The translations under genes and the position numbers were made by a program. A stretch of DNA of 35,204 bases from Desulfuromusa sp. (GTDB lineage: Bacteria; Desulfobacterota; Desulfuromonadia; Desulfuromonadales; Geopsychrobacteraceae): positions 1-35,204 of the forward strand of contig JAOZQF010000003.1 in NCBI GenBank assembly GCA_029932345.1, in the 5' to 3' direction. The notes beneath the pieces were generated by a model. That model was not told the DNA's origin. It saw only the letters and a list, made by a program, of their open reading frames with translations, and did not search any database. Shown here piece by piece: positions 1 to 35,204 of the stretch (positions within the stretch are counted from its first letter, which is position 1; the number at the start of each line of letters is the position of its first letter).

Positions 1-203
1 GCAGAATAAATAAAGAATCACTAACACTATAACAGGAGATTCTCTTTAATCAACACAGGGATCGACAATAAAATGCCACTGTTCACAATCTACTTATCCA
101 CACACGGTGATTATCAATAAATCAAGTCAAGAATTCTTGCAGTTGTAATGACAATAACGTAATCTTGAATCTGGCTCTCTCAAACTTAAATTGGGAAAAA
201 TCG

Positions 204-737
204 ATGCCTGTAATCCCTTACAAATCTAAAGATATTCTGGAACCAGCTGAGCTGGTCGCAGCTATCCGTGCCCGACGGGGTGGAACTTTATTGAACCTGG
301 ATCGAATGCTGCTACACAGTCCCCCCTTTGCAACGGGATGGAATAACTTTCTCAGCACAGTTAGAAAAGATTTGGCTATTCCCGCTAAATTGCGTGAACT
401 GGCCATCTGCGTGGTTGCAATACTCAACGGAGCCGAATACGAATTTATTCAACACGCTCCCGAATTCTTAAAAGCCGGTGGAACTGAAGATCAGCTACGT
501 GCACTCCAACAGATTGATCACCCAGATCTAAACAGTTCACTATTTAACCCACAAGAGAAGGCCATCATTCAACTCAGTGTGGAAATGACCCGCACGGTAC
601 AAGTCAATGAGACAACCATGACTGCAGTTAAAAATGTTCTACAAAATGAGCAGCATCTGGTCGAAATAATCGCTGTGATTTCCACCTATAACATGGTTTC
701 ACGCTATCTGGTCGCGCTGGGGATTGAACCGGAATAA
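204..737 (+). CDS. Carboxymuconolactone decarboxylase/AhpD-like family protein
   Basis: ORF 165..737. The upstream start is TTG; the ATG at 204 (MPVIPYKSKDILEP) is more likely. CMD-like helical segment 'LRELAICVVAILNGAEYEFIQHAPEFLKAGGTEDQL'. Confidence 0.75.
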   Translation: MPVIPYKSKDILEPAELVAAIRARRGGTLLNLDRMLLHSPPFATGWNNFLSTVRKDLAIPAKLRELAICVVAILNGAEYEFIQHAPEFLKAGGTEDQLRALQQIDHPDLNSSLFNPQEKAIIQLSVEMTRTVQVNETTMTAVKNVLQNEQHLVEIIAVISTYNMVSRYLVALGIEPE

Positions 738-758
738 CCGCAGAACAAGGAGCAAGAA

Positions 759-1157
759 GTGGACAATACTTACGACACCCATCATATAATCATTGGCTAC
801 ATTTTATGGTTATTTGGTTTTACCGGGTCGCATCGATTTTATTATGGAAAACCGCTGTCAGGAACCATCTATTTTTTGACCATGGGTCTGCTGGGGATCG
901 GTTGGCTTATTGACCTGTTTCTGATCCCCGCGATGGATCGTCAGGCCAACCTACGCTTTGTCCCCGGCAACTTCGACTACACAGTCGCCTGGATTCTACT
1001 AACTTTTCTCGGTCTATTCGGCATACATCGTCTCTATCTGGGCAAATGGATCAGTGGAATTATCTACTTTCTAACTTTGGGAATTTTTGGTTTAGGCTAC
1101 CTGTACGATTTCTGGACAATAAATGATCAGGTATCAGAAATTAACGGTGGTTTTTGA
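759..1157 (+). CDS. TM2 domain-containing membrane protein (two TM2-like units)
   Basis: GTG start with AAGGAG upstream. Repeated unit 'FGFTGSHRFYYGKPLSGTIYFLTMGLLGIGWLIDLF' / 'LGLFGIHRLYLGKWISGIIYFLTLGIFGLGYLYDFW'. Confidence 0.85.
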   Translation: MDNTYDTHHIIIGYILWLFGFTGSHRFYYGKPLSGTIYFLTMGLLGIGWLIDLFLIPAMDRQANLRFVPGNFDYTVAWILLTFLGLFGIHRLYLGKWISGIIYFLTLGIFGLGYLYDFWTINDQVSEINGGF

Positions 1158-1234
1158 ATTAAACTGTGAAAAGCAAACAATCGACAACTTCAGTTCTCTA
1201 CAATCCCTTAATCAACAATTTGCTGGAGATTGAT

Positions 1235-1558
1235 ATGTTCCAGAAAAAATCGATAGATGGATACAAACCAGCAATTGACAAGATTGAGATGAAGACTCTC
1301 GTTCATGGTGACAAAACCCTGCTGGTTGAATTCCAAATGAAAAAAGGGGCGCTCCTCCCCCGCCATAGTCATCCCCATGAACAAACCGGCTATCTGGTAT
1401 CTGGCAACATGGAGTTGACTATCGGTGCTGAGACCTTCAGCGTCAAACCGGGTGACAGCTGGTGTATCGCTGGGGATATTAAACACAATGCAGTGATTTT
1501 GGAAGATACGGTGGCAGTTGAAGTGTTTTCCCCGGTAAGAGAAGATTATCTCCCTTAG
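1235..1558 (+). CDS. Cupin domain protein
   Basis: ATG at 1235 preceded by CTGGAGAT. Cupin motifs 'PRHSHPHEQTGYLVSGNMELTIG' and 'PGDSWCIAGDIKHNA'. Confidence 0.85.
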   Translation: MFQKKSIDGYKPAIDKIEMKTLVHGDKTLLVEFQMKKGALLPRHSHPHEQTGYLVSGNMELTIGAETFSVKPGDSWCIAGDIKHNAVILEDTVAVEVFSPVREDYLP

Positions 1559-1572
1559 GAGGCTATCCGAGA

Positions 1573-1998
1573 ATGGCAAAAATTTACAGCTACCGTTTTA
1601 TAATTCCAACTGAAGTGAATGATGAAAACGGTCACGTCAATAACGTCGCCTATGTCCAATGGATGCAAGATGTTGCCACCATGCACTCAGACGCTCAGGG
1701 TTGTACCCGTGAGCTCTACCAGCGCCTTGGCAGTAGCTGGATAGCTAGCTCACATCAGATTGAATACCTCAGACCAGCTTTTGCCGGTGATGAAATTGAA
1801 ATACAAACCTGGGTCTGCAACCTGAAACGGGCCAGTTCAGTGCGCCGCTACCGGTTTCTGAATGCAGAGAAGCAGACGGTATTGGCCCGGGCTGAAACCG
1901 ACTGGGTTTATGTCAATGCGGAGACCGGACGGCCACGTAAAATTGATCCGGAAGTCAGCGAATCATTTATTCTCGTCCCTCTGGAGGAAGAACCTTGA
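1573..1998 (+). CDS. Acyl-CoA thioesterase, 4HBT (hotdog) family
   Basis: 'TEVNDENGHVNNVAYVQWMQDVATMHSDA' and 'IEYLRPAFAGDEIEIQTWV' match the YbgC/4HBT pattern. Confidence 0.85.
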   Translation: MAKIYSYRFIIPTEVNDENGHVNNVAYVQWMQDVATMHSDAQGCTRELYQRLGSSWIASSHQIEYLRPAFAGDEIEIQTWVCNLKRASSVRRYRFLNAEKQTVLARAETDWVYVNAETGRPRKIDPEVSESFILVPLEEEP

Positions 1999-2609
1999 CC
2001 CTGTTATCAACCTTGAGCTTTGCCCTTGCGATGCTGATTCTGGCTGCCAGCCCCGGCCCGGGAGTTTTTGCCACAATAGCCCGTTCCCTCTCCTGTGGCT
2101 TTCGTCCAGCACTGGCCGTTGTTGCCGGAATTATCCTGGGAGATATTATTTTTCTGTTATTTGCAATCTTCGGGCTGGCCATTCTGGCTCAAACACTGGG
2201 GAATTTCTTTATCATCATAAAAATACTCGGTGGTGGTTACCTGATCTGGCAAGGGATAAAGATTTTTTTCAGCAATACCAGTCTGACTGATGCTGAGACA
2301 AAAGTGACATCATCAAAATCGGGGAATTTTCTCAGCGGACTGTTCATCACCCTGGGAAACCCGAAAGTCATCCTTTTCTATTGTGGTTTTCTCCCCACCT
2401 TTGTCTCCCTGTCAGAACTGACTCTAGCGGATATTTTCATCATCATAGCTGTTATAGCCACAGTATTGGCCGCAGTTCTTGGCACTTATGCCTGGCTGGC
2501 AAGTTCTGCGCGGCAATTCCTGAAAACCCCACGGCAGATGCAACGACTCAATCGGACTGCGGGTGGAGTTATGGTGACAGCAGGAGTCGTTATCGCCAGC
2601 CGCTCGTAG
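1995..2609 (+). CDS. LysE family translocator
   Basis: TTG start overlapping the previous stop by 4 bp. LysE/RhtB-like 'AASPGPGVFATIARSLSCGFRPALAVVAGIILGD', 'GGGYLIWQGIKIF', 'GNPKVILFYCGFLPTF'. Confidence 0.88.
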   Translation: MTLLSTLSFALAMLILAASPGPGVFATIARSLSCGFRPALAVVAGIILGDIIFLLFAIFGLAILAQTLGNFFIIIKILGGGYLIWQGIKIFFSNTSLTDAETKVTSSKSGNFLSGLFITLGNPKVILFYCGFLPTFVSLSELTLADIFIIIAVIATVLAAVLGTYAWLASSARQFLKTPRQMQRLNRTAGGVMVTAGVVIASRS

Positions 2610-2624
2610 AGGAGATAAATACCG

Positions 2625-2984
2625 ATGGATAAAGTAAATATTGAAGATAAGTTTTCCCAGTTTGACGAGCATTGGCAACCCAAAATTGTCGGCGAACTGA
2701 ATGGTCAGTACGTTAAATTGGCTAAACTGAAAGGAGAATTTGTCTGGCATCAGCATGAAACGGAAGATGAGATGTTTATGGTCATCAAAGGGCAACTGCT
2801 GATCAAATTACGGGATCGCGATGTCATCCTGAATCCGGGTGAATTTTTTATCATCCCACGCGGAGTTGAGCATATTCCGATTGCAGAGGAAGAGGTGCAG
2901 GTGATGCTCTTCGAGCCAAAATCGGTTATCAATACTGGAGATGTTCAGGATGAACGGACTTTGGATACTTCAGAATTTCTATAA
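2625..2984 (+). CDS. Cupin domain protein
   Basis: GGAGATAAATACCG upstream of ATG. 'FVWHQHETEDEMFMVIKGQLLIKLRDRDVILNPGEFFIIPRGVEH'. Confidence 0.85.
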   Translation: MDKVNIEDKFSQFDEHWQPKIVGELNGQYVKLAKLKGEFVWHQHETEDEMFMVIKGQLLIKLRDRDVILNPGEFFIIPRGVEHIPIAEEEVQVMLFEPKSVINTGDVQDERTLDTSEFL

Positions 2985-3018
2985 GTCCTGACAATTAACT
3001 CCGCTATCAAGTGAAAAG

Positions 3019-3044
3019 AAAAAGGCAGGGTCTATCCCCTGCCT
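3019..3044 (-). terminator. Rho-independent terminator for the hsp20 gene
   Basis: GGCAGGG-TCTATC-CCCTGCC (arms 3024-3030 / 3037-3043). The A-rich flank on + gives a T-tract on the - strand. Confidence 0.75.
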
Positions 3045-3083
3045 CAGTTCCTCAATTCATTCCAACTATCTGATTTAAATGTT

Positions 3084-3527
3084 TTATTTCACCTTAATCT
3101 CAATTGCCTTAGGTTTTTTAACTTCGGTTTTAGGTATCGTCAAAATCAATAAACCATCCTTAAAACCCGCATCAATTTTTTCTTCGTCAACATTTTCCGG
3201 CAACGAGAAACTACGGCTGAAACTGCCATAGAAACGTTCAATACGATGAAATTTTTTCCCTTTTTCCTCTTTTTCCTGATGGTTTTCACCACTGATGTTC
3301 AGGACATGATCCTCCAAGCTGATTTTAACATCCTCGCGCTTAATTCCAGGCACCTCAACCTTGACGCTGAAGCTGTCATCCGTCTCACTGATATCGGCTC
3401 GAGGTGCCCAATCTGCACCTTTTACGTTCAAATCTCGCCCACCGCGAAACGGCCAGTCCAGCGACTTTGAATAAGGATCCAACATCCCTTCCATCTCTCT
3501 GAAAGGGTCCCATCTTGCCAGTTTCAT
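3084..3527 (-). CDS. Hsp20/alpha-crystallin small heat shock protein
   Basis: Start MKLARWDPFREME with GAGGAGG upstream (the longer ORF start at 3608 is less likely). 'WAPRADISETDDSFSVKVEVPGIKREDVKISLEDHVLNISGE', 'FKDGLLILTIPK'. Confidence 0.92.
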   Translation of the reverse strand: MKLARWDPFREMEGMLDPYSKSLDWPFRGGRDLNVKGADWAPRADISETDDSFSVKVEVPGIKREDVKISLEDHVLNISGENHQEKEEKGKKFHRIERFYGSFSRSFSLPENVDEEKIDAGFKDGLLILTIPKTEVKKPKAIEIKVK

Positions 3528-3806
3528 AGTTTTCCTCCTCTGTTTAATTACGGGGTAGCCAGCTTCTGACGAATCGCCCCGGTTCAATCCATCAGAACAG
3601 ATTAACAAGAAACACCTTCTGATTTAATGATATCGCTTTCTTTCTACTTTTCAAGCATTTGCACAAAACTATCGATACGAATACTCTATAAAATAATCTC
3701 TTATCCATAAATATTTCTTCTGGTTTTTCTTCAATTATCTGTTTGTGCTAAAATGTCAAAAATCAATAATGTCCAGACTTCATATTTTTTTTACAGGAGG
3801 CAGTTG

Positions 3807-4871
3807 ATGACCCTTTTATTCTCACCATTGAAACTTCGTGGCCTAACTATTCCCAATCGGATTTTTGTTTCACCGATGTGTCAGTATTCCAGCCCGGATG
3901 GTAAACCCAATAACTGGCATTTTGTCCACTATGGCAGTCGCGCTGTCGGCGGTGCCGGCATGGTGATAACTGAAGCAATGGCAATCACCCCGGATGGGAG
4001 GATCAGTCCAGATGATCTTGGTATCTGGAGCAGTGAACATGCAGAGGCCTATATTCCGCTGGTGGAATTTATCAAGGCACAAGGTGCAACTGCCGGAATC
4101 CAGCTTGCCCACGCAGGCCGTAAAGCAGCGACAGAAGCTCCCTGGTTGGGAGGGAAGCCATTGGACCTGGATAATCGAGGTTGGCAACCACTCGCTCCCA
4201 GCCCAATCCCCTTTGCACCGGGACATCAAACTCCCATAGAAGCGACCGCAGATGATCTGGATAAAATCATCCGGCAGTTTACCGAAGCAACCCGACATTC
4301 TCTGATGGCTGGTTTTCAAGTTGTCGAACTCCATGCTGCCCACGGCTATCTGCTCCATCAATTTCTTTCGCCATTAACCAATCAACGCAGTGATGAGTTT
4401 GGGGGATCTCTGGAAAACCGGATGCGCTTCCCGTTGCAAGTTGCCAAAGCCGTACGCAAAACCTGGCCGGAAAACTTGCCGATGTTCGTCCGCATCTCTG
4501 CGACAGATTGGGTTGAGGGAGGTTGGGATCTGGAACAATCGATAGAATTCTGCCGGCAACTTAAAGATCTGGGTGTCGATCTGATCGATTGTTCATCGGG
4601 AGGGCTGGTAGCGGATGCGGTTATCCCGGTTAAACCGGGATTTCAGGTTCCATTTGCAACTGAAATCAAAAACAAACTCAACATTGCAACGGGAGCAGTC
4701 GGCTTGATCACCGACCCGGCACAAGCTGAACAAATCGTCGCAACAGAACAGGCAGATGCCGTATTACTGGGGCGAAAACTGCTCAGCGATCCATACTGGC
4801 CACTGCATGCTGCACAAACCCTCGGAGCGAGCCAACTCTGGCCAGTGCAATATGAGCGAGCCAGAAGCTGA
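3807..4871 (+). CDS. NADH:flavin oxidoreductase / old yellow enzyme (YqjM-like)
   Basis: ATG 3807 preceded by AGGAGG. 'LFSPLKLRGLTIPNRIFVSPMCQYSS', 'IQLAHAGRKA', 'ELHAAHGYLLHQFLSPLTNQRSDEFGGSLENRMRFPLQV'. Confidence 0.93.
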   Translation: MTLLFSPLKLRGLTIPNRIFVSPMCQYSSPDGKPNNWHFVHYGSRAVGGAGMVITEAMAITPDGRISPDDLGIWSSEHAEAYIPLVEFIKAQGATAGIQLAHAGRKAATEAPWLGGKPLDLDNRGWQPLAPSPIPFAPGHQTPIEATADDLDKIIRQFTEATRHSLMAGFQVVELHAAHGYLLHQFLSPLTNQRSDEFGGSLENRMRFPLQVAKAVRKTWPENLPMFVRISATDWVEGGWDLEQSIEFCRQLKDLGVDLIDCSSGGLVADAVIPVKPGFQVPFATEIKNKLNIATGAVGLITDPAQAEQIVATEQADAVLLGRKLLSDPYWPLHAAQTLGASQLWPVQYERARS

Positions 4872-4976
4872 TAATTATGATTTCTGGTTATCCAGTTCTC
4901 TCAACCAACGCAGAAAACGGAGAGAGAGACGGTGCTCCTCCTCGTAGGGGAGCGAAGTAGATAACCAGCTTATTAA

Positions 4977-5399
4977 TTACTGAGGATGTTTTTCTGATTG
5001 AATCAATAAAGTTTTGAGTTGTTCGATCTTATCTGTCAATTCCTGGTTTAGCTTGCCCAGCTGTTCTGTTTTGACTGTTAATTGCTTATTCAGTTCAATC
5101 AGGTGCTCCAGATCAAGAGAGTGTTGTTGCTCTGATTTAAGCAACTGGTCATTCTGCTCTTTTCTCTGTTCAATCTCTTGTGAGTAGAGAATGATCGTTT
5201 CAGCTCGGGAAGCCCAAATACTCTCTGGAAAATCGGCGACAAGTTTCTGAAAAGCATCGATCTGATGGCTCTCCTGAAACTCATCAAAAGCCTGGCAGAA
5301 CTCCTGCCGATCCGGCAATACCACCGGCTGTGGTTGTGGCTCAAAAACTGCACAACCGGTCAAAAGAAGGGGGACAAGAAAAAAAGCAAGCAGCTTCAT
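4977..5399 (-). CDS. Putative lipoprotein with coiled-coil C-terminus
   Basis: Signal peptide with lipobox 'LLLTGC'; heptad-like Glu/Leu/Gln-rich C-terminus. 4 bp overlap with the upstream GGDEF gene. Confidence 0.7.
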   Translation of the reverse strand: MKLLAFFLVPLLLTGCAVFEPQPQPVVLPDRQEFCQAFDEFQESHQIDAFQKLVADFPESIWASRAETIILYSQEIEQRKEQNDQLLKSEQQHSLDLEHLIELNKQLTVKTEQLGKLNQELTDKIEQLKTLLIQSEKHPQ

Positions 5400-6724
5400 A
5401 ACTCTTTTTTCCCTTCCAGCATATAATTACTCCCTTCCTGAATTTTCAAATACTCCTTAACCCTCGCACAGTCCTGACTGATCGCCAAGCGTGAAGGGTA
5501 ATCGTAGCGATCTGATGCAATTACGGCGATCGATATGGTCATTAATGAAAAGGTACGGACAACCCCATAACGGTCTTCACCGATAAAAGAGCCGGCGGCT
5601 CGATCTTCAGCATTATAAAAGGATGGCACCAACTCAGTAAATCCAGCAATAATTTTCTGCGCCAGGAATTCTCCTGAATCGAGACTGCTCAACACAACAT
5701 AATCATCACCACCAATATGTCCAACCAGATCCTGTGAACACCCGTACTCCCCGACAACCTGCTTAAGGAGCTCTCCAACCCTTGTCAGGACATCACTGCC
5801 CGCCTTGTACCCGTAACGATCGCCATAAACTTTGAAGTTATCCAGATCAATATAGAGATGAGAAAATGGCTCTTTTTTACTAATTCGCGTTTCAATTTCA
5901 CGTTCAATTGCGAGATTCCCTGGTAATAGAGTGAGGGGATTGGTGTCCAGATGCAACTGTTCCAGCTCACTTAGCTTTTCTCCCATCCGCGCGAAATCAT
6001 TAGCTAATTGTGCAAATTCGTCATTTCCAGAGATTTCAGGGTAATGATCGAATCGTCCCGCAGATATTCTTTGTGTTGCTTTCTTGAGTTCTTTAACCGA
6101 ACGGTGGATACTTAGAATAACGGCTATTGAAACCGGAGCCGAAAGACAAATACCGAGCAAACTTAAAAAAGCCGTCATTTGAAAAGTATCGTTGGTATGT
6201 TGCGACAACCTGGCGAGTCCAGTATTGATTTTCTGTTGTTGCTGTTGTCTGAATTCTGCCAGATAATTTAACAAATGCCCGCGGAGAGGAACGGTCTTTT
6301 CATTGGACAACTGCTGCGCCTGAGACCAGTCGTCCCAGAACAAAAATTCAGTAAGCTGGTTATCTGCCTGCCGGTAGCTTTCAACTAATTTTGTTAATTT
6401 TCTCAGCTGATCCGAAACAGGCAGACGGTTTAAAGTTAAAGTATAGCGAATAAATTCATTGTTCCGGTTATGTCTTAATTCAGTCAGTGCCGGATCGCGA
6501 AGTATGAGTAGTTGCTTTTCAATATTTTCTTGAGCCAGAAGATTCTGTTGCAGATCACGCACCAATTCAAAAGTACGAAAGTCAACATTAACTAAATTTT
6601 CAGTATCACTGGTTTGCTGATGTAATCGAGAGAGGGCAAAACCAATCGCAAAAAGACTAAAAATCACAACCACCAGATAACCGATAATCACTTTTTTAGT
6701 TATGGTTGAAAATAATTTAAACAT
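5396..6724 (-). CDS. Membrane sensor GGDEF protein (TM - extracytoplasmic helical region - TM - HAMP - GGDEF)
   Basis: Two TM segments, HAMP-like 'HRSVKELKKATQRISAGRFDHYPEISGNDEFAQLANDFARM', and GGDEF domain with 'IDLDNFKVYGDRYGYKAGSDVL' and 'VGHIGGDDYVVL'. Confidence 0.9.
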   Translation of the reverse strand: MFKLFSTITKKVIIGYLVVVIFSLFAIGFALSRLHQQTSDTENLVNVDFRTFELVRDLQQNLLAQENIEKQLLILRDPALTELRHNRNNEFIRYTLTLNRLPVSDQLRKLTKLVESYRQADNQLTEFLFWDDWSQAQQLSNEKTVPLRGHLLNYLAEFRQQQQQKINTGLARLSQHTNDTFQMTAFLSLLGICLSAPVSIAVILSIHRSVKELKKATQRISAGRFDHYPEISGNDEFAQLANDFARMGEKLSELEQLHLDTNPLTLLPGNLAIEREIETRISKKEPFSHLYIDLDNFKVYGDRYGYKAGSDVLTRVGELLKQVVGEYGCSQDLVGHIGGDDYVVLSSLDSGEFLAQKIIAGFTELVPSFYNAEDRAAGSFIGEDRYGVVRTFSLMTISIAVIASDRYDYPSRLAISQDCARVKEYLKIQEGSNYMLEGKKEL

Positions 6725-6811
6725 CCAACAATCAGCTCCATATATAAGAAGTCACTAAAGAATACTATAAACCTTCCGCACATGCAAAGTTACAGAAATA
6801 TTCTCAACTCC

Positions 6812-6837
6812 AAAAAAAAGCGCCCCTAAAGGGCGCC
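6812..6837 (-). terminator. Rho-independent terminator at the end of the liv operon
   Basis: GCGCCC-CTAAA-GGGCGC (6820-6836), followed on the - strand by TTTTTTTT. Confidence 0.85.
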
Positions 6838-6860
6838 AAAGAAAACCGGGGAAAAACCAT

Positions 6861-7568
6861 CTATATCCCCAAGTAGGCCTTTCTAACATCATCATTGGCC
6901 AACAGATTATCAGCAGAATCAACCAGAGAAATACGGCCATTCTCCATAACATAACCCCGATCAGCCAGTTTTAATGCTTGATTGGCATTTTGCTCTACCA
7001 GGAAGATTGTTGTATTACTCTCCTTGTTAATCTGACGAATAATCTCGAAAATCTGTTTAATAATCAACGGTGCCAAACCCAGAGAAGGTTCGTCAAGGAG
7101 TAAGACCCGAGGACGTGCCATCAGTGCGCGAGAAATTGCCAGCATCTGCTGCTCACCCCCCGACAGAGTTCCACCAAGCTGGGTTCGACGTTTTTCAAGG
7201 ATTGGAAACAGCGTCATAACATAGTTCATATCCTGCTGAATCAGGCGCTTATTCTTACGTAAAAAAGCACCCATTTCCAAGTTTTCCTGGACTGTCAAAT
7301 CAGGAAATATACGCCGCCCCTCTGGGACCTGAACAATCCCTCTTTCAACAATTTTCTCGGCACCCAACCCTTTTATAGAATCACCATCCAGAAGGATATC
7401 ACCGTGACGTGGTGGAGTAATCCCGCATATCGACATTAAGGTCGTCGTTTTACCTGCCCCATTGGCACCGATAAGAGCAACAATCTCACCCTCTGCAATC
7501 TCAATAGAGACATCTTTTAGAGCTTGGATATTACCGTAATAGGTCTGAATATTTTGGATCTTAAGCAT
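6861..7568 (-). CDS. livF: Branched-chain amino acid ABC transporter ATP-binding protein LivF
   Basis: Walker A 'GANGAGKTT', signature 'LSGGEQQML', Walker B 'RVLLLDEPSLGLAP'. Position in the liv operon. Confidence 0.93.
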   Translation of the reverse strand: MLKIQNIQTYYGNIQALKDVSIEIAEGEIVALIGANGAGKTTTLMSICGITPPRHGDILLDGDSIKGLGAEKIVERGIVQVPEGRRIFPDLTVQENLEMGAFLRKNKRLIQQDMNYVMTLFPILEKRRTQLGGTLSGGEQQMLAISRALMARPRVLLLDEPSLGLAPLIIKQIFEIIRQINKESNTTIFLVEQNANQALKLADRGYVMENGRISLVDSADNLLANDDVRKAYLGI

Positions 7569-7596
7569 AATAGTCTCGTTATTTTTATAAGGTTTC

Positions 7597-7643
7597 AGGA
7601 ATCAGGTTCAAGGCTTAAACCTGAATCCTTGAACCTGATTCCT
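7597..7643. repeat. Palindromic repeat unit between livG and livF
   Basis: Perfect 17-bp arms AGGAATCAGGTTCAAGG (7597-7613) / CCTTGAACCTGATTCCT (7627-7643). The loop contains AACCTGAATCC, a near-copy of the right arm. Confidence 0.75.
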
Positions 7644-7644
7644 T

Positions 7645-8442
7645 CTATTCCGTTTCCTCGCCCAGATAGGCCTCAACAACCTTCGGGTTGTCTTTGATCT
7701 CTTCGGGGCTCCCTTCAGCAATTTTCTTACCATATTCCATAACATAAATAGGATCGGAGATATTCATAACCAATTTCATATCATGTTCAATCAACAGGAT
7801 CGCAATCTGTTCCTCCGCACTGATCTTACAGATCAGTTGTTCCAGATCAGACGTTTCTTGTGGATTCATCCCCGCAGCCGGCTCATCCAACAACAACAGA
7901 AAGGGATCAGTTGCCATTGCCCGGGCAATTTCCAGACGTCGCTGTGCTCCATAGGGGAGATTTTTTGAAAATTCATTGGCAAAATCAGCAAGACCAACTT
8001 TTTCGAGGAGATGATAACTCGACTCAACAATCTGCTGTTCTTCATCACGAACTGACTTACTGCGGATGATCGCTTTAAAGATTCCCGAATTGGTCCGACA
8101 GTGCCGTCCAATCATGACATTTTCCAGAACCGTCATGTCGGGAAACAGGCGAATATTTTGAAAGGTCCGCGCCAAACCCATTTCTGTGACTTTGTTCGGT
8201 TTCAGCCCGTTCAAACGACGCGTCTTCAAACCTTTAGGGTGGAGCAGGATATCACCCTTGCTTGGGTTGTAAATACCGGTGATACAGTTGAAAAATGTAG
8301 TTTTCCCAGCACCATTTGGACCGATCAATGCGGCGATATCACCTTCATAGACTTCCAAAGTGACACTGTCGACAGCCCGAAGACCACCAAAATCCATCGT
8401 CAGCCCTTTGACTTCAAGTAGCTTATGTTTATTCTCAGCCAT
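7645..8442 (-). CDS. livG: Branched-chain amino acid ABC transporter ATP-binding protein LivG
   Basis: 'LIGPNGAGKTTFFNCITGIYNPSKGDI', 'ARTFQNIRLFPDMTVLENVMIG', 'PFLLLLDEPAAGMNPQET'. Confidence 0.94.
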   Translation of the reverse strand: MAENKHKLLEVKGLTMDFGGLRAVDSVTLEVYEGDIAALIGPNGAGKTTFFNCITGIYNPSKGDILLHPKGLKTRRLNGLKPNKVTEMGLARTFQNIRLFPDMTVLENVMIGRHCRTNSGIFKAIIRSKSVRDEEQQIVESSYHLLEKVGLADFANEFSKNLPYGAQRRLEIARAMATDPFLLLLDEPAAGMNPQETSDLEQLICKISAEEQIAILLIEHDMKLVMNISDPIYVMEYGKKIAEGSPEEIKDNPKVVEAYLGEETE

Positions 8443-9661
8443 TATTGATTTTTTCCTTCGAACCTTTATATTTGTACGTCTGCCGGAGATTACTGATAAT
8501 CCCCTGGGGACGGAAAATCATCATCAGCACCATCGCTGCCCCAAATGCCAACATTCGATATTCAGAGAACGCGCGCATATACTCGGGGAGTAATATCAGT
8601 AAAAACGCGCCGAGAATAACCCCGAGAATAGAACCCATACCGCCCAGAACGACAATAGACAAAATGATCGCCGACTCCATAAAGGTAAAGCTGGCGGGAT
8701 TGATAAATGTTGTTTTAGAAGCAAACAGAACCCCGACCATACCGGCCCAAAACGCACCGAGTGCGTAAGCGGAGAGCTTGGTTCGAGCGATATCGATACC
8801 CATAGCAACGCAAGCAATCTCATCTTCACGCATGGCAATCCAGGCACGACCAATCCGGCTGTTTCTTAGACGGGTCGTCACCAGAATAGTAAAAATAACC
8901 ATCGCAATCATAATGTAATAGATATAAATAGTGGAATCTGCCAGGCTTAAATCCATGCCAAAAAAACTAGGCTTATCAATATTGGCAATCCCACTCGGAC
9001 CAAAAGACAAAGCATCCCAGTTTTCCATGACAACCTTGAAGATCATCCCGAAACCGAGAGTGACAATCGCCAGATAATCACCACGCAACCGGAGAATTGG
9101 GAAACCAAGGATAACACCGAAGAGACAACCAAGGATTCCACCAATCGGCAGCGTAATCCAGAAACCAAGATCGAAGTGATGGTTGAGCAACGCATAGGTA
9201 TAAGCACCGACGCCAAAGAAAGCCACAAATCCCAGATCCAGCAATCCGGCCAGGCCGACAGTGATGTTTAATCCGAGCCCGAGGACGACATAAATCAAAG
9301 CCGAAATCATAATGGTGCTCTGATAGGTATCAAAAACCAACGGAAAAACCAGTGCGGCGAGTAAAATCACCCCCATCGCTTTGTAGCGAAAGGACATATC
9401 CTCAAGCAACAGTTGTGTTTTACTGCGGGTTTCCCCACCTTCATCAGCAACTTGCTTTCTTACCTGCTGTCGCGCCAGCATGTAACGCCAGAGATACGAC
9501 AAGACAAAAGCGCCAATCGCCACCCAGAGCATATTCATCCAGCGCCAGACAACCACCTGATCCATGGTATTGACACGCACAGCCAGCAACGGAAAGGTCA
9601 GAAAGACAAACCAGAGTGATACCAAAATTGATTGTTTAAAATTTTTCAGCATACCCGTCAC
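8435..9661 (-). CDS. livM: Branched-chain amino acid ABC transporter permease LivM
   Basis: 'LGLNITVGLAGLLDLGFVAFFGVGAYTYALL', 'LRLRGDYLAIVTLGFGMI', 'GRAWIAMREDEIACVAMGID'. Confidence 0.93.
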   Translation of the reverse strand: MTGMLKNFKQSILVSLWFVFLTFPLLAVRVNTMDQVVVWRWMNMLWVAIGAFVLSYLWRYMLARQQVRKQVADEGGETRSKTQLLLEDMSFRYKAMGVILLAALVFPLVFDTYQSTIMISALIYVVLGLGLNITVGLAGLLDLGFVAFFGVGAYTYALLNHHFDLGFWITLPIGGILGCLFGVILGFPILRLRGDYLAIVTLGFGMIFKVVMENWDALSFGPSGIANIDKPSFFGMDLSLADSTIYIYYIMIAMVIFTILVTTRLRNSRIGRAWIAMREDEIACVAMGIDIARTKLSAYALGAFWAGMVGVLFASKTTFINPASFTFMESAIILSIVVLGGMGSILGVILGAFLLILLPEYMRAFSEYRMLAFGAAMVLMMIFRPQGIISNLRQTYKYKGSKEKINNG

Positions 9662-9663
9662 CT

Positions 9664-10566
9664 TTAAACCTTTTGTTTATGGGACTTGCCGAGGATTCCG
9701 GCAGGCCGCAGGATCAGGATAAGAACCAGCAGACCAAAGGTAAAAACATCCTCATAGTCACTGGAAATATAACCGGCAGCAAAGCTTTCTGCCCAACCGA
9801 GAACCAGTCCTCCGAGCACCGCCCCCGGAATGGAACCGATACCACCCAGCACCGCAGCAGTAAAAGCCTTTACCCCGGCCAGGAAACCAATATAAAAATT
9901 GACCTGACCAATGTATGAAGCGACCAGAACACCGCCAATTGCAGCCAGAGCTGAGCCAATTATAAACGTCAGTGAAATAATCCGATCTACATTAACCCCA
10001 ACCAGACGCGCCATATTCATATCCTGCTGGGTCGCACGCATCGCCTTTCCAACTCTGGTTTTCTTGATCAACAGGGTCAGAAGAATCATCGTCACAACAG
10101 TTGTTATCAGGATGACCAGCTCCGGAGAACCAATAATATGAGCAACCGGCTCCATGAAATCAAAATCAGGGATCAACCGGGGAAAGGGTAGAAAATCAGG
10201 AGTTTGCGCCAACAACACATAATTCTGCAGAAATATTGACATTCCGATAGCACTGATTAACGGTGATAGGCGTGGGGCACCACGCAACGGACGATAGGCA
10301 ACTTTCTCTAAAGTATAGCCATAGGCGCAAGAATAGATGATGGCAATAACACCGGCCAGGATCAGGATTGAGACCCCGCTTAAACCGTAGATAGTACAGA
10401 CCCCGGCAACAATCAGCGCAACAAACGCACCGATCATGTAGATCTCCCCGTGGGCAAAGTTGATCAACTGAATGATGCCATAAACCATGGTGTAACCCAA
10501 AGCAATCAAGGCATAGATACTCCCCCGCGTTAATCCACCAAAGAAGAGTTGAAGAAAATATTCCAT
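9664..10566 (-). CDS. livH: Branched-chain amino acid ABC transporter permease LivH
   Basis: 'GLTRGSIYALIALGYTMVYGIIQLINFAHGEIYMIGAF', 'GKAMRATQQDMNMARLVGVNVDRIISLTFIIGSALAAIGGVL'. Confidence 0.94.
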   Translation of the reverse strand: MEYFLQLFFGGLTRGSIYALIALGYTMVYGIIQLINFAHGEIYMIGAFVALIVAGVCTIYGLSGVSILILAGVIAIIYSCAYGYTLEKVAYRPLRGAPRLSPLISAIGMSIFLQNYVLLAQTPDFLPFPRLIPDFDFMEPVAHIIGSPELVILITTVVTMILLTLLIKKTRVGKAMRATQQDMNMARLVGVNVDRIISLTFIIGSALAAIGGVLVASYIGQVNFYIGFLAGVKAFTAAVLGGIGSIPGAVLGGLVLGWAESFAAGYISSDYEDVFTFGLLVLILILRPAGILGKSHKQKV

Positions 10567-10588
10567 AATTAATGACCAACCGTTGGGG

Positions 10589-10607
10589 GGAAAATTTAAA
10601 ATTTTCC
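10589..10607. promoter_or_regulatory. 19-bp perfect palindrome upstream of livH (operator-like)
   Basis: GGAAAATTT-A-AAATTTTCC, about 22 bp upstream of the livH start on the - strand. Confidence 0.35.
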
Positions 10608-10621
10608 AGTTTTAAGACAAT

Positions 10622-10655
10622 TTCAGGGGACTGGTAAAAATACCAGCCCCCTGAA
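10622..10655 (-). terminator. Strong hairpin between the substrate-binding-protein gene and livH (partial terminator or mRNA-stabilising hairpin)
   Basis: TTCAGGGGACTGGTA-AAAA-TACCAGCCCCCTGAA, 14/15 paired with a 4-nt loop. Only a weak T-tract on the - strand. Confidence 0.6.
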
Positions 10656-10714
10656 AGGGCTTCATCAGCAGCGCAAAAAGATCAGAGTAAACGCTGTCTG
10701 TTCATCAATGATGC

Positions 10715-11830
10715 CTACTTAAGTTCGGTAAATGCGCCGTTCTCAACTTTGTAAACTGAGAAACCAACACCTTCAGCATCACCTTTACTGTCAAACTTGA
10801 TCTTACCGACTGGAGTCTCAACGTACTCAGTGCGCAGAACTTTTGTCACTGCATCATAATCGGTGGAACCGGCTTTTTCGATCGCATTCAACAACGCCAG
10901 AGCAGCGGAATAACCTTCCTGATAAAATGCACCCGGCTCAGCACCGTACTCAGCTTTAAACTCAGCGGTTGCAGCAGCATTGAGAGGAATACTGGAAAGA
11001 TCTTGAGGACCTGTGACATAGGCACCGTTTGCAGCATCACCAGCAACCTTAAGGAAACTGTCATCCTTTACGCCATCATCAGAGATAAAAATGGTCTTAA
11101 GCCGCTTACGCTGCATTTGTGAAACTAATTTGGAAGCCTCAGGATGATAACCACCAAAAATCAAAGCTTCAGCCTTATATCTACCGAGTTTCGCAACAAT
11201 GGAGCTGTAATCCATGGCACCCGGGGTAATCCCTTCGTACAGAACCACTTCCACTTTACCAGACTCATCCAGATATTTTTTGGCAAATTCGGCAAAACCT
11301 TTACCGTAGTCACCTTTGTCATGCAGGACAGCAACTTTTTTCACGCCAAGCTTATTGATGGCAAAATCAACAGCCATTTTTGCCTGCATGTCATCAGAAG
11401 CGATAGTACGGAAAAAGTTAGGATAATCACCACTTTGAGTCAAAGGTGGATTGGTCGCCGAAGGTGACATGACTGGGATTTTGGCATCTTTATAGATACC
11501 AAGAGCAGCCTTGGTAGCACCGGAACAGATATGGCCAAGAACGACATCGGCACCATCAGTCACCAACTTGGTTGCTGTGTTGGTGGCAATCTCTGGTTTA
11601 CATTGATCATCTTGAATCAACAGCTCAACTTGCTTACCAAGAACACCGCCATTGGCATTGATCTTCTTGACAACCAGCTGTGCAGCCTTCATAGCAGGGA
11701 TACCATAGGGAGCCAGGTCACCACTGTGGGGACCAGCAACACCAAGCTTAATCGTATCTGCAGCAAATCCAGTTGCTGCTATGCTCAAAAAGAGAGCGAA
11801 GGTTGAAATCAAAACGGTCATTTTTTTCAT
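10715..11830 (-). CDS. livK: Branched-chain amino acid ABC transporter substrate-binding protein (LivJ/LivK-like)
   Basis: Start MKKMTVLISTFALFLSIAATGFAA (signal peptide) with CAGGAGGCAC upstream. 'IKLGVAGPHSGDLAPYGIPAMKAAQLVVKKINANGGVLGKQVELLIQDDQCKPE'. Confidence 0.93.
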   Translation of the reverse strand: MKKMTVLISTFALFLSIAATGFAADTIKLGVAGPHSGDLAPYGIPAMKAAQLVVKKINANGGVLGKQVELLIQDDQCKPEIATNTATKLVTDGADVVLGHICSGATKAALGIYKDAKIPVMSPSATNPPLTQSGDYPNFFRTIASDDMQAKMAVDFAINKLGVKKVAVLHDKGDYGKGFAEFAKKYLDESGKVEVVLYEGITPGAMDYSSIVAKLGRYKAEALIFGGYHPEASKLVSQMQRKRLKTIFISDDGVKDDSFLKVAGDAANGAYVTGPQDLSSIPLNAAATAEFKAEYGAEPGAFYQEGYSAALALLNAIEKAGSTDYDAVTKVLRTEYVETPVGKIKFDSKGDAEGVGFSVYKVENGAFTELK

Positions 11831-12033
11831 GTGTGCCTCCTGAAAATTAAAGTTGGGAAAAATACCGATAGATTTATCGAATAAATATGTATAATTCAAA
11901 GCACCGAAGTGGTCAAGAATAATTCTCACATATAAGAGAAACTGGTTAAAATATTCCCTATTTTAATTGTTTTCAGCCTTTTCTGGCTAAAATTCATCCC
12001 CCATATATCATCGTTATTAACCAAATTTCCGTT

Positions 12034-12993
12034 TTATTTCATCAGAAATTGACGTTTCATTTCATCAATCATGGTCTGAATTTTAGCTTCCGCCGTGACA
12101 AGTCGGGCAAGTTGCTGAAGATTGATGTAAAATTGATCCATTGCTTCAGCACCTAAATCATCGCCAACAACGGTAAAAGCCTTTTCAACTTGTGTCACTC
12201 CAAATTTACCAATGTGATTTCCGGCAATCGCTTTAAAAATAGCTAACGTCCGCTGCCGCTGTCGATCTTGAGTTTGTGTTTGTGAGCGTATGGCCGTCTC
12301 CTCACGCTTGTGCCGCTCTTCCATTAACATCTTACGGGTTCGCTGCCAGATTGGACCCAGGTTGGCAGAGCCCATCAAATCAGCCAGGACGATTTTATCG
12401 GCACCGAGAATTTCCAATATATCCAGCTTTGCCCCCGGCAAGCTGGCTACTGATGCTGAAATATCCGCTGTCGGTTCAAGTTCCATATTGCCTTCGTGAA
12501 AAAAACCGAGGGGGTACCCCTGATCATAAAAGATCAATGCGGTCTGATTATCAGCGTAAATTCGCAGGCAAACAGTGAGCCCTTCAGCCTTGATTCGATC
12601 CAGGTGTTTTCGCACATCAAAGCCGCTCAAATCCTGTTTTCTTTGTAGATAGCGGCCATGCAAGAGAGCATGAACGCCCAACACCAGGTCTTCTGATAAT
12701 CGATAAATATTCAAGACAGCGCTGCCCAGAATAGAAACTTCAAAAATTCTGGCTATGGCATCATAAGCGATCAAACGCCTGAATTCATCCTTATCAATGA
12801 AAATTGAGCTAATTAATTGACCGTCCCGAAACAAAACCACCCCACCCCCCTGAGCTGCATCAAACCGGAGGTAGCCAGTGAAATTCCCACGTCGCAATTT
12901 TTCCATTGCTTCGGGAAGATTTATTCGAGCCGGGTTAACTTTTTTTCTGACCGGGTTGCCACGGGGCAAAAAAATCATCGTCAAAAACTCCAT
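12034..12993 (-). CDS. Uncharacterised protein with a DUF4388-like N-terminal region
   Basis: ORF 12034..13041. Internal start MEFLTMIFLPRGN (12993) is plausible. 'EAMEKLRRGNFTGYLRFDAAQGGGVVLFRDGQLISSIF' resembles DUF4388-type sensor/roadblock-associated proteins; family assignment tentative. Confidence 0.55.
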   Translation of the reverse strand: MEFLTMIFLPRGNPVRKKVNPARINLPEAMEKLRRGNFTGYLRFDAAQGGGVVLFRDGQLISSIFIDKDEFRRLIAYDAIARIFEVSILGSAVLNIYRLSEDLVLGVHALLHGRYLQRKQDLSGFDVRKHLDRIKAEGLTVCLRIYADNQTALIFYDQGYPLGFFHEGNMELEPTADISASVASLPGAKLDILEILGADKIVLADLMGSANLGPIWQRTRKMLMEERHKREETAIRSQTQTQDRQRQRTLAIFKAIAGNHIGKFGVTQVEKAFTVVGDDLGAEAMDQFYINLQQLARLVTAEAKIQTMIDEMKRQFLMK

Positions 12994-13068
12994 TGTAGCT
13001 ATCTGGCTTGAACTGGTATTCTTAAAAAAAACGTGGAACATTAAAGGGTTAAACCTGTCACGACACCA

Positions 13069-14988
13069 TCAACTCTGCAAACCTTCCCATTGCAGATAAA
13101 GATCATCTAAATTTTCTTTCAACTTAACATGATCTGCATTAATTTGTCGCCATTGTTCCTGATCCTGATAAATATCTGGACTCGCCATCCGTTGTTCAAT
13201 ATTTTCCAGTTGCTGTTCCGTAAATTCAATCTGACTCTCTATCCTGGATAGATCTCTTTGTTGTTTTTGTTCGCGTCGTTGCTGATTTTTACGGGTTGCA
13301 TGTGCCTGGATACGACTCTCTTTATCGTTGACAGAACCCCCTTCAGATAATGGATCAAGGTGCTGTTCAACCCGATTAACGCTGTGAGTAGAATCCCCAA
13401 GAGCCTGTTTTTTGCACAAAAAATCGGCATAATTACCGGGGTAGGATTCAACCTTCCCGGCGCCAACTTCCAGAACCCGAGTTGCCAATGCATCGACAAA
13501 ATAGCGATCATGCGACACAAAAACGATGGTTCCCTGATATTTCTTCAAAGAATCGAGGAGAATTTGTTTAGATTGGAGATCAAGATGATTCGTCGGCTCG
13601 TCAAGCAGCAGCAGGTTAGCCGGTCGTAGCAATAATTTTGCCAGTGCCAAACGATTACGCTCCCCACCCGATAAAACGTTGACCGATTTTTCAATATCAT
13701 CACCCGAAAATAGAAATGCTCCCAGAATATTACGTAATCGGGGAACCATCGCCACTGGGGATTCGGACATTATCTCAGTATAAACATCGTGTGCGGAATT
13801 AAGTTCATCGGCCTGATTCTGGGCAAAGTAGGCCTGGAGTAAATTGTGACCTGCAACCCTCTCTCCGGCAACCGGCTGCTCAACCCCGGCCAGAAGACGC
13901 ATCAGGGTCGACTTGCCCGCTCCATTCGGGCCAACCAAAGCAACCCTCTCCCCCTGTTCCACCAGAAGATCCACCTGCTGCAACACTTCGAAAGTTCCAT
14001 AATGTTGGGAAGCATTTTTCAAACTGACTGCAATTCGCCCCCCTTTGGGTGGTGAGGGAAAAGTAAAAGCAATTTTTTTTCGCTGGGGAGGTAAAGAGAT
14101 CCGAACAATTTTTTCTAACTGTTTGACCCGACTCTGGACCTGTGAAGCTTTATTTGCCTGATAACGAAACCGGCTGATAAACCCTTCAATTCGACTGATC
14201 TCTTCATCCTGCTGCTGCTTTGCCTGCTTTAACGCGGCAATTTTTTCATCTCTGGAACAGATATAGCGACTGTAGTTCCCAGGATATCCGGTCAGATTAC
14301 CGTTCCAGATTTCAACAATCCGGGTAACGACCTTATCGAGAAAAAAACGGTCGTGAGAGACCAACACAATCGCATATGGATAATTGAGCAGATAATCCTC
14401 CAACCAATCACGAGCGGGCAGATCCAGGTGATTCGTCGGCTCATCCAGCAACAGTAAGTTAGGTTTTTGCAGCAGCAACTTGGCTAAAGCAATCCGCATC
14501 TGCCAGCCACCGGAGAAGGTTTCACAGGGCTTGTCAAAATCAGCACCACTGAAGCCAAGACCATGGAGAACCCGTCCCACTTCAGATTCCATTTGATAAC
14601 CGCCACGCTGCTCAAACAACTGCTGCAATTCAGCATAGCGCTCCAGCGCAGAGACATCATCAACCTCAGCTATATTTTTTTCTAACTGTCGCAACTCCGA
14701 TTCCATCTGCTGCAAGTCAGCTAAAGCACTCTGGGTTTCCACAAAGAGTGAACGTCCTCGATGTTCTAATCCATCTTGCGGCAAATAACCAAAGGTTGTC
14801 CCCTTGGCAATTTGCAGAGTTCCACCATCACTCTCAACTAAACCCGCCAAAAGCTTAAGCAATGTCGATTTACCTGCACCATTTTCACCACAAAGGCCAA
14901 TCCGGTCAGTTGGGCGAATATGCCAGTCAATTGCAGAAAAAATCCTTCTGTCTGCAAAATATTTATCAATTTTTCGGAGCTGTATCAT
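13069..14988 (-). CDS. ABC-F family ATPase (Uup/YheS-like, with C-terminal coiled coil)
   Basis: Two ABC cassettes ('GENGAGKSTLLKLLAGLVESDGG', 'GPNGAGKSTLMRLLAGV'; 'LSGGERNRLALAKLLLRPANLLLLDEPTNHLDL'), no TM segments, coiled-coil C-terminus. Confidence 0.93.
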   Translation of the reverse strand: MIQLRKIDKYFADRRIFSAIDWHIRPTDRIGLCGENGAGKSTLLKLLAGLVESDGGTLQIAKGTTFGYLPQDGLEHRGRSLFVETQSALADLQQMESELRQLEKNIAEVDDVSALERYAELQQLFEQRGGYQMESEVGRVLHGLGFSGADFDKPCETFSGGWQMRIALAKLLLQKPNLLLLDEPTNHLDLPARDWLEDYLLNYPYAIVLVSHDRFFLDKVVTRIVEIWNGNLTGYPGNYSRYICSRDEKIAALKQAKQQQDEEISRIEGFISRFRYQANKASQVQSRVKQLEKIVRISLPPQRKKIAFTFPSPPKGGRIAVSLKNASQHYGTFEVLQQVDLLVEQGERVALVGPNGAGKSTLMRLLAGVEQPVAGERVAGHNLLQAYFAQNQADELNSAHDVYTEIMSESPVAMVPRLRNILGAFLFSGDDIEKSVNVLSGGERNRLALAKLLLRPANLLLLDEPTNHLDLQSKQILLDSLKKYQGTIVFVSHDRYFVDALATRVLEVGAGKVESYPGNYADFLCKKQALGDSTHSVNRVEQHLDPLSEGGSVNDKESRIQAHATRKNQQRREQKQQRDLSRIESQIEFTEQQLENIEQRMASPDIYQDQEQWRQINADHVKLKENLDDLYLQWEGLQS

Positions 14989-15040
14989 TTTGACCGTCTC
15001 GTAGAATCAGATCATCGACTACACTTCTAAACCATTTTTC

Positions 15041-15094
15041 TCAACCACTGATCAAGCTGTTACCTAAAGGAGGTAACGCCTCCGCTAGTGCCAT
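15041..15094 (-). CDS. Candidate short leader ORF (17 aa, MALAEALPPLGNSLISG) upstream of the ABC-F gene
   Basis: ATG at 15094, TGA at 15041-15043, ending ~50 nt before the ABC-F start. Overlaps the hairpin GTTACCTCCTTTAGGTAAC. No convincing Shine-Dalgarno. Confidence 0.25.
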   Translation of the reverse strand: MALAEALPPLGNSLISG

Positions 15095-15182
15095 AATAGC
15101 GATGGTAGTCTCGATGGCAGCCTGGATAAGTTTAAAAAAAGGGAGCTGATTTATATCACAACACTACAACAAAAGAACCGCT

Positions 15183-15216
15183 AAAAAAAAGACCCTACTC
15201 AAGCAGCAGGGTCTTT
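15183..15216 (-). terminator. Rho-independent terminator for the cytidylate-kinase-like gene
   Basis: AAAGACCCT (15188-15196) / AGGGTCTTT (15208-15216), with a long T-tract on the - strand. Confidence 0.85.
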
Positions 15217-15244
15217 AAAAAACATCAGCAGAGATACATATTTG

Positions 15245-15940
15245 CTAATTAACATATCGAATCATATATTCTTCAGCTATCTCAGCGATTTTCCCGATAT
15301 CCAGGCGAGCGTTATTAATAACCAGATGGTAAAGGAGGGGATCTGCAACAAGTTTATCGGCAAAACGACGGATAAAATCATCACGCTGGCGTTGGTGCAA
15401 AGCAATAAATTCTATAGCATCCTTTTCACTCAGGCGGTGACTCTTCATAATTTTTTGAATACGAAACTCCGGTGTCGCAACTAATCTCAAATTAATACAA
15501 TTGGGCATATCCTGAACCGCAAAAACAGCACCACGGCCAACTAGAACACAGTTGCCTCGACGTGCAAAACTGCGAATGACAGAACGCATATGGGTGAAAA
15601 TTTCGGTCTCTTCTGCCCTGCTACTATCCAGAAACATTGAAAAGATCGCTTTAAGTGAAGATGGCGTGTCTTGAGATTTTTCAATCTGCTCAACGGTATA
15701 CCCTGAAAGTTCAGAGACCCGGTCAATAACCTGCCGACCAACAATAATCCAGGGCTCTCCTGCAACCTGTGCATTTAAACGTTTAATCAACGCTTCAGCC
15801 AACGGATAAGCTTCGCAGCCAAATTCCCGTGCGATAGTAAAGCATGGTGATGGCTTCCCCGCTTCAACAACCTGTTGCATCCGATGCCATGCCTGTAATT
15901 TTTGTTCCTGTTGTGGTGACCATAAATCGTTCATTACCAT
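15245..15940 (-). CDS. Cytidylate kinase-like family protein
   Basis: 'CFTIAREFGCEAYPLAEALIKRL', 'GNCVLVGRGAVFAVQDMPNCINLRLVATPEFRI', 'RDDFIRRFADKLVADPLLYHLVINNARLDI' follow the AAK/cytidylate-kinase-like layout. Confidence 0.75.
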   Translation of the reverse strand: MVMNDLWSPQQEQKLQAWHRMQQVVEAGKPSPCFTIAREFGCEAYPLAEALIKRLNAQVAGEPWIIVGRQVIDRVSELSGYTVEQIEKSQDTPSSLKAIFSMFLDSSRAEETEIFTHMRSVIRSFARRGNCVLVGRGAVFAVQDMPNCINLRLVATPEFRIQKIMKSHRLSEKDAIEFIALHQRQRDDFIRRFADKLVADPLLYHLVINNARLDIGKIAEIAEEYMIRYVN

Positions 15941-16134
15941 AACTGCCTCCCTTCCTATAGGTTCCTAAATTGAATCCCTATTTAGTGCTACCTGTTAATT
16001 ATAGCCGACAAACGGCAAGTTCGAAGCGATCAGATCAATTTTTCTTCTGAACTCACATTATAATTGGCATTTTTTAGCTGCAGATGGATTAACAATATCA
16101 CTATTGCACAACATCTGTTATACTCAGGTGTTAT

Positions 16135-16349
16135 TAATGAAGTTTTTGCGTCTCCGCGGTAGCCGCGTTGAGACCTGCAAGAGGGTCAAACATAAAAATT
16201 TCAGGGTGGTCATTACAAAAGAGTTTTGATCACTTGCGTAGCTAATTTACCGGACAAATCCTTCATAGACCCCGCTTAAAGCGGAGTGGTCTCTTGCAAC
16301 AGGATACCGGGATGAACCGCAAAACTATGCGGGCAGAAAGGTTTTAAAA
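16135..16349 (+). ncRNA. Candidate structured 5' leader of the RNase E/G gene
   Basis: Hairpins GTCTC-CGCGG-TAG-CCGCG-TT-GAGAC (16150-16174), GACC-CCGC-TTAAA-GCGG-AGT-GGTC (16268-16291), CCGCA-AAACTA-TGCGG next to the SD (~16317-16332). Long-range complement TGCAAGAG (16176-16183) / CTCTTGCA (16291-16298). Confidence 0.45.
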
Positions 16350-18914
16350 ATGAGCAAGAAGATGCTTATCAACGCATCTCACCCGGAAGAAAACCGGGTG
16401 GCGATCGTGGTTGACGGAATTTTGAGCGAACTCGATATCGAGATTGCCGGGCAGGAACAAACTAAAGGAAATATCTACAAAGCGGTGGTGGTTCGGGTAG
16501 AGACCGGACTGCAGGCCGCTTTTGTCGATTATGGTGCAGAAAAACTGGGTTTTCTACAAATTGGTGAGGTTCATACCAAACTCTACCCGCCCAAAGATGA
16601 AACCAAACATCGCCCACGGATCGCTGAAATTCTTCAACGTGGTCAGGAAATACTGGTCCAAATAGTTAAAGAAGAACGGGGCAATAAGGGGGCCGCCTTA
16701 ACCACATTTCTGTCGATTCCCGGTCGCTATATGGTGTTGATGCCAGATAGCACAACCAAGGGTGTTTCTCGTAAAATCAGTGTTGATTCTGAACGTAGAA
16801 GCCTGAAGAAAACTATGGCTGAGCTGGAATTACCGGAACGGATGGGCTATATCGTCCGGACGGCGGGGATTGGCAAGGACAAAGAGGAACTTAAACGCGA
16901 TTTTGATTATCTGGTTCGTTTATTTGAAGGTATTGTCGCCCGCAAAGACGAAGTCAAAGCTCCGGCACAACTCTATCAGGAATCAAATCTTGCGATCCGC
17001 TCAATCCGGGATTATTTCAGTACCGAGATGGATGAAGTTCTGGTTGATGATCATAAAGTTTTTCAGGATACCAAAGACTTCTTTTCTCTGGTGATGCCAG
17101 AACTGAAGCATCTGGTTAAACGGCACCGTGAACGCCGCCCGATTTTCTCCCGTTATCAAATTGAAGAACAGATTGATGGTCTGGCCAAAAATCAAGCTCC
17201 CCTCCCCTCTGGTGGATCAATTGTCATCGACCAGACTGAAGCATTGGTCGCCATCGATGTCAATTCGGGGAAAATGTCGGGTGAGAGCGGAATAGAAGCA
17301 ACAGCTTATAAAACCAACCTGGAGGCGGCAGCTGAAGTTGGACGTCAACTGCGACTGCGCGATCTGGGTGGTTTGATTGTCATCGATTTTATCGACATGC
17401 GCGACCGTAAAAATATTCGGGAAATCGAGCACGAAATGCGTAAAGCACTCAAAGATGACAAAGCCAAGGTATCGGTCGGAAGAATCAGTCAGTTCGGGCT
17501 TCTTGAAATGAGCCGGCAACGGCTGAAACCGGTCTTAAGTGTTGGTGCTTATCTCGAATGTCCACACTGTAAAGGGATTGGACAAATTAAGAGCATTGAG
17601 GCTCAAGCTGTGGTGTTCTTACGCCAAGCACACACGGCAGCAGCCAAAGGGCAGATCGGTCATATTGAGGCAAATGTTCCACTGGAGGTTGCTAATTACC
17701 TTCTCAATCAGAAACGGGCAACCATCAGCGAACTCGAACGGCAACTCAAACTGAAAATTTCACTTTTTGGGCGTGTCAATCTGCTCCCGGGAGAGTTAGA
17801 ACTGGAACTGCACAAACGGGTGGCAGAAACAGAAAACACCCGTCAGATCTTGCCGGTTTCCCATGACAATCAAATTGAAAATGCCCTCGCTGCGGCTCAA
17901 CAAGAAGAACAAGAGGGTGATAAACAGACCAAAGAGCCAACTGAGGGAAATACCAATAAAATCGAAACAAAACAGGAAACCGGAGAAGAACCGGCTGAAA
18001 AACCTAAAAAGCGCCGCCGCAGAAGACGTAAAAAACCAGCCACAAATAATCAGGAAACCCAAGAGCCAAATCAGCAGGAAACTGTTGATCAACCTTCTGC
18101 GGAGAAACTCCAGACTGAACCCTCTGCCGAAGCTGAAGAAGGCAAAAATATACAACCAATAGAGCTAAAGAGTACAGAAGAGAGCCAACCTGCCAACGAA
18201 AAGCCAGAAGAGGAGAAGCCAAAACCTCGACCACGCAGAAGAAGCAGAAAAAAACCAGCGGCAGCAGCGCAGACAACGGCTGAAGAAAATAAAGTGGCAG
18301 CAGAACAGGATCCGGTTCCACAAAAAGAAGCTGAAGTAAAATCAGCAGTCGCCGCATTACCTACAGCAACAGACAAAGCGACACCTACAGCAGAAGAGAA
18401 ACCAAAGCGGCGCCCCCGCAGAACGACCAAGAAGACAACCGGAACTGCCACGACCAGTCTGGAAAAAACTCCGACGGAAAAGGCCTCAACAGAAACAATT
18501 GCGGCTGAAGCCAAACCGGCTACAGCGCCAGAAATTGTTACTGAAAAGACACCGAAACCACGACGCGCCCCCAGAAAAACGGCTAAAAAAGTTGCCACTG
18601 AAACAGAAGCTGTTTCTGCAACAGAAGTCGTGAGCGAAGAAAAACCGAAGCAACGCCCCCGCAGAGCGGTCAAGAAAACTCCGGCAACTTCCCAGAATGA
18701 AACAGAACCCACTGTTGCTACGGAGAAAACTACTGATGAAAAACCCAAACGGCGACCTCGGAAAACGACTAAAAAACTTCCAGAATCTGTTACTGATAAC
18801 ACTTCTGAAGTGACAGATAAAGCACCAGCTGCTGATACAAAAAAGCCACAACGACGCCCAAGAAAAGCCCCGGTCAAAAAACCAGAGTCCCAAACTGAAT
18901 CACCCACTTCGTAA
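16350..18914 (+). CDS. rne: Ribonuclease E/G with long basic, repetitive C-terminal tail
   Basis: S1-like 'GNIYKAVVVRVETGLQAAFVDYGAEKLGFLQIGEV', catalytic 'IVIDQTEALVAIDVNSGKMSG', 'GGLIVIDFIDM', Zn-link 'CPHCKGIGQI'. GAAAGG SD before the ATG. Confidence 0.93.
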   Translation: MSKKMLINASHPEENRVAIVVDGILSELDIEIAGQEQTKGNIYKAVVVRVETGLQAAFVDYGAEKLGFLQIGEVHTKLYPPKDETKHRPRIAEILQRGQEILVQIVKEERGNKGAALTTFLSIPGRYMVLMPDSTTKGVSRKISVDSERRSLKKTMAELELPERMGYIVRTAGIGKDKEELKRDFDYLVRLFEGIVARKDEVKAPAQLYQESNLAIRSIRDYFSTEMDEVLVDDHKVFQDTKDFFSLVMPELKHLVKRHRERRPIFSRYQIEEQIDGLAKNQAPLPSGGSIVIDQTEALVAIDVNSGKMSGESGIEATAYKTNLEAAAEVGRQLRLRDLGGLIVIDFIDMRDRKNIREIEHEMRKALKDDKAKVSVGRISQFGLLEMSRQRLKPVLSVGAYLECPHCKGIGQIKSIEAQAVVFLRQAHTAAAKGQIGHIEANVPLEVANYLLNQKRATISELERQLKLKISLFGRVNLLPGELELELHKRVAETENTRQILPVSHDNQIENALAAAQQEEQEGDKQTKEPTEGNTNKIETKQETGEEPAEKPKKRRRRRRKKPATNNQETQEPNQQETVDQPSAEKLQTEPSAEAEEGKNIQPIELKSTEESQPANEKPEEEKPKPRPRRRSRKKPAAAAQTTAEENKVAAEQDPVPQKEAEVKSAVAALPTATDKATPTAEEKPKRRPRRTTKKTTGTATTSLEKTPTEKASTETIAAEAKPATAPEIVTEKTPKPRRAPRKTAKKVATETEAVSATEVVSEEKPKQRPRRAVKKTPATSQNETEPTVATEKTTDEKPKRRPRKTTKKLPESVTDNTSEVTDKAPAADTKKPQRRPRKAPVKKPESQTESPTS
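18000..18883 (+). repeat. Degenerate repeats encoding basic (E)KPKxRPRRxxKK modules
   Basis: Seven basic modules: KPKKRRRRRRKKP, EKPKPRPRRRSRKKP, EKPKRRPRRTTKK, KTPKPRRAPRKTAKK, EKPKQRPRRAVKK, EKPKRRPRKTTKK, KKPQRRPRKAPVKK. Confidence 0.85.
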
Positions 18915-18918
18915 TGAG

Positions 18919-18960
18919 AAAAGTCCGGGTTCGATTAGGAGCCCGGACTTTTATTTGTTT
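18919..18960 (+). terminator. Rho-independent terminator after the RNase E/G gene
   Basis: AAAAGTCCGGG (18919-18929) / CCCGGACTTTT (18942-18952), followed by TTATTTGTTTT. Confidence 0.88.
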
Positions 18961-18998
18961 TGGAGCGAAGCGGAAAAATATCAGGTCAAATACATTTT

Positions 18999-20138
18999 TT
19001 AATATAGTTGGTGTGGATACTCTTTTTTTCGATTTTGAAAAGAGAGGATTTTCGGATTCTGAATTATCCCTCCGTCTATTTCTATTGCTTTGGAAATGGT
19101 TTTATTCTGTTCCCATGCAGTTGCCCCCCCAAGGACTATGGGTAGATAGGGAAGCAATGCTTCTGAAATTTCCCATGAGGACGAATCCCAATACCAACTT
19201 GGGCTGTGATCTACTGCATAATAAAATAGACCATTCGTTTCAAACATTGGATTCTTGAAACTTGTTGGTTTAGCACACCAAAACCCCATTCCTTCATCAC
19301 AGCTTATATCAATAATAAGTGCACCTTTCATCAATTTATCTGCATCCTTCGCGGGTATAAACATTTTTGGATTGCTGACATCTTGAAGGACGGCATTAAC
19401 AATTATATTTACATCTGATAACGCTTCAGAAAGGGGAAGAGTCGTACCGTCAGATTCAATCACCACCATATTTTCTGAATCATCTTTTTTTATTTGCTTG
19501 AATGGAATGCCCGGCAATTTATCCCTTGCCTCTGCTACCGGGAAATTAACATAGACAGTGACATCTTTAAATCCTTGACCCTGTAAGGCATAAATAGCTC
19601 CCCGACTCACCGAGCCAAAACCAATCACCGCTACTTTTTGTGCTTTTCCATAATTTCCGGTCGTTCCAATAAGACTTGTGGCATGATTTACACCAGCGTA
19701 TCCTGCAATCTCATTATTTTTATAAAAGATATGCATCTGTTTACCACCGGTTTGATTCCAGATAAACATCTCTTCCCAAGCAATGAGAGTTAATTTTTTA
19801 TCGATTGATATTTGCGTCATCTCTTTTTGTTGTACACAATGGGGCCACCCCCACACAATGGCACCATCTTGAACTTGATCCAAATCTGCAGCTAAGGGTT
19901 TGGGAATCAACACACAATCAAACCCATCAAATATCTCTTCTCTGGATGCAACTCGTCCCGATGTAAGTTTGGCCAAGGTGTCGTCATCCATGCCAAACCT
20001 CAGCCCATAGTCTTTCTCAAAAGTAATTTGTTCGCGTAACTCCTTGGGAATCCGTTTTATATGTTCCGGATGAATTGCTACCCGTTTTTCGTTTTCTTTT
20101 AGTGATTTACCAATCACTCCCATGGTTAAGTATTTTGT
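18999..20138 (-). CDS. N5-(carboxyethyl)ornithine synthase-like / alanine-dehydrogenase-related oxidoreductase
   Basis: ORF 18999..20180; start probably at the internal Met (MTKYLTMGVIGKSLKENEKRVAIHPEHI). 'ENEKRVAIHPEHIKRIP', 'GTTGNYGKAQKVAVIGFGSVSRGAIYALQGQGFKDVTVY' (NAD-binding), 'IWGWPHCVQQ'-type segment. Confidence 0.72.
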   Translation of the reverse strand, partial: TKYLTMGVIGKSLKENEKRVAIHPEHIKRIPKELREQITFEKDYGLRFGMDDDTLAKLTSGRVASREEIFDGFDCVLIPKPLAADLDQVQDGAIVWGWPHCVQQKEMTQISIDKKLTLIAWEEMFIWNQTGGKQMHIFYKNNEIAGYAGVNHATSLIGTTGNYGKAQKVAVIGFGSVSRGAIYALQGQGFKDVTVYVNFPVAEARDKLPGIPFKQIKKDDSENMVVIESDGTTLPLSEALSDVNIIVNAVLQDVSNPKMFIPAKDADKLMKGALIIDISCDEGMGFWCAKPTSFKNPMFETNGLFYYAVDHSPSWYWDSSSWEISEALLPYLPIVLGGATAWEQNKTISKAIEIDGGIIQNPKILSFQNRKKEYPHQLY

Positions 20139-20337
20139 CATTTTTTTACTCTCACTTTGAATTTCATATTTTAATAGCATCTACAGGAGGTTGAAAACTT
20201 TTTTTTGAGGGGAATGATCCACCTGTTGCACTTACGAGTTGAATCCGCGATTTTAAACAAATCTTGCAATAACCATTTTGATTGGACACCTGACGGGTCA
20301 AGTTCCGTGCAAAAGAGTCACTAAAAAAGGAGCAACG

Positions 20338-22125
20338 CTATTCTTCCAGCTGTTTGAGAATTTTCTGTAGTTTACCCAGCGTCTGTTTCAATTTAATTTC
20401 CTTACCGGCGGTTTCTTGCGATTGTGATTCACTTTTACTTAAAGCAACCTCCATTGCCTTTCTCGTCGCGATAATCGTATTCTCCAACTGCTCGGATAAC
20501 TCCGCACCGAACTGGCGAAAACTTTCATCCAAGCCACGTCGCAACGCCCAGTTGATCTGTTCAACGTTCTGACTGAGCAGTTTAGTTCCCTCTTCCCGCA
20601 ACCGATTCACAGTTCTTTTACGACGAAACTTATGGGTGAAAAACTTGCGGGAAAAACGTTGCCCAAGGGGATCCATATCAGAAATAAATAGATCGTTACT
20701 CCAACCTGATATTTCAAATTTAGCGTAAGAACGACCGATAGCAGGGGCATGATATGGAATATCGAATAGCTCAGCTGCAATTTTACGCACCTGCTCAATC
20801 AACCGATTGGTGCGTTGCTGATGCAAAGTCAGCAATTCAGTTGCTTCACTTTGGATAATATCGGCAACCTTACGCATCGCCGGAGCAAAGAAATCCGGAA
20901 TGTCCTGGATCAAAGCTTCCCTGACTAAACGCTCCATCTCTTCAGTATCTACAACAGTCTGGACAAGGTTCTCCAGCCGACCAATAATTTGCTCTTTGGC
21001 TTGTGCGCGAACCTTTTTTACCTCTTCATTCAACCGTTCGACAACCCTTTTTAAATCTCCAGATAAAACGTCTTCAAAGGCTTGCTGCTCTCTCTCCACA
21101 TCAGGTATCGATTGACGAAATTGCTCTATTCGTTTCTTTAGCTCAGCTTCGGGCAGCATCAAAGCGCTCAGAGAGAGTTGTAACTGCATTTCAATGCTCT
21201 TGAGCTGATCACAGGTACGACGTTGCAACGATTCTTGAAGAGTGCTTTGCTTCTCCCGAGCAAAAAAATCGATGAGATTCTGCTCAACCTGTTCCATACC
21301 ACTGGTTTTCCACCCAACCGGATCACCAGACAAACGTGCTTCCAGCCCCTTTCGAGCTGAGACCGCTAACACTTGTGGGCCACCATCACATAATGGTGCC
21401 AATTGATCAGATAAAAATTTCAGCGAAGCAATTCGCTCCTGATCATCCAGAAAATCAATTTTATTCAGAATAAAAAAAGTTTGGGGTAACCGTTGACGAA
21501 TTTCCCTGAGATAATCAAGCTCTATCTCAGTGATAGGTGGATCCGGAGAAACCAGAAAAAGAGCTGCATCACATTGAGGAAGAATCTGGTAGGCCACTTC
21601 CGTGTTATGTTTATGGGTCGAACCAATACCAGGGGTATCAATCAAAAGAACACCCTGCTTGAGCATTGCTGCGGGGTGACCAATCGCAACCCGCTTGACC
21701 CGCCGATGGTTGTTTGGATTCCCCTCTTCAGTGACATAGTCGGCCAGGAAATCCGCGAGGGATTGATCTGTCGATGGGACAAATTTTATCGGCTCGGTTT
21801 CAACTTCAAAGTCCACCGACACGTCTATATTTTCTGCAGCACCGATAAAGGTGGGGATTGCTGTTACCGGAAGGATATCTGTCGGCAGCAGTTTGTCTCC
21901 AAGTAAGGCATTTAACAGAGTACTTTTCCCACGTTTAAACTGACCCAGCACAGCCAAACGAAATTGTCCTGTGACCAAGCGGGTTTGGAGAGATGCCAGC
22001 TCGTTTCGACCAGCGGAGTAATCGTCATCCAAACTTTCCAGGCACTCCAGGGTTTGAGCTAAAATATCAACCAAACTCATCTTGCTGGCAGCTGGCTTAA
22101 AACTTTTCTGTGGTGGTTCGTACAT
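20338..22125 (-). CDS. Bacterial dynamin-like GTPase
   Basis: G1 'GQFKRGKSTLLNALLGDKLLPTDILPVTAIPT', G3 'LIDTPGIGSTHKHNTE', G4 'ILNKIDFL', followed by long helical regions. Confidence 0.88.
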   Translation of the reverse strand: MYEPPQKSFKPAASKMSLVDILAQTLECLESLDDDYSAGRNELASLQTRLVTGQFRLAVLGQFKRGKSTLLNALLGDKLLPTDILPVTAIPTFIGAAENIDVSVDFEVETEPIKFVPSTDQSLADFLADYVTEEGNPNNHRRVKRVAIGHPAAMLKQGVLLIDTPGIGSTHKHNTEVAYQILPQCDAALFLVSPDPPITEIELDYLREIRQRLPQTFFILNKIDFLDDQERIASLKFLSDQLAPLCDGGPQVLAVSARKGLEARLSGDPVGWKTSGMEQVEQNLIDFFAREKQSTLQESLQRRTCDQLKSIEMQLQLSLSALMLPEAELKKRIEQFRQSIPDVEREQQAFEDVLSGDLKRVVERLNEEVKKVRAQAKEQIIGRLENLVQTVVDTEEMERLVREALIQDIPDFFAPAMRKVADIIQSEATELLTLHQQRTNRLIEQVRKIAAELFDIPYHAPAIGRSYAKFEISGWSNDLFISDMDPLGQRFSRKFFTHKFRRKRTVNRLREEGTKLLSQNVEQINWALRRGLDESFRQFGAELSEQLENTIIATRKAMEVALSKSESQSQETAGKEIKLKQTLGKLQKILKQLEE

Positions 22126-22206
22126 CGATAATCCTCATAAAAACAAACCACTAACCAACCGAAATAAACGGGTCAGAGGAGATAATAGCGGGAAAATTCC
22201 AGATCA

Positions 22207-23154
22207 TCAAGCAAACAGGTCACAGCTTAAGTAACGTTCACCAGAGTCGGGGAGGATGACAACAATATTTTTACCAGAAAATTCCGGCTGAGCAGATAAT
22301 CTGGCAGCAACAGCGGTTGCCGCTCCACAGGAAATTCCAGAAAGGAGCCCCTCCTCCCGGGTCAGACGTCTGGCAAAGTCATAAGCCTCATCATCAGTTA
22401 CCAGTTCAACCCGATCAACTATATCCAAATCAAGTGTTTCTGGAATAAAACCGGCACCAATCCCCTGGATTTTATGCGGTCCAGGCTGCAACATCTCACC
22501 CGCCAGATATTGACTCAGTACCGGACTGGCAGCAGGTTCAACAGCAACAGAAATAATTTTCTTGCCGCGGTTTTTTTTAATATAGCGGGATATTCCACTG
22601 ATAGTTCCACCGGTTCCAACGCCGGCAACCAAAACATCAATCGCCCCGTCAGTATCGTCCCAAATCTCTGGTCCCGTTGTTTTAACATGAATCTCAGGGT
22701 TAGCAGGATTCTTGAATTGATGCAGCAGCAGATAGCGATCAGGACTCTCTTCAGCTATGCGCTCTGCCTCAGCAACAGCAGCAGCCATCCCCTTCGACCC
22801 GGCAGTCAAAATTAAATTGGCACCAAAAGCCTTGAGAACCTTGCGCCGTTCGGTACTCATTGTCTCTGGCATCGTCAAAGTCAAGGGGATCCCTTTGGCG
22901 GCGGCAACAAAAGCAAGGGCAATCCCGGTATTTCCACTGGTTGGTTCAATAATCCCCATACCTGGCTTCAATCGCCCTTTTTCTAGTGCATCCCGGATCA
23001 TCGCAGCACCAATCCGACACTTGACTGAATAGGCAGGATTACGCCCTTCAACCTTTGCGTAGACATTTGCCCCACCTGGAGCAATGACCCGATTCAGCTG
23101 CACCAGTGGAGTTCTCCCGATTGAAAGAGAATTATCTAAAAATATCTGTGTCAT
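22207..23154 (-). CDS. cysK: Cysteine synthase (O-acetylserine sulfhydrylase)
   Basis: '[12 protein letters not shown]', PLP-site-like '[15 protein letters not shown]', '[19 protein letters not shown]', '[16 protein letters not shown]', 'GISCGAA'. Confidence 0.92.
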
Positions 23155-23406
23155 ATCCAGCTCCTGTCCATTTCAAATTAAAGCAGATCACTTCTTATAG
23201 CAACTGGCCACAACAACCCCACAACCAGTACAAGAATAATAATATATAAACACAGCTAAGCAGTCAAGAAAGAGGCAACCATAGAACGATATTTTTGTGG
23301 GATTAATCACAGAGGACAATTACAACAAGCGTTCCTGAGAAAACTGGGGAAAAGGGAGAAGAAAAAGGAAATCTGAATGGTTAGAGTTGACAAGTTCCGA
23401 TAATAA

Positions 23407-24093
23407 TTATTTTTTAACTAAAAACAGAATCAGTGCCCCATCTCCACCATACTGACGAGGGGCGCGTGACCACTCGGTCACCTGTTTTTTACCTTCAGCA
23501 GAGAGAAAGCGCTCTATTTCATTCCGCAACGCAGGTTCACCGGCTTCTGAATGCAACCCTTTTCCGGTGATAACCAATAACGTTTGCCAGCCATGATGCT
23601 GTCCGTTTTGGAGAAAATGTTTCAATTTTCTCAGCGCTTCTACACATTGGAAACCGTGGAGATCCAGTGAGGCATCAGGAATCAGTTTCCCCTGCTTGAT
23701 TTGTTTAATCTTTCTGGACGATGCCCCCAAGCGGGGTTCTTCTTCTATAAAATTATCTTCAAAACTGACAGTTAAACCTTCCATTGCGGCCAAAAAAAGT
23801 TCTTTGTCACCCTGCCCCTCACCATCATCCACAACATAATCAGCAGCCGTTGAACTGCGTGACTGAGCCCCGTCAGTCTCATCGGTCTGATTCAACTGCT
23901 TAACACCCAGCATTTCCATTTCATCGGCAAAAGAGCCAAAAACATCTTGAGTTGATTCTACCGCAGCAACGTCTTCCGCCCCCTTCTGTAGACTATGCTC
24001 CAGATCGGAAACGACAACCCCCCGCAAATTTTTGAAGGGGGTTGTATCGAAGTGATGCTTTTCAGGCTTAACGGTTTTTTTCTTTTTAGCCAT
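23407..24093 (-). CDS. Smr domain protein
   Basis: C-terminal 'ASLDLHGFQCVEALRKLKHFLQNGQHHGWQTLLVITGKGLHSEAGEPALRNEIERFL', the Smr LDLHG...TGKG signature. Confidence 0.9.
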   Translation of the reverse strand: MAKKKKTVKPEKHHFDTTPFKNLRGVVVSDLEHSLQKGAEDVAAVESTQDVFGSFADEMEMLGVKQLNQTDETDGAQSRSSTAADYVVDDGEGQGDKELFLAAMEGLTVSFEDNFIEEEPRLGASSRKIKQIKQGKLIPDASLDLHGFQCVEALRKLKHFLQNGQHHGWQTLLVITGKGLHSEAGEPALRNEIERFLSAEGKKQVTEWSRAPRQYGGDGALILFLVKK

Positions 24094-24101
24094 GAATTAC
24101 C

Positions 24102-24824
24102 TCAGCGTAACACCTGCTTACGACGTCCAGTCATCGCCTTGGTCTGTTTCTTGATAATGGCACCCTGTTTCTCCAGATGGAACTGGTACCACATGTCACC
24201 GAAACCCTTCATCTTCATTTTCTTCCCCGATTCCAGTAAATTTACATTTTCCTGCAAGTGTTCATTACTGGTCTTGGTCAGACCTTTTTTCAGCACCGCA
24301 ATTGCTTTGGCTCGTTCACCGATGCGATCCATACAAAAAGCATAAACAGCGTAAACCATTGGTTCTTTTCGGTTTCCTGAAACAGCTTTATCAAAAGTTT
24401 CAACCATTTTACTGGTTTGATTTTTTTTCATATAGGTAATTGCCAGCATTGCCGTACTCACCCAGTTACGGACAAACCCTTTTTCCAGATAAGGAGCGGC
24501 CCCCTTGAAATCACGTTTCAAATAATAAATGGTTCCAATTTGTGAATGGATCTGCTGTTTGACATATATTTGCCATGCACCAAATTTTAAACCATTCTGC
24601 AACTCTTTGATTGCTTTATCACTTCGGTTCGCCAGCATATCCCGCTGAGCAATATCCATCAAAGCCGTGACTTTTTTCATGGTAATACGGGTAAGCAACA
24701 TAAAAACCAGTACAAAAACAACAGCAGAAACGGCCATAGTAATCCACATATTGGGAGTAACAAACCTCATCATCAGCGCAGAAGACAAGGCTGAACAGGC
24801 AAATGAAATTAAGAGATTAAGCAT
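24102..24824 (-). CDS. Membrane-anchored TPR-like protein of unknown function
   Basis: N-terminal TM segments followed by TPR-like repeats ('RSDKAIKELQNGLKFGAWQIYVKQQIHSQIGTIYYLKRDFKGAAPYLEKGFV'). Confidence 0.65.
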   Translation of the reverse strand: MLNLLISFACSALSSALMMRFVTPNMWITMAVSAVVFVLVFMLLTRITMKKVTALMDIAQRDMLANRSDKAIKELQNGLKFGAWQIYVKQQIHSQIGTIYYLKRDFKGAAPYLEKGFVRNWVSTAMLAITYMKKNQTSKMVETFDKAVSGNRKEPMVYAVYAFCMDRIGERAKAIAVLKKGLTKTSNEHLQENVNLLESGKKMKMKGFGDMWYQFHLEKQGAIIKKQTKAMTGRRKQVLR

Positions 24825-25050
24825 TTAAATGATCCTTTTACAGAGAGTGAGCAGAAGGGGTTAAAGTTCAGCATATTCCAGCGCTGAACCTTATCAACCT
24901 GCGCAGAAAAAGTCAAAACAATCGGCAGATGACAATCTTCTGCTGTTACCGTGTTTTGCTTTGGAAAGTTGGATAAAAGTGAAATGGGGGAAATTTACGG
25001 TGCTGTTCAAAAAGAGAAAATTAAAAATCGTATCCTCTTGAAAACCGATC

Positions 25051-26664
25051 TCAGGTTGCAGAAACCATCAAGGTGAGCTTTTGACCAGGGCGGAGTATAT
25101 GCCCATGGGAGAGTTCATTCCAGCGACGGATTTGTTCCGTAGCAACATCAAACTGGCGGCCGATATCCCAGAGGGTATCCCCGGGGACAACCTTATAAAT
25201 CAGCTTCCGGGATGGCCCTTTTTTTGTCTCTTTTTTTGCCACAACTCGGACTCCCGGCTTTGAAACTGCAAGAATCTGCCCCGGTTGCAGGATATTGCTC
25301 CAACCCAGTTTATTCCAGACCCGCAACTCTTTTTGGGTCACATTATTACGTCTTGAAATGGACCAGAGGCTGTCACCACTACGGACTTTATAGGTTCTAC
25401 GGCGGCTACGAACATAACTGTCCGCCAATGCGTTGGTTGGAAGGGAGGTAAATCCTTCCCTCAAAGGGAGGATTAAATTATGACCAATCTGTAAAGTGCG
25501 TGGGTTCCTGATTTTGTTCAGTGCGATGATATCATTGACACGAATTTTATATTTTCGTGCAATAACCTGGAGCGTATCACCCGATTTGATCTGGTGGCGG
25601 TGGTAACGAGCTCTCTGATTCTTTGGTAGCTGCGCATAAAGGGACCTGACTTTCCCGGCATAACCAAAGGGAACTTTTAACTGGTAGTTGATAACCCCTG
25701 GAGGGGTACACCAACGTTTCAACTCGGGGTTCAGCTCTTTCAATTGCCGATAACTGATGTCGCAAAATCCGGCGATTATTTCAAGGTCCGTGCTGGTTTC
25801 CAGAGTGACCATCTCGTACTCAAGGGGCTTATCAAATTTCAAATCAGAAAACCCGTAGTCCTCTAAATTTTTTACGATACTGAGAGCGGCCAGAAGCTTT
25901 GGTAGATAGTTTTTGGTTTCATCCCGGAGAACCCGCCCCTCAGTCAGCACCCAGAAATCTTGACTGCCACTCTTTCTCACCGCCTTACGGACTTTACCAC
26001 CACCGGCATTATATGCAGCGACGGCTAAATACCAGTTACCTGAAAAACGTTTGTGCAGATATTTTAAATGTCTGGCGGCGGCGTGTGTCGACCTTTCTAA
26101 ATCGAGACGACCATCCTGCCACCAATCATTCTTCAAATTATACATCCGACCGGTACTCTCAATAAACTGCCATGGACCGGCGGCATGGGCCCAACTATAG
26201 GCATGAAGATTAAATCCTGATTCGATCATTGCCAGATAGGCCAGATCAAGAGGGATTCCTTCGTCAGCGAACACCATCTGAATTTTCGGAACATAGCGTC
26301 CAGCACGTTCGAGCCACCGACCAAACATTTTTTTGCTTGAACCGGTATAACGCTTAATCAATTTATCAATCCGGATGTTTTCACTTAAAGGGAAGTCGCC
26401 ATAATAGGGGAGCTTAAAGTCCCGTTGTAGATATGCTGAAATTGGTTCTGGCAGGGGTTGAGATCCGGGCAGGTCAAGTTCCAGTTTGTCGGGTTCGGCT
26501 TCTTTCTCAACAACCACAGTTAATATTTGAGATGGCTGTTTATCTTCAGTTGAACTGATAGACGTCGGGAGAGATTCATTTTGCGGGAGAACAGCCGTCG
26601 GCTGTAGTGCGGAATGGCACCCGAAAAGAAGAACAACCAAAAGCAGTGAAATATTTTTAAACAT
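25051..26664 (-). CDS. mltD: Lytic transglycosylase with three LysM domains (MltD-like lipoprotein)
   Basis: Probable start MFKNISLLLVVLLFGC (lipobox). SLT 'PLDLAYLAMIESGFNLHAYSWAHAAGPWQFIESTGRMYNL', 'AVAAYNAGGGKVRKA'; three LysM units (HQIKSGDTLQVIARKYKI, YKVRSGDSLWSISRRNNV, YKVVPGDTLWDIGRQFDV). Confidence 0.92.
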   Translation of the reverse strand: MFKNISLLLVVLLFGCHSALQPTAVLPQNESLPTSISSTEDKQPSQILTVVVEKEAEPDKLELDLPGSQPLPEPISAYLQRDFKLPYYGDFPLSENIRIDKLIKRYTGSSKKMFGRWLERAGRYVPKIQMVFADEGIPLDLAYLAMIESGFNLHAYSWAHAAGPWQFIESTGRMYNLKNDWWQDGRLDLERSTHAAARHLKYLHKRFSGNWYLAVAAYNAGGGKVRKAVRKSGSQDFWVLTEGRVLRDETKNYLPKLLAALSIVKNLEDYGFSDLKFDKPLEYEMVTLETSTDLEIIAGFCDISYRQLKELNPELKRWCTPPGVINYQLKVPFGYAGKVRSLYAQLPKNQRARYHRHQIKSGDTLQVIARKYKIRVNDIIALNKIRNPRTLQIGHNLILPLREGFTSLPTNALADSYVRSRRRTYKVRSGDSLWSISRRNNVTQKELRVWNKLGWSNILQPGQILAVSKPGVRVVAKKETKKGPSRKLIYKVVPGDTLWDIGRQFDVATEQIRRWNELSHGHILRPGQKLTLMVSAT

Positions 26665-26755
26665 TGACCCTCTCAGGATTGTCACACCGACAGAAGTATT
26701 AGCAATAATTAACGACAGGTTAATAAATATCATACTCAAAGTCAAGTTCAACGAC

Positions 26756-28393
26756 TTAAAACAACGAATCTTCCTCTTCCGGCCAAAAGCGTTGCTGCAT
26801 ACTGTCTAATAATGGTCCGAAACTATCCCTCTTTAAAGCTGAAACAGCGACAGCATCATAACGTCGACAGATGTGAACAAGATCCTCAACGGGAACCTTG
26901 TCAATTTTATTAAAAACCAGCAGTCGCTGTTGAGTCCCCAGGTTCAGACCATCCAGTATTTTATCAACGGATTTGATCTGTTCATCAAAGCGTGGATTTG
27001 ACAAGTCAACCAGATGCAATAACAAATCAGCATCCTCCAGCTCTTCCAATGTTGCCTTGAAAGCACCGATGAGACTGCTGGGGAGATCACGAATAAAACC
27101 AACTGTATCAGTAATGATCACTTCCCGGTCCAAGGGGAAACGGAGACGCCTGGTTGCCGTATCCAAAGTCGCGAAAAGGAGGTTTTCAGTGAGAACATCA
27201 CTTTGTGTCAGCGCATTCAATAAAGTTGACTTTCCGGCATTGGTGTAGCCAACGATAGAGATAATCGGCAGCCCTGCCCGAATTCTTTTCTGCCGCCTTT
27301 GGACTCGACCACGACCGAGAGAGTCGAGCTGTTTCTCCAGGCGACGAATTTTATCACGGATGCGACGCCGGTCAGTTTCCAACTTGGTTTCACCGGGCCC
27401 CCGCCCCCCGATGCCACCCATCAGACGGGACATGGCCGTCCCCTTCCCGGATAAACGGGGAAGAATATATTTAAGTTGTGCCAGTTCAACCTGAACCTTT
27501 CCGTCTCGGGATTGCGCTCGCTTGGCAAAAATGTCCAATATCAGCTGACTTCGATCTATGACTTTCATCTCGGTCATTTCAGAAATCGAGCGGATCTGGT
27601 TCGGCGTCAGATCCTGATCAAATACCAATAAAGTTACACGTTGCTGCAGGGCACGGATGATAATTTCCCGTAGTTTCCCTTCACCGACCAGAAATCTGGG
27701 ATTGAATTTTCGGGGACGCTGAATAACCTGATCGATCACCGTAAGATCAGCGGTTCGAGCCAGCTCCTCAAGTTCAGCCATGGAATCCTCAACCCGTTGC
27801 CGGCTCATCTGCCCAACCGAGATCAGTAATGCCCGCTCCCGGCCATCGGCAAGATCGATCGTCTCAGCAGCAACCCGCTCCATTTCCTGATCGAGAGCAT
27901 CAACAAAAGCAGAGAAATCGAGATTAAAACGGTAAAAATTGTCGAATTCAACTGTTTCAATCTGTGTTTTACTACGGGTTGGCAGGAGATGTGCGTAAGA
28001 AAAAAGGGTTGGCAAGCCATCCTCGCCAACACCAATAACCGCCATGACATCCAGGCGCAACAGTTCCAGGTCGGTTAAATCATCACGACTCAGAGGCTCT
28101 GACTTTAAGTGAGTGTGGACACAACGCAGCCCCCGCAACCCGCTCCGCCCCAAACTATATTTAGAAAGATCAGGTATTTCAATTTCACGATCGTTACCAA
28201 CAATAACAAATTGAACCGTCCCGGATCGATCAATGATCAAACCAATCTGGCGTTTCAACTCGCTTGACAGTTCCGTCAAATAGCGAGCTAATTCTGTAGA
28301 AATCAGCTCATTGGCTGGAATTTTACGGCGATAAATCCGTTCCAGAGCTTTGATTTGGCTCGCTTTTAGCCCGCCAGTTTTTCCTTCGATCAT
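26756..28393 (-). CDS. hflX: GTPase HflX
   Basis: 'GGIGGRGPGETKLETDRRRIRDKIRRLEKQL', 'ISIVGYTNAGKSTLLNALTQSDVLTENLLFATLDTATRRL', 'DTVGFIRDLPSSLIGAFKATLEE', 'VFNKID'. Confidence 0.95.
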   Translation of the reverse strand: MIEGKTGGLKASQIKALERIYRRKIPANELISTELARYLTELSSELKRQIGLIIDRSGTVQFVIVGNDREIEIPDLSKYSLGRSGLRGLRCVHTHLKSEPLSRDDLTDLELLRLDVMAVIGVGEDGLPTLFSYAHLLPTRSKTQIETVEFDNFYRFNLDFSAFVDALDQEMERVAAETIDLADGRERALLISVGQMSRQRVEDSMAELEELARTADLTVIDQVIQRPRKFNPRFLVGEGKLREIIIRALQQRVTLLVFDQDLTPNQIRSISEMTEMKVIDRSQLILDIFAKRAQSRDGKVQVELAQLKYILPRLSGKGTAMSRLMGGIGGRGPGETKLETDRRRIRDKIRRLEKQLDSLGRGRVQRRQKRIRAGLPIISIVGYTNAGKSTLLNALTQSDVLTENLLFATLDTATRRLRFPLDREVIITDTVGFIRDLPSSLIGAFKATLEELEDADLLLHLVDLSNPRFDEQIKSVDKILDGLNLGTQQRLLVFNKIDKVPVEDLVHICRRYDAVAVSALKRDSFGPLLDSMQQRFWPEEEDSLF

Positions 28394-28420
28394 TTTTTAA
28401 TATCCGGAGGATTACATAGA

Positions 28421-28455
28421 AAAAGGGGACATGTCATCACCACGTGTCCCCTTTT
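28421..28455 (-). terminator. Hairpin terminator downstream of fabI
   Basis: AAAAGGGGAC (28421-28430) / GTCCCCTTTT (28446-28455), extendable inward; U-rich on both strands. Confidence 0.75.
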
Positions 28456-28513
28456 CCACAGAAAATAAAAATCACGGAGATACACAACAGCGGTCGCCAT
28501 CCCCAGTTATTGT

Positions 28514-29281
28514 TTAGCCAGCAGCGATATTAAAGCCGCCATCAACATAATGAACTTCCCCGGTGACCCCGGAAGCAAGGTCAGACAACAGGTAGAGAGT
28601 AGCCTTACCAACTTCCTCCTGACTAACCAGACGCTTCAGTGGTGCGCGTTCTACTGCCACGCTGAGTTTTTTCTTAAAATCGGCAATTCCGGCAGCAGCC
28701 AAAGTTCTGATCGGGCCAGCGGAAACAGCATTGACCCGGATCCCCTGCTCACCCAGCTCTGCAGCCAGATAACGGACCGAAGATTCCAACGCAGCCTTGG
28801 CAACCCCCATAACATTATAGGCAGGAACGGTACGAACTGAGCCAAGGTAAGTCATAGTAACAATGCTACCACCTTTACGCAGAACCGGCAGAGCACAACG
28901 GGTCATGGAAACCAGGGAATAAGCACTGACGTCCAGAGCCAAACGAAAACCATCTCGGCTGGTTTGACTGAAAGGACGCTTTAAATCTTCACGATTAGCA
29001 AAAGCGATGGCATGAACAACAAAATCAATTTCACCCCACTGTTTTTCCAGTTCACTGAAAACCGCCACCATTTCATCTTCATTCTGCACATCACAAGGGA
29101 GAATAATAGTGGAGTCAAGGCTTTCAGCCAAAGGCCGTACCCGCCGCTCTAATGGTTCATTCAAATAAGTAAATGCCAGTTCAGCACCTGCGGCACGCAG
29201 TTGCTGAGCGACCCCCCAAGCAATACTCTTATCGTTTGCAACGCCAAAAATAATCCCTTTTTTCCCACTCATCAATCCCAT
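28514..29281 (-). CDS. fabI: Enoyl-[acyl-carrier-protein] reductase (NADH) FabI
   Basis: 'GKKGIIFGVANDKSIAWGVAQQLRAAGAELAFTYL', 'YNVMGVAKAALESSVRYLAAELGEQGIRVNAVSAGPIRTLAAAGI'. Confidence 0.95.
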   Translation of the reverse strand: MGLMSGKKGIIFGVANDKSIAWGVAQQLRAAGAELAFTYLNEPLERRVRPLAESLDSTIILPCDVQNEDEMVAVFSELEKQWGEIDFVVHAIAFANREDLKRPFSQTSRDGFRLALDVSAYSLVSMTRCALPVLRKGGSIVTMTYLGSVRTVPAYNVMGVAKAALESSVRYLAAELGEQGIRVNAVSAGPIRTLAAAGIADFKKKLSVAVERAPLKRLVSQEEVGKATLYLLSDLASGVTGEVHYVDGGFNIAAG

Positions 29282-29470
29282 GATTTACTATCTCCTTGAT
29301 CAAGAATTTTAAATTTAAGGCTCTTTTTAACAAAAGTGTGGTTGGAAGGCAAGTACGTTGAGGGACTGAGAATCTATATATCGTCCCGGAACACTCTAAG
29401 AAAACCATTTTAACCACGACACAACCACAGCGTTTATCCTACAATACCCTGACAATAACAGGAGGAAGCA

Positions 29471-30880
29471 ATGCGCCAAACACTTTACGATAAACTCTGG
29501 GATAGTCACGTGGTCAGTCAGGAGACAGATGGCACCTGCCTGCTTTATATTGACCGGCAACTCCTGCATGAGGTGACTTCACCACAAGCCTTTGCAGGGC
29601 TACGCCTTGCCGGGCGCAAACCCTGGCGAGTGAGTGCGAACCTGGCAGTTCCAGATCACAATGTACCAACAGATAATCGCGCTGCCGGTATCACTGACCC
29701 AATTTCTCGACTGCAGGTAGAAACTCTGGGGGACAACTGTGCTGAGTACGGAATCACCGAATTCGGCATGAATGATCCACGCCAAGGGATTGTTCACGTC
29801 ATCGGAGCCGAACAGGGGGCAACCCTCCCCGGGATGACTATCGTCTGTGGCGATTCCCACACGGCAACTCATGGCGCTTTTGGTGCACTGGCGTTTGGTA
29901 TTGGCACCTCGGAAGTTGAACATGTCCTGGCAACACAATGTCTGATCCAGAAAAAATCAAAAACATTATTAATTGAGATTAACGGTGAGCTCCCGGCAGG
30001 GGTGACCGCCAAAGATATTGTTCTTGCCATCATCGGTCGAATCGGTACCGCAGGAGGAACCGGCTATACCATCGAATTTGGTGGTTCTACGATACGCAAC
30101 CTCTCGATGGAAGGACGTATGACGATCTGTAATATGTCCATCGAAGCCGGGGCACGTGCAGGGATCATCGCCGTTGACCAGACCACCATCGATTATGTTA
30201 AAGGACGACCTTTTGCCCCCACAGGTAAACTCTGGGAGCAGGCGGTGGAAAGCTGGCAGCAGTTACACAGCGACCCCGATGCAGAGTTTGACCAAGTAGT
30301 AACAATTGATGCTTGCAACCTGCAACCTCAGGTCACCTGGGGAACATCACCGGAGATGGTTGTCACAATTGATGGGAAAGTTCCCGACCCAGCGGCAGAA
30401 TCTGACAAAATTAAACGTGAAGGGATTCAGGGTGCGCTTAACTATATGGGACTGACTCCTGGAACCCCGATGGTTGAAATTCAGCTCGATAAAATATTCA
30501 TCGGCTCCTGTACCAATGGGCGAATTGAAGATTTACGTGCAGCAGCGGCTGTTGCCAAAGGGAGAAAACTGGCGCAGAACATCAAGCTGGCGCTGGTCGT
30601 CCCCGGGTCAGGTCCGGTTAAACAACAGGCGGAGACGGAAGGTCTGGATAAGATTTTTATTGCAGCTGGTTTTGAATGGCGTGAACCGGGCTGTTCCATG
30701 TGTCTGGCGATGAATGACGATCGACTTGCACCAGAGGAACGCTGTGCCTCAACATCGAATCGTAATTTCGAAGGACGCCAAGGTCAGGGTGGCCGGACTC
30801 ATTTAGTCAGTCCTGCAATGGCTGCAGCGGCGGCTGTCACCGGCCATTTCATCGACATTCGACAGTTGGAGAAAATATAA
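29471..30880 (+). CDS. leuC: 3-isopropylmalate dehydratase large subunit
   Basis: AGGAGGAAGCAATG start. '[12 protein letters not shown]', '[32 protein letters not shown]' (read [11 protein letters not shown]...), '[17 protein letters not shown]', '[11 protein letters not shown]'. Confidence 0.96.
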
Positions 30881-31518
30881 TGGAAAAATTTACTACCTTC
30901 ACTGGAGTGGTTGCCCCGCTCGACCGTGCCAACATCGATACTGATGCGATTATTCCGAAACAATTCTTGAAATCAATTAAACGCACCGGATTCGGTCCCT
31001 ATCTGTTTGATGAATGGCGCTATCTGGATCATGGCGAGCCGGGGATGGATTGCAGTAATCGTCCCCTGAACCAGGACTTTGTTCTCAATCAACAACGTTA
31101 TTTAGGTACACAGATCCTGTTGAGCAGAGACAACTTCGGCTGTGGATCTTCCCGCGAACATGCCCCCTGGGCACTGCTCGATTTTGGCATCAAAGTGTTA
31201 ATTGCCCCAAGCTTTGCCGATATTTTTCATAACAACTGCTTCAAAAATGGGATTTTACCGATTGTTTTGAGTAACAAACAGGTAGACCAACTGTTTGTTG
31301 AGGTTGACCGAACACCCGGTTACCAGATTGAAGTTAATCTCGCCGAGCAAACTTTATCAACCCCTGCGGGAGAAATTCTCCGCTTCGAAGTGGACTCTTT
31401 CCGCAAACTGTCTCTGCTCAATGGGCTGGATGATATTGGCTTGACCCTGGAAAAGCTGGACCAAATTCGTAGCTATGAGAGACAACAACAACAGAAAACA
31501 CCGTGGTTATTTACTTAA
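30880..31518 (+). CDS. leuD: 3-isopropylmalate dehydratase small subunit
   Basis: ATG overlaps the leuC stop by 1 nt. '[33 protein letters not shown]', '[16 protein letters not shown]'. Confidence 0.96.
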
Positions 31519-31591
31519 ATAAGGGGACGAGTATAGAAGAACTTCTCCCGCGATTAAACCAGGTCAAAAAGACTATCTTATATATTGGTGC

Positions 31592-32251
31592 TTATTTCAC
31601 CGGGCGACGGATATGAATCTCCCTCGCTAACATATCATCAACCGCAAACTGCGAATGTCCCACTTTAAAGATATAACTGGGAAATTTTTGCATCAGGGTG
31701 ACCTGGCTCCCCGGTAAAACCCCCATACTCATCAACTTCTGCATTTTCTTATCATCACTCGCTGCTAAATAGGCGATTTCTCCCGATTCACCAGACTTCA
31801 ACTCAGTGAGGGCGACAATTCCCGGTTCACCCTGTTGTCTGGCCACAATACAACACTCTCCCGGTGGGATTGGATTGCCATGGGGGCAGGTAGTGGGGTG
31901 ATTCAATAAAGTACAGAGTTTGGTATCAACTCCCTGCCGCAGCAAATGTTCAAATTCACAAGCTTGATCATTCCCTTCATCACCGGCAATCCCGAGGATA
32001 TCCATAGTGAGACGCTCGGCCAGACGGTGCCTGCGGACGGTCATCTGTGCTTCAGGTCGACCCTCTTTCCGCAGATGAACCCGGTCGCCACGAAGTTCGA
32101 CATAAGCTCGTTGCACCAGTTCCAACAGTTGCGGTGAATCGTTTTCAACCTTCAGGGAGGTTAACAGGCAGCCGACATTATCCCCTTCAACCGTCATCAC
32201 CCAAAGTGATTCCAAAATTTCTTCTGCTTCTTCAGATAATCTTTCCATCAT
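31592..32251 (-). CDS. DtxR-family metalloregulator with C-terminal FeoA/SH3-like domain
   Basis: DtxR-like dimerisation/metal region 'MTVRRHRLAERLTMDILGIAGDEGNDQACEFEHLLRQGVDTKLCTLLNHPTTCPHGNPIP'; C-terminal FeoA-like 'GEIAYLAASDDKKMQKLMSMGVLPGSQVTLMQKFPSYIFKVGHSQFAVDDMLAREIHI'. Confidence 0.85.
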   Translation of the reverse strand: MMERLSEEAEEILESLWVMTVEGDNVGCLLTSLKVENDSPQLLELVQRAYVELRGDRVHLRKEGRPEAQMTVRRHRLAERLTMDILGIAGDEGNDQACEFEHLLRQGVDTKLCTLLNHPTTCPHGNPIPPGECCIVARQQGEPGIVALTELKSGESGEIAYLAASDDKKMQKLMSMGVLPGSQVTLMQKFPSYIFKVGHSQFAVDDMLAREIHIRRPVK

Positions 32252-32438
32252 GAGCGACCCTCTTCTTTTTTAAAAAACGGCTCAACAATTTACTCGGTGC
32301 CGGGTTTGCATAACCACAATAGGGGCAATGGACTTTATGACACCCCCCCAGGCAAGCGCCACAACTCTTTCCACCTGCGGGAGCACCCACTATTTCATCT
32401 ATCTCCTTATGACAAAATCCACAGTTCACGCCAGCCAA
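32232..32438 (-). CDS. Small cysteine-rich (zinc-ribbon-like) protein, Feo-associated
   Basis: 68 aa, 7 Cys in CGFC, CGACLGGC and CPYC motifs. Overlaps feoB by 13 bp upstream and the DtxR-like gene by 20 bp downstream (translational coupling pattern). Confidence 0.7.
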   Translation of the reverse strand: MAGVNCGFCHKEIDEIVGAPAGGKSCGACLGGCHKVHCPYCGYANPAPSKLLSRFLKKKRVAHDGKII

Positions 32439-34384
32439 CCGGTAGCAAGGAGAAATTTATTAAGAAACCAGCCGGAAGAAAACGCCAGAACCGTCACAAA
32501 AATAAAAATTGTCAGAGCAACCTTGATGCCACGCTCTTTAATCATCACTAGAAACTGGGCAACACAAGGGACAAACAGGGTCAATGTTACGGCTGATACG
32601 GTCAACTGAGTTGCATTTAAAATCCCGGAGGACTGTAAATCATAGAGTCCCGCAGCACCAAAATCACGGCGAAAAAAACCAAATACAAATGCGGTCGTCA
32701 CTTCAACTGGCAAACCAATGGCGGCAACCACAGGACTGAAAGCATCGATCACTGTTTCCAGAGTTCCGGTCATTTTACCCGCCCAAAGAACCACCGATGC
32801 GAATAAAAATAGCGGCAGTATTTCGACAAAATAACTCTGCATCCGGGTCAATGTTTTCACCATGACATTACGTAACTGTGGCATTCTTAAAGGGGGAATT
32901 TCCATATAAAAAATCGGACTCTCCCCTGGTAATATCTTTGATGCTAAAAACCCAATCAGGAGAAAAACCAGTAATAAAAAAACCGTCCAGACCGCCAATG
33001 CATTGGGTTCTGCCGACAATAAGCCTAAAATAACCCCCAGCTGTGCACTGCAGGGGATAGCCAATGCCAGCAACATTGTTGCAATAATCCGTTCCCGTTT
33101 TGTTTCGAGTGTCCGGGTCACCAGTGTCGCCATGGTGTCACAACCAAACCCGAGAACCATCGGGATAACCGCCCGCCCTGACAAACCAATTTTTTTAAAC
33201 AATCGGTCAACCAGCAGTGCCAGCCGTGGGAAATAACCGGTATCCTCTAAAAGAGAAAAAACCAGAAAAAAAGTTCCAACGATCGGCAGAACCAATGCCA
33301 CCGCATAGCGAATCCCCAGGGTCCAAATACCGTACTCTCCCGCGATCAGTTCAAACAACCAATGTGCGGTCAGATATTTTTCAGAAAAATGGACAACTGG
33401 TGGGTTGATATAAGTTTCAAAAAGATTGCCCTCAAGAAAATCAACCAATGTTCCGGCACCAAATCCACCGACAAATTGATAGAGGCCAAAATAGACAACA
33501 AGGATTAAAATTGGTGCTCCCGTAAGGGGGTTCATCATCCAGCGTGAAAGCTTTTCTGAAAAAGGCTCGGTCTCGTTAATGGTCTGCGTCACAACATCTT
33601 TAAGCATCTGTTTACAAATTTTTCGCCGCTCTAAACTGATTTGCAAATGTAAATCGGCACGACGGCGAAAAGAGATCTCTCGGATGACTTTAATCAATTG
33701 TTCATAACCATTGCCGGCTTCTTTTTCAGCAACCAACTCCTGGATATCATCATCTTTCTGCATCAACAGAATACTGGTTGCACGCCGACTGAGACGATAC
33801 TCACCATGGATCAACTGATTTATCTGCAAAATATCCTGTTCCAGGTCATGAGCATAAATAAAAGGGTGATATGGCACCATGGCGTAATCAGAAATGGCCT
33901 GACGTAATTCTTCAAGCCCGACTTTCCGTTTCATCACCGCACCAATCACCGGGATACCAAGCTTTTTCTGTAGCAATTCCAAATCGAGCTGCATCCCCAG
34001 CCGCTTCGCTTCATCAAGAATATTGACTACCAGGATCACCGGCAAACCCGCCTCGATCAACTGCAGAGTCATTGGCAGCATCCGCTCAATGTTTCGAGCA
34101 TCTATCACGTGAACTACAGCATGAGGATCCTCAGTTAAAAGGATCCGCCTGGCAACCCTCTCCTCCTCGGTAATCGGCATCATCGAATACATACCGGGAG
34201 TATCCAGAATTTCATAACGTTGCTCAGCAATCTGACAATGACCCCGGGAAACTTCAACTGAAGTTCCCGGGTAGTTGGATACCGTGGTATAAGCGCCAGT
34301 CAGAGCATTAAAGACGACACTTTTACCGACGTTGGGATTTCCAACCAGGATAACTTTAGGGGGTGATATTTGCTGAGCAGACAT
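32426..34384 (-). CDS. feoB: Ferrous iron transport protein B
   Basis: 'VILVGNPNVGKSVVFNALTGAYTTVSNYPGTSVEVSRG', 'DTPGMYSM', C-terminal Nramp-like gate motifs 'VIPMVLGFGCDTMATLVTRTLETKRERIIATMLLALAIPCSAQLGVI'. Confidence 0.95.
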   Translation of the reverse strand: MSAQQISPPKVILVGNPNVGKSVVFNALTGAYTTVSNYPGTSVEVSRGHCQIAEQRYEILDTPGMYSMMPITEEERVARRILLTEDPHAVVHVIDARNIERMLPMTLQLIEAGLPVILVVNILDEAKRLGMQLDLELLQKKLGIPVIGAVMKRKVGLEELRQAISDYAMVPYHPFIYAHDLEQDILQINQLIHGEYRLSRRATSILLMQKDDDIQELVAEKEAGNGYEQLIKVIREISFRRRADLHLQISLERRKICKQMLKDVVTQTINETEPFSEKLSRWMMNPLTGAPILILVVYFGLYQFVGGFGAGTLVDFLEGNLFETYINPPVVHFSEKYLTAHWLFELIAGEYGIWTLGIRYAVALVLPIVGTFFLVFSLLEDTGYFPRLALLVDRLFKKIGLSGRAVIPMVLGFGCDTMATLVTRTLETKRERIIATMLLALAIPCSAQLGVILGLLSAEPNALAVWTVFLLLVFLLIGFLASKILPGESPIFYMEIPPLRMPQLRNVMVKTLTRMQSYFVEILPLFLFASVVLWAGKMTGTLETVIDAFSPVVAAIGLPVEVTTAFVFGFFRRDFGAAGLYDLQSSGILNATQLTVSAVTLTLFVPCVAQFLVMIKERGIKVALTIFIFVTVLAFSSGWFLNKFLLATGWLA

Positions 34385-34417
34385 AAAACTGTAAACCTTC
34401 TAACAACAATGAGAATT

Positions 34418-34583
34418 TAGGAGGCTGTCGGACTATCCATGAACTGGCTGCAAATCCATTTGTTTGGCTCAGTTTTCAGCTCCTTTTTGCCCCATAGCTA
34501 TGGCTATGAGCCTGCAAACGAGCTGAAAACTGCTCTCAAACCTCTGAATTTTGCTTCAGTCCGTATAGTCCGACAACCTCCTA
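34418..34583. mobile_element. MITE-like fold-back element, copy 1 (between fur and feoB)
   Basis: Terminal inverted repeats TAGGAGGCTGTCGGACTAT / ATAGTCCGACAACCTCCTA (one mismatch). Internal perfect 13-bp inverted repeat CAGTTTTCAGCTC (34470-34482) / GAGCTGAAAACTG (34520-34532). Central 12-bp palindrome CCATAGCTATGG (34492-34503). TA at both outer ends. Confidence 0.8.
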
Positions 34584-34616
34584 GCTGAATAGTTTTGCCA
34601 ATAAATGCGAGATAGC

Positions 34617-35054
34617 TTAACCATCAATTAGTTTGGCACATTTAGAACAAAGTCCATAAAGCTCATGGCGATGTCGCTCAATTTTAAAATCATACTGAGC
34701 CGCCACCTGCTCCTGTAGTTCTTCTATCTTCGGTTCAATGAACTCGACAATTAAACCACAATTTGTACAAACCAGGTGATCATGGTGTTGATCGGCATTT
34801 AAAGCTTCAAAGCGTGCTTGCCCGTCACCAAAATCCAACTCTCTGGCAATTCCACATTCGGCAAACAACTTCAAAGTACGATGGACAGTTGCATAACCAA
34901 TTTTCGGGTGATTCTTACGCAAACGGAAATAAAGATCTTCGGTGGAAAAATGTAATTTTGAACCGAGAAATGTCTCTAGTATCGTCATTCTCTGACTGGT
35001 ATTTTTCAGCCCTTTACGACGAACATACTCATTGAATATCGTCACCTGATCCAT
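34617..35054 (-). CDS. fur: Fur family transcriptional regulator
   Basis: 'RRKGLKNTSQRMTILETFLGSKLHFSTEDLYFRLRKNHPKIGYATVHRTLKLFAECGIARE', 'HHDHLVCTNCGLIVEF', 'CSKC'. Confidence 0.92.
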   Translation of the reverse strand: MDQVTIFNEYVRRKGLKNTSQRMTILETFLGSKLHFSTEDLYFRLRKNHPKIGYATVHRTLKLFAECGIARELDFGDGQARFEALNADQHHDHLVCTNCGLIVEFIEPKIEELQEQVAAQYDFKIERHRHELYGLCSKCAKLIDG

Positions 35055-35066
35055 CAGATAACCCTT

Positions 35067-35204
35067 TAGCAGCCTATCGGACTATCAATAAACTGGCTGC
35101 AAATTTGTCTGTTTGGCCTATATTTCAGCTCCTTTTCGACCAATAGCTGTGGCTATTACTCTCAAATGAGCCAAAATCTGATCTCAAACGACCAAATTTT
35201 CGCT
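35067..35204. mobile_element. MITE-like fold-back element, copy 2 (upstream of fur, cut by the window end)
   Basis: Aligns almost without gaps to copy 1 in the same orientation: TAGCAGCCTATCGGACTATCAATAAACTGGCTGCAAAT... versus TAGGAGGCTGTCGGACTATCCATGAACTGGCTGCAAAT...; shared TTTCAGCTCCTTTT and ATAGCTRTGGCTAT. Confidence 0.75.

Follow-up and report, generated by a model that had tools for sequence, protein, structure and literature searches.

P0001, a 442-residue protein encoded on the minus strand (5396..6724) of the 35,204-nucleotide stretch of Desulfuromusa sp. DNA analysed here (the window), is probably an inner-membrane, HAMP-coupled Hypr dinucleotide cyclase, orthologous to GSU1937 of Geobacter sulfurreducens and with 3',3'-cGAMP as its main predicted product. 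This assignment starts from what was established directly, namely the sequence features of P0001, its orthology, the invariance of the catalytic residues and a conserved gene pair. A first-pass annotation had proposed a Hypr-like substitution and a possible cGAMP synthase, a proposal that the apparent orthology to GSU1937 largely supports. Beyond that proposal, we find a lineage-specific loss of a guanine-contacting Asn, a near family-wide loss of the I-site, a conserved lipoprotein gene and a separate GacA ortholog.

Domain organisation and active-site residues of P0001

The domain order of P0001 is transmembrane (TM) helix, helical periplasmic domain, TM helix, HAMP and GGDEF, and its translated minus strand contains YIDLDNFKVYGDRYGYKAGSDVL...CSQDLVGHIGGDDY. 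A hydrophobic stretch marks the first TM helix at approximately residues 10-32 (6629..6697, minus strand), for which AlphaFold2 predicts a helix at 2-75. A putative sensor domain follows at approximately residues 33-179 (6187..6628, minus strand; AlphaFold2 helices 78-100, 105-129 and 133-220), and its two flanking TM helices suggest that it lies in the periplasm. The HAMP domain covers residues 203-252 (5969..6118, minus strand; Pfam PF00672, 39 bits) and the GGDEF-fold catalytic domain residues 263-428 (5441..5938, minus strand; PF00990, 48.4 bits). Foldseek matches the model to WspR, SiaD, PleD and the GacA structure 6d9m, with E values of ~1e-7 to 1e-10. Residues 261-400 of this AlphaFold2 model are fairly confident (pLDDT of 10-residue blocks 76-93), the HAMP domain is weak and the model as a whole is poor (mean pLDDT 70.7, pTM 0.41). 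In such an arrangement, the periplasmic helical domain would steer, through HAMP, how the cytoplasmic GGDDY domain dimerises.

We placed the residues of P0001 by alignment to PleD, to GacA of G. metallireducens (GmGacA; PDB 6d9m) and to the GacA of its own genome. As the first-pass annotation had read them against PleD, Ser310 (5795..5797, minus strand) stands at D344 of PleD, equivalent to the Hypr selectivity residue Ser348 of GmGacA, and Gly301 (5822..5824, minus strand) at N335 of PleD and Asn339 of GmGacA, where a guanine contact is lost. That annotation had named an Asp at the selectivity site as the contrary outcome; alignment to PleD and to the Hypr enzyme GacA gives Ser. The sequence CSQD, without Arg, indeed occupies the RxxD I-site position (5729..5740, minus strand). 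Asp293 (5846..5848, minus strand) corresponds to the metal ligand D327 of PleD and is invariant in 92/92 family members; the range first proposed for the substitution, 5785-5845, holds the right residues and starts one codon after this Asp, a trivial offset. The signature loop GGDDY (5699..5713, minus strand), aligned to GGEEF of PleD, had been called atypical: the motif is as described, and activity is reported for GGDDF in the same family. Nor is Ser310 a chance substitution, because Ser is fixed in 92/92 family members, the GGDEF and HAMP domains score 48.4 and 39 bits, and dN/dS of the gene against close orthologs is 0.05-0.1, indicating strong purifying selection.

Which nucleotides would such an active site accept? 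We propose that Ser310, in place of the guanine-selective Asp, allows both GTP and ATP to be used. In the Goldilocks model, enzymes with Ser348 need Asp in the third position of the signature loop (PMC6456294); P0001 has Asp there (D340), a residue invariant in the family. At the cross-dimer site, Tyr304 in GmGacA, P0001 carries Asn270 and thus a non-Arg residue, as expected of a Hypr enzyme, yet the same Asn is found in 12/12 D344 relatives and is not Hypr-specific. P0001 departs from the original Hypr set, GGDE[F/Y], in missing the fourth-position Glu. This motif no longer excludes P0001, because activity has been reported for GSU1937, its GGDDF ortholog. The Asn at N335/N339, replaced by Gly301 in P0001, is common to the tested Hypr enzymes and not a stated part of their definition. 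Finally, lacking the I-site Arg, P0001 would be expected to be free of the feedback by c-di-GMP to which GacA is subject.

Orthology to GSU1937 and conservation across the class

GSU1937 was reported in 2022 as the second Hypr enzyme of G. sulfurreducens, with TM and HAMP segments, the Hypr Ser348 and a GGDDF motif (PMC8835794). When it is deleted, the signal of a cGAMP reporter drops, by ~25% with fumarate and by ~70% with Fe(III) citrate. In E. coli, a fusion carrying its domain produced both cGAMP and c-di-GMP, and a change to GADDF abolished this (PMC8835794). In that host the wild-type protein and three fusions were inactive, fusion F4 alone being active (PMC8835794).

Translated, the primers published for deleting GSU1937 give VQKLIAS and STPGSNY. 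Members of the family from Geobacterales start with ...LVQKLIASY and end with ...PGSNY, and the corresponding termini of P0001 read ITKKVIIGY and ..EGSNY. Since the primer peptides fit the family ends, we treat P0001 as the GSU1937 ortholog, which it appears to be from primer-encoded termini, architecture and the Hypr Ser. A search for the primer in our genome set, which apparently does not include G. sulfurreducens, returned a sole match, with 2 mismatches and in another family. G372 of GSU1937 was set aside as a check on the position of the motif, since its number may be that of GacA. GSU1937 and P0001 share the TM-HAMP-GGDD[F/Y] order, the Hypr Ser, the terminal peptide motifs and the lack of EAL or HD-GYP domains. 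Unlike GSU1937, P0001 has Gly for the N335 Asn, a motif ending in Tyr and a gene downstream of livHMGF; its overall identity to Geobacterales members is ~33-38%.

Relatives of P0001 at E <= 1e-40 occur in 220/277 genomes of the class, usually one per genome, as holds for the GSU1937 family class-wide. Our alignment comprises 104 family and outgroup sequences, 92 of them with Ser at 344. D327, K332, S344, GGDD and K442 (PleD numbering) are invariant in 92/92 aligned family members, whose motif has Y as its last residue in 67 and F in 25. The I-site Arg is gone in 91/92, and only L088 keeps RxxD.

Could P0001 be a catalytically dead GGDEF-like domain, retained as a nucleotide-binding or signalling scaffold? 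GGDDY is without the fourth-position Glu, the general base, the second base contact is missing as well, and inactivity is known for other proteins with GGDDF, PA3258 among them (PMC8835794). We consider a dead domain unlikely, given that none of the metal- and phosphate-binding positions examined varies across the class, that purifying selection is strong and that the GGDDF ortholog is active (PMC8835794).

An active P0001 that in practice makes c-di-GMP alone is harder still to credit, and we assign it only a very slight chance. The cGAMP reporter fell by 25-70% on deletion of GSU1937 (PMC8835794), and the guanine-favouring cross-dimer Arg is absent from P0001. Yet GSU3350 remained a strict diguanylate cyclase after its D was changed to S (PMC6456294), the GSU1937 fusion also yielded c-di-GMP (PMC8835794), and the riboswitches of the Desulfuromusa genome itself are of the G20 type. 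For Desulfuromusa sp. we favour 3',3'-cGAMP as the likely main product of P0001, accompanied by some c-di-GMP.

The genome also encodes a Rec-GGDEF protein (L007, 613-2007 of G000:C228) with Ser at 344, a GGDEF motif and an RDVD I-site; among solved structures, GacA matches it best (6d9m, 1.5e-49). From these sequence features, L007 is a GacA ortholog alongside P0001, and the Hypr pair of this genome thus corresponds to that of G. sulfurreducens. The idea that P0001 is the sole Ser344 protein of its genome was accordingly rejected. GacA (GSU1658 / Gmet_1914, PDB 6d9m; PMC6456294) resembles P0001 in the Hypr Ser, the third-position Asp and the GGDEF fold. Unlike P0001, it is a soluble Rec-GGDEF protein with an intact I-site, Asn339, Tyr304 and GGDE[F/Y], and no downstream lipoprotein gene was found with it; the GacA orthologs inspected keep the RxxD I-site.

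Loss of the second guanine contact

Guanine is contacted by two residues, of which N335 is one (PMC6456294, PMC12943098), and Asn339 of GmGacA touches the base (PMC6456294). In the family, Ser, Gly or Ala replaces it in 50/92 members and Asn is kept in 42/92, whereas none of 40 GacA orthologs and none of 12 D344 relatives has lost it; Fisher values for these counts are indicative only, as related rows are not independent. The losses need at least four changes on the tree, and P0001 belongs to an Asn-less lineage. With Gly in place of the base-contacting Asn, we infer that affinity or selectivity may differ in P0001.

If selectivity were altered outright, with both guanine contacts gone, ATP might be favoured (yielding c-di-AMP) or other purines accepted. 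The repeated loss of N335, set against its retention in GacA orthologs and D344 relatives, agrees with this, as does the report of some c-di-AMP from the Hypr enzyme Bd0367 of Bdellovibrio bacteriovorus (PMC9140294). Like the P0001 family, Bd0367 has the Hypr Ser (S214), and its profile is promiscuous; unlike P0001, it conserves the I-site and comes from a different organism group (PMC9140294). However, the Asn contact is on the sugar face, so its loss may only lower affinity, and A20 riboswitches persist in Asn-less lineages, although GacA is present there too. We therefore regard such a shift as highly unlikely and retain cGAMP as the predicted main product.

The selectivity site itself varies in one genus (g4), where four paralogs (L080-L083, from genomes G033, G027, G035 and G030) have Asp at 344 although they branch within the Ser344 clade; in G030 and G035 the Ser and Asp forms occur together. 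In view of the S348D result with GacA (PMC6456294), these paralogs may be natural cases of a return to making c-di-GMP.

A conserved lipoprotein gene follows the Hypr gene

Directly after the P0001 gene, with a 4-nt overlap, lies the gene for P0002, a lipoprotein of 140 residues (4977..5399, minus strand) that is a conserved partner. A lipobox protein of 90-230 residues follows 54/70 Hypr-GGDDF genes versus 0/40 gacA genes; the background rate, 29/292 long ORFs in the same loci, is an over-estimate since those loci include Hypr genes. By hhalign (98.2%, E 4e-14), the mature lipoproteins of the Desulfuromusa family and of Geobacterales are homologous, in a comparison restricted to mature parts and to cleanly separated groups. 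The mature part of P0002-type proteins resembles TPR in one segment and a coiled coil in its tail, and P0002 matches no Pfam or NCBIfam family at cut-off. The 2022 paper on GSU1937 does not mention a lipoprotein (PMC8835794); this partner of Hypr-GGDDF enzymes is undescribed so far.

What might P0002 do? Lipoproteins can modulate membrane enzymes of the HAMP-GGDEF type, as the precedent of YfiB/YfiN shows, and YfiN/DgcN with YfiB (YfiBNR) resembles P0001/P0002 in that such an enzyme is encoded with a lipoprotein. DgcN is also the top NCBIfam match of P0001 by E-value, far below cut-off. The systems differ in that YfiN is a c-di-GMP enzyme and P0002 resembles a TPR and coiled-coil protein. Beside P0001/P0002 no YfiR-like gene was seen, and the comparison with YfiBNR is an analogy only. 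By this likeness we predict that P0002 controls P0001, and the co-encoded lipoprotein would probably do so by modulating the periplasmic domain.

Riboswitches and genomic neighbourhood

In GEMM-I riboswitches, A at position 20 marks cGAMP (GEMM-Ib) and G20 marks c-di-GMP. The first-pass annotation had suggested a search for GEMM-Ib elements, and its outcome is divided. Three GEMM-I aptamers occur in the genome of Desulfuromusa sp., each carrying G where Vc2 has G20, and no A20 riboswitch was found in this assembly (1.94 Mb, 88.5% complete, 235 contigs). The strict A20 pattern occurs in 83/277 genomes of the class, four Desulfuromusa congeners included, and Rfam confirms these four elements as GEMM-I. 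Because the assembly is incomplete, riboswitches neither prove nor exclude the use of cGAMP in Desulfuromusa sp.; one paper, moreover, describes G20 as a selectivity factor and not a hard filter (PMC9262584). Two of the aptamers (L011, 1477-1555 and 1717-1795, G000:C230) form a tandem with G20 and A47 upstream of genes for type IV pilus minor pilin-like proteins, and a weaker one (L013, 1501-1580, G000:C195; 45.9 bits) lies upstream of a gene for a large repetitive secreted-type protein. We also considered genomes with an A20 riboswitch and no GacA as a natural experiment and abandoned it: 9/10 checked have a clear GacA ortholog, G099 (89% complete) alone being without one.

Upstream of the P0001 gene on the same strand lie livKHMGF genes for a branched-chain amino acid ABC transporter (6861..11929, minus strand). 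Only the Desulfuromusa family has the P0001/P0002-type pair downstream of livHMGF, with both on one strand. As a general trait, liv linkage was rejected, being absent from other families and from the Geobacterales loci examined. Elsewhere in the order, several families have the Hypr-GGDDF gene after ruvC-ruvA-ruvB-like genes (L203-L212 and similar loci), and in some Geobacterales loci (L223, L224 and L227 among those noted) it lies near nadC-birA-coaX-like genes.

How do these observations weigh on the product of P0001? The invariant catalytic set, the active GSU1937, the third-position Asp, the non-Arg cross-dimer Asn, the presence of GacA, the A20 elements of sister genomes and the lipoprotein pairing speak for cGAMP. 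On the other side stand the fourth-position Asp, usual in inactive domains, Gly301 and a genome of its own without an A20 match; taken overall, we still hold cGAMP synthesis by P0001 to be probable.

Implications

Only a handful of GGDEF enzymes that make cGAMP have been assayed so far. Our data suggest GSU1937-type enzymes as a class-wide second input of cGAMP without an I-site, with a named lipoprotein partner accessible to deletion studies. The natural Asn-to-Gly/Ser/Ala variants and the Ser-to-Asp reversion offer material for dissecting nucleotide choice in GGDEF enzymes. A bolder scheme, which we think improbable though worth stating, is a Hypr lineage without both guanine-recognising residues and the I-site that forms a relaxed-purine, feedback-free synthase under its own envelope lipoprotein, tied in the Desulfuromusa family to branched-chain amino acid uptake. 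In G. sulfurreducens, cGAMP rises in response to leucine, isoleucine, alanine, methionine and cysteine. This coincidence is a lead and not evidence, because liv linkage is not seen in the Geobacterales loci examined; if the bolder scheme holds, the liv-tied pair might bear on this response of cGAMP to amino acids in Geobacter.
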